NCBI GenBank assembly: GCA_035498015.1
Contig: DATKAO010000110.1
Span: forward strand, 1 to 47,494
Direction: 5' to 3'
Source of the DNA: Myxococcota bacterium
GTDB taxonomy: Bacteria; Myxococcota_A; UBA9160; SZUA-336
Length of the DNA stretch: 47,494 nt
The position numbers were made by a program, and so were the translations under genes. Positions 1 to 47,494 of this stretch are shown here, piece by piece. The first letter of the stretch is position 1; each line of letters starts with the position of its first letter. The notes beneath the pieces were generated by a model. That model saw only the letters and a list, made by a program, of their open reading frames with translations. It had not been told where the DNA came from and did no database searches.

Positions 1-359
1 AGGACTTCGAAGGGCGCGACGATCCCGTAGTACAACCCGTAGCGCAGCACGAGCCCGGTTGCGTAGAACGGCGCGTAGATGATCCGCATCGGGAGCGGCA
101 GCGGGGCCGGCGGCGCCGGCGCGACGGGCACCATCACCGGCGGCGAGTAGACGCTGGGGGGCGGCGGGGGTGGCGCGCCCGGCGGCGGTGGCGGATGTGG
201 GTTGGAGCTCTGCGGGGCGCTGTGGGGCGGCGGCGGTGGCGGCGGGCTGCCCGCCTGCGCGGCAGGGGCTCCGGCCAGCACCACCAGGGCCCCCAGGAGC
301 GCGCAGGTCGCGCGCCAAAGCACCGGGAGGCCAGTCTTTTCACGAACGAGCTCGGGCAT
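1..359 (-). CDS. Exported proline-rich protein, N-terminal part (cut by window edge)
   Basis: Not recognised by name. Reading the minus strand from the ATG at 359-357 gives a protein open to the window edge (about 119 residues seen). It starts with a short charged stretch (MPELVREK), then a hydrophobic segment rich in A, L and V ending near APAAQA, consistent with a secretion signal. Next comes a run of poly-proline blocks (about residues 37-80) and then an aromatic segment, YAPFYATGLVLRYG, that could lie at a membrane. A GGAG ribosome site sits about 7 nt before the ATG. The frame is continuous, and the signal peptide plus Pro-rich linker looks like a real envelope protein rather than a shadow ORF. 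Function is unknown and the C-terminal part is missing. Confidence 0.6.
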   Translation of the reverse strand, partial: MPELVREKTGLPVLWRATCALLGALVVLAGAPAAQAGSPPPPPPPHSAPQSSNPHPPPPPGAPPPPPPSVYSPPVMVPVAPAPPAPLPLPMRIIYAPFYATGLVLRYGLYYGIVAPFEV

Positions 360-704
360 CGCGATCTCCTGTCCTGCGGTGGAACCGACCGCGGCTGCCG
401 GCGTTGCGGGGCCACCGCAGCCGCCGAACGGCCGGTAGTGGGCGCCGAACGTGCGATGTCGTTTGGACGCAGGCCCGGGCCGGATCGGTCCGGCCAGCTG
501 ATCGCACTGATCTCATTACCGGCGCGATTTCCCCTCGAAGCGTGCACGCCGCGCATCCGCGAGTCACTCGAGGTCGTACCAGTATGTTGCGACTCAGGTC
601 ACGTGTCCGTGCAGCGCGGCGCGAAAAATTCGCGTGTGCGTGCGCTCGATGCGCTTGTGACTCGGCGCGCGGGGCCGAAGCGCGCAAAGAAAGCGCGCAA
701 TAAG
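360..704. other. Intergenic stretch with two GAGTCAC-family words
   Basis: No convincing gene lies here: the overlapping frames are short, arginine/alanine-rich and lack recognisable domains. The stretch separates the divergent gene ending at 359 from the operon starting at 756. It contains GAGTCACTC at 561-569 and GTGACTC at 657-663. A third copy lies just downstream at 707-713, so the word that recurs through the coding DNA is also present outside genes. Confidence 0.5.
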
Positions 705-735
705 TTGAGTCACTTTCGTTCCGATCGGCTATGAT
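705..735 (+). promoter_or_regulatory. Putative promoter of the luciferase-like/ThDP/KAS III operon
   Basis: TTGAGT (705-710) and TATGAT (730-735) resemble -35 and -10 boxes with a 19-nt spacer, slightly long. The predicted start of transcription falls near 742, giving a short leader with a purine-rich GGGGGAA stretch (744-750) before the GTG at 756. The -35 box overlaps a GAGTCAC word. Prediction from sequence only. Confidence 0.4.
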
Positions 736-755
736 CGCGTCGAGGGGGAAGGCGA

Positions 756-1748
756 GTGAGAGCAATCTCGCTGAGCGTCGCTGTGTTTCAGCCGGACGCA
801 GCGTCGACGGTGGGCGCGGCGGTTGCGGCGGAGCGCGCCGGGATCGACGCGGTCTGGCTGCCCGCGCTGCCGATGGCCTTCGATCCGCTGACCCTGCTCG
901 GCACGATCGCGGCGAGCACGAGCCGCATCACGATCGGGACCGGGATCGTGCCCACGTATCCGCGTCACCCCGCGGTGCTCGTCTCGCAGGTGCTCGCGCT
1001 CGCGCCGTTCGCGCGCGACCGGCTGCGCATCGGCATCGGCAACAGTCATCCGTTCATCGTCGAGGGCATGCTCGGGATCCCGTTCCACCCGCCGCTCGAG
1101 CACCTGCGCGAGTACCTGACCGTGGTGCGCGACCTGCTCGAGCGCGGCCATACCGACTTCGAGGGCAAGTACTTCCGCGTGCACGCCGAGCTGGCGGCCC
1201 GAACCGCGCCCGTGCCGATCGCCGTCTCGGCGCTGCGCGCGCGCATGTTCCGCCTCGCCGGCGAGATCTCGGACGGCGCGCTCGCCGCGTGGTGCCCCGT
1301 CCCCTATCTGCTGGGCACCGCGTTGCCCGAGCTCGAGCGCGGCGCGCGCGCCGCGGGGCGCCCGCGGCCGCCGCTGGTCGGCAACGTGCCGGTGGTCTGG
1401 AGCACCGACGGCGCCGCGGTGCGGGCCGCTGCGCGCGCGGCGCTCGGCACGTACCTGGCGGCGCCCGCCTACGTCGAGATGTTCCGCGCCGCGGGCTTCT
1501 CGATCCCCGACCTCCGCGTCCCGCCGGACGCGCTGATCGACTCACTCTTCGTCTGGGGTACCCCCGGGCAGATCGTCGACCGCCTGCGTGCCATCCAGCG
1601 CGCGGGCGTCGACGAGCTGATGGTCACGCTGCACCCCGCCCTCGAGCCCGAGAAGGAGCTCGAAGAGGCGTTCAAGGCGCTCGGCGGCCTGTGTGCCGAG
1701 CTGCGCACGCAACCCGTTCGGCGCCCGGCGCAAAGGAGGCTCCCTTGA
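756..1748 (+). CDS. Luciferase-like (LLM) flavin/F420-dependent oxidoreductase 1
   Basis: A 330-residue LLM-family (bacterial-luciferase-like TIM barrel) oxidoreductase. Typical features are AERAGIDAVWLP near the N-terminus, the strand-helix block TSRITIGTGIVPTYPRHP (about residues 55-72), LRIGIGNSHPF, the EYLTVVRDLLERG helix and a C-terminal GTPGQIVDRL segment. Such enzymes use FMNH2 or reduced F420 to oxidise or reduce small organic substrates; the cofactor cannot be decided here. The GTG start at 756 follows a GGGGGAA ribosome site. Its TGA stop overlaps the TTG start of the next LLM gene, so the two are probably translationally coupled and could form a heteromer like LuxAB, which is an inference. 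Confidence 0.88.
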   Translation: MRAISLSVAVFQPDAASTVGAAVAAERAGIDAVWLPALPMAFDPLTLLGTIAASTSRITIGTGIVPTYPRHPAVLVSQVLALAPFARDRLRIGIGNSHPFIVEGMLGIPFHPPLEHLREYLTVVRDLLERGHTDFEGKYFRVHAELAARTAPVPIAVSALRARMFRLAGEISDGALAAWCPVPYLLGTALPELERGARAAGRPRPPLVGNVPVVWSTDGAAVRAAARAALGTYLAAPAYVEMFRAAGFSIPDLRVPPDALIDSLFVWGTPGQIVDRLRAIQRAGVDELMVTLHPALEPEKELEEAFKALGGLCAELRTQPVRRPAQRRLP

Positions 1749-2827
1749 AATTCGGCGCGATGATCCAGCCCGTGATCGACGACCTCGACCTGGCCCGCGA
1801 CATCGAGCGGCTCGGGTACGACTCACTCTGGATCCCCGACTCGCACATGATCGCCTCGGACGTGTACGCCGTGATGGCGCTGGCCGCCGTGAACACGTCG
1901 CGCATCCGGATCGGCACGGGGGTATCGATCGCCAGCACGCGCATCGCGCCGGTCACCGCCGCGTCGATCGCCACCATCAACCGCCTCGCGCCCGGCCGCG
2001 TCTTCCTCGGGCTGGGCACGGGTCACACGGCCATGCGCACCATGGGCTTCGACCCGGTCGGGCCGAGCGAGTTCCGCGACTACGTGCGCGTGGTGCGCGA
2101 GCTGTTGCGCGGCGGCCAGGCCGAGTTCCACTGGCGCGGGAAGTCGCGGCACGTCGAGTTCATGTGCCGGCGGCTCGGCGTGATCGACATCGAGCACAAG
2201 ATCCCGATCTACGTGGCCGCGAACGGGCCGCGCGCGCTGCAGGTCGCGGGCGAATTCGGCGACGGCCGGGTGTCGGCCGACAACGAGCCGGCCGAGCTCA
2301 TGCCGCAGAGCATGGGCCTGGTGCGCGCGGCGGCGCGCGCCGCGGGCCGCGAGCTGCCGCCGGACTACCACACCGCCACGCTGGCGTTCGTGTGCGTGCT
2401 CCGGCCGGGCGAGACGCTGCGCTCGGAGCGCGTGATCGACCAGGTCGGGCCGATGTCGGTCGCCTACCTGCGCTACTGGTACGAGTGGTACCGAAAGTCG
2501 CGGGACGACTCACTCATTCCCGCCGAGATCCGGACCGAGTGGAACGAGTTCAAGGAGCACGTCGAGAAGATGGAGACGCCGGCGGACCGCCGCTACGTCG
2601 AGCTCCACGACGGACACTGCACGTACGAGGTCGCGTCGGAGCGGCGCTTCGTGACTCCCGCCGTGATCCGGGCCGCGCGCGGCTACGTGGGCGAGCCCGA
2701 CGAGATCATCGCCATGCTGCGCCAGCGCGAGCGCGCCGGGCTGCGCGAGATCGCGTTCCTGCCGCCGATCGAGCACGCGCGCGAAATCTACCGCGACTTC
2801 GCAGAACAGATCATTGCCCGCTACTGA
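1745..2827 (+). CDS. Luciferase-like (LLM) flavin/F420-dependent oxidoreductase 2
   Basis: A 360-residue second LLM-family protein with LGYDSLWIPDSH, TSRIRIGTGVSIASTR and PGRVFLGLGTGHTAMRTMG, and a family-typical EFRDYVRVVRELLRGG helix. I chose the TTG at 1745 because a strong AAAGGAGG (1732-1739) sits 5 nt before it and it forms a TTGA overlap with the upstream stop. An insert of about 60 residues (around 240-300, rich in W, Y and charged residues) is not seen in the neighbouring LLM protein and may shape the active site or a partner interface. It is the second gene of the coupled operon; the substrate is unknown. Confidence 0.88.
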   Translation: MKFGAMIQPVIDDLDLARDIERLGYDSLWIPDSHMIASDVYAVMALAAVNTSRIRIGTGVSIASTRIAPVTAASIATINRLAPGRVFLGLGTGHTAMRTMGFDPVGPSEFRDYVRVVRELLRGGQAEFHWRGKSRHVEFMCRRLGVIDIEHKIPIYVAANGPRALQVAGEFGDGRVSADNEPAELMPQSMGLVRAAARAAGRELPPDYHTATLAFVCVLRPGETLRSERVIDQVGPMSVAYLRYWYEWYRKSRDDSLIPAEIRTEWNEFKEHVEKMETPADRRYVELHDGHCTYEVASERRFVTPAVIRAARGYVGEPDEIIAMLRQRERAGLREIAFLPPIEHAREIYRDFAEQIIARY

Positions 2828-4499
2828 GAACATCGCTGGCGCGGTGCGCGGGCTGCTCGAGTCACTCGGCTTCCGGCGCGCCTACGGCGTGACCGGCGGT
2901 CCGATCGCGCCGATCTGCGACGCGCTGGGCCGCTCGAGCACGCTCGAGGCGCTGCACTGCCGGCACGAGTCCGGGGCGGCATTCGCGGCGCTCGAGGACT
3001 CGTTGGCCAGCGGCGCGCCCGCCGCCGTGTTCGTCACGACCGGCCCGGGCATCACCAACGCGCTCACCGGGCTGTGCGCCGCGCGCTGGGAGGGCGGGCG
3101 CGTGCTGTTGGTCTCGGCCTCGACCTCGCAGCCCGAGGTCGGCCGGCGCGCGTTCCAGGAGACGAGCTCGGTCACGCTGCCGCAGGGCGGCCTGTTCGGC
3201 CCCGGCCCGATCTTCGACGGCGCGTGGCGGCTCGAGCGCGCGCAGGACCTGCCGGCCATCGCCGGCGAGATCGCGCGCGGACTCACTCGCCCGCAGGGCT
3301 GGGTCGGGCATCTCTCCGTGCCGATCGGCGTCCAGCTCCTGCCCTGCGAGCCGGTGGCGGTGTCGCTGCGCCAGCTCGAGCCCGCGCTCGACCCGCGCCA
3401 CGTCGAGCACTGCGCGGCGCTCTTGGGCGGGACCGACTTCGCGATCTGGGCCGGCTTCGGCGCGCGCGGCGCGGCGCACGAGCTGCGGCGCGTGGCCGAG
3501 CACACCGGCGCGGCCGTGATGTGCTCGCCGCGCGGCAAGGGTGTGTTCCCCGAGGACCACCCGCAGTACGTGGGAGTCACCGGCTTCGGCGGCCACGCGC
3601 AGGTGAAGGAGTATCTCGCCTCGTTCCACCCGCACCACATCCTGGTGCTGGGCTCGCGCCTGGGCGAGTTCACCTCCTTCTGGGACCCGGCGTTCGTGCC
3701 GAGCGGGAGCTTCGTGCACGTGGACCTCGAGCCCGGCGTGCCCGGCGCCGCGTTTCCGCAGGCGAACACCTTGGCGATCCAAGCCGAGGTGCGCGCGTTT
3801 CTCGCGGCGCTGGTCGAGCGCATGCCGCAGCGCGTGGTCCGCCCGACCTGGGGGCCGCCCGCGCGCGATCCCCTGCCGCCGCCGCGCGCCGCCGGCCCCG
3901 TGCGGCCCGAAGTCCTGCTCCACGCCGTGCAGCGCTGGGTGGTCGATCGCGCCGGCGCGCCCGTGCTGACCGAGGCCGGCAATGCCTTCGCCTGGGGCAG
4001 TCACTCGCTGCGCGTGCGCCGCCCGGGCAGCTACCGCACGAGCACCGGCTGGGGCGCGATGGGTCACGCCACGAGCGGCGTGCTGGGCGCGGCCAAGGGC
4101 CGCCAGGGGGTGGCCGTCGCACTGGTCGGCGACGGCGCGATGCTCATGCAGTCCGAGGTTTCGAGCGCGGTGCGCTACGGCGTGCCCGCGGCCTGGATCG
4201 TGCTGAACGACGGCGCCTACGGGATGATCGCCCAGGGCATGCGCGCGCAGGGCCTGCGCCCGCTCGAGACCACGATCCCCGACACCGACTTCGCGGCCTG
4301 GGCGCGCGCGCAGGGCGCCGGCGGCATTCGCGTCGAGCAGGAGAGCGAGCTCGACGGCGCGCTGGCCCGGATCGAGTCACTGACTCGCCCGCTGGTGATC
4401 GACGTGCGCGTAGACCCGACCGAGCCCGCGCCGTTCCTGAAGCGCGTGCAGAGCCTGATCCGACAGACCACTCACACCACCCAGGAGGTCCAGACATGA
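2814..4499 (+). CDS. Thiamine-diphosphate-dependent enzyme (acetolactate synthase/decarboxylase-like)
   Basis: A 561-residue ThDP enzyme of the acetolactate-synthase / benzoylformate-decarboxylase superfamily. The activating glutamate is in CRHESGAAF (E52). The middle domain carries ARGAAHELRR-type binding elements, and the ThDP/Mg2+ motif GDGAML...LNDGAYGM spans D440 to N465 with the expected spacing. These enzymes cleave or join C-C bonds next to a carbonyl (decarboxylation, carboligation); substrate specificity cannot be read from the sequence. The TTG start at 2814 overlaps the upstream gene by 14 nt and has only a weak ribosome site, so a start some residues further in is possible. It is coupled by ATGA to the condensing enzyme downstream. 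Confidence 0.87.
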   Translation: MPATENIAGAVRGLLESLGFRRAYGVTGGPIAPICDALGRSSTLEALHCRHESGAAFAALEDSLASGAPAAVFVTTGPGITNALTGLCAARWEGGRVLLVSASTSQPEVGRRAFQETSSVTLPQGGLFGPGPIFDGAWRLERAQDLPAIAGEIARGLTRPQGWVGHLSVPIGVQLLPCEPVAVSLRQLEPALDPRHVEHCAALLGGTDFAIWAGFGARGAAHELRRVAEHTGAAVMCSPRGKGVFPEDHPQYVGVTGFGGHAQVKEYLASFHPHHILVLGSRLGEFTSFWDPAFVPSGSFVHVDLEPGVPGAAFPQANTLAIQAEVRAFLAALVERMPQRVVRPTWGPPARDPLPPPRAAGPVRPEVLLHAVQRWVVDRAGAPVLTEAGNAFAWGSHSLRVRRPGSYRTSTGWGAMGHATSGVLGAAKGRQGVAVALVGDGAMLMQSEVSSAVRYGVPAAWIVLNDGAYGMIAQGMRAQGLRPLETTIPDTDFAAWARAQGAGGIRVEQESELDGALARIESLTRPLVIDVRVDPTEPAPFLKRVQSLIRQTTHTTQEVQT

Positions 4500-5593
4500 G
4501 CGCAACCGCAGGCATCCGATCGCTGGCCGCCTCGTTCCCCGCGGCGATCCGCGGCAACGACTACTGGCGCGAGCGCTACCCGGAGCTGGTGAAGGACGAG
4601 GAGCGCCGCACGCTGGCGCGCCTGTTCCGGTCGCAGCAAAAGCAGGCGGGGCCGCTCGACGCGTTCGAGCAGGCGATGGCGCCCTATCTCTCCGACCCCT
4701 TCCGCGGCGCGCGCGAGCGGCGCGTGCTCGCGCCGGGTCAGCGCGCCGCGTCGATCGAGCTCGACGCCGCGCGCCGCGCGCTCGCGGCGGCGGAGCTCGA
4801 GCCGAAAGACATCGACCTCCTGATCTGCTGCTCGTTCCTGCCCGACCAGGTCGGCGTCGGCAACGCCACGCCGCTGGCCAAGGCGCTCGGCCTGCGCTGC
4901 GCCGCGTGGAACGTGGAGACCACCTGCTCGAGCGCGCTGGTCGCCCTGCAGAACGCCTCGGCGCTGATCCGCGTCGGCCAGCACCGCAATGCCCTCGTGG
5001 TGATCTCGTGCACCTACTCGCGCGTGGCCGACGAGGACGACACGATGTGCTGGTTCCTGGGCGACGGCGCAGGCGCGTTCGTGGTGAGTGACTCGCCGGG
5101 CGCTGCATCCTATCTCACCGGCCGCGCGCGCCACACGGGCGAGACCTGCAACACCTTCTTCTACGAGGTGGTGCCCGACGCCGAACGCGGCGCGCGCATC
5201 CGCATGGATTGCACGCCCGAGACGGGCAAGATCCTGTACGAGACCGCGGAGCCGTACCTGCGCGAGTGCTGCGAGGCCGCGGTCCAGGCCGCGGGCGCGA
5301 AGCTCTCCGAGGTCGATTGCTTCGTGTTCAACACGCCGACCGCCTGGTACGCCGACTTCTGCGCGCGCGCGCTGGGCGTTCCGCGCGAGCGCACGGTCGA
5401 CACCTACCCCGAGTACGCGAACATCGGCCCCGCGCTCATGCCCGTGAACCTGCTGCGCGCGGCGCAGAGCGGGCTGCTCCGGCCGGGCAACCTGGTGCTG
5501 CTGTACACGGTGGGCAGTGTCTCGAGCGCGGGCGCTGCGCTCCTGCGCTGGGGCAACGTGGGGCTGGGCGGCGTGGGGAACGTGGCCGGCTAG
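4496..5593 (+). CDS. KAS III-like (FabH superfamily) condensing enzyme
   Basis: A 365-residue thiolase-fold protein of the 3-oxoacyl-ACP synthase III type. The nucleophile is C144 in VETTCSSALVAL, with FLGDGAGAFVVSDS downstream and the asparagine of the triad at about N309 in YANIGPALMPVNL. By my alignment to FabH the catalytic histidine position is occupied by N279 (CFVFNTPTAWY), so decarboxylative condensation may be altered; acyl transfer or ester/amide formation is an alternative. The N-terminal ~75 residues (YWRERYPELVKDEERRTLARLF) are longer than in FabH. An AGGAGG site precedes the ATG, which overlaps the upstream stop (ATGA). It is the last gene of the operon. Confidence 0.85.
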   Translation: MSATAGIRSLAASFPAAIRGNDYWRERYPELVKDEERRTLARLFRSQQKQAGPLDAFEQAMAPYLSDPFRGARERRVLAPGQRAASIELDAARRALAAAELEPKDIDLLICCSFLPDQVGVGNATPLAKALGLRCAAWNVETTCSSALVALQNASALIRVGQHRNALVVISCTYSRVADEDDTMCWFLGDGAGAFVVSDSPGAASYLTGRARHTGETCNTFFYEVVPDAERGARIRMDCTPETGKILYETAEPYLRECCEAAVQAAGAKLSEVDCFVFNTPTAWYADFCARALGVPRERTVDTYPEYANIGPALMPVNLLRAAQSGLLRPGNLVLLYTVGSVSSAGAALLRWGNVGLGGVGNVAG

Positions 5594-7353
5594 CGCGCGT
5601 CGCGCTCGCGCGTCAGCCAGTGAGTCACGGTCTCGCGCAGGCGCGCTCGGTCGACCGGCTTGGTCAGGAAGTCGTTGCAGCCCGCCGCGAGACAGATGTC
5701 TCGCGAGCCGGCCATGGCGTGCGCGGTCAGCGCCACGATCGAGCCCTGGAACCCGGCCGCGCGCAGCTGGCGCGTCGCCTGGTAGCCGTCGAGCTCGGGC
5801 ATCTGCATGTCCATCAGCACGAGGTCGTGAGGCTCGCCGCGCTCCATGGCCTTCGTGACCCGCTCGACGGCCGCGGCGCCGTTCTCGACCACGTCGACCT
5901 GCGCGCCCCAGCGCTGCAGGAGGCGGACGATCAGGCGCCGGCTGTCGGGGCTGTCCTCGGCGAGCAGGATGCGCCCGGAGAGGTCGGCGAGCGCCGGGAG
6001 CGGAGTGTCTCGCTCCGGGGTGCGCGACTTGCCGCCCACGTCGAGCTGCCACGGGATGCGCAGCTGGAAACGGCTGCCGCGCCCCACTTCGGACTCGACC
6101 GTGAGGTCGCCGCCGAACAACAGCGCGAGCTGGCGCGAGATCGCCAGCCCCAGGCCCGTGCCGCCGTAGCGCCGCGACATCGACGCGTCGGCCTGCGTGA
6201 AGGCCTCGAAGATGTTCGCGAGTTCCTCGCGCGGGATGCCGATGCCGCTGTCTTCGACCTCGAAGCAGATCGCGCCGCCGGACGGCGCGTGCACCGCCAG
6301 CCGCACGTGGCCCGAGTGAGTGAACTTGAGCGCGTTGGCGGCCAGGTTGGTGAGGATCTGGCGCAGCCGCGTGGCGTCGGAGCGGATCGGCTGCGCCGAC
6401 GCGGGATCGATCTCGACCCGCAGCTCGAGCCCGCTCTCGCGCGCGCGCGGCTCCATCAGCGCCGCGACCTCGCGCAGCACACGGTCGGGCCAGGTGCGCC
6501 CCAGCTCGAGGTCCAGGTGACCCGCCTCGACCCGCGACAGGTCGAGGATGTCGTTGATCACCACCAGCAGGTGTTCGCCGTTGCGCCGGATCGTGCGCAG
6601 GTCGTCGGCCTGCTCGGGCGCCACGCCGCGGTGCTCGAGCTCCTCCGCGAAGCCCAGGATCGCGGTCATCGGAGTGCGGATCTCGTGACTCATGTGCGCG
6701 AGGAAGTCGCTCTTCGCGTCGCTCGCGCGCTGCAGCTCGCGGATCGTCTGATCTTTGATCGACTCGTACACCCAGCCGACCATCAGGATCGTCAGCGTGA
6801 GCGTCACCAGCGTGGCGCCCCAGAGCCGGCCCGACGCCTCGGGCGTGAGCAGGTTCAAGGTCGGGATCCCGAGCGGCTCGGCGAAATACAGCACCGCCAG
6901 CTCGGCGAAGATCAGCGCGGTCCAGATGAACGACAGCCGCACGCCGCCGAAGCCCAGCGCGAGCAGCGGGTGCGCCACCATCCAGGGCAGGAGCGGCGAG
7001 CGGTAGCCGCCGGTGAGCTCGCACACGAGCCCGAGCAGCCCCCCCAGACTCACTCCGAGCAGCGCCACGCAGGTGCGCACGTGGCCCCCGAAGCGGATCA
7101 GGAACGGCACGGCCGCGACCAGCGCCATGCCGCTCGCGAGACACCCCAGCGCGATCTCGGAGTACGGCTTGGGGAAATACTTGCTGTAGAACCACGCGTA
7201 GGCGGGGCTCCACGACAGGATGGAGAGCGTGAAGCCCACCACGATCTTGCGCCGGCGCAGCTCGGCGGGATTCTCCGCCTCGCGCACGAACCATGCGAGC
7301 AGCGCGTCGACGCGCTCCGCGAGAGTGCGGCGTTTCGGTGCGACTTCGGCCAT
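5590..7353 (-). CDS. Membrane hybrid histidine kinase with C-terminal receiver
   Basis: A 587-residue sensor kinase. About six hydrophobic segments (residues 37-195) form a membrane sensor without an obvious periplasmic domain. The HisKA dimerisation box holds the phospho-accepting H223 (FLAHMSHEIRTPM). The ATPase domain has the N box (LTNLAANALKF), G1 (DSGIGIP) and G2 (GTGLGLAI). A linker leads to a receiver domain (about 460-580) with the acidic pair near D467/D470, phosphoacceptor D515 (LVLMDMQMP) and the conserved lysine in LTKPVD. Phosphorelay to an unlinked Hpt or regulator is expected for this architecture. The gene is convergent with the KAS III-like gene, and both stops fall in one CTAG at 5590-5593. 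Confidence 0.93.
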   Translation of the reverse strand: MAEVAPKRRTLAERVDALLAWFVREAENPAELRRRKIVVGFTLSILSWSPAYAWFYSKYFPKPYSEIALGCLASGMALVAAVPFLIRFGGHVRTCVALLGVSLGGLLGLVCELTGGYRSPLLPWMVAHPLLALGFGGVRLSFIWTALIFAELAVLYFAEPLGIPTLNLLTPEASGRLWGATLVTLTLTILMVGWVYESIKDQTIRELQRASDAKSDFLAHMSHEIRTPMTAILGFAEELEHRGVAPEQADDLRTIRRNGEHLLVVINDILDLSRVEAGHLDLELGRTWPDRVLREVAALMEPRARESGLELRVEIDPASAQPIRSDATRLRQILTNLAANALKFTHSGHVRLAVHAPSGGAICFEVEDSGIGIPREELANIFEAFTQADASMSRRYGGTGLGLAISRQLALLFGGDLTVESEVGRGSRFQLRIPWQLDVGGKSRTPERDTPLPALADLSGRILLAEDSPDSRRLIVRLLQRWGAQVDVVENGAAAVERVTKAMERGEPHDLVLMDMQMPELDGYQATRQLRAAGFQGSIVALTAHAMAGSRDICLAAGCNDFLTKPVDRARLRETVTHWLTRERDAR

Positions 7354-7409
7354 CGGTGGAACCTGTTCAGCGCTATCGGCGTCACGCCCGTTTCGTTTGA
7401 CTTCCGCGC

Positions 7410-8228
7410 GTGAATCCGGCGAGATGCGCGTTGGTGGCGATTCCGCGCTTGCACCTGCTCGAGCTCGCAGATCAGCCCTGGTGCCCGAAGTTCTTCCGCG
7501 ACGGACTCACTGACTACCTGCGACACGCGGAATCGGTGATGCGCCCTTACGACCCGGCGTTGCCGCGCTTGCAAGCGGCGCTGGCGCGCACCGGCGACGA
7601 GCGCGTGCTCGACTTGTGCTCTGGCGCGGGTGGGCCGTGGGTGCCGCTGCTTTCCGCCTGGGAGAAGACCGGCGGCGGCCCGATCGAGGTGCGGCTGTCC
7701 GACCAGCGCACCAGCCCCGAAGCGTGGGCGCGCGCGGTCGAGAGCTCGCGTGGCGTGATCCGCCCGGTGCCGCAGCCGGTCGACGCGCGCAACGTGCCCA
7801 AGGACCTGCCCGGCTTCCGGACGCTGTTCGCGGCGTTCCACCACTTCCGCCCGAAGGAGGCCGGCGAGATCCTCCGCGACGCGGTCCGCCAGCGGCGCGG
7901 CATCGGTATCTTCGAGCCCACCCAGCGCACGCCCCTCTCGATCTTCCTCGCCTGCTTCTCGTGGCTGTTCGTCATGCTGCTGACGCCGGGCATCCGGCCG
8001 TTCAAAACTTCACGCCTTCTGTTCACGTACCTCGTGCCGTTGATCCCGGCGCTGGTCACGTTCGACGGCGTGGTTTCGTGCCTGCGCAGCTACACGCTCG
8101 ACGAGATCGGCGAGCTCGCGCGCCAGGCAGGCGACGGCTACGACTGGGACATCGGCCAGGTGAGCTACCCCGGCTTCCCGATCCCCGTGAGCTACGCGAT
8201 CGGCGTGCCGCGGCAGACGCGCGCTTGA
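7410..8228 (+). CDS. Class I SAM-dependent methyltransferase-like protein
   Basis: A 272-residue protein. The glycine-rich motif I is VLDLCSGAGGPWVPLL (about residues 66-81). An acidic loop (RLSDQRTSPEAW) follows where the ribose-binding residue is expected, and FAAFHHFRPKEAGEILRDA resembles motif IV and its following helix. A hydrophobic stretch (about 178-220, including SIFLACFSWLFVMLLTPG) is unusual for a soluble methyltransferase and suggests membrane association or a lipid-like substrate. The GTG at 7410 lacks a clear ribosome site; a TTG about 8 codons later is an alternative. It is divergent from the hybrid kinase gene. The methyl acceptor is unknown. Confidence 0.7.
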   Translation: MNPARCALVAIPRLHLLELADQPWCPKFFRDGLTDYLRHAESVMRPYDPALPRLQAALARTGDERVLDLCSGAGGPWVPLLSAWEKTGGGPIEVRLSDQRTSPEAWARAVESSRGVIRPVPQPVDARNVPKDLPGFRTLFAAFHHFRPKEAGEILRDAVRQRRGIGIFEPTQRTPLSIFLACFSWLFVMLLTPGIRPFKTSRLLFTYLVPLIPALVTFDGVVSCLRSYTLDEIGELARQAGDGYDWDIGQVSYPGFPIPVSYAIGVPRQTRA

Positions 8229-8335
8229 GTCAGGGGCCCCGCTCACGGTGATGGTGGGCAGATCCGCTCCCCGGCTGCGCTCCCGAGCGCGGCCGGCGCG
8301 GGAGTCCTCATGAGTCGACCCCGGGGCTCGTTCTG

Positions 8336-8378
8336 TGCTACTAGACCGGCCGCCCAGACTGAGGGAGGGAGCTCTGCG
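8336..8378 (+). promoter_or_regulatory. Putative extended -10 and ribosome site of hppA
   Basis: TGCTACTAG (8336-8344) resembles an extended -10 (TG-n-TAnnnT-like), and GAGGGAGGGAG (8361-8371) is a strong Shine-Dalgarno about 7 nt before ATG 8379. The site decides the start: an in-frame ATG at 8310 exists but would add 23 residues before the hydrophobic leader and lies upstream of this promoter-like element. Confidence 0.4.
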
Positions 8379-10820
<2,442 letters not shown>

Positions 10821-10850
10821 GAGTAAGAGCATCGTTGCGCGCTGCGCTCC

Positions 10851-11169
10851 GCGCAATTCCCGTCGGTCGCTGCTTCGGGAGTACCCTGCAGACGCTCCCT
10901 CTGGGAATTGCGCCGGCCGCGCGCGCGAATCAGATCCTTCCGCTTCCCCAAAATTAAGAAACGCGTCGACGTTCGTTGCCTCGAAGACCATGCAGTCCGC
11001 GCCCGATGGCATTGCGAACGCGGACCGGATGGTGGAAGTGGCGAACGCGTCGACGCGACTTTCCTTTAGTTGGGGAACGACACTCCGTAGTTCGCGCGCC
11101 CGCGGGGGGGCAAACCCAGAGGGAGCGTCTGCAGGGTACTCCCGAAGCAGCGACCGGCGGGTTTCGCCC
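10851..11169. repeat. ~320-bp imperfect palindrome with perfect 42-bp inverted arms
   Basis: The arms at 10864-10905 and 11115-11156 are exact reverse complements over 42 bp (read base by base). The symmetry continues inward imperfectly: CCCCAAAATTAAG near 10946 mirrors CTTTCCTTTAGTTGGGG near 11059-11075, CGCGTCGACGTTCG mirrors CGAACGCGTCGACG, and GACCATGCAGTCCGCG mirrors CGCGGACCGGATGGT around a centre near 11010. Outside the arms similarity fades within about 10 bp. No transposase is present; the small ORFs inside read similar peptides in both directions simply because of the symmetry. It could be a MITE-like or REP-like mobile repeat, or act as a two-sided terminator between hppA and the redoxin gene. 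Confidence 0.85.
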
Positions 11170-11203
11170 CGCCGCGCGCCGCGCCGAGATGCTCCGGGTC
11201 CAC

Positions 11204-11779
11204 TTACTCCGGGCGGTATTTCACGGAGCAGCCGTAGGGCTGGGTCTCGGTGGGGTCGGGTGAGGCGCTCGCGAGCACTGCGTGCACGGCGGTGTCGACG
11301 TAGTTGGTCGGCTTCTCGGCGCGGCCGTACTGATCGTCGTCGATCGCGCCGCGGTAGCGCAGGACGCCCTGGGCGTCGATCACGAACATGTGCGGCGTGG
11401 TGCGAGCGCCGAACAGGTGGCCGAGCTTGCCGTCGGAGTCTTGCAGGGTGGCGTACGTGAAGCCCTGCTCCTTCTTCCAGGCCTTCGTGTCGTCGGGCGT
11501 GTTCGTGTAGGTCGAGTTCACGGCGAGCCAGACCACGTCCTTCGCACCCAGCGCGGCGGCGAGCTGCTTCATCGTGCCGGCCTGGTAGTGGCGTTCCACG
11601 AACGGGCACTCGGAGTTGGTCCACTCGAGCACGAGCGCGTGACCCGCGTACTGACTCAGCTTGTGCTCGACGCCGTTCTCGTCCTTCGCGCTCCAGTCGG
11701 GCACCTTGTCGCCGATCTTCGGGGTCGAGATCGCGCCCATGAGGGCGGCGGCCACGAGGGCCAGTGCGATGCGCTTCAT
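11204..11779 (-). CDS. Exported thioredoxin-fold redoxin (AhpC/TSA-like)
   Basis: A 191-residue protein with a signal peptide ([17 protein letters not shown]) and a thioredoxin fold: KIGDKVPDW start, HALVLEWTNSECPFVERHY at the active-site turn, then a cis-Pro-like TTPHMFVIDAQGVLRYRG. The active-site turn has one cysteine (ECPF) instead of CxxC, and a second cysteine lies near the C-terminus (GCSVKY), suggesting a peroxiredoxin-like or 1-Cys arrangement. Its ATG overlaps the TGA of the DsbD/ScsB-like gene upstream on the same strand, so it may be a periplasmic thiol partner of that reductase. That partnership is inferred from position only. Confidence 0.82.
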   Translation of the reverse strand: MKRIALALVAAALMGAISTPKIGDKVPDWSAKDENGVEHKLSQYAGHALVLEWTNSECPFVERHYQAGTMKQLAAALGAKDVVWLAVNSTYTNTPDDTKAWKKEQGFTYATLQDSDGKLGHLFGARTTPHMFVIDAQGVLRYRGAIDDDQYGRAEKPTNYVDTAVHAVLASASPDPTETQPYGCSVKYRPE

Positions 11780-13992
11780 GTCTTCTCCTCCGTCTGCGGC
11801 GCTGCGCGCTGCAGCGCGTCGATGAACAGGTCGACCGTCAGGAGCTCCGGCAGCACGATCGGCTGACCCGACGGACCGTAGACCAGATACAGCGGCACGC
11901 CCGCCTTGCCGAAGCGCGCGAGCTCCTGCCGGATCGCCTCGTCGCGGCGCGTCCAGTCACCCTTGAAGATCGCGAAGCCGCGCCGCTCGAGCTCGCCGCG
12001 CACGCGCGCATTCTCGAGCACCGCGTGCTCGTTCACCTTGCAGGTGAGACACCAGTCCGCGGTGAAATACACGAACACCGGCGCGCCGCTGGCGCGCGCC
12101 GCGGAGACGTCGGCCGCGCTGAAGCGGCGGCCCTCGGACTCCGACTGCGTGCCCTGCGGCGCGGCCTGCGACTCGCTGACCGGCAGCGCGCGCAAGCCGA
12201 GCAGGCCCAGCGCCAGGAGCGCGATGCCCGCGATGCGCGCGGGACTCACGCGCTCGAGCTGCTGCAGCGCGCCGAAGATCCAGACCCCCGCGGCCAGCGC
12301 GCACAGGTAGGCGAGCAGCGCGATCTGCGCGTCGGCGCCCGCCGAGCGGCCCAGGACCGAGAGCAGCCACACCACGGTGCCCAGCAGCGCGAAGCCCAGC
12401 GCGGCGCGCAGCTGCAGGGTCCACGGCCCGCTGCGCGGCACGAGCCGCGCCCAGGCCGGCACCGCGCACACGGCCAGGAACGGCGCCGCGAGCCCGGCGC
12501 CGATCGCGAGGAAGATCGCGAAGATCGTGGCCGGCGAGCTCGCGAACGCGAAGCCGACCGCGGTGCCCACGAACGGCGCGGTGCAGGGCGTGGCCAGCAC
12601 CACGGCGAGCAGCCCCTCGAAGAAGCTGCGGCGCGCGCCGGTCGCCTCCGCGCCCGCGCTCGCGAGCCGGGTCGCGTCCAAGCGGAACTCGAACACGCCG
12701 AACAGCGACAGCGCGAACACGACCAGCACCGCGGCGATGGCCGCGATGAACAGCGGCTCCTGGAACTGGAAGCCCCAGCCGACCGAGGTCCCGGCCGCGC
12801 GCAGCGCCACCACGATCCCCGCGAGCGCCGCCATGCTGGCGAGCACGCCGGCCGTGTAGGCGAGGCCGTGGCGCAGAATCTCCCCCCGGCCGTGCTGCGC
12901 GAGCTCCGCCAGCCCGAACACCTTGATCGCCAGCACCGGCAGCACGCACGGCATGGCGTTCAGGATCAGGCCGCCGAGCAGCGCCAGCGCGATCGCCCGG
13001 CCCAGCGAAATGCCGCCCCCGCTCGAGTCACTCGCCGCGGGCGCGGGCTCGAGCCAGGGTGAATCGAGCGTGGTCACGGCCGCGCCGGCCGCAGCGCGCG
13101 GCAACGGCAGGTCGACCTCGACGAACTCCTGCGCGCCGCGCCGGCTCACGGCCAGTACGCCGCGCAGCCGCGAGTCGCCGTGACTCGCGTCCGCGGGCGC
13201 GGAGCCCTTCAAGGTCACCAGGAAGCCGCCGCCGAGGAACGGCGGGCGCTGCCCGCCCGTGGCGAGCCACTCCACCCCGTCGACCCGGTCGGGCACGAAC
13301 GCGTCCTCGAGCGCGCGCGTGGCCGGTCCGAGCTCGCGCACCGAGAGCGCGGCGCGGAACGAGTCACCGGGCCGGATCGCCGACTGTGAGTACAGCGCCT
13401 CGAGGCCGAGTTCCGCGTCCCCGGCGGGCCGGGGTACGCGCGCGGCGAAGCGCTCGAAGGTCTCGAAGTCGGCGGTCGGCGAGTCCGCCGCGTCGGCCGC
13501 GACCCGCACGGGCCGCGACAGGTGGAGCTCGCCCGGAATGCACTGGATCTCGCAGACCAGCACGTCGGCGTCGAGCCGCACCTCGACCGTGCCCCCGGTG
13601 CCCGCGCGAAACGCCGCCGGGCTCGCGAGCAGCACCTGGTCGGTGTAGCCGTAGGTCGTGATGAAGCCGTCGCTCTGGCGGAACACCTCGGGGAAGGGCC
13701 AGGCGACCGGGCCGACGTCGGCGCCTTCGAGCTTCCAATGCAGCTGCGGCGCCGCGCCCGACTGGCCGGGGTTCCGCCAGTACACGTGCCAGTGCGGGTC
13801 CATCTCGAGCAGGAGACCCACGTGAAGCGTCTCGCCCGGGCGGACCGCGTCGCGGTCGACCAGCAAGCTGCCCTCGAGGCGCGGATTTCCCCGGTCAGAC
13901 GCCGTGGTTCCGTGCGCCGACTCCGGCAGCGCGGCGCGGGCCTGGGGGGCACCGGCCACGAGCGCGAGCAAGAAGAGCAGCAGCCGCGGCAT
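11776..13992 (-). CDS. DsbD/ScsB-like thiol:disulfide interchange reductase
   Basis: A 738-residue protein with a signal peptide ([20 protein letters not shown]). The N-terminal periplasmic domain has the [14 protein letters not shown] signature and a CEIQC pair, as in DsbC/ScsB-type corrector domains. The eight-helix DsbD core has the membrane cysteines in MPCVLPV and [12 protein letters not shown]-terminal thioredoxin domain carries W647-C-L-T-C (C648, C651). The role by family is moving electrons from cytosolic thioredoxin across the membrane to periplasmic partners. The start at 13992 was chosen because a long upstream in-frame extension has no domain and a -10-like TAGAGT sits 7 nt before this ATG. 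It is coupled by ATGA to the redoxin. Confidence 0.92.
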
Positions 13993-13999
13993 GGCCGAG

Positions 14000-14005
14000 A
14001 CTCTA
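14000..14005 (-). promoter_or_regulatory. -10-like TAGAGT, probable leaderless start of the DsbD-like gene
   Basis: Minus-strand TAGAGT lies 7 nt before the ATG at 13992 and no Shine-Dalgarno is visible between them, as expected for a transcript starting at or within 1-2 nt of the start codon. Confidence 0.4.
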
Positions 14006-14071
14006 CCGAACGGACCCCGGCCTGGGCGCGTCAGACTTGACACTGGCACGGGGGCCCAGATCGTTAGCGCC

Positions 14072-14950
14072 ATGAAACGCGTATTCCTCTTCCTCGCCAC
14101 GAACATTGCCGTTCTGCTCGTCCTATCGGTCGTCGCGCGCCTGGTCGGCGTGAACGATCCGACCCAGTACGGCGGCCTCCTGGCCTTCGCCGCCGTGTTC
14201 GGCATGGGCGGCGCGCTGATCTCGCTCCTGATCTCGAAGTGGACGGCCAAGATGGCGACCGGTGCGCGCGTGATCACCGAGCCGCGCACGCAGACCGAGC
14301 AATTCCTCGTGAACACCGTGACCAAGCTCTCGCAGGCGGCCGGAATCGGCATGCCGGAGGTCGCCATCTTCGACTCCCCGCAGCCCAACGCATTCGCGAC
14401 CGGCGCCCGCCGCGACGCGGCGCTGGTGGCGGTCTCGAGCGGCCTGCTCGAGAGCATGAAGCAGGACGAGATCGAGGGCGTGCTGGGCCACGAGATCACG
14501 CACGTCTCGAACGGCGACATGGTCACGCTGACCCTGATCCAGGGCGTGGTGAACACCTTCGTGATCTTCGCCTCACGCGTGGTCGGCGAGATCGTCGACC
14601 GCGCGGTGTTCCGCAACGACCGCGACAGCGGCCGTCACGGCGGCGGGATCGGCTACTTCCTGACCGTGATCGCGCTGCAGATCGTGTTCGGCATCGCCGC
14701 CAGCCTGATCGTCTACGCGTTCTCGCGCGGGCGCGAGTTCCGAGCCGACGCCGGCGGTGCGCGCCTGGCCGGACGCGAGAACATGATCGCCGCGCTCGAG
14801 CGCCTGAAGGCGCGCGAGCCGCAGCCGCTGCCCCAGCAGCTCCAGGCCTTCGGCATTGCAGGCGACGCGGTCTCGCGCTTCGGACGGCTGTTCATGAGTC
14901 ACCCGCCGCTCGACGAGCGCATCGCCGCGCTGCGCGCGATGACCTACTGA
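14072..14950 (+). CDS. htpX: Membrane zinc protease HtpX
   Basis: A 292-residue M48 metalloprotease of the inner membrane. Two hydrophobic helices at the N-terminus (residues 4-24, 34-55) precede the zinc motif H140-E141-x-x-H144 ([13 protein letters not shown]). The third ligand is E222 in [18 protein letters not shown], after a second hydrophobic pair. By family it degrades misfolded membrane proteins, acting with FtsH. The ATG at 14072 gives the canonical MKR-hydrophobic beginning; the in-frame extension upstream overlaps the divergent gene and was rejected. Length is normal. It shares a 79-nt divergent region with the DsbD-like gene, so both are envelope quality-control functions from one locus. 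Confidence 0.95.
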
Positions 14951-14954
14951 GTCG

Positions 14955-16889
14955 CTAGCGCCGCTCGCCGCGCGTGCGCGACGGACGGCGGTAGCCGGGG
15001 CGCGCCGGCGTCTCGTTGGCCTGCGCGCGGCGCGCGTCCAGCGCCTCGCGCGGCGGGCGCGACGGAATGAGACACTCCGGTCCGTCGCCGATCAGGTCGG
15101 CGCGGCCGGCTTCCTCGAGCGCGCCGCGCACGGTGAAGTAGTTCTCGGGCGCAAAGAACTGGAGCAGCGCGCGCTGGACCTTGCGGTCGCGCAGCTTCCT
15201 CGCGGTGTCGACGGGCTTCATCGAGTGCGGGTTGAGGCCCGTCCAGTACATGCATGTGGCCACGTCCATGGGCGCGGGAATGAAGTCCTGCACCTGGCGC
15301 GGGCGGTAGCCCCGCTGCTTCAGGAACAGGGCGAGCTCGATCATGTCGGCCACGGTCGAGCCGGGATGACTCGCGATGAAGTAGGGCACGAGATACTGCT
15401 CCTTGCCCGCGCGCCGCGAGGCCGCCTCGAAGCGCTCGGCGAACTCCTCGAAGGTGTGCTGCGCGGGCTTCTTCATCAGCCCGAGCACGCGCTCGGAGAC
15501 GTGCTCGGGGGCGACCTTCAGGTGGCCGCCCACGTGGTGGCGCGCGAGCTCCTCGAGATACTCGGGTGACTCGCGCGCGAGGTCCATGCGGATGCCCGAG
15601 GCCACGTGCACCTGCTTCACGCCGGGCACGGCGCGCGCCGCGCGCAAGAGCTCGAGCGTGGGCTCGTGACTCGTGCCGAGCAGCTTGCACACCGTGGGAT
15701 GGATGCACGAGAGCCGCCGGCACACGGCCTCGACCTCGGGCTGCGTGCAGCGCATGCGGTACATGTTGGCGGTGGGCCCGCCCAGGTCCGACACGTGACC
15801 CGAGAAGCCGGGCGTCGCGGCGAGCGCGCGCACTTCGCCCAGGATCGACTCGGGCGAGCGCGACTGGATCGCGCGGCCCTGGTGCATGGTGATCGAGCAG
15901 AAGGTGCAGCCGCCGAAGCAGCCGCGCATGATCTGCACCGAGTCACGGATCGTCTGCCAGGCGGGCACCTCCTCGCTATAGCTCGGGTGCGGCCGGCGCG
16001 TGTACGGCAGGTCGTACAGCGCGTCCATCTCGGGCTCCGAGAGCGGCAGGGTCGGGGGGTTCACCACCAGCATGCGCTCGCCGTGGGGCTGCAGCAGGCG
16101 CCGCGCGTTCAGCGGGTTGGTCTCGCGGTGCAGGTCGCGCGTCATCTCGGCGAAGGCGAGCTTGTCCTCGACCACCCGCTCATGACTCGGCAGGGTCACG
16201 TCCTCGTTCGGGCAATTCGCGTCGTCCCAGCGGTGCGCCGGGAGTGACTCGCTCTTGCCCAGCAGGTAGGCCACGCCGCGCAGGTCGCGCAGATCCTCGA
16301 CCGGACGGCCGGCGGCCAGCCGGCGCGCGATCTCCAGGATCGGCACTTCACCCATGCCGTGCACGAGCAGGTGCGCCTTCGAGCTGACCAGGATGCTCGG
16401 CCAGACTTTGTCGGACCAGTAGTCGTAGTGGGCGATGCGCCGCAGCGAGGCCTCGACTCCGCCCGCGATCACGGGCACGCCGGCGAACGCCTCGCGGCAG
16501 CGCTGCGCGTAGACCGCGGTCGCGCGGTCGGGCCGCAGCCCGATCCGCCCGCCGGGCGAGTAGGCGTCGGCGTTGCGGCGCTTCTTGTTCGCCGTGTAGT
16601 GATTGATGAGTGAGTCCATGTTGCCGGCCGACACGCCGTAGAACAGGCGCGGCCGGCCCAGCGCGCGCCACGGCTCCGCGCTGCGCCAGTCGGGCTGCGA
16701 CAGGACGGCGACGCGAAAGCCGTGCTTCTCGAGCCAGCGACCGAGGATGGCGGCGGCGAACGAGGGATGGTCGATGTAGGCGTCGCCCGAGACCAGCACC
16801 ACGTCGGCCGCGTCCCAGCCGCGCGCTCGTATCTCGTCTGCCGTGGTGGGCAGGAACGAGTCGCTGGGGGGCGCAGGCGAGCGGCGCAT
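14955..16889 (-). CDS. ygiQ: YgiQ-family radical SAM protein
   Basis: A 644-residue member of the YgiQ family (UPF0313). The N-terminal domain has [32 protein letters not shown]-type residues (about 14-44), cobalamin-binding-like in fold. The radical SAM cluster is C324-x3-C328-x2-C331 ([10 protein letters not shown]), followed by [12 protein letters not shown] and the [13 protein letters not shown] helix. The basic C-terminal tail ([15 protein letters not shown]) may bind nucleic acid. The biochemical function of the family is not established. ATG 16889 was preferred over upstream in-frame starts because the divergent methyltransferase begins at 16919. It is convergent with htpX (4-nt gap). 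Confidence 0.93.
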
Positions 16890-16900
16890 GGTCGGCGCGG

Positions 16901-16908
16901 AGTATAGC
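16901..16908. promoter_or_regulatory. Overlapping divergent -10 boxes of ygiQ and the RNA methyltransferase
   Basis: The octamer AGTATAGC reads TATAGC on the plus strand (10 nt before GTG 16919) and TATACT on the minus strand (11 nt before ATG 16889). Only 29 nt separate the two start codons, so the two -10 elements share bases and initiation in one direction should exclude the other. Both leaders would be only a few nucleotides long. Confidence 0.45.
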
Positions 16909-16918
16909 TTCGCGGCCC

Positions 16919-18097
16919 GTGTACCCCGAGCTTCCGCCCTGCCCCCACCGACCCACGTGCCCGGGCTGCCCGCGCTACGGCGAGCGCGGACCGGGCCCGG
17001 CGGCGCAGGCGCGCCTGGGCGAGCTGGCCGCGCTGGGCGGCCTGACACCACCGCGTGTACGGTCCGGCAGCGCGCTCGGCTTCCGCACGCGCGCCCGGCT
17101 CGCGGTGCGCGGCAGCGCGGGCTCGCCCAAGGTGGGGATCTTCCAGACGGGCACCCACCGCATCGCGGACATCCCGCGTTGCGGCATCCATCACCCGCTG
17201 GTGAACGAGGTCGCGGCGGCGCTGCGCCACGCCGTGCGCGAGACGAAAGTCACTCCGTACGCGGACCAGCCCCACCGCGGCGAGCTTCGCTACCTGCAGG
17301 TGGCGGTCGAGCGCGCCGGGCCGCGGGCGCAGGTGGTGCTGGTGGGAAACGGCGAGTCAGCCGAGCCGCTGCGCGGGGTGTTCGCGGCGCTCGAACGCGC
17401 GCTCGGGCCGCGGCTGCAGGGTCTGTTCTGGAACGGCAACACGGCGCGGGGCAACGCCATCCTCGGGCCGCGCTGGGAACGGATCGCGGGCGAGGAGGCG
17501 CTGGTCGAGCCGCTGGGCGGGGTCGACGTGTTCCACCCGCCCGGCGCATTCGGCCAGAGTCACCCGGAGCTGTTCGAGTCGCTCGCGCTGGCGGCCCGCG
17601 CGGCGGTGCCGGACGGCGCGCGCGTGCTCGAGCTGTACGCGGGCGCGGGCGCGATCGGGCTGGGGCTGCTCGGGCGCGCGACTTCGGTCGAGCTGAACGA
17701 GCTCTCGCCGCACGGCGTGCGCGGGCTCGAGCTCGGCATCGCGGCGCGGCCCGAGCCGGAGCGGGGGCGCGCCCGTGTGCTGCCGGGCGACGCCGCGAGT
17801 CACGCGAGCCGCATCGCGGAGGCCGGCGCGGTCCTCGTCGATCCGCCGCGGCGCGGGCTCGACCGCGCCGTGCTCGAGGCGCTGCTCGCGCACCGGCCCG
17901 GAACGCTGGTCTACGTGAGCTGCGGACTCGAGTCACTCCTGCGCGAGGCGCGCGCGCTCGTGGGCTCGGGCCGCTTCGCGCTCGCGTCGCTCGAGGCCTG
18001 GGACCTCTTCCCGTACACCGAGCACGTCGAGACGCTGGCCGTCTTCAGGGCGGCGGGATCGGGATCAGGAACACCCCCGACACGCCCGCGACCTTGA
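16919..18097 (+). CDS. RlmD/RumA-type RNA m5U methyltransferase with Fe-S cluster
   Basis: A 392-residue RNA (uracil-5-)methyltransferase. It opens directly with the cluster cysteines C8-x5-C14-x2-C17 and adds a fourth at C88 (IADIPRCG), matching the RumA pattern; the usual N-terminal TRAM domain is missing. SAM-binding [14 protein letters not shown], catalytic motif DPPRRGLD and the nucleophile C335 in YVSCGLES are present. The likely substrate is 23S rRNA or tRNA uridine. The GTG start at 16919 was chosen because it lies just after a -10-like TATAGC and because the upstream extension is antisense to ygiQ. The 3' end overlaps the convergent secreted-protein gene by 53 nt. Confidence 0.9.
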
Positions 18098-18878
18098 ACT
18101 TGATCTTCTTCGACGGCCCGCCCGGAACGTAGGCGCCGAAGGTGTCGGAGAAGGTGACTTTATTCTTGCTGGTCGGGTCGAGCGGGGTCAGCGTGAGCTT
18201 CGACAGATCGCTCTTCGCGCTGTACTTCCCCTTCGCGACGTAGGCCTGCGAGCTCGTGTTCTGCAGCGTGGCGGCTCCGTCCCCGCTGATCGCGCCGGTG
18301 TTCGGGTCGGTCAGCAGGTCGGTATCGAGCCGCCACGGCCCGCCGGCCGCCGCCAGGTCGATGCGCACGCTCCCGGTGCCGAAACACTTCTTCCGGCCGA
18401 GCGCGACTCCGCACAGCTTGGCGTGACCCGGACACTGGAACGTGGGCCCGTGAGGCAACGGGTTCTTGCAGGTGAACTTGCCCGTGCCGGTGACTGCCAG
18501 CGGGACGTCGACGCCCTCCACGTGCAGCGTGATGTCTCCGGCGAACTCCACGACGATCTTCGGCTTGGGCACGCGCGTCGAGCCCGCGAGCTGCCCCGCG
18601 ATCGTGAAGCCCACGTCGCCGTCGGCCTGGCCGGTGATGTGCGCGTGCCACACGCCCGTGCCCAGGACCGCGCCCGTGCCGCCGGTCGAGACACTCGTGT
18701 CGAGGCACGACGATCCGGGCGCGTCGGGCTCGCAGAACTCCGCGTCGCCGCTCGGGTACCAGATCTCGCTGTCTCCCCCGATGAGATACGAATAGGGCCC
18801 GGCCGGAGGCGCGCCGCGCGCGGGCGCAGCGAGGCACAGCAGGGCGCAGACGGCGGCGGCCGCGCGCGCGAGCTTCAT
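18045..18878 (-). CDS. Secreted six-cysteine protein of unknown function (paralogue B)
   Basis: A 277-residue protein with a clear signal peptide (MKLARAAAAVCALLCLAAPARG) and mostly beta-strand-like, G/T/S-rich mature sequence. It is homologous over its length to the upstream neighbour: GPYSYLIGGDSEIWYPSG aligns with GSYDGLSIGGANEIFVPGG, and the cysteine block C-x11-C-x6-C-x8-C is identical in spacing, preceded by a C-x8-C pair. Six conserved cysteines suggest three disulfides. A C-terminal repeat-like half (KGKYSAKSDLSKLTLTP) also matches the paralogue. No known family recognised. It is the last gene of a three-gene minus-strand operon, overlapping its neighbour by ATGA. Confidence 0.8.
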   Translation of the reverse strand: MKLARAAAAVCALLCLAAPARGAPPAGPYSYLIGGDSEIWYPSGDAEFCEPDAPGSSCLDTSVSTGGTGAVLGTGVWHAHITGQADGDVGFTIAGQLAGSTRVPKPKIVVEFAGDITLHVEGVDVPLAVTGTGKFTCKNPLPHGPTFQCPGHAKLCGVALGRKKCFGTGSVRIDLAAAGGPWRLDTDLLTDPNTGAISGDGAATLQNTSSQAYVAKGKYSAKSDLSKLTLTPLDPTSKNKVTFSDTFGAYVPGGPSKKIKFKVAGVSGVFLIPIPPP

Positions 18879-19735
18879 GGCACGAGGCTCGTCTGGCCCT
18901 TCAAGTGGGCGAGCTTGAACTTCAAGTCGCCGGACACGATCGAGGTCCCCGACACCGTGATCTTGGAGAAGCGGGTCGTGTCGTGATTGCCCGGCGTGGT
19001 CGACACGAGCTTGAGGCTCGACTGGTCGGTCTTCGGGTTGTACTTCCCGGTGACCTGGAAGAGATCCGCGCTGGTGTTGGAGAGCTGCAGATTCGCGCTG
19101 CCGGTCACTCGATTCTTGCCGTCGGTCGTGGCGTTCATCTGGAGCAGCCACGGCCCGCCCTGTGCCGCGACTTCGATCGGCACCCGGCCGCCCGCGCAGA
19201 AGCGCTGGCCCAAGGCCAGGAAGCACAGCTCGAGCCGCCCCTTGCACGTGAACAGCGGCGCGTGCGGCGACGGGTTCTCGCACTTGAACTTGCCGTCGAT
19301 CGCTGCCGGTACGGGAAGGTCGAACCCGCTGCCGTGAAACGTGCCTTGCGAGTCGCCGTGCAGCTCGAGCTTCACCTTGGGCGCCGCCGGCGTTCCGGAC
19401 ATGATTCCCGCCACCTGGAACGGGGTGTTGCCATCGAACAGGTCGACCAGGTGGAGCTGGAAGTTCCCGCTGCCGCTGACCAGCCCCACGGCCGACGTGG
19501 AGAGGTCGGTGAGGATGCAGGCGGAGTCACCGGCCTCGGTCGGGGGCGGACAGAAGGTGTTCTCGCCGCCCGGGACAAAGATCTCGTTCGCGCCCCCGAT
19601 CGAGAGCCCGTCGTAGCTCCCGTTCGGCGGCTGCGCGGCGGCGCGAGATCCGAGACACAGCGCGAGCGAAAGGCAAACGAGGGCGAGTGACCGCGACACG
19701 CGCACGATTGTGAGCGACCACTCACCAGGCGTCAA
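18875..19735 (-). CDS. Secreted six-cysteine protein of unknown function (paralogue A)
   Basis: A 286-residue protein with an N-terminal signal sequence (about residues 14-35, SRSLALVCLSLALCLGSRAAA), then a predicted secreted beta-rich domain. The cysteines follow C-x10-C ... C-x11-C-x6-C-x8-C, the same frame as the adjacent paralogue, and shared landmarks include KFKCENPSPHAP, GGPWLLQMNATTD and TGKYNPKTDQSSLKL. The tandem pair most likely arose by duplication. The ATG at 19735 lies 3 nt after the stop of the upstream hypothetical gene; an internal GTG about 11 codons later would give a shorter signal peptide. No function can be assigned. Confidence 0.8.
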   Translation of the reverse strand: MTPGEWSLTIVRVSRSLALVCLSLALCLGSRAAAQPPNGSYDGLSIGGANEIFVPGGENTFCPPPTEAGDSACILTDLSTSAVGLVSGSGNFQLHLVDLFDGNTPFQVAGIMSGTPAAPKVKLELHGDSQGTFHGSGFDLPVPAAIDGKFKCENPSPHAPLFTCKGRLELCFLALGQRFCAGGRVPIEVAAQGGPWLLQMNATTDGKNRVTGSANLQLSNTSADLFQVTGKYNPKTDQSSLKLVSTTPGNHDTTRFSKITVSGTSIVSGDLKFKLAHLKGQTSLVP

Positions 19736-19738
19736 CGC

Positions 19739-20353
19739 TCACCAGCCCAGATCTTCGCGGGTCCAGACCACGCACGCGCGGTCCAGCTCGAGCAGCGAGA
19801 GCAGGGAGCCGAGCGCGGATTCCGTGTCACGCACGGTCCGCTCCAGGTGAACCAGGGTGAAGGTCGACCGGGCGTGGTCGATGAGCGTGACCTGGTGACC
19901 CGACGGGAGCTCGACCAGGACCGCTTCGTAGAAGTCGAGATCGTCCCAGCCGCGGAACGACCGCAGACCGGCGCGCGCCGCCAGGTCGGCGAGCTTGCAG
20001 TCGAGCGCGGCCAGATAGTCGGACAGCGGCCGCATCTGGTGGGCCCGCAGGACCCGCAGCCCGCGCGCGGTCGACTCATCGAGGTCCTCACCCCGGAGAC
20101 ACGCCAGCCACTCGCGCAGGTCCGCATCGCGGATGAAGTAAGGCGCCCCGGTCCGATCGAGGTCTCCCTCGCAGCGATCGGCGGCCTGCAGCGCGCACAC
20201 CACGTCGTGGCTCAAGTCGTCCTCGAGCGCATCGAGCGCCACGGCCCGGGCCCAGTCGGCGGCGTCCGAGCGCGAGCGCGCGTGGCGCAGCAGGTCGCGG
20301 AGGGTCGTCTCCATCTGGGAACGCAGCTCGCCTGCAATGGCATCGCCGGACAC
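19739..20353 (-). CDS. Hypothetical protein leading the six-cysteine protein operon
   Basis: A 204-residue, acidic, probably cytoplasmic protein not recognised as a family member. The first half is helical and rich in A, D, L and R (LRDLLRHARSRSDAADWARAVALDALEDDL). The second half looks alpha/beta (YEAVLVELPSGHQVTLIDHARSTFTLVHLE). No signal peptide or membrane segment. The GTG at 20353 follows a -10-like TACAGT by 6 nt, supporting both the start and a leaderless transcript. It is the first gene of the operon; only 3 nt separate it from paralogue A, so a regulatory or chaperone role for the exported pair is possible but unproven. Confidence 0.68.
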   Translation of the reverse strand: MSGDAIAGELRSQMETTLRDLLRHARSRSDAADWARAVALDALEDDLSHDVVCALQAADRCEGDLDRTGAPYFIRDADLREWLACLRGEDLDESTARGLRVLRAHQMRPLSDYLAALDCKLADLAARAGLRSFRGWDDLDFYEAVLVELPSGHQVTLIDHARSTFTLVHLERTVRDTESALGSLLSLLELDRACVVWTREDLGW

Positions 20354-20359
20354 GGCAGC

Positions 20360-20365
20360 ACTGTA
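20360..20365 (-). promoter_or_regulatory. -10-like TACAGT before the six-cysteine operon
   Basis: Minus-strand TACAGT is 6 nt from GTG 20353 with no Shine-Dalgarno in between, the arrangement expected for leaderless transcription. Confidence 0.4.
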
Positions 20366-20406
20366 ACTTGCCCCGGCTCCGCCGACTGCCGCATGATCCC
20401 GACCCG

Positions 20407-21498
20407 ATGGGGACGGAGAGCGAAGATCTGCCGCTCGCGGGGGTGCGCGTGCTGGAGATCGGCGGCGGGCTCGCGGCCGCCTTCGCCACGCGCTGGCTGA
20501 CCGGCTTCGGCGCCGACGTGGTGCGCAGCGACGCGGGCAGCGAGACGCTCACGCGCGACGAGCAGGCGGCCCTGCTCGCGAGCAAGCGGCGCGTCGGCGT
20601 GGGCGATGCGCGCCTGCGCGAGCTCGCGCTCGCGGCCGACATCGTGGTCGAGGACGGCGTGCCCGGTGCGCTGGCGGCGCGCGGGCTCGACCCGCGGGCG
20701 CTGCGGCGCGAGAAGCCCGCGCTGGTGGTCGTGTCACTGACTCCGTTCGGGCAGACCGGGCCGGCGGCGCACTGGCGCGCCTCGAATCTGGTCGCGCACG
20801 CGGCCGGCGGAATCCTCTCGCTGACCGGCGTGGCCACGCGCGCGCCGCTGCAGAACGGCGGCAACCAGGCGTTCATGCTGCTCGGCCTGAACGGCGCCTC
20901 GGCGGCGCTCACGACCTACTTCGGGTCACTGCTGCACGGCGAAGGTGACTGGCTCGACATCTCCGCACAGGAGTGCGCCGCGGGCATGCTCGAGTACTAC
21001 GGCCCGCGCGCCGCCTTCGACCACACCCCGGCCGTGCGGCTCGGGAACCGCGTGAACTGTCTCTGGGGCATCTTCCCGGTGGCCGACGGGTTCGCGGGCG
21101 TGTGCGCGCTGCAGCGCCAGGCGCCGGCGTTCCTGGCCATGACGCGCGACCCGGCGCTGGCCGACCCGCGCTTCCTCGAGCCTGCGTACCGGCTCGAGCA
21201 CGACGCCGAGATCGGTGAGCTCGTGGCCCGCTGGTTCCGCGACAAGAAGAAGCGTGACCTGCTCGAAATGGGCGAATCGAACAAGGTGCCGATGGGCGCG
21301 GTCATGACGCCGCTCGATCTGCTGGGCAACGCGTGTCTCGACGAGCGCGGGTTCTTCGACGTCGTGAACACGCCCGCAGGCGAGGCGCGCGTGCCCGGCC
21401 GGCCCTATCTCGGCCTCGCCTGGCGCGCGGGCGCGCTGCACGGGCCGGCCGCCGACACGGACGCGGTCGCGGCGGACTGGCTGGGAGCGCGCGCGTGA
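20407..21498 (+). CDS. CaiB/BaiF family III CoA-transferase-like protein 1
   Basis: A 363-residue family III CoA-transferase/racemase fold: LPLAGVRVLEIGGGLAAAFATRWL at the N-terminus, DIVVEDGVPGALAARGLD, VVVSLTPFGQTGP, and LLHGEGDWLDISAQE in the central segment. At the position of the catalytic aspartate of formyl-CoA transferase I read E189 (SAQECAAGM). The N-terminal nucleotide-binding part is shorter than usual. It may therefore be a non-canonical or partner subunit. It ends in a GTGA overlap with the second CoA-transferase gene, which suggests a heteromer. A CATGAT element 9 nt upstream is a weak -10 candidate. Confidence 0.87.
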   Translation: MGTESEDLPLAGVRVLEIGGGLAAAFATRWLTGFGADVVRSDAGSETLTRDEQAALLASKRRVGVGDARLRELALAADIVVEDGVPGALAARGLDPRALRREKPALVVVSLTPFGQTGPAAHWRASNLVAHAAGGILSLTGVATRAPLQNGGNQAFMLLGLNGASAALTTYFGSLLHGEGDWLDISAQECAAGMLEYYGPRAAFDHTPAVRLGNRVNCLWGIFPVADGFAGVCALQRQAPAFLAMTRDPALADPRFLEPAYRLEHDAEIGELVARWFRDKKKRDLLEMGESNKVPMGAVMTPLDLLGNACLDERGFFDVVNTPAGEARVPGRPYLGLAWRAGALHGPAADTDAVAADWLGARA

Positions 21499-22727
21499 AA
21501 GAGCTGCCGCTCGCCGGCATCCGCGTGGCCGACCTCTCCATGATGTGGGCCGGCCCGTTCTGCACGCGCCTGCTCGGAGAGATGGGCGCCGAGGTGATCA
21601 AGATCGAGTCACCGCGCGCCTGGGACAACGTGCGCACGCTGTTGCCGCAGCCGGGCGCGCCCGAGCCCTGGAACACGTCGTACTACTTCAACGACTACAA
21701 CCGCGACAAGAAGTCACTCACGCTCGACCTGTCGCAGCCGCGCGGGAAAGAGCTGTATCTCGAGCTGATCGCGCGCTGTGACTGCGTGATCGAGAACTAC
21801 CGTGCCGACGTGCTCGACAAGCTCGGCATCGGCTGGGACGCGCTGCGCCGCGCGAAGCCCGACATCATCTTGATCAGCATGGCCGGCTTCGGGAAGACCG
21901 GCTCCGAGAAGGGCTTCGTCGGCTTCGGCCCCATCATCGAGCAGATGGCCGGTATGGCCTCGACCACGGGCTACGGCGACGACGGCGTGCCGTACAAGAC
22001 CGGCATCTCGTACGGCGACCCGATCGGCGGCATCGCGGCGGCGGGCGCCGTGGCGCTGGCGCTGATCGCCCGGCGCCGCACCGGCCAGGGCGCGTGGATC
22101 GACCTCGCGCAGCGCGAGACCATGGCGCAGATGCTCGGCCCGGCCTTCGCGGCCGCCTCGCTGCGCGGCGCCGCGCCCGTGCACCGCGGCAACCGGGATC
22201 CGCGCTTCGCGCCTCAGGGCCTGTACCCGTGCCTCGGCAGCGACCAGTGGGTCGCGATCTCGGCGCGCGACGAGCGCGAGTGGTGGGCGCTGGCGCGCGC
22301 GATCGGCGCGCCCGAGCTCGAGTCACTCGAGCTCGACGTGCGGCGCGCACGCCACGACGAGCTCGACCGGCGCATCGAGGCCTGGACCCGCGCGCTCCTG
22401 CCGCGCGAAGCGGCGGAGTCACTCCAGCGCGCCGGCGTCGCCGCCGCGCCCGTGCTCGACTGCAACGCGATCCACCAGGACCCGCACCTGGCCGCGCGCG
22501 GCTCCTGGGTCGAGTTGCCGCAGCCGAAGATGAAGACCTGGAAGCAGCCGGCCTCGGCCTGGCGCCTGGTCGAAGCCCAGCCGCTGCCGCGCCGGCACGC
22601 GCCGCTGTTCGGCGAGCACAACCGCGAGATCCTGTGCGGCCTGCTCGGTCACTCCGAGCGCGAGCTCGGCGAGCTGGCGGCGGCCGGCATCATCGGCGAC
22701 GCGCCCATCGGCGCGCGCGAGGGATGA
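21495..22727 (+). CDS. CaiB/BaiF family III CoA-transferase-like protein 2
   Basis: A 410-residue protein close to canonical family III: LPLAGIRVADLSMMWAGPFCTRLLGEMGAEVIKIE (read in parts), RDKKSLTLDLSQPRGKEL, CDCVIENYRADVLDKLGIGW, ISMAGFGKTGSEKGFVGFGP and GQGAWIDLAQRE. The residue aligned with the catalytic Asp appears to be E208. Such enzymes move CoA between organic acids or epimerise acyl-CoA. It is translationally coupled at both ends (GTGA with CoA transferase 1, ATGA with the channel-like gene). The substrate is unknown, but crotonase, SDR and oxygenase genes elsewhere in the window fit organic-acid catabolism. Confidence 0.92.
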   Translation: MKELPLAGIRVADLSMMWAGPFCTRLLGEMGAEVIKIESPRAWDNVRTLLPQPGAPEPWNTSYYFNDYNRDKKSLTLDLSQPRGKELYLELIARCDCVIENYRADVLDKLGIGWDALRRAKPDIILISMAGFGKTGSEKGFVGFGPIIEQMAGMASTTGYGDDGVPYKTGISYGDPIGGIAAAGAVALALIARRRTGQGAWIDLAQRETMAQMLGPAFAAASLRGAAPVHRGNRDPRFAPQGLYPCLGSDQWVAISARDEREWWALARAIGAPELESLELDVRRARHDELDRRIEAWTRALLPREAAESLQRAGVAAAPVLDCNAIHQDPHLAARGSWVELPQPKMKTWKQPASAWRLVEAQPLPRRHAPLFGEHNREILCGLLGHSERELGELAAAGIIGDAPIGAREG

Positions 22728-23296
22728 AAAAGAGCCGGCTCGAGGCTTTCAGCGACGGCGTCGTCGCGATCATCATCACGATCATGGTGCTCGAGCTGCG
22801 CCCGCCGCACGGCAGCGATTTCGAGTCACTCCGCCCGCTCGCGCCGTTGTTTCTCAGCTACGTGCTGAGCTTCGTCTACGTGGGCATCTACTGGAACAAC
22901 CACCACCACCTGCTGCACGCCGCGCAGGAGGTCACGGGCTGGGTGCTGTGGTCGAACCTGCATCTGTTGTTCTGGCTGTCGCTGTTTCCGTTCGCCACCG
23001 CCTGGCTGGGCGAGGCGCACGGCGCGTCGCTGCCGACCGCGCTCTACGGCGGCGTGCTGTTCATGGCCGGCGCCGCGTACCAGCTGCTCGAGTCCACGCT
23101 GGTGGCTCACCACGGCCGTGACTCGCAGCTGGCCCGGGCCCTGGGCGGCACCCGCAAGGAGTGGCTGTCGGTGGTCGCGTACGCGGGGGCGGTCGTCCTG
23201 GCCTTCGTGGCGCCGCTGCTCTCACAGGCGATCTACGTGGCCGTGGCGCTGCTCTGGTTCGTGCCGGACCGCCGTTTCGAGCGCCCGGCGCGCTAG
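22724..23296 (+). CDS. TMEM175-like membrane channel protein
   Basis: A 190-residue membrane protein with the family signature FSDGVVAIIITIMVLEL in the first helix (residues 9-25), corresponding to the FSDG motif of bacterial TMEM175 potassium channels, followed by HHHLLHAAQ and about five more hydrophobic helices. Bacterial homologues form tetrameric K+-selective pores. The ATG overlaps the stop of the CoA-transferase-like gene (ATGA), an odd partnership with no evident metabolic link. The C-terminus is short and basic (PDRRFERPAR). Confidence 0.85.
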   Translation: MKKSRLEAFSDGVVAIIITIMVLELRPPHGSDFESLRPLAPLFLSYVLSFVYVGIYWNNHHHLLHAAQEVTGWVLWSNLHLLFWLSLFPFATAWLGEAHGASLPTALYGGVLFMAGAAYQLLESTLVAHHGRDSQLARALGGTRKEWLSVVAYAGAVVLAFVAPLLSQAIYVAVALLWFVPDRRFERPAR

Positions 23297-23358
23297 CTCA
23301 CCCAATCTCCACCGTTTCCGCATGGTCCCGTTGCGCGGGCCGTCGCATTCTTCACCCC

Positions 23359-23709
23359 ATGGCGCGAATCGAGCTGTTCCGGCACACCGAGAAGTGGCTG
23401 GGCTTCGAGCCCGGCAAGACGATCTTCGCCGAGGGCGACCCCGGCGACTGCATGTACGTGATCCTCGAAGGCGAGGTCGAGATCCACGCCGGCGGCAAGC
23501 TGATCGAGCTGGCCGAGGCCGGCAGCACGCTGGGCGAGCTCGCGCTGATCGATCACTCGACGCGCAGCGCGACCGCCGTCGCGCGCAGCGCCACGCGCCT
23601 GGTGCCGATCAACGCCAAGCAGTTCCAGGGCATGATCCAGGAGACGCCGTTCTTCGCGCTGCAGGTCATGAGCATCATGGCGGAGCGGCTGCGGCGCTGG
23701 AGGCCCTGA
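23359..23709 (+). CDS. Stand-alone cyclic-nucleotide-binding domain protein
   Basis: A 116-residue protein that is almost entirely one cNMP-binding beta-barrel: EGDPGDCMYVILEGEVEI, then the phosphate-binding cassette LGELALIDHSTRSATAVA, then a C-helix ending MSIMAERLRRWRP. No DNA-binding or kinase domain is attached, so it may act as a regulatory subunit or sensor in trans. ATG 23359 gives the complete domain; no strong ribosome site is seen. It lies 62 nt after the TMEM175-like gene and could be co-transcribed with it. Confidence 0.85.
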   Translation: MARIELFRHTEKWLGFEPGKTIFAEGDPGDCMYVILEGEVEIHAGGKLIELAEAGSTLGELALIDHSTRSATAVARSATRLVPINAKQFQGMIQETPFFALQVMSIMAERLRRWRP

Positions 23710-23748
23710 GCCCGAGGGCCCTCGGGGCAGGCGCCCCTCCCTTGCTGA

Positions 23749-23754
23749 TAGGAT
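23749..23754 (+). promoter_or_regulatory. -10-like TAGGAT upstream of the third LLM gene
   Basis: TAGGAT lies 19 nt before ATG 23774, leaving a short leader that contains GGGAGGG (23761-23767) as a ribosome site. This is a conventional arrangement, unlike many other starts here. Confidence 0.4.
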
Positions 23755-23773
23755 CGCGCCGGGAGGGCTCCAC

Positions 23774-24778
23774 ATGCGAGTCGATGCAGGGTTGATGGGT
23801 GGCCTGGCCGACGTTCCGAAGGCCATTCGCGAGCTCGAGGCGCTGGGCTACGACGGTGCGATCACCGCCGAGACGGCGCACGATCCGTTCTTCCCGCTCC
23901 TGCTCGCGGCGGAGCACAGCTCGCGCATCGAGCTCGTGACTGCGATCGCGGTCGCCTTCGCGCGCAGCCCGATGACCCTCGCCAACCTGGGTCACGACCT
24001 GAACGCCTACTCGAAGGGGCGTTTCGTGCTCGGCCTGGGCTCGCAGATCGCGCCGCACATCACCAAGCGCTTCAGCATGCCCTGGTCGCACCCGGCGGCG
24101 CGCATGCGCGAGCTGATCCTGGCCATGCGCGCGATCTGGGACTGCTGGTACAAGGGCAAGAAGCTCGAGTTCCGTGGCGAGTTCTACACCCACACGCTGA
24201 TGACTCCCATGTTCACGCCCACCGACACCCAGTACGGTGCGCCGAAGGTGTTTCTCGCGGCCGTGGGCCCGCTCATGACCGAGGTCGCGGGCGAGGTCGC
24301 CGACGGCGTGATCTGCCACGCGTTCACCACCGAGAAGTACATGCGCGAAGTCACGCTGCCGGCGATCGAGCGCGGGCTCGCGAAGTCGGGCCGCAAGCGC
24401 TCCGACTTCCAGGTCTCGTTCCCGGGCTTCGTGGTCACCGGCAAGGACGAGAAGGCCTGGAGTGACTCGCGCCGCGGGGTGTGCAAGCAGATCGCGTTCT
24501 ACGGCTCGACGCCCGCCTATCGGCCCGTGCTCGAGCTGCACGGCTGGGGCGGCCTGCAGACCGAGCTCAATGCGCTCTCGAAGCAAGGCCAGTGGGACAA
24601 GATGGGCACGCTCATCGACGACAAGATCCTGGAGCAGTTCGCGGTCGTGGGCACGCCCGACGAGATCGTTCCGCGCTTCAAGGCGCGCTACGGCGACGCG
24701 GTCGACCGCACCACGCTGGGCTTCGCCGCGGGCGCGAAGTCGACCGTGCAGGAGCTGATCGCGCAGCTCCACGGCTGA
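23774..24778 (+). CDS. Luciferase-like F420-type oxidoreductase 3
   Basis: A 334-residue LLM-family enzyme: ELEALGYDGAITAETAHDPFFPLLLAAEHS (read in parts), RIELVTAIAVAFARSPM, GRFVLGLGSQIAPHITKRF and MRELILAMRAIWDCW. The SQIAPHITKRF segment with the following PWSHPAARMRE is typical of the mycobacterial MSMEG_2256-like F420-dependent subgroup, as I recall it. The C-terminal VVGTPDEIVPRFKARYGD is conserved in the family. A GGGAGGG ribosome site precedes the ATG. It is not closely similar to the two LLM enzymes of the first operon. The substrate is unknown. Confidence 0.9.
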   Translation: MRVDAGLMGGLADVPKAIRELEALGYDGAITAETAHDPFFPLLLAAEHSSRIELVTAIAVAFARSPMTLANLGHDLNAYSKGRFVLGLGSQIAPHITKRFSMPWSHPAARMRELILAMRAIWDCWYKGKKLEFRGEFYTHTLMTPMFTPTDTQYGAPKVFLAAVGPLMTEVAGEVADGVICHAFTTEKYMREVTLPAIERGLAKSGRKRSDFQVSFPGFVVTGKDEKAWSDSRRGVCKQIAFYGSTPAYRPVLELHGWGGLQTELNALSKQGQWDKMGTLIDDKILEQFAVVGTPDEIVPRFKARYGDAVDRTTLGFAAGAKSTVQELIAQLHG

Positions 24779-24790
24779 GCGAGCGCGGCC

Positions 24791-25468
24791 TCAGGCCGCG
24801 TCGTGGAAGATCAGCCCGAGCGTGAAGCGCAGGCCGGAGCGCAGGCGACTCACGCCGTGGCGCATCTGCACGCGGTGGAAGCCGCGCGCGCCCCGGCGCG
24901 GGCGCTCGCGCACGGCGAAGGCCACGGCGTCGCCCTGCCCCAGCGGCACCACCTCGCCGCGCGACTGCGCGCGCGGGCGCTGCTCGACCAGCAGGAACTC
25001 ACCGCCGCTGAAGTCGCGCGCCGGATCCGAGAGCAGCACGGTGGCCTGGATCGGGAACACGAGCTCGCCGTACAGGTCCTGGTGCAGGCAGTTGTAGTCG
25101 CCGGCCTCGTAGCGCAGCACGAGCGGCGTGGGCCGCGTCTGCCCGGCGGCGTGGCACTGCTCGAGATACGAGCCCAGGTCGGCCGGGAAGTCCGCGGGCT
25201 GGCGCAGCTGCTCGCGCCAGCGGTTCGCCGCGGGCGCGAGCTCCGCGTAGAGTGACTCGCGCAGGCGCTGCACCGCGGGCGGCAGCGGGTAGGCGAAGTA
25301 CTGGTACTCGCCCTGCCCGAAGCCGTGCTGCTGCATGACCACGCGTTTGCGGAAGAGCGAGGCGTCGCTCCACAGCGCGCCGAGCGCCGCGCAGTCGCGC
25401 GGCGCCAGCAGGCCGGGCAGCAGCGCGAAGCCGCGCGCGTCGAGTGACTCGTGCAGCTCGGGCTTCAT
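24791..25468 (-). CDS. 2OG-Fe(II) dioxygenase coupled to ada
   Basis: A 225-residue non-haem iron dioxygenase. The facial triad is H129-x-D131 (YNCLHQDLYG) and H204 (RHGVSRL), with R210 or R214 for 2-oxoglutarate. GFGQGEYQYFAYPLP near the N-terminus marks the subfamily, often annotated proline hydroxylase-like. It sits exactly where alkB sits in the E. coli ada-alkB operon, overlapping ada by ATGA, but it lacks AlkB nucleotide-recognition features that I would expect. A role in repair or detoxification of alkylated substrates is inferred from co-expression with ada only. Confidence 0.88.
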   Translation of the reverse strand: MKPELHESLDARGFALLPGLLAPRDCAALGALWSDASLFRKRVVMQQHGFGQGEYQYFAYPLPPAVQRLRESLYAELAPAANRWREQLRQPADFPADLGSYLEQCHAAGQTRPTPLVLRYEAGDYNCLHQDLYGELVFPIQATVLLSDPARDFSGGEFLLVEQRPRAQSRGEVVPLGQGDAVAFAVRERPRRGARGFHRVQMRHGVSRLRSGLRFTLGLIFHDAA

Positions 25469-26538
25469 CGCGCGGCGGCCCGCCCGCCCGGGCGCGCGGC
25501 GGCGGCCGCCTCGCGCGCGAGCAGCGCGCGCTTGCGCTCGAGACCCCAGCGGTAGCCCGCGAGCCCGCCGCCGAGGCGCAGCGCGCGGTGACACGGCACC
25601 AGCAGCGCCACCGGGTTGTGCGCGCAGGCCTGCGCCACGGCGCGCACCGCGCGCGGCCGGCCGAGCGCGCGCGCCAGCTCCGTGTACGTGATGGTCTTGC
25701 CGGGCGGGACCCGCTGCAGCGCGCGCCAGACCTGGGCCTGGAACGCGGTGCCGCGCACGTCGAGCGGCAGCTCGAGCGCGTGGTCGGGCGAGGCGATGAA
25801 GCCGGCAATGCGCGCCAGCCACTCGCGCAGGCCGGCGCGGTCCTCGCGCAGCTCGGCCGCGGCGAAGCGCGCGTGCAGGCCCGCGACCAGTGACTCGCGC
25901 GAGTCACCGAGCTCGGCCGCGCACACGCCGCGCGCGGTCGCCGCGACCAGCACCCAGCCCAGGGCCGTCTTCGCCACGGCCCAGCGGATCGCCTCACCGC
26001 GCCCCGCGCGCCGGCGCGCGCCCGGAGTCATGCCCAGGCCCGAGCCCTCCGCGTAGGCGCCCGAGGCCGAGCCGAAGCCGGCCCCGTAGGCCGCGCGCGC
26101 CACCGGCTCGCCCGCGTCGAGCGCCTTGCCCAGGCGCGCCGCACGCTCGGCGCGCGCGTACTCGCGCGGGGTCGTTCCCACCACCTGCTTGAACAGGCGG
26201 TGGAAGTGGAACGGACTCACTCCCACGGCCGCCGCGAGCTCGCGCAGAGTCGGCGCTGACTCACACTGCGTCAGGATCGCGCACGCCTTCGCCACCGCGG
26301 CGAGCTGCGCCTCCACGGGCGTGCGCTCGGTCGGGCGGCAGCGCTTGCAGGCCCGGAAGCCGGCGGCCTCGGCGGCTTGCGGGCTCTCGTGGAAGGCCAC
26401 GTTCTCGCGCCGGGGCAGCCGCGAGGCGCAGCTCGGCCGGCAGTACACGCCGGTGGTGCGCACCGAGTACCAGAACGTCCCGTCGGCCCTGCGATCGCGC
26501 CGGGTCAGAGACTGCCAACACTTCTTGGGGTCGAGCAT
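25465..26538 (-). CDS. ada: Ada: methyl-responsive regulator and O6-methylguanine methyltransferase
   Basis: A 357-residue full-length Ada. The N-terminal zinc domain carries C33, C37, C64 and C67 (GVYCRPSCASR, CKRCRP); C33 corresponds to the residue that takes methyl groups from phosphotriesters and switches Ada into an activator. An AraC-type helix-turn-helix follows (LRELAAAVGVSPFHFHRLFKQVVG). The C-terminal methyltransferase domain has the suicide cysteine C316 in LVPCHRA. ATG 26538 was chosen over an upstream in-frame start because AGGAGA lies 9 nt before it and the promoter is downstream of the other start. It is coupled by ATGA to the dioxygenase gene, and an Ada box is present upstream. 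Confidence 0.95.
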   Translation of the reverse strand: MLDPKKCWQSLTRRDRRADGTFWYSVRTTGVYCRPSCASRLPRRENVAFHESPQAAEAAGFRACKRCRPTERTPVEAQLAAVAKACAILTQCESAPTLRELAAAVGVSPFHFHRLFKQVVGTTPREYARAERAARLGKALDAGEPVARAAYGAGFGSASGAYAEGSGLGMTPGARRRAGRGEAIRWAVAKTALGWVLVAATARGVCAAELGDSRESLVAGLHARFAAAELREDRAGLREWLARIAGFIASPDHALELPLDVRGTAFQAQVWRALQRVPPGKTITYTELARALGRPRAVRAVAQACAHNPVALLVPCHRALRLGGGLAGYRWGLERKRALLAREAAAAARPGGRAAAR

Positions 26539-26591
26539 TTCGAGGTCTCCTGCTTCGTGTTGGACGCGAGGATCGGCGCCGACCCGGCACA

Positions 26592-26618
26592 ATTCTATCC
26601 GAGCCTTGCTTTCCAATT
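26592..26618 (-). promoter_or_regulatory. Ada box overlapping the ada promoter
   Basis: On the minus strand, AATTGGAAAGCAA (26618-26606) matches the Ada box form AAT-N6-GCAA known from E. coli ada and alkA. Eight nucleotides further down is TAGAAT (26597-26592), a 5/6 match to a -10 box. The box therefore covers the -35 region, as expected for an activator contacting sigma, with a leader of about 47-50 nt to ATG 26538. Self-activation by methylated Ada is the obvious reading. Confidence 0.7.
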
Positions 26619-26761
26619 CGCCCGCCGAATGCCTCGGGTTCGGAACGCTGACGTGACCCGGCCCGGCCATGCTGCGCGCGACGCCGTGGGGCGAGACCTG
26701 ACTCGGTCTCGACGCTCGCAATGATGCCGATCGACGGCAGGAGCTCGCCCTGCGGCTCGTC

Positions 26762-26767
26762 TATCTT
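26762..26767 (+). promoter_or_regulatory. -10-like TATCTT, leaderless start of GNAT gene
   Basis: TATCTT is separated by 8 nt from ATG 26776, with no Shine-Dalgarno between. Confidence 0.4.
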
Positions 26768-26775
26768 GTCGCGCG

Positions 26776-27327
26776 ATGGCAGGCGAGGCGCTGCGCGTGC
26801 GGCTGGCGACCGGGGACGACCTCCCCGCCCTGCGCGCGCTCATCCCGCGCTCCGTGCGCGGCCTCTCGCGCCCGCACTACAGCGACGCGCAGATCGAGGC
26901 TTCGATCGTGCACGTGTTCGGCCCGGACACGCAGCTGATCGCCGACGGCACTTACTTCGTGGTGCTCGCGGGCGAGCGCATCGTGGCCTGCGGCGGCTGG
27001 AGCCGGCGCCGCACGCTCTACGGCGGCGACCAGCACAAGGGTGAGTCGGACCCGCTGGTCGATCCGGCGCTCGAGCCGGCGCGCATCCGCGCGTTCTTCG
27101 TCGATCCCGACTTCTCGCGCCGCGGTCTGGGCACGCGGCTCATGAACGCCTGCCTCGAGGCCGCCCGCGCGGCAGGCTTCAGCACGCTCGAGCTCGGCGC
27201 TACGCTGCCCGGCGTGCCGCTGTACCGCGCCTTCGGCTTCCGGGAGCTCGAGCGGGTCGACGTGCCGCTGCCCGGCGGGCAGGTGCTGCCGATCGTGCGC
27301 ATGGGCCGCGCGCTCGAGGCCGGGTGA
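26776..27327 (+). CDS. GNAT-family N-acetyltransferase
   Basis: A 183-residue acetyl-CoA-dependent N-acetyltransferase. The CoA-binding motif A is IRAFFVDPDFSRRGLGTRLMNA (about residues 112-133), preceded by the strand IVACGGWSRR and followed by GFSTLELGATLPGVPLYRAFGF. The acceptor is unknown. The stop is immediately followed by the GTG of the hydrolase gene (no intervening base), so the two are in one transcript. The start follows a -10-like TATCTT by 8 nt. Confidence 0.9.
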   Translation: MAGEALRVRLATGDDLPALRALIPRSVRGLSRPHYSDAQIEASIVHVFGPDTQLIADGTYFVVLAGERIVACGGWSRRRTLYGGDQHKGESDPLVDPALEPARIRAFFVDPDFSRRGLGTRLMNACLEAARAAGFSTLELGATLPGVPLYRAFGFRELERVDVPLPGGQVLPIVRMGRALEAG

Positions 27328-28131
27328 GTGCGGCGCGTGGGGCTCGTGCTCCTGCTGGTCGTGACACTGATCGGTGTCGCGGCCTGGCTCGCGCGCGCGG
27401 CCGAGCGCCGCATCCTGTTCCCCGCGCGGCGCGCCGGCGACGCGAGCGCGCTGCTCGCGAGCGCGGGCGGCGAGCAGCTCTGGCTCGACGCCGGCGGCGC
27501 GCGCACCGAGGCCTGGCTCCTGCCCGCGCGCGCCGGCCGGTCCGCGCCCGCGGCGCTCGTGATCTACACGCACGGCAACGGCGAGCTGATCGACGACTGG
27601 GCGAGCGCCTGGGACGAGCCGCGAAGCTGGGGCCTGTCGGTGCTCCTGGTCGAATATCCCGGCTACGGGCGCTCCGGTGGCAGCCCTTCGGAGGCGGGCA
27701 TCGCGGCGACCATACTCGCCGCCTACGACACGGCCGCGAAGCGGCCCGAGGTCGACCCGGGCCGGATCATCGCCTACGGGCGCTCGCTGGGCGGCGGCGC
27801 CGCGAGCGTGCTGGCGGCGCAGCGCACGCTGGCGGCGCTCGTGCTCGAGTCCACGTTCACGAGCGTGCGCGACATCGCCAAGAGCCTGCGCGTGCCCGGC
27901 TTCCTGGTGCCGGACCCCTTCGACAGTGTCTCTCGCCTGGCCGCCTTCCGCGGGCCGACCCTGATCGTGCACGGCGAGCGCGACGAGGTGGTGCCGGTCG
28001 CGCACGGGCGCGCCTTGCACGACGCGCTGCCGCAGTCGGAGCTGGTCATCTTCCGTGACTGCGGACACAATGACTGCCCGCGTCCCTGGCCGAAACTGCG
28101 AGAGTTTCTCGCGAGTCACGAACTCCTCTAG
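27328..28131 (+). CDS. Membrane-anchored alpha/beta hydrolase (BEM46/ABHD13-like)
   Basis: A 267-residue serine hydrolase with an N-terminal membrane anchor or signal (residues 5-22). Oxyanion loop YTHGNGELIDDW, nucleophile S153 in AYGRSLGGGAA, acid in VHGERDEVVP and histidine in CGHNDCP. The EYPGYGRSGGSPSE segment is characteristic of the BEM46/ABHD13 group. The likely substrate is an ester or thioester, not determinable here. The GTG start abuts the upstream stop and precedes the TPR gene by 8 nt. Confidence 0.9.
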   Translation: MRRVGLVLLLVVTLIGVAAWLARAAERRILFPARRAGDASALLASAGGEQLWLDAGGARTEAWLLPARAGRSAPAALVIYTHGNGELIDDWASAWDEPRSWGLSVLLVEYPGYGRSGGSPSEAGIAATILAAYDTAAKRPEVDPGRIIAYGRSLGGGAASVLAAQRTLAALVLESTFTSVRDIAKSLRVPGFLVPDPFDSVSRLAAFRGPTLIVHGERDEVVPVAHGRALHDALPQSELVIFRDCGHNDCPRPWPKLREFLASHELL

Positions 28132-28139
28132 GGCGGCCC

Positions 28140-28637
28140 TTGGCGGAACAGGATCCCATCGAGACCGACATCGCGGCGGGTCACATGCTGCTCGACGCCG
28201 GCCTCACCGAGAACGCGCTCCAGCACTTCCGTGCGCTGGTGGCTCGGGCTCCGCGCGATGCACGCACGCAGTACGCGCTGGCCAGCGCGCTCGACGGCGC
28301 CGACCGCGAAGCCGAGGCGATCCCGGTCTACGCCGAGGCGATCCGGCTGCGCCCCACCGGCGAGCTCCTGGCCCGCGCTTATCTCGGGCTGGGCAGCTCG
28401 CTCGGCAGCCTGGGCCGGCACGCCGAGGCGCTCGAGGTGCTCTCGGGCGGGAGCCGCCGCTTCCCCGAGCACGTGCCGCTGCGCGCCTTCCTGGCCCTGG
28501 CTTCGGCGCGCGCGGGCAAGCCGGCCGAGGCGGTCGTGGCGCTGGTCGAGGACATGCTCGCCCACCACGACCTGGGCCCCTACACCGAGACGGTTCGGCG
28601 CCAGCTGGCCGAGCTGCGCAAGGTCCCGCGGCGCTAG
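28140..28637 (+). CDS. TPR-repeat protein
   Basis: A 165-residue all-helical protein with about four tetratricopeptide-like units (ENALQHFRALVARAPRDARTQYALASAL; EAIPVYAEAIRLRPTG; EALEVLSGGSRRFPEHVPLRAFLALASA, read in parts). It has no signal or membrane segment, so it is probably a cytosolic protein-interaction adaptor. The TTG start at 28140 lies 8 nt after the hydrolase stop and has no strong ribosome site, so the exact start is uncertain. Confidence 0.78.
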   Translation: MAEQDPIETDIAAGHMLLDAGLTENALQHFRALVARAPRDARTQYALASALDGADREAEAIPVYAEAIRLRPTGELLARAYLGLGSSLGSLGRHAEALEVLSGGSRRFPEHVPLRAFLALASARAGKPAEAVVALVEDMLAHHDLGPYTETVRRQLAELRKVPRR

Positions 28638-28646
28638 CCAGTTGCG

Positions 28647-28652
28647 TATCCT
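28647..28652 (+). promoter_or_regulatory. -10-like TATCCT, leaderless start of NarL-type kinase
   Basis: TATCCT lies 6 nt before ATG 28659; the gap GCCCGA is too short for a Shine-Dalgarno. Confidence 0.45.
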
Positions 28653-28658
28653 GCCCGA

Positions 28659-29846
28659 ATGACGAGCGACCTGGCTCACCTGCAGCGTGCCGAGCGCCTG
28701 CTCGTGAAGCTGCGCGCCTGGGGCATGGCGTCGTGGCTCCCGATCCTGCAGCACGCCGAGCTCACGCTGCCCGCGCCGCGGGTGTACGCCGTATTCGCGG
28801 TCGGCGTGGTCTACGCGGGACTCACCTGGCTCGTCGTGCGCCGCGGACGTGCGGTGCGCGCGGGCGCGATCGCGACCACCGTGGGCGACGCCATGATCGT
28901 GGCCGCGATCTGCTGGGGCACGGGCGGCATCGCGAGTGACTTCTATCCGTACTTCTACCTGACCACCATCGCGGTCTCGATCCGCTTCGGCCCCGGCCCC
29001 GCGTTGGCCATGTTCGCCTTCAACTCCGCGCTCTCGGGCGCGCTGTTCCTGGCTGCGCCTGCGGCTGCCGCGGCGCCCGGCTGGGGGGCGCTCGCGCTGC
29101 GGGTGTTCTATCTCTCGTTCGCGGTGCTGCTCGGCAGCGCGCTCTCCCGCGAGGCCGCCGACGCGCTCGAAGCCGCGCGCGCGGCGCGCGACCGGGCGCG
29201 CAGTCTGCTGCGCAGGCTCATCCATGCCGAGGACGAGGAGCGCAAGCGCATCGCGGGCGAGCTGCACGACCGCATGGGCGCGCGCTTCTTCGAGCTCTCG
29301 TACGGCATCGACCGCGCCCGCGCCGCGCTGGGCGCCGACCGGCCGCAGGCCGAAGTGCACCTGGCGCGGCTCGGCGCCGACGCGCGCGCCTGCGGCGACG
29401 AGATCCGCGAGCTCATGAACGAGCTGCGGCCCACCGTGCTCGACGACTTCGGCGTGAGCGAGGCGCTGCGCGAGTACGGCATGGCGCTCCAGGCCGCGCA
29501 CAGCGAGCTGCGCGTGAAGCTCGAGATCGATCCCGAGGCGAACGCCGCGCGCCCCGAGGCGAACGTCGCCCTGTTCCGCATCGCGCAGGAAGCCGTGCTG
29601 AACGCGCGCAAGCACGCCGAGGCGAGTGAGCTCGAGATCGGTCTCGCGCGCGAGGCCGCCACGCTCGTGCTCACGGTGCGCGACGACGGCTGCGGCTTCG
29701 ACGCGCGCACGCCCGCGCGCGGGCGTTACGGGCTCATGACCATGCGCGAGCGCGCCGAGGCCTGCGGCGGCACGCTCGAGCTCACTAGCGCCCACGGCCG
29801 CGGCACGCGCGTGCGCGCCGTGGTGCCGGCCGGAGCGGCGTCGTGA
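28659..29846 (+). CDS. NarL-type sensor histidine kinase (HisKA_3)
   Basis: A 395-residue membrane kinase. Five to six hydrophobic helices (residues 40-162) form a sensor with little extracytoplasmic sequence. After a coiled segment comes the HisKA_3 box with H203 (ERKRIAGELHDRMGARF). The ATPase domain has N-box-like FRIAQEAVLNARKHA and DDGCGFD and GRYGLMTMRERAEACGG. The gene is coupled to the LuxR-type regulator by GTGA, so the two form a cognate pair. The signal is unknown; the FAD oxidoreductase and amidohydrolase operon immediately downstream is a plausible target by position. Confidence 0.93.
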   Translation: MTSDLAHLQRAERLLVKLRAWGMASWLPILQHAELTLPAPRVYAVFAVGVVYAGLTWLVVRRGRAVRAGAIATTVGDAMIVAAICWGTGGIASDFYPYFYLTTIAVSIRFGPGPALAMFAFNSALSGALFLAAPAAAAAPGWGALALRVFYLSFAVLLGSALSREAADALEAARAARDRARSLLRRLIHAEDEERKRIAGELHDRMGARFFELSYGIDRARAALGADRPQAEVHLARLGADARACGDEIRELMNELRPTVLDDFGVSEALREYGMALQAAHSELRVKLEIDPEANAARPEANVALFRIAQEAVLNARKHAEASELEIGLAREAATLVLTVRDDGCGFDARTPARGRYGLMTMRERAEACGGTLELTSAHGRGTRVRAVVPAGAAS

Positions 29847-30481
29847 GCATCTCCATCTATCTGATCGACGACCACACCGTGCTGCGCCAGGCGGTGCGGG
29901 TCATGCTCGAGGCCGAGGAGGGACTCACCGTGGTGGGCGAGGCCGGCGACGCCGAGAGCGGCGTGCGCGAGGTCGCGCAGCTGCGGCCCGACGTGGCGAT
30001 CGTGGACTTGAAGCTCCCCGGCACGAGCGGACTCGGCGCCATCCGCCAGCTCACCGCCGAGTCACCCGAGACGGCGGTGATCGCGTTCACCATGTACGGC
30101 AACCCCGCCTACGTGTACGAGGCCACGCACGCCGGTGCCAGCGCGTACGTGCTGAAGAGCGCCAGCAAGGACGAGCTGCTCAAGGCCGTGCGCGCCGTGC
30201 ACGGCGGCGCCGGCTTCCTGCAGGCCGAGATCACCAAGCCCCTGTTGCAGAGACTTGCGCTCGAGTCGCGTACCGGCGCGGGCCGCAACCCGCCCAGTGC
30301 GCGCGAGCTGCAGGTGCTCGAGCTGGTCGGTGAAGGCAAGAGCAACAAGGAGATCGCGGCGCAGCTCGCGATTTCGGACGAGACCGTGAAGACGCACCTG
30401 CGCCACCTGTTCGAGAAGCTGGGCGTGTCGGACCGCGCCCAGGCCGTGGCGATCGCGCTGCGCCAGCAGCTGATCGACTGA
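29843..30481 (+). CDS. NarL/LuxR-family response regulator
   Basis: A 212-residue regulator. The receiver domain has the acidic pair D9/D10, phosphoacceptor D55 (AIVDLKLPG), a conserved threonine (AFTMYG) and lysine (YVLKSAS). A linker follows, then a LuxR-type helix-turn-helix (ARELQVLELVGEGKSNKEIAAQLAISDETVKTHL, read in parts). The GTG start overlaps the kinase stop. It is expected to bind DNA as a dimer after phosphorylation. Targets are not visible in the sequence. Confidence 0.94.
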   Translation: MSISIYLIDDHTVLRQAVRVMLEAEEGLTVVGEAGDAESGVREVAQLRPDVAIVDLKLPGTSGLGAIRQLTAESPETAVIAFTMYGNPAYVYEATHAGASAYVLKSASKDELLKAVRAVHGGAGFLQAEITKPLLQRLALESRTGAGRNPPSARELQVLELVGEGKSNKEIAAQLAISDETVKTHLRHLFEKLGVSDRAQAVAIALRQQLID

Positions 30482-30549
30482 CTCTCCCCCATCCAGGGGA
30501 TGCGCCGCTTCCCCCGTCTGCTCGATTGAGCCGGGGACCCGGCGCGCCG

Positions 30550-30555
30550 TATCGT
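30550..30555 (+). promoter_or_regulatory. -10-like TATCGT before the FAD oxidoreductase
   Basis: TATCGT lies 7 nt before ATG 30563, favouring that start over the GTG at 30554, which overlaps the box itself. Confidence 0.4.
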
Positions 30556-30562
30556 GAGCGAC

Positions 30563-31879
30563 ATGGCGGGCTCGCGGGCGGTCGTGATCGGGGGCAGCAT
30601 TGCGGGCTTGGCCGCAGCGGGGGCGCTCGCGCGCCACTTCGCGCGAGTCACTCTAGTCGAGCGCGACGACTACCCCGAGTCACCGGCCGTGCGCAAGGGC
30701 ACGCCGCAGGCGCGCCACGTGCACGTGCTCCTGAAGCAGGGCGAGGCGGCGCTCGAGCGCCTGTTCCCCGGGCTGTTCGAAGAGCTGGTGGCGCGCGGCG
30801 GGCAGCGCGTGGACACGGCCGGCGACGCGCGCTGGTTCTACTACGGCGGCTGGAAGGCGCGCTTCCGCAGCGGCATCGAGATGGTGAGCCAGAGCCGCGC
30901 GCTCCTGGAGTGGTCGCTGCGCCGGCGGGTTGCCGCGCTGGCCACGACCGAGCTCGTGGCGGGCGACGTGCACGGCCTCGACGCCACGCCCGAGCGTGTG
31001 CGCGGCGTCCGGCTGCGCCGGCGTGGGGCGCCCGAGGGCGTGTCGGAGACGCTCGCCGCGGATCTCGTGGTCGACGCCAGCGGCCGCGGCTCGCGCATGC
31101 CGCATTGGCTCGAGTCACTCGGCGTGGGCGCGCCACCCGAGTCCGAGGTGAAGGTCGACGTCGGCTACGCCACGCGCTTCTACGAGCGCACCGCCGCGCC
31201 GCGCGACTGGACCGCGCTCCTGTGTCACCCGCGCCATCCCGACACGCGCTGCGGGGTGCTCCTGCCGATCGAGGACGGGCGCTGGATGCTCACGCTGGTG
31301 GGCTGGTTCGGCGACCACCCACCCGCCCACGAGGGCGCGTTTCTCGCCTGGGCCAGGAGCCTGGCCGTGCCGGACCTGTGGCAGGCGGTGCGCGACGCGA
31401 AGCCCGTGTCCGAGATCGCGACTCACCGCTTCCCCTCCAACCGCCGCCGCCACTACGAGCGGCTGGCGCGCCTGCCCGACGGCCTCGCCGTGCTGGGCGA
31501 CGCGGCGTGCAGCTTCAACCCGGTGTACGCGCAGGGCATGGCGACCGCCTCGCTCGGCGCGGCCGCGCTCGACTCACTCCTGGCCGAGGAAGGCCGCGCG
31601 GAGCGGCCCGGCTTCTCGCGCCGCTTCCAGGCGCGCCTGGCCCGGGTCACCGACTCACCCTGGCTGCTCGCGACCGGCGAAGACTTCCGCAGCCCCAAGG
31701 CCGAAGGTCCGCGTCCGAGCTGGATGCCGCTGCTCGGCTGGTACACCGCGCGCGTGCACGAGCTGACCTGGCGCGATCCGTTCGCCGCCCAGCGCTTCCT
31801 CGAGGTCATGCACCTGGTGCGGAGGCCCTCCGCCCTCTTCCACCCGCGCGTCGCCGTGCGGGCGCTGACCGCGCTCTGA
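30563..31879 (+). CDS. FAD-dependent oxidoreductase/monooxygenase-like protein
   Basis: A 438-residue flavoprotein of the aromatic-hydroxylase/geranylgeranyl-reductase superfamily. The N-terminal Rossmann motif is VVIGGSIAGLAAAGAL. The second FAD motif, LVVDASGRGSRMPHWL, lies in the middle, and the GD motif LAVLGDAACSFNPVYAQGM near residue 310 binds the FAD ribityl chain. RHVHVLLKQGEAALERLFPGLF is typical of a subgroup with unknown substrates. I start at ATG 30563 because of the adjacent -10-like box; GTG 30554 would add three residues. It is followed 14 nt later by the Tat amidohydrolase gene. Confidence 0.9.
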   Translation: MAGSRAVVIGGSIAGLAAAGALARHFARVTLVERDDYPESPAVRKGTPQARHVHVLLKQGEAALERLFPGLFEELVARGGQRVDTAGDARWFYYGGWKARFRSGIEMVSQSRALLEWSLRRRVAALATTELVAGDVHGLDATPERVRGVRLRRRGAPEGVSETLAADLVVDASGRGSRMPHWLESLGVGAPPESEVKVDVGYATRFYERTAAPRDWTALLCHPRHPDTRCGVLLPIEDGRWMLTLVGWFGDHPPAHEGAFLAWARSLAVPDLWQAVRDAKPVSEIATHRFPSNRRRHYERLARLPDGLAVLGDAACSFNPVYAQGMATASLGAAALDSLLAEEGRAERPGFSRRFQARLARVTDSPWLLATGEDFRSPKAEGPRPSWMPLLGWYTARVHELTWRDPFAAQRFLEVMHLVRRPSALFHPRVAVRALTAL

Positions 31880-31893
31880 ACGGAGGCTGCGGA

Positions 31894-33384
31894 GTGTCTC
31901 ACTGGCTCACCGAAGCGCAGCTCGCGCAGACCGCGCCGGCGGAGCGGGCGGCCCTGCGCAGCCCGATCCCGACCCAGGTGGTCTCCAACGGCGAGTATCT
32001 GCCCGGCCCGCAGAGCGCGCAGCAGAGACAGGTCGAGTTCGTGCTGGCCGAGCTCGCCGACGCCCACGGCCGCCGCCAGGGCCTCGACCGGCGCCAGTTC
32101 CTGAAGACCGCGTCGGGCATGGCCGCGGCGTTCCTGGCCATGAACCGCGTGTACGGCGCCCTGTTCGACGTGGGCGTGGCCGAAGCCGCGGAGCCCGCGG
32201 CGGCCGCCGAGCGGCTGGCCGCCCTGCGCAAGCAGCTGGTGATCGACGTGCAGCTCCACTTCGTGCGCGACGACTTCGCCTGGGAGGGGATCCTCTCGCT
32301 GGGCGAGTGGGCCAAGCGCTGGAACCCGGTGCTCGAGCGCGAGGGAGTCACTCTGCGCCGCTACAAGTTCGAGAACTTCGTGAAGGAGGTCTTCCTCGAC
32401 AGCGAGACGCGCATCGGCCTGGTGAGCGGCGCGCCCTCGGACGACCCGAGTCATGGCGTGATCGGCAGCGCCGAGCTGGCGCGCGCGCGCAACGTGCTGA
32501 ACGCGGTCGCGGGCTCGCGGCGTATGCTCTCGCACTCGATCCTGCGCCCGGGCCAGCCGGGCTGGCTGGACGAGATCGACCGCGCGCTCGCGGAGTGGCA
32601 GCCCGACTCGTGGAAGGGCTACACGGTCGGCGACCCGCTCGCGCCGTCCGAGTTCCCGTGGCGTATGGACGACGAGCACACGACCTATCCGGGCTGGGCC
32701 AAGATCGCGAAGTCCGACCGGCGCATCGTGTGCGTGCACAAGGGTCTCCTGCCCGCCGACTACGAGACCTCGACCAAACACTGGCGCCACGCCAAGGTCG
32801 ACGACGTGGGCAAAGCCGCGCAGGACTGGCCGCAGCTCAGCTTCGTGATCTATCACTCGGGCCTGAAGCCATTCCTGACCGAGCCCGACGAGTCACTGGC
32901 GCAGTTCGAGTCGTCCGGGCGGATGGACTGGGTCACCGACCTGGCCGAGATTCCCGCGAAGTACGGAGTCAGCAACGTGTACGCCGAGCTCGGCACGGCC
33001 TTCGCGACTTCGGCGGTCACGCACCCGCGCCACGCCGCGGCGCTGCTCGGCACTTTGATCCGCGGCATGGGCGCCGAGCGCGTGCTCTGGGGCACCGACT
33101 CGGTCTGGTACGGCTCGCCGCAGTGGCAGATCGAGGCCTTCCGGCGCATCGAGATCCCCGAGGACCTGCAGAAGAAGCACCGCTTCGCGCCGCTCGGCGC
33201 CGCCGACGGCCCGGTCAAGAATGCGATCCTGGCCGGGAACGCCGCGCGGCTGTACGGGATCGACCTGGCGAAGCTGGCCGAGACGAGCCAGCGCGACTCA
33301 CTCGCCGAGGCCAAGCGCGGCTACGAGGCCGCCGGCACCGACCGCAGCAACGCCGCTTACGGATTCATACGGAGGATGACCTGA
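31894..33384 (+). CDS. Tat-exported amidohydrolase-family protein
   Basis: A 496-residue protein. After a 65-residue hydrophilic N-region comes a twin-arginine signal, D65-R-R-Q-F-L-K71 followed by TASGMAAAFLAMNRVYG. The rest is a TIM-barrel amidohydrolase_2-like domain: VIDVQLHFV (metal-binding HxH modified to QLHF), RRIVCVHKGL, SFVIYHSG, and RVLWGTDSVWYGSPQWQ near the C-terminus with the catalytic aspartate. The first metal-ligand motif departs from HxH. The GTG start at 31894 is fixed by CGGAGG 7 nt upstream. The stop overlaps the epoxide-hydrolase-like gene (TGATG). It is probably a periplasmic hydrolase or decarboxylase. Confidence 0.87.
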   Translation: MSHWLTEAQLAQTAPAERAALRSPIPTQVVSNGEYLPGPQSAQQRQVEFVLAELADAHGRRQGLDRRQFLKTASGMAAAFLAMNRVYGALFDVGVAEAAEPAAAAERLAALRKQLVIDVQLHFVRDDFAWEGILSLGEWAKRWNPVLEREGVTLRRYKFENFVKEVFLDSETRIGLVSGAPSDDPSHGVIGSAELARARNVLNAVAGSRRMLSHSILRPGQPGWLDEIDRALAEWQPDSWKGYTVGDPLAPSEFPWRMDDEHTTYPGWAKIAKSDRRIVCVHKGLLPADYETSTKHWRHAKVDDVGKAAQDWPQLSFVIYHSGLKPFLTEPDESLAQFESSGRMDWVTDLAEIPAKYGVSNVYAELGTAFATSAVTHPRHAAALLGTLIRGMGAERVLWGTDSVWYGSPQWQIEAFRRIEIPEDLQKKHRFAPLGAADGPVKNAILAGNAARLYGIDLAKLAETSQRDSLAEAKRGYEAAGTDRSNAAYGFIRRMT

Positions 33385-33758
33385 TGCCCGACAACGAGAA
33401 GACCGTGCGTGACTTCCTCGCGGCCTGGCCGCGCAAGAAGATCGACGAGCTGATGAGCTACTTCACCGACGACGCCGTGTACCACAACATCCCGGTGCCC
33501 CCGGTGAAGGGCAAGGCGGAGATCCGCCAGGTGTTCGAAGGCTTCCTCGGCGCCTTCTCGATCGAGCTGATCGTGGTGAACGCGGCCGCCCAGGGGAACC
33601 TGGTCTTCACCGAGCGCATCGACCGCTTCGACATGGACGGCAAGCGCTTCGATCTCCCGGTCAACGGCGTGTTCGAGCTGCGCGGCGGCAAGATCGCCTC
33701 CTTCCGCGACTACTTCGACCTGGCCTCGTTCGAGCGGCAGAGCGGACTCAAGCTGTAG
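33384..33758 (+). CDS. Limonene-1,2-epoxide-hydrolase-like enzyme
   Basis: A 124-residue SnoaL/LEH-fold protein. By comparison with the Rhodococcus limonene epoxide hydrolase as I remember it, all five catalytic residues are present: Y33 and N35 (AVYHNIP), R78-x-D80 (FTERIDRF) and D109 (SFRDYFD). This supports one-step hydrolysis of an epoxide to a diol. It lacks a signal peptide, so it is cytosolic. Overlap with the amidohydrolase stop places it in the FAD oxidoreductase operon, where the flavoenzyme could make the epoxide (inference). Confidence 0.9.
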   Translation: MPDNEKTVRDFLAAWPRKKIDELMSYFTDDAVYHNIPVPPVKGKAEIRQVFEGFLGAFSIELIVVNAAAQGNLVFTERIDRFDMDGKRFDLPVNGVFELRGGKIASFRDYFDLASFERQSGLKL

Positions 33759-33766
33759 CGTTGTAG

Positions 33767-33772
33767 TAGTCT
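33767..33772 (+). promoter_or_regulatory. -10-like TAGTCT, leaderless start of sulfotransferase gene
   Basis: TAGTCT lies 7 nt before ATG 33780 with no ribosome site between; the leader would be 0-1 nt. Confidence 0.4.
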
Positions 33773-33779
33773 GCACCGC

Positions 33780-34418
33780 ATGTCACTTCGCATCGTCGGT
33801 GCTGGCTTGGGCCGGACTGGAACCCTGTCGCTCAAGACCGCGCTCGAGAAGCTGCTCGGCAAGCCGTGTCACCACATGCTCGAGCTGTTCGCGCATCCCG
33901 AGCAGGTGCCCCACTGGCTGGCCGCGGCGCGCGGGTCGATGCCCGATTGGAACGAGCTCCTGAAGAGCTACGTGGCCGCGGTCGACTGGCCGTCGGCGGC
34001 GTTCTGGCCCGAGCTCGCGGCGGCGAACCCCGACGCGATCGTGCTGCTCTCGACCCGTGACTCGTCCGAGACGTGGTGGAACAGCGCCAACGAGACCATC
34101 TTCCGCAACCTCGAGCACGCGCCGCCGGGAGTGTGGAAGGACATGATCGACACGCTCTTCAGGAACCGCTTCACGGCGAACATCAAAGACCGCGCGGCAG
34201 CGATCGCCGCCTACGAGAGACACAACGCCGAGGTGCGCGCCCGCGTGCCGAAGCAGCGGCTGCTCGAGTACCAGCCCGGCGACGGCTGGGAGCCGCTGTG
34301 CCACGCGCTCGGCGTGGCGGTGCCGAACGAGCCCTACCCCAAGACCAACACGCGCGAGGAGTGGCTCGCGCGCTTCGCGTCGCTGCCCCGGCCGCCCGCC
34401 CCTCCAGGCGGCTCGTGA
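33780..34418 (+). CDS. Sulfotransferase-family protein
   Basis: A 212-residue protein with the N-terminal phosphosulfate-binding loop VGAGLGRTGTLSLKTALEKLLG (about residues 6-27, read in parts), the 3'-phosphate region VLLSTRDSSETWWNS and C-terminal PYPKTNTREEW. This is the short bacterial sulfotransferase group related to the NAD-dependent-epimerase-linked family. The donor is expected to be PAPS; the acceptor is unknown. Its stop overlaps the GTG of the membrane protein. It lies 21 nt after the epoxide-hydrolase-like gene but has its own -10-like box. Confidence 0.85.
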   Translation: MSLRIVGAGLGRTGTLSLKTALEKLLGKPCHHMLELFAHPEQVPHWLAAARGSMPDWNELLKSYVAAVDWPSAAFWPELAAANPDAIVLLSTRDSSETWWNSANETIFRNLEHAPPGVWKDMIDTLFRNRFTANIKDRAAAIAAYERHNAEVRARVPKQRLLEYQPGDGWEPLCHALGVAVPNEPYPKTNTREEWLARFASLPRPPAPPGGS

Positions 34419-34879
34419 GCGCGCTGCTCGCCGCGTGCGGCGGGTTCCTGCTCGCGATCCTGTGGATGGACCTGATCTTCGACACCCAGGTGCTGGGCCG
34501 GAAGCGCGACGCGGAAGGCGCCTTGCCCGAGCCCGTGCTGGCGTCGATCGCCGCGTACTACAAGCGCGCGACCACCGACTCGTTCCCGATGAGCCGGCTG
34601 ATCGCGGCCGTGATGGGCATCGGGCTCCTGGCGGGAGTCACGGCGCTGTTCGTCGGGCAGGGCGCGCTCCTGCTGCGGCTGCTCGCGCTGACTCTGCTGG
34701 CGGGACCGGTGGCGCTCGCCGCCACGCGCGTGGTGCCCGACGCCGTCCGGCTCGGAGCGCGCAAAGACGACGCCCCGACCCAGACTGCGCTCGCTCGCCG
34801 CATCTGCCGCGACCACCTGGTGTGTCTCGCGGGCATCGCGGCCTTCATTGCCGTCGAGCTCGCGCTGGCCTTCGCCTAG
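34415..34879 (+). CDS. Small integral membrane protein of unknown function
   Basis: A 154-residue protein with four hydrophobic helices (about residues 2-20, 60-80, 84-102, 132-153) and a loop containing QVLGRKRDAEGALPEPVLASI. I do not recognise a family. The GTG start overlaps the sulfotransferase stop (GTGA), so the two are probably made together; a membrane partner for the sulfotransferase is possible. It is convergent with the SDR gene, overlapping by 4 nt. Confidence 0.72.
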   Translation: MSALLAACGGFLLAILWMDLIFDTQVLGRKRDAEGALPEPVLASIAAYYKRATTDSFPMSRLIAAVMGIGLLAGVTALFVGQGALLLRLLALTLLAGPVALAATRVVPDAVRLGARKDDAPTQTALARRICRDHLVCLAGIAAFIAVELALAFA

Positions 34880-35721
34880 ATCTGCGAGTAGCCCGAGCCC
34901 GGCACGTCGATGCCGATGCCGCGCCCTTTCTCGATCCAGCCGAACTCCGCCAGGATCTGCTGGCTGTAGGTGACTCGCCCGGTGACCTTGTCGAGCGGCT
35001 CGGTGGCGAGCAGGAGCGCCGCGCGCGCCATGTGCTCGATCGGCTCGGCGCGCGGCGAGTCCGGCCGGTCGACCAGCTTGTGGAACAGCACGCCCGGCGT
35101 CGCGACGACCTGCGAGGGCGAGAGACAGGTCACGCTGACGTTGCTCGCGTACAGCTCCGACGCGAGACCCTGCGTGAAGCGCTCGAGTGCGGCCTTCTCG
35201 GCGCCGTAGAGCGTGCCGCCGCGCAGGGGCGGCGTCTTGTACGGGCCGCGGCCGGGCCCGATCGCGGCGCCGCTCGAGATGTTCACGATCGCGCCGGCCT
35301 TCTTCGCGAGCATGTCCTCGAGCACGAGCCGGGTCATGAAGAACGGACCGTGCACGTTCACCGCGAATGACTTCAGCCACTTCGCGGGCGGGAACTCGGC
35401 GATCGGGATGAAGTAGGTGAGCGCGGCGTTGTTCACCAGCACGTCGATCGGACCCAACGCGCCCCGCACCTCGCGCACGATGCGCTCGCACTCCTCGAAC
35501 GACGACACGTCGCCCGCGATCGGCACGGCCTGGCCGCCCGCCTGCGCGATCTCGGCGATGGTGGTGGCGAGCGACCCCTCGAGCGGATGGTCACCCTCGT
35601 CGAGGGTGCGCGCGGTGCACGCAACGCGCGCGCCTTCCTGCGCGAACAGCCTGGCGATCTCCTTGCCGATGCCGCGGCTTGCGCCGGTCACCAGCGCGAC
35701 CCGGCCCGTGAGCTTGCCCAT
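34876..35721 (-). CDS. Short-chain dehydrogenase/reductase (SDR)
   Basis: A 281-residue NAD(P)-dependent oxidoreductase. Cofactor motif TGASRGIG (residues 13-20), GDVSSFEECER, the NNA motif VLVNNAAL, active serine in VNISSGAA, and the catalytic YxxxK in LYGAEKAALERF. The C-terminal extension (WIEKGRGIGIDVPGSGYSQI) is longer than in the classical family. An AGGAGG site precedes ATG 35721. It lies 23 nt downstream of the Rieske oxygenase gene and is probably in its operon; a diol or alcohol produced by the oxygenase is a plausible substrate. Confidence 0.93.
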   Translation of the reverse strand: MGKLTGRVALVTGASRGIGKEIARLFAQEGARVACTARTLDEGDHPLEGSLATTIAEIAQAGGQAVPIAGDVSSFEECERIVREVRGALGPIDVLVNNAALTYFIPIAEFPPAKWLKSFAVNVHGPFFMTRLVLEDMLAKKAGAIVNISSGAAIGPGRGPYKTPPLRGGTLYGAEKAALERFTQGLASELYASNVSVTCLSPSQVVATPGVLFHKLVDRPDSPRAEPIEHMARAALLLATEPLDKVTGRVTYSQQILAEFGWIEKGRGIGIDVPGSGYSQI

Positions 35722-35744
35722 GACTCGCCTCCTGGAGAGGCATT

Positions 35745-36854
35745 CTATCCGAGCAGGCGGTCGAGCTCGCGGTGGAAGTGAGCGATCGCGCCCTCCCAGC
35801 GGCCGTAGGTGAAGTACTCGTTCGCGCCGCTGGCGATGCTGCGCTGGATGCCGGTGACCATGGCGGCGTCCTCGGCGCCGCCGGTCTGGTTCACGAACTC
35901 GGCGTCGCGCTGCGCGTCGGCGGCGGACTCGGGATCGCTCGCCGGCCGGTTCGAGAGCAGGTAGGTCACGAGCCGCGTCTCCGAGAGCGACACCGGCTCG
36001 AGCGCGATCATCACCGTGTGGTGCGAGAGCACGGTGACCAGCGCGTTCGGGAACAGGTGGTACACGAAGGTGACCGCCCCACCCACCTTCCACTGCTCCG
36101 GCGGAAGCCCCTTCAGCTTGGCGATGCGCTGGAAGGGGAACGTGACCCGGCTGTTGCGCCCGAAATGCTCGATCACGTTCAGGTTGTCGAAGCCGAAGGG
36201 CAGGAACGACGTGGGGTGCGTGGTCTTGATGTGGTAGCCCTCGAGAAAGCCCTCGAGGAAGATCTTCCAGTTCGCGGGCACGAGGATCTCGCGGCCGCCG
36301 AACTGCTTCTGCTCGGGGCCGATCAGCTCGGGCAGTCCGTCGAGTGAGTCCAGGTCGCCCGGCCGCGGGTCCTGCGCCACGAACACGATGCCGCCGGCTT
36401 CGCGCGCGCTCACTTCCACCAGGCCGTGCCGGCGGCGCTCGAGGCCGGGGAAGCCGTCCTCGTGCGGCACGTGACGCAAGCTGCCGTCCAGGCCGTAGGT
36501 CCAGCCGTGGTAGCGGCAGGCGAAGGCCTTGGCGCAGCCGGCGCCCGACACCAGCGCCATGCCGCGGTGGCGGCAGGCGTTGCGGAACGCGCGAGTCACT
36601 CCGTCGGCGCCGCGCACCGCGAACAGTGGCGTGCCGCCGGCCTCGCGCGCCAGGTACGAGCCAGGCTCGGACAGCGCGCTCGAGGGACAGAACGGCACCG
36701 GCAGGCGGCGCAGCACGGCCAGCTCGGCTTCGAGCCGCGGCTGCGAGCGGTAGTTCGCGACCGGCTCGCGCCACAGCGAGTCACTCGCGTCGGTCGTGCC
36801 CCGCTCGATGTGCTCGAACACGCGCTCCGCCACGGCTCGGTCGTCCAGCAACAC
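35745..36854 (-). CDS. Rieske non-haem iron oxygenase, alpha subunit
   Basis: About 369 residues. The N-terminal Rieske [2Fe-2S] domain has C94-R-H96 and C113-x2-H116 (NACRHRGM, ACRYHGW). The catalytic domain carries the mononuclear-iron ligands in EGFLEGYHIKTTHPTSF. Such enzymes hydroxylate aromatic rings, steroids or quaternary amines; the electron-transfer partners are not encoded nearby. I start at GTG 36854, with GGAGG 8 nt upstream; longer in-frame starts would run through the operator and into the divergent TetR gene. It is divergent from a TetR gene with a palindromic operator between. Confidence 0.92.
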   Translation of the reverse strand: MLLDDRAVAERVFEHIERGTTDASDSLWREPVANYRSQPRLEAELAVLRRLPVPFCPSSALSEPGSYLAREAGGTPLFAVRGADGVTRAFRNACRHRGMALVSGAGCAKAFACRYHGWTYGLDGSLRHVPHEDGFPGLERRRHGLVEVSAREAGGIVFVAQDPRPGDLDSLDGLPELIGPEQKQFGGREILVPANWKIFLEGFLEGYHIKTTHPTSFLPFGFDNLNVIEHFGRNSRVTFPFQRIAKLKGLPPEQWKVGGAVTFVYHLFPNALVTVLSHHTVMIALEPVSLSETRLVTYLLSNRPASDPESAADAQRDAEFVNQTGGAEDAAMVTGIQRSIASGANEYFTYGRWEGAIAHFHRELDRLLG

Positions 36855-36889
36855 GGTTCCGTCCTCCAAATGCCCCCCCAGGGCTGATT

Positions 36890-36909
36890 TAGAATTGACT
36901 TCAATTCTA
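36890..36909. promoter_or_regulatory. Perfect inverted-repeat operator for the TetR regulator
   Basis: TAGAATTGA and TCAATTCTA form perfect 9-bp half-sites around a 2-bp CT spacer. The AT-rich block stands out in GC-rich DNA and lies between the divergent Rieske gene (start 36854) and the TetR gene (start 36931). Within it, TTGACT (36895-36900) could be a plus-strand -35. TetR-family repressors commonly bind such dyads in the shared promoter region, so repression of both genes until a ligand binds is likely. Confidence 0.8.
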
Positions 36910-36930
36910 TTTTCCGGCAGCCTGTGCGCC

Positions 36931-37548
36931 ATGTCAACCGTGGCCCTGCCCGCGACTCCGAAAGGTCGCGCCACACGCCGGCGGCTGCTCGACGTGGCGC
37001 GCCGCGTCGCGCTCGCCAGCGACGGCGACGTCGAGCTCGCGAAGGTCGCCCAGGCCGCCGGTGTCGTGCCGAGCCTCGTGCACCGTTACTTCGGCTCGAA
37101 GGCGGGGCTCGTGACTGCGCTGGTCGACGAGTACTACGACCGCATGCAGGCCGCGGTCTTCGACGTGAATCTCGACGATCGCGGCACGTGGGCCGAGCAC
37201 GAGCGCATCCGGCTCGAGCTCGGCGTGCGCTTCCACTACGCGGAGCCGATCGCGGCGGTGATCTACGGCCCGCTGGCGCGCGAGCCCGAGGTCGCGCGCA
37301 AGGAGATGGCGCGCAAACGCTTCATCGCCGAGCGCGCGGCGCGCAGCATCCGCAAGGCGCAGCGGCGCGGCGAGCTGCCGGTGGGCGTCGACGCGCGCCT
37401 GGCCGGCGCCGCCATGTTCGGCGCCATGCGCATGGTCATGGTCGAAGCGCTGACTCGCACGCCCCGTCCGTCGCCCGAGCGCGTGGTCGAGCTGCTGTGG
37501 CGGCAAGTCGCAGCCTCGGTCGGGCTCGAGGTTCGGGGCCAGCGATGA
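36931..37548 (+). CDS. TetR-family transcriptional regulator
   Basis: A 205-residue regulator with the N-terminal helix-turn-helix (TRRRLLDVARRVALASDGDVELAKVAQAAGVVPSLVHRYFGSKAGL, read in parts, about residues 15-60) and an all-helical ligand domain ending in LLWRQVAASVGLEV. ATG 36931 lies 21 nt past the operator dyad. Its stop overlaps the crotonase start (ATGA), so the regulator and crotonase are co-expressed and, with the divergent Rieske/SDR genes, form one regulated unit. The ligand is unknown. Confidence 0.93.
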   Translation: MSTVALPATPKGRATRRRLLDVARRVALASDGDVELAKVAQAAGVVPSLVHRYFGSKAGLVTALVDEYYDRMQAAVFDVNLDDRGTWAEHERIRLELGVRFHYAEPIAAVIYGPLAREPEVARKEMARKRFIAERAARSIRKAQRRGELPVGVDARLAGAAMFGAMRMVMVEALTRTPRPSPERVVELLWRQVAASVGLEVRGQR

Positions 37549-38318
37549 CCGTGCACTTCGCCAGCGATGGCCCGGTCGCGCTGGTCACGCTCGACCGGCC
37601 CGAGGTGAGGAACGCCATCGACCTGCCCACCGCCACGGCGCTCGCCGACGCGCTGCTGCGCTTCGACGCCGACGATTCACTTCACGTGGCGGTCGTGACG
37701 GGCGCGAACGGCACGTTCTGCGCCGGCAACGACTTGAAGTCGATGCGCGAGCCCGGCGGCGCGCGCGCCCCGCGCGTACGGCCCGACGGCAACGGCCCGA
37801 TCGGCCCGACGCGCTTCCTGCTCGGCAAGCCGACGATCGCGGCCGTGGAGGGACACGCGGTGGCGGGGGGCCTGGAGCTCGCGGCCTGGTGCGACCTGCG
37901 CGTGGCCGCCGAGGACGCGGTGTTCGGCGTGTACTGCCGGCGCTTCGGCATTCCACTCATGGATGGCGGAACGGTGAGACTGACTCGCCTGTTGGGCCAC
38001 AGCCACGCCCTCGACCTGATCCTGACCGGACGGGGTGTCTCGGGTGACGAGGCCCTGCGCATGGGCCTGGTGAACCGGCTCGTGCCGAAGGGTCAGGCGC
38101 TCGCGGGGGCGCTCTCGCTCGCGCACCAGCTCGCCGCCCTGCCCCAGGCCGCGCTGCGCAACGACCGTCTGTCGTCCTACGAAGAGTGGTCGCGCGAGCT
38201 TCCCGACGCGCTCCACAACGAGTACGAGCGCGGCATGGCCAGCTTGCGCAGCGGCGAGATACTCGCGGGTCTGGAGCGCTACGCAGCCGGGTCCTGGCGG
38301 CGCGAGCCCGGCGTGTAA
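37545..38318 (+). CDS. Crotonase/enoyl-CoA hydratase-family protein
   Basis: A 257-residue crotonase fold: VTLDRPEVRNAID, FCAGNDLKSM (oxyanion hole), GHAVAGGLELAAWCDLRVAAE and GIPLMDGGTVRLTRLLG. Of the two hydratase glutamates, the one in GGLELA is present, but the second (rat E164) is replaced by cysteine in FGVYCRRFG. This subgroup therefore may act as a hydratase with altered mechanism, an isomerase or a thioesterase. Translationally coupled to TetR by ATGA. It may process an acyl-CoA derived from the Rieske/SDR pathway. Confidence 0.9.
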   Translation: MTVHFASDGPVALVTLDRPEVRNAIDLPTATALADALLRFDADDSLHVAVVTGANGTFCAGNDLKSMREPGGARAPRVRPDGNGPIGPTRFLLGKPTIAAVEGHAVAGGLELAAWCDLRVAAEDAVFGVYCRRFGIPLMDGGTVRLTRLLGHSHALDLILTGRGVSGDEALRMGLVNRLVPKGQALAGALSLAHQLAALPQAALRNDRLSSYEEWSRELPDALHNEYERGMASLRSGEILAGLERYAAGSWRREPGV

Positions 38319-38335
38319 GTCGCCGCGCCCTGGAC

Positions 38336-38341
38336 TATCCT
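38336..38341 (+). promoter_or_regulatory. -10-like TATCCT, leaderless start of pirin gene
   Basis: TATCCT lies 6 nt before ATG 38348; the six-base gap GGGCGC leaves no room for a Shine-Dalgarno. Confidence 0.45.
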
Positions 38342-38347
38342 GGGCGC

Positions 38348-39046
38348 ATGATGCAGGTCCGCCGCAGCGACGAGCGGGGCCACGCGCAGCACGGCTGGCT
38401 GGAGAGCCGCCACACCTTCTCGTTCGCCGACTACCACGACCCGAAGTTCATGGGCTTCCGGGCCTTGCGCGTGATCAACGAGGACTGGGTGCAGCCCGGC
38501 AAGGGCTTCCCGCCGCACTCACACCGCGACATGGAGATCGTGACCTGCGTGCTCGAGGGAGCGCTCGAGCACAAGGACAGCATGGGAAACACCTCGATCA
38601 TCCGGCCGGGCGAGCTGCAGCGCATGACCGCGGGCCGCGGCGTGACTCACAGCGAGTTCAACGCCTCGCGCGACGCGCTGGTGCACCTGCTGCAGATCTG
38701 GATCCTGCCTGAGACCCCGGGCCTGCAGCCCGGCTACGAGCAGCGTGACTTCGGCTCGGGCCCGATGCGCGATCGGCTGCGCCTGGTGGCCTCGCGCGAC
38801 GGCCGCGAGGGCTCGCTCACCGTGCACCAGGACGTGTCACTCCACCTGGGCCGGCTGCCGCAGGGCGCGAAGATCGCGCACCCGCTCGCGACCGAGCGCC
38901 ATGCCTGGCTGCAGGTCGCGCGCGGCTCGCTGCGCGCCAACGGCGAGACGCTCGGCGCCGGCGACGGCGCCGCGGTCTCGGGCGAGCGCGCGCTCGAGCT
39001 CGAGGCGCTCGACGCCGCGCAGCTCCTGGTCTTCGATCTCGCGTAG
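38348..39046 (+). CDS. Pirin-family bicupin protein
   Basis: A 232-residue pirin: RRSDERGHAQHGWLESRHTFSFADYHD (read in parts), with metal ligands in PPHSHRDMEIVTCVLEGALEHKDS (HxH and E) and VTHSEFN. Second cupin domain GEGSLTVHQDVSLHLGRL-like (about 150-230). Homologues such as E. coli YhhW have quercetinase activity; others act as redox-sensing cofactors. The length is normal for the shorter YhhW type. It has its own -10-like box 6 nt before ATG 38348. Confidence 0.93.
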   Translation: MMQVRRSDERGHAQHGWLESRHTFSFADYHDPKFMGFRALRVINEDWVQPGKGFPPHSHRDMEIVTCVLEGALEHKDSMGNTSIIRPGELQRMTAGRGVTHSEFNASRDALVHLLQIWILPETPGLQPGYEQRDFGSGPMRDRLRLVASRDGREGSLTVHQDVSLHLGRLPQGAKIAHPLATERHAWLQVARGSLRANGETLGAGDGAAVSGERALELEALDAAQLLVFDLA

Positions 39047-39049
39047 GAT
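39044..39049 (+). promoter_or_regulatory. -10-like TAGGAT overlapping the pirin stop, before the holin-like gene
   Basis: TAGGAT begins at the pirin stop codon (TAG 39044-39046) and lies 6 nt before ATG 39056; no ribosome site is visible. Confidence 0.35.
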
Positions 39050-39055
39050 GACCTC

Positions 39056-39442
39056 ATGAGTGGATTCCTGATCCGGTTGGCGGTCAACGCCCTGGGGCTC
39101 TGGGTTGCCGATTTGTTGCTCGACGGAATTTCGATCGACGGCACGGGCTCGTTGATCTTCGCCGCGCTGATCTTCGGCCTGGTGAACGCCCTGGTTCGCC
39201 CGATCTTCGTGGTGCTCACCTTCCCACTCACCCTGCTGACCCTGGGCCTGTTCCTGCTGGTCGTGAACGCGGCCATGCTGGCGCTCGTGGCCGCGCTCGT
39301 GCCGGGCTTCCACGTCGCGGGCTTCGGCGCGGCGCTGCTCGGCGCGATCATCGTGAGCGTGGTCTCGTGGGCCGCGTCGGCCTGGATCGGACCTTCCGGC
39401 CGGTTCGAGGTGCTGGTCGTCGAGCGCCGCCCTCGGCCTTAG
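39056..39442 (+). CDS. Small YvlD/phage-holin-4_2-type membrane protein
   Basis: A 128-residue membrane protein with four hydrophobic helices and the family-typical GLVNALVRPIFVVLTFPLTLLTLGLF block (about residues 42-67, read in parts). The domain is named after holins, but chromosomal members are widespread, of unknown function and unlinked to phage. No phage genes are nearby. ATG 39056 gives the expected N-terminus. Confidence 0.9.
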   Translation: MSGFLIRLAVNALGLWVADLLLDGISIDGTGSLIFAALIFGLVNALVRPIFVVLTFPLTLLTLGLFLLVVNAAMLALVAALVPGFHVAGFGAALLGAIIVSVVSWAASAWIGPSGRFEVLVVERRPRP

Positions 39443-39455
39443 CCAGCCCGGCTCC

Positions 39456-39461
39456 TATACT
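39456..39461 (+). promoter_or_regulatory. -10 box TATACT, leaderless start of sixA
   Basis: TATACT, a 5/6 match to TATAAT, lies 8 nt before ATG 39470; no Shine-Dalgarno is present. One of the clearest -10 boxes in the window. Confidence 0.5.
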
Positions 39462-39469
39462 GCTTCGAC

Positions 39470-39970
39470 ATGAAGCTTCTCGTGTTGCGCCACGACGTCG
39501 CGGAGGCGCGCGAGGCAGGTGCCGGACCGGACGCCGACGCGAAGCGGGCGCTCACCGGCGAGGGCCGCAAGCGTGCGGCGCGCGCCGGACGCGCCGTGGC
39601 GCGGCTGATCGGCGACCTCGACCTCCTGGCGACGAGCCCGCTGCGGCGCGCGCGAGAGACCGCCGAAGCCCTGGCGCGCGAGCTCGACGACGTGGAGCTC
39701 ACCGAGACCGACGCGCTCGCACCGGGGCACTCGCCGGCGGAGCTCGCCGGCTGGCTCAGCCAGCAGGAGGGCATCGAGCAGGCGGCGATCGTCGGTCACG
39801 AGCCGGGCCTGAGTGAGTTCGTGACCTGGCTGGTGTCGGGTCTCTCGACGCCGTGGCTCGAGCTCGGCAAGGGCGGCGCGTGTCTGATCGAGCTGCCCGA
39901 CCGCATCGCTCCCGGACAGGGGCGGCTCTTGTGGCTGCTGCGTCCCGGCCAGCTGCGAAAGCTGGGCTAG
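39470..39970 (+). CDS. sixA: SixA-like phosphohistidine phosphatase
   Basis: A 166-residue histidine-phosphatase-fold protein. The RHG motif reads LLVLRHDVAEA, with aspartate replacing the usual glycine. ALTGEGRKRAARAG and LLATSPLRRARETAEALA carry the second arginine, and the second histidine is in AAIVGHEPGLSEFV. SixA removes phosphate from Hpt domains of phosphorelays; the hybrid kinase at 5590-7353 would need such a relay partner, but that link is speculative. It lies 3 nt before the CHAD-CYTH gene, a pairing that suggests a phosphate or polyphosphate role. Confidence 0.9.
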   Translation: MKLLVLRHDVAEAREAGAGPDADAKRALTGEGRKRAARAGRAVARLIGDLDLLATSPLRRARETAEALARELDDVELTETDALAPGHSPAELAGWLSQQEGIEQAAIVGHEPGLSEFVTWLVSGLSTPWLELGKGGACLIELPDRIAPGQGRLLWLLRPGQLRKLG

Positions 39971-39973
39971 CGC

Positions 39974-41437
39974 ATGGTGGAGCTCGAGCGCCCCGAGATG
40001 CTGCGACCCGCCGAGGAAGGCGCGCGCCTGGTGGCGCTGCGCCAGCTCGACGAGGCGCGGCTCGCGGTCGCGCGCGCGGGCGATCCCGAAGACGACGAGG
40101 CGATCCACGACGTGCGCGTCGCCCTGCGTCGGCTGCGCAGCACGCTCACCGCGTACCGCGGCTTTCTCGACGCCGAGGTTGCCGGCGGCGCGCTCGCGCG
40201 CGCGGGCAAGATCGCAGGTCAGATGGGTGGCGCGCGCGACTCGGAGGTGTGGCTCGCCTGGCTCGGGGGGCAGCTCGAGCACGCGCCCCGCGCGCGCCGC
40301 AGCGCGCTCGAGTCACTGCGCGCCGAGCTCCAGGCGGCCTTCCGGCTGGAGCGCGCGCACGCGCTCGAGGGCCTGGGCGACCGCTTCGAAGAGCTCGAGG
40401 CGGAGCTGCGCTCGAGTCTCTCGACCTATGCCGCGCCCGTGACGGCCGGGCCCGCGCCGGCCGGGCCGCGCTTCGCGCTGGCCGCGAGCGACGCGCTGCG
40501 CACGGCGGCGGCCGAGCTCGAGCATGCGCTGGCGGCGGTGACCGGCCCGAACGACGCGCACGCCGAGCACCAGGCGCGCATCGCGGCCAAGCGCGTGCGC
40601 TACGTGCTCGAGCCCCTGCGGCGACTCACCGAAGGGGGGCAGGACGTGCTGGTCGAGCTCAAGCGCCTGCAGGACGTGCTCGGCGACCGGCACGACCGCG
40701 ACCGGCTCGCGCTGCGCCTGCGCGGCGCGCTCGAGCGCGCGGCGCTGGCCACGGCCCAGGGCTTGTTCGCTGCGGTGCGCGCCCACGACGAGCGCGCCGC
40801 GCGCGCGCTGCGCGCCCGGCGCACGGAGAAGGCGCTGCTCGAGCTCCTGCGCCGCTCCGCCGAGGAGAGCGACGCGGGGTTCGCGGAGCTCGCGGCCTCG
40901 TGGCTCTCGGGCAAGGACGCCCCGTTCCTGGCCCGGCTCGCGCAGATCGTCGAGTCACTGCGCCGCATGGGCGCGCCGCCGCAGGAGATCGAGCGCAAGT
41001 ATCTGCTGCGCGGCCTGCCGGAGCGGCTGCACGCGGCGGAGGCGATCGAGATCGAGCAGGGCTACCTCCCGGGCGGCGCCGTGCGCGAACGGCTGCGGCG
41101 GGCGGTCGGGCCGCGCGGCACGCGCTGCACGCGCACCGTGAAGGTCGGCACGGGCCGCGTGCGCGCCGAGTACGAGGAGGAGATCTCGCCCGGCGAGTTC
41201 GCGCGCCTGTGGCCGCTCACCGAGTCGGCGCGCCTGCGCAAGCGCCGCTACCGCGTGCCCGAGGGCGCGCTCACCTGGGAGATCGACGAGTTTCTCGACC
41301 GGTCGCTCGTGCTGGCCGAGATCGAGCTGCCGACCGAAGACACCGAGGTGGTCGTGCCCGACTGGCTCGAGCCCCAGCTCGTGCGCGAAGTCACCGGCGA
41401 GGCCGAGTACTCCAACGCCCAGATCGCCGCCGGCTAG
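39974..41437 (+). CDS. CHAD-CYTH fusion (polyphosphate-binding/triphosphatase-like)
   Basis: A 487-residue protein. Residues 1-330 form a helical CHAD domain (IHDVRVALRRLRSTLTAYRGF; IAAKRVRYVLEPLRRL; LKRLQDVLGDRHDRDRLA, read in parts) with the conserved histidines and arginines that bind polyphosphate. Residues 336-487 form a CYTH tunnel domain, starting E338-I-E-R-K342, with EIEQGYL, VRERLRR, EYEEEI, LRKRRYRV, WEIDEF and VLAEIEL. Most fusions place CYTH first; here the order is reversed. Expected activities are polyphosphate binding plus triphosphate hydrolysis. Its stop shares CTAG with the convergent esterase gene. Confidence 0.92.
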   Translation: MVELERPEMLRPAEEGARLVALRQLDEARLAVARAGDPEDDEAIHDVRVALRRLRSTLTAYRGFLDAEVAGGALARAGKIAGQMGGARDSEVWLAWLGGQLEHAPRARRSALESLRAELQAAFRLERAHALEGLGDRFEELEAELRSSLSTYAAPVTAGPAPAGPRFALAASDALRTAAAELEHALAAVTGPNDAHAEHQARIAAKRVRYVLEPLRRLTEGGQDVLVELKRLQDVLGDRHDRDRLALRLRGALERAALATAQGLFAAVRAHDERAARALRARRTEKALLELLRRSAEESDAGFAELAASWLSGKDAPFLARLAQIVESLRRMGAPPQEIERKYLLRGLPERLHAAEAIEIEQGYLPGGAVRERLRRAVGPRGTRCTRTVKVGTGRVRAEYEEEISPGEFARLWPLTESARLRKRRYRVPEGALTWEIDEFLDRSLVLAEIELPTEDTEVVVPDWLEPQLVREVTGEAEYSNAQIAAG

Positions 41438-42294
41438 CCCGGCCGCGGGTGCGCGGCGAAGAACTGCCACAGCACGCCCGTCGCATCGAGCTTCTTGGGC
41501 GGGGGCGGCAGGAGCCGCGAGCGCCGGCTCGCCACCGGCCAGGTGTGCTTGCCGCGCTCGATCTCCCACAGCTCGACGCCCGTCCCGCCGCCGCAGGCGT
41601 AGCGCCGGCGAGTCACGTCGGGGTTGGGTGACTCGATGCGGGGCGTCGGATCGCAGCCATCGCGCTCGATCCAGAAGTCGATCGCGCGCTCGGTCGTGGG
41701 GTAGCTTATGCCCAGCGCCCCGGGACCGCCGGCGAGCGGCACGAAGTCGTCGCGCGTGCCGTGCAGGTGCACGACCGAGACGGGCGCGGCCGGCGCGCAG
41801 CCGGGAGTCACGAGCGCGCCCGCGACCACGCCCACCGCCGCGAACGTGTCACCCGCCTCGCACGCCAGCCGGTAGGCCATCATGCCGCCGTTCGAGAGAC
41901 CCGCGGCGAAGACCCGCCGGCGGTCGATCGGCAGCACGGCCGCGGCGTCGTCGACCAGCGCGCGCAGGAAGGCCACGTCGTCCGCCGCGCCGCAGCACAC
42001 TCCCGCGTTCCAGCGCCGCTGGTAGAGCGCCGTGGCTTCGGGGTAGGCGACCGCGAAGCCGCGCCAGTCGGCCTCTTCCGAGAAGCCGGTCTGCGCCTCG
42101 ATCGCCCCGGCGCTCCCGCCCGAGCCGTGCAGCACCACCACGAGCGGCAGGTCCGTGCCGGGCCAGAGCGCGGGCGCGTGCAGCACGTAGCTGCGCTCCA
42201 GCCCGGCTGCGTGCAGCGTGCGCAGCGCGTCGCCTGCGTCTCCGGCGCGCGCGGCCGCGGCGAACGACACGAGGGCGAGCGCGAGAAGCCGCAC
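41434..42294 (-). CDS. Exported PHB-depolymerase/LpqC-like esterase
   Basis: A 286-residue secreted serine hydrolase with signal peptide (MRLLALALVSFAAAARA). Oxyanion segment LPLVVVLHGSGGSAG, paired cysteines and NAGVCCGAADDVAFL, nucleophile S134 in AAGLSNGGMMAYRLACE, acid in HLHGTRDDFVP and histidine in ERGKHTWPV. This is the esterase/PHB depolymerase family (LpqC, feruloyl-esterase-like). GTG 42294 gives a proper signal peptide. It lies 20 nt after the HxlR gene on the same strand, perhaps co-transcribed. Confidence 0.9.
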   Translation of the reverse strand: MRLLALALVSFAAAARAGDAGDALRTLHAAGLERSYVLHAPALWPGTDLPLVVVLHGSGGSAGAIEAQTGFSEEADWRGFAVAYPEATALYQRRWNAGVCCGAADDVAFLRALVDDAAAVLPIDRRRVFAAGLSNGGMMAYRLACEAGDTFAAVGVVAGALVTPGCAPAAPVSVVHLHGTRDDFVPLAGGPGALGISYPTTERAIDFWIERDGCDPTPRIESPNPDVTRRRYACGGGTGVELWEIERGKHTWPVASRRSRLLPPPPKKLDATGVLWQFFAAHPRPG

Positions 42295-42314
42295 GCCTCT
42301 GGATCGGCCGCGCG

Positions 42315-42776
42315 TCAGCGCCGCTCGAGCAGGCGCCGGGTCGCGGCCGACGCACCGGGCCCGGGCTCGCTGCGCAGGTCGCGGCGAGTCACCTCGTTGC
42401 CATCGGCGTCGGTGACTCGCATGCGCGGCAGCCTGCGGCCCGTGCGCCGGTCGCGCACGATCACGGGCTCGCCGCCGGGTCCGAACACCCACTCATCGGA
42501 CCACTCGCGCATCGCGGTCAGGAGCGGCAGCAGCGCCTCGCCCTTGGGCGTGAGCCGGTACTCGGCGCCGTCGTGCGCGAAGATGCCGTGCTCGACCAGG
42601 TGCGCGAGCCGGCGCGAGAGGATGTTCTTGGCGATGCCGAGGCTCTTCTCGAAGTCGCTGAAGCGGCGCGTGCCGAAGAAGGCGTCGCGCACGATCAAGA
42701 GCGTCCACCAGTCGCCCAGCGCCTCGAGCGCCTGGGCGATGCCGCAGTTCATCTGGCTGAAACGCTTGCGACCCAT
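42315..42776 (-). CDS. HxlR-family transcriptional regulator
   Basis: A 153-residue winged helix regulator. The family signature NCGIAQALEALGDWWTLLIVRDAFFGTRRFSDFEKSL (read in parts) includes the conserved N-terminal cysteine C11, used for thiol sensing in some members such as HypR. FLSRRLAHLVEHGIF-like helix and EYRLTPKGEALLPLL wing follow. A longer C-terminal tail (about residues 100-153) is present. A TACAAT -10-like box sits 9 nt before ATG 42776. The gene is divergent from the SDR/molybdopterin operon, its likely target. Confidence 0.92.
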   Translation of the reverse strand: MGRKRFSQMNCGIAQALEALGDWWTLLIVRDAFFGTRRFSDFEKSLGIAKNILSRRLAHLVEHGIFAHDGAEYRLTPKGEALLPLLTAMREWSDEWVFGPGGEPVIVRDRRTGRRLPRMRVTDADGNEVTRRDLRSEPGPGASAATRRLLERR

Positions 42777-42785
42777 CCCGGCGGG

Positions 42786-42791
42786 ATTGTA
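42786..42791 (-). promoter_or_regulatory. -10-like TACAAT of the HxlR gene
   Basis: Minus-strand TACAAT (5/6 match) is 9 nt before ATG 42776, leaving a leader of at most 2-3 nt. Confidence 0.45.
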
Positions 42792-42806
42792 GGCGAAAAT
42801 CGTCCC

Positions 42807-42838
42807 GGTTGCATAAAGAAACCACGGCGGGCTAGATT
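42807..42838 (+). promoter_or_regulatory. Putative HxlR operator and promoter of the SDR operon
   Basis: A short dyad GGTT-N9-AACC (42807-42823) overlaps a -35-like TTGCAT (42809-42814); TAGATT (42833-42838) follows at 18 nt and lies only 6 nt before GTG 42845. The dyad is a plausible HxlR-binding site but only four bases per arm are symmetric. Confidence 0.4.
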
Positions 42839-42844
42839 CCGGCC

Positions 42845-43545
42845 GTGGCGGAGCGAACGGCCGTCGTCACGGGCGTGGGACCGGGAACGGGAGCGGCGCT
42901 GGTGCGCCGTTTCGCGGCCGACGGCTACCGCGTGGCGATGCTGGCGCGCGACAAGGCGCGGCTCGAGGCGCTGGCGCGCGAAGTGCCGGGCACGGCCCCC
43001 TACCCGGTCGACGTGGCGGACCTGGACGCGCTGCGCGACTCACTCGCGCGCGTGCGGGCCGAGCTCGGCGCCCCCAGCGTGCTCTTGCACAACGCCGTCG
43101 CGGGCGGCTTCGGCGCGTTCGACACGGTGCGGCCCGAGGATCTGGAGCAGCGCTTCCGCGTGAACGTGACTGCGCTGCTGGTGCTGGCCCAGGAGCTGGC
43201 GCCCGGCATGGTCGCCGCGGGCGGCGGCGCGATCGTGGCCACGGGCAACACCTCGGCCTGGCGCGGCAAGGCCGCGTTCGCGGGCTTCGCGCCCACCAAG
43301 GCCGCGCAGCGCATCCTGTGCCAGTCACTGGCGCGCGCGCTCGGGCCGCAGGGCGTGCACGTGGCCTACGTGGTGATCGACGCGGTGATCGATGTGCCCT
43401 GGACGCGCCGCGCCTATCCCGACCGGCCCGACGACTTCTTCATCCGCCCCGCCGGCATCGCCGACGCGGTGCACCACCTGGTGCACCAGGAACGCTCGGC
43501 CTGGACCTTCGAGCTCGACCTTCGACCCTTCAAGGAGAACTGGTA

Positions 43546-43546
<1 letters not shown>
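42845..43546 (+). CDS. SDR-family protein lacking the catalytic tyrosine
   Basis: A 233-residue SDR fold: cofactor loop TGVGPGTGAALVRRF (residues 9-23), HNAVAGG in place of NNAG, TGNTSAWRG at the serine position, and F148-A-P-T-K152 where YxxxK is expected, so the catalytic tyrosine is phenylalanine by my reading. The C-terminus ends in WTFELDLRPFKENW, a binding-type tail. The product may be catalytically altered or a binding protein. GTG 42845 is 6 nt after a -10-like TAGATT. Its stop overlaps the molybdopterin gene by one base (TAGTG). Confidence 0.9.
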
Positions 43547-45803
<2,257 letters not shown>

Positions 45804-45807
<4 letters not shown>

Positions 45808-46613
45808 GTCGCGCGCCGGTCCTGCGCGTCTTCTCCTATCTGCCGAACCCGCGCCTGGCCAAGGCCACGATCGCGGCGCGTCTGTGCGGGGTCGAGCTCG
45901 AGGTGCGCGGCGCCGCGCCACGCGAGCTCGGCGGCTGGCTGTGGGACTTCGATGCACGGCCGCTGGCGCCGGGTGAGTCGCCCGCAGCCAGCGCGCGCAG
46001 CGCGCGCACCGGCTTCGCCGGCACGCTGCACAAGACCGACGCCTTCCTCGCGGCACACCCGTTCGGCACGGTGCCCGCCGCCTTCAGCCCCGACGGCCGG
46101 ACCGGCGTCTTCGAGTCGAACAGCATCCTGCGCGCGGTGGTGCGCGTGAGTGGCGACCCGGCGGGCCTCTACGGCGGCCAGGACCCGTACGCCGCCTCGC
46201 GCATCGACTCCTTCCTCGACGCCAGCCTGGTGTTCGCGCGCGACGCTCAGGTCTACCTGCTGAAGCTCTCGGGCGGGCGCATCAAGCGTCCGCTGCACGA
46301 GCGCACGCAGGAGGCGCGCGACGGCTACCTGGCCGGGATCGAGCAGGCGCTCGCGCCGGACCGCCCCTTCATCTGCGGCGACTCACTCAGCCTGGCCGAC
46401 CTGGTGTTCGCGGCCGAGCTCACGCTCTTCTCGGCAGAGCGCGCGAACCGCAAGCTGCTCGACGAGGCCGGCCTGCCCCCGCTGTGGAGCGACGAGCTGC
46501 GCACGCGCTTCCCGCGGGCCCTCGCCCACTTCGACCGGCTGTGCGCGCACCCGGCGTTCGCGCCCGACCTCGGACCCTATCTCGCCAAGCTTCAGTCGAT
46601 CTCGACGGTGTAG
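45804..46613 (+). CDS. Glutathione-S-transferase-like protein
   Basis: A 269-residue GST-fold protein: an N-terminal thioredoxin-like segment ([29 protein letters not shown], read in parts) with TFESNSIL-like [13 protein letters not shown] at the glutathione gamma-glutamyl site, and a C-terminal helical domain with [22 protein letters not shown]. The proteins most like this are annotated as GST or elongation-factor-1-gamma-type GST. Its GTG overlaps the molybdopterin gene stop, so it is the third gene of the operon, possibly detoxifying a reactive product. Convergent overlap of 22 nt with the next gene. Confidence 0.85.
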
Positions 46614-47224
46614 ACGATCCGGTCCGGGCTGACGCGCGCGCTCGTCACGCGCACCTCGCGCCCGCCCGACTGATTGCGCGAGGTGTATTCGATGAAGCCC
46701 TCGCCCACGAAGCGCAGCAGCTCCGGGAACTCGCGCGCGTCGTCGATCACGATCTGGAACGGGTGCCGGCCCTCCTGGGTCTCGAAGGTCCAGCGCGTGA
46801 AGTTGTACAAGACACTCGACAGCGTGGTGGCGATCCTGCCCGCGCGCTTGCCCCAGTTCTCGGCCGTGGCCTCGAACTGCTTGTACAGCCCGGCTTTGTG
46901 CAGGCGCTCGGCGGCCCGCCGCCCGCGCGCGCGGAAGTAACCCGGCACGTCGCCGCGCGCCTCGAGCTCGCCCAGGATGTTTCCCACGCGCACGTAGGTG
47001 TCGATCGGGACCCAGCTCGACGCCGCCAGGTGTTTGCCGAGATAGTGCAGGTCGCGTTGCTCGAGCCGTTTCTCGAGCTCGGCCTGAGAGAGCCGCCCGG
47101 AGTCCAGGAGCCGCGCCAGGTCGTCGGCTGCGCCCTGGAAGCCGGTCGCCTTGATCGAGGGCACGGATGCCGTCACGGGGGACGGATCGGCAAGTCGGAG
47201 CCGGGAGCTGACCCCCGCGCCCAC
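46592..47224 (-). CDS. Unrecognised protein, DUF2378/V4R-like at best
   Basis: About 210 residues; not assigned. Features are a helical N-terminal part ([33 protein letters not shown], read in parts), [32 protein letters not shown] and a beta-rich C-terminus ([41 protein letters not shown], read in parts). The overall build (helical front, small alpha/beta end) recalls the myxobacterial TIGR02265/DUF2378 proteins, but this is weak. The GTG at 47224 is uncertain; GTGs further in (before [11 protein letters not shown]) are plausible. It is divergent from the glucosidase gene. Confidence 0.6.
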
Positions 47225-47228
47225 GATG

Positions 47229-47234
47229 TACGAT
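47229..47234 (+). promoter_or_regulatory. -10-like TACGAT before the glucosidase gene
   Basis: TACGAT lies 8 nt before GTG 47243 with no ribosome site between. Confidence 0.4.
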
Positions 47235-47242
47235 CACGCCCC

Positions 47243-47494
47243 GTGCCCCCCCAGCCGCCCACGGCCGAACACGCCCGTCTCGCCTCGTCGTCCCTCGCCG
47301 GCCCCGGCCCCTGGAAGCGGATCGGGCCGTATCTGTCCGAGCGCGCCTGGGGAACGGTGCGCGAGGACTACAGCGCGGACGGCCGGGCCTGGCACTACTT
47401 TCCGCACGACCAGGCGCGCTCGCGCGCCTACCGCTGGAGTGAGGACGGCCTCGCGGGCATCTGTGACCTGGAGCAGCGCCTGTGCTTCGCGTTC
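47243..47494 (+). CDS. GH63-like glucosidase, N-terminal part (cut by window edge)
   Basis: The first 84 codons of a large protein. The segment [20 protein letters not shown] followed by [16 protein letters not shown] and EDGLAGICD matches the start of the long bacterial MGH1/GH63-like glucosidases as I recall them, where it begins the substrate-binding domain. The GTG at 47243 follows a -10-like TACGAT by 8 nt, giving a leaderless start and no signal peptide, hence a cytosolic enzyme. The remaining several hundred residues lie outside the window. Confidence 0.82.

Follow-up and report, generated by a model that had tools for sequence, protein, structure and literature searches.

A large inverted repeat between convergent genes is one copy of a dispersed, stop-codon-adjacent hairpin family in an uncultured bacterium of the Myxococcota

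The DNA analysed here, referred to as the window, is a stretch of 47,494 nucleotides from a Myxococcota bacterium (GenBank assembly GCA_035498015.1, contig DATKAO010000110.1). It carries the plus-strand gene hppA (8310–10820), encoding an H+-translocating pyrophosphatase (H_PPase; PF03030, E 1.5e-175) with its stop codon TAG at 10818–10820, and, convergent with it, a minus-strand gene of the redoxin/AhpC-TSA family (11204–11779; PF00578, E 8.9e-19) that ends in TAA (TTA on the plus strand) at 11204–11206. Relatives of HppA that are 66–76% identical occur across very different phyla, which makes this gene a poor lineage marker here. The 383-bp gap between the two stops (10820 to 11204) is filled by a repeat element of ~370 bp (10824–11199, boundaries from the alignment of copies), with the outer ends TAAGAGCATC...GATGCTC. 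Within it, inverted arms at 10859–10905 and 11115–11161 match over 47 nt with one mismatch, and contain the perfect 42-bp pair (10864–10905/11115–11156) that an earlier note had described between these convergent genes and that our recomputation reproduced. Symmetry beyond the 47-nt arms is weaker (71-nt arms at 86%). The same note had followed the symmetry inward to a centre near 11010; the centre does lie at 11010, but the element-wide symmetry is interrupted by stems whose sequence is not the same in the two arms (AATTCCC/GGGAATT in the left one, GAAACCC/GGGTTT in the right).

A 35-nt core of the arms is found only in the two arms of the window and arose in none of 100 dinucleotide shuffles, in agreement with the earlier view that such long arms would hardly persist by chance, although what is kept is not a long palindrome but a hairpin apex that occurs twice. 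In a scan of 227 kb from the organism's own genome and 205 kb from a congener, no other inverted repeat came close to the window palindrome (score 44); the next best (score 21) is another member of the same repeat family. RNA folding of the palindrome region, proposed earlier as a check, yielded a strong fold (−250.9 kcal/mol, z = −13). A scan of this region for sigma-70 promoters found none, and no Rfam family scored above its gathering score, the best being a chance match to MIR839 at 16.6 bits against a cut-off of 200.

The palindrome belongs to a dispersed, ~370-bp non-coding family, so far seen in one uncultured bacterium. Many further copies, 71–88% identical to the window element, are present in its own genome (4.5 Mb, 257 contigs), where R1, a covariance model built from the arm, detected 24 units at E < 1e-11 and one more cut by a contig end, giving 25 arm units. 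Including copies with a second arm type (C93, C55, C41 and C98), the family occupies about 18 places, a lower bound, with several copies at contig ends where the assembly stops. A local accident or assembly artefact, which the earlier note would have concluded from a lack of other copies together with degenerate arms in close relatives, is rejected, as copies are found within contigs, surrounded by unique sequence that differs from one to another. R1 had no matches when run on 90 further genomes from the class, congener included, and no comparable repeat family was present in the 205 kb of the congener that were scanned; exact cores were absent from viral contigs, an exact 22-mer had no occurrence in GTDB r220 contigs, and blastn against plasmids and phages gave no match. 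A phage or plasmid origin is rejected on the basis of these searches. The term "species-restricted" applies within the sets searched, which may lack entries that are very close to the source genome. Another large gap between convergent genes (C134:13068–13458) was considered and set aside as a tRNA region rather than a family member; it holds a tRNA-like gene and, on the opposite strand, a partial tRNA-like 3' end (43 bp, 98% identical to C30), and this pair (L199:13060–13465) is possibly an integration site.

Intact copies share a common order: stop codon, GAGCATCTC, a hairpin unit of ~100 nt, an A-tract spacer, a central hairpin, a T-tract spacer and an inverted unit. In the window copy, the left unit (10824–10929, plus strand; R1, 121.5 bits, and local fold) reads forward from the hppA stop codon and the right unit (11091–11197, minus strand; R1, 92 bits) forward from the stop codon of the redoxin gene. 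Between them, the alignment and folds of the copies define a central imperfect hairpin (10960–11058; CGCGTCGACG ... CGTCGACGCG, with the conserved loop GTCCGCGCCCGATGGCATTGCGAACGCGGAC), bordered by an A-rich tract (10950–10961), which on the minus strand is the T-rich tail past the central stem, and by the corresponding T-rich tail of the plus strand (11058–11075). All units share a fold in which a GCGCGC stem at the base leads to a stem box that varies and, at the top, to the conserved apical module GGTCGCTGC-TTCGGGAGTACCCT-GCAGACGCTCC. The apical modules of the left unit (10864–10905, plus strand) and of the right unit (11115–11156, minus strand) coincide with the perfect arms, and the 42-bp match is thus the shared module of the family present twice, not one maintained long palindrome; in the window copy both arms carry the same apex, and its perfect match is for that reason the longest in the contigs scanned.

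Stem boxes occur as TAAAACCC/GGGTTTT, AATACCC/GGGTATT, AATTCCC/GGGAATT, AGAAGCCC/GGGCTTC and GTTACCC/GGGTAAC, and apices as at least three types (GGGAGTACCC, GCGAGTACGC and GCTCGA...ACTCGC). A second type of unit, with the apical module GGGTCCCTTCTCGTCGAAGACTCCTGCGAAACCC, was observed in the right arm of L021 and in L025 (C41), L033/L143 (C55) and L035 (C98); its architecture is the same, and its stems vary between copies yet remain complementary. Two copies, L140:565–718 (C69) and L015:1473–1510 (C131), have lost one hairpin unit by internal deletion while keeping the outer end, and the deletion in C69 also removed part of the centre.

It is the local hairpin that is the conserved structure, because arms belonging to the same element resemble each other no more than arms paired at random (identity 0.75 vs 0.78, P 0.99); a long cruciform as the conserved structure is rejected for the same reason. 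Stem boxes pair better within their own arm (−19.0 kcal/mol) than when arms are swapped (−13.5 kcal/mol), a difference that 0 of 20000 permutations equalled, and the outer stem behaves likewise; these permutation tests ignore kinship between arms and overstate independence, yet at least five distinct box types each keep their own complement. Pairing of the stems is kept in copies that have diverged by 12–29%. In the central stem, no compensation was seen over and above the family consensus (P 0.45). Compensation in the arm stems shows that the hairpin is being kept, but not why, because template switching at quasipalindromes can produce it without selection on the RNA (PMC8794818).

All four combinations of the AATA and TAAAA boxes with apex types a and b occur among the copies, a reassortment indicative of recombination or conversion between them. 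To that extent the shuffled arm types fit the earlier suggestion of a recombination hot spot, while no inversion was shown. Identical arms within one copy occur in 0 of 11 cases (P about 0.1), too weak a deficit to claim avoidance. Shuffled modules, together with the known capacity of template switching to create and keep hairpins (PMC8794818), would also suit a purely mutational account, in which template switching and recombination between copies hold the arm stems complementary and the element has no function. We regard this as very improbable, as it leaves unexplained both the placement after stop codons on the two sides of the element and the T-tracts on both strands.

That placement is a consistent property of the family. 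Among 20 arms facing gene 3' ends, most have their GAGC end 0–9 nt from the stop codon, whether TAA, TAG or TGA. Where both neighbours of a copy are known (flanking genes having been checked by Pfam for most copies), there are seven pairs that are certainly convergent, the C55 copy in addition, five tandem arrangements and no divergent one. The convergent pairs are HppA/redoxin, histidine kinase/RpoZ, TPR/SnoaL, HtrA/enoyl-CoA hydratase, epimerase-like/MFS, a small ORF/MMPL and a pair of small proteins. Elsewhere in these genomes, convergent genes are separated by a median of 7–13 nt, as estimated with a simple GC-frame gene finder. In two tandem exceptions (L014:715–760 and L015:1740–1765) the extra distance between stop and element consists of GAGCCG-type hexanucleotide repeats in variable number. 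In C55 (L143:1780–2100) both flanking frames seem to enter the element and stop inside it, the left ORF running through a type-2 hairpin and the right gene having as its stop the TAA of the GGGCTAA box; no C55 orthologues were found in relatives.

The excess of convergent placements would accord with a topological role, in which the element serves as a site for gyrase or a nucleoid protein where the positive supercoils of converging transcription meet, as reported for E. coli BIMEs, which are known binding sites (PMC2817692). We consider such a role improbable, given the five tandem placements and a pattern of conservation that, apical modules excepted, tracks the pairing of hairpins and not a fixed duplex site.

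Comparison with the congener supplied two orthologous sites at which the element is absent: at histidine kinase/rpoZ the stop codons are 10 bp apart, and at epimerase/MFS they are 4 bp apart. The orthologous kinases end at the same residue and the RpoZ proteins within three residues of one another. At the window locus there is no clean empty site, the congener hppA being followed by a co-directional gene, which we take by eye to be an ABC-transporter permease; nor is the htrA site a clean test, another gene (by eye, presumably an acyl-CoA dehydrogenase) intervening there. These different neighbours of hppA and htrA are possible, but not certain, signs of rearrangement at the elements.

Empty sites, dispersed copies, internally deleted members (C69:565–718 and C131) and the many ends of the form TA|AGAGC...GCTCT|TA, which in L002 would suit a TA target, are what would be expected of a MITE-like non-autonomous element that is neutral to its host, whose transposase has been lost or goes unrecognised and whose position at intergenic 3' ends reflects the insertions that survived. 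The earlier note had raised a MITE-like non-autonomous element; that the repeat is dispersed and non-coding is confirmed, and it is missing from the two orthologous sites. The note's proposed check for target-site duplications revealed none that is consistent across copies: inverted ends are present, but TA flanks both sides in some copies (L002) and is lacking in others, and many ends follow TGA or TAG, which is not a fixed target. The transposase search covered the Y1/RAYT and IS630-type families; PF01797 (Y1/RAYT) had 0 matches in the 95%-complete genome, with positive controls, and IS630-type DDE_3 likewise had no match in the organism's own genome, and mobilisation by either is rejected. 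The persistence of stem pairing in copies 12–29% diverged also argues against a host-neutral element, and we judge the MITE-like reading rather unlikely, if still credible. In several copies, both ends coincide exactly with two convergent stop codons, the native spacer is gone and all three stops are used. A mobile hairpin element that targets stop codons, or is rebuilt at them, by an undescribed mechanism might account for this, but we think it quite unlikely.

On balance, we lean towards a REP/REPIN/BIME-like repeat that would act in both directions as a 3'-end and terminator element. Protection of 3' ends combined with bidirectional termination is the simplest account because a forward hairpin lies directly after each stop codon. 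A flanking gene would be read out past its stop codon straight into its forward ~100-nt hairpin and on to the central stem and T-tract, the element itself presumably being transcribed; the proximal hairpin may protect the 3' end of the mRNA, and transcription would be terminated or insulated in both directions between abutting genes. Over 22 strand-ends, T makes up on average 8.5 of the 18 positions after the central stem (47%) on both strands, against a background of 14.4%, the T-richness that a two-way intrinsic terminator would be predicted to show. A strict scan for intrinsic terminators, however, found none in the window copy, and the T-run usually begins a few nucleotides beyond the GC stem instead of directly at it. 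The structured RNA or terminator suggested in the earlier note is supported by stem compensation in the arms and by T-tracts on both strands. Placement after stop codons could reflect only where insertions are tolerated.

Several classes of intergenic repeat invite comparison. MITEs such as ERIC and Correia elements are dispersed, non-coding, imperfectly palindromic and intergenic, as is the present family, which differs in being a three-hairpin composite with exchangeable arm types for which no target-site duplication or cognate transposase was found. The rhizobial intergenic mosaic elements (RIME) and pneumococcal BOX are, like it, modular mosaic intergenic repeats with palindromes; the sizes and order of their modules are different. 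Integron attC sites were considered in view of the position of the units after stops, and were set aside, the copies being convergent and no R'/R'' box being evident by eye.

The closest resemblance is to REP dimers, which consist of 20–40 bp units arranged as inverted heterodimers with structured spacers, lie in convergent copies <20 bp from both ORFs, can supply stop codons from their ends and, in the GTAG families, are associated with transposase genes (PMC3733652). With the REP, REPIN and BIME repeats described in PMC3733652, PMC2817692 and PMC8049555, the likeness extends to intergenic inverted hairpin pairs with a structured spacer and partners that differ in stem or loop, to convergent copies within ~20 bp of both stops, to a stop codon sometimes supplied by the copy and to restriction to a lineage; CGTC families, too, lack an associated transposase. 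Nine copies with two aligned arms form inverted dimers whose arms differ in stem type and enclose a conserved central hairpin, and the location of the family (seven to eight convergent, five tandem, none divergent, with stops adjacent) is also REP-like. In contrast to REP, the unit is ~100 nt with nested stems; its foot is GAGC(ATCTC)T, with no conserved GTAG or CGTC in 23 aligned arms; there are ~18 copies rather than tens to thousands; the spacer forms a hairpin of its own, ~100 nt long and accompanied by T-tracts; and the RAYT gene of the GTAG families was not found. By strict definitions the family is not REP, yet it behaves like one.

From an evolutionary standpoint, the family combines a REP-dimer-like lifestyle, with heterodimeric inverted hairpins at gene 3' ends, with units several-fold larger and no RAYT found, and the comparison suggests that placement after stop codons and a hairpin-spacer-hairpin build have arisen more than once. 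If the element is a two-way terminator, it would provide a natural two-way insulator where genes abut, with shuffled modules that would make it possible to test the hairpins one at a time.
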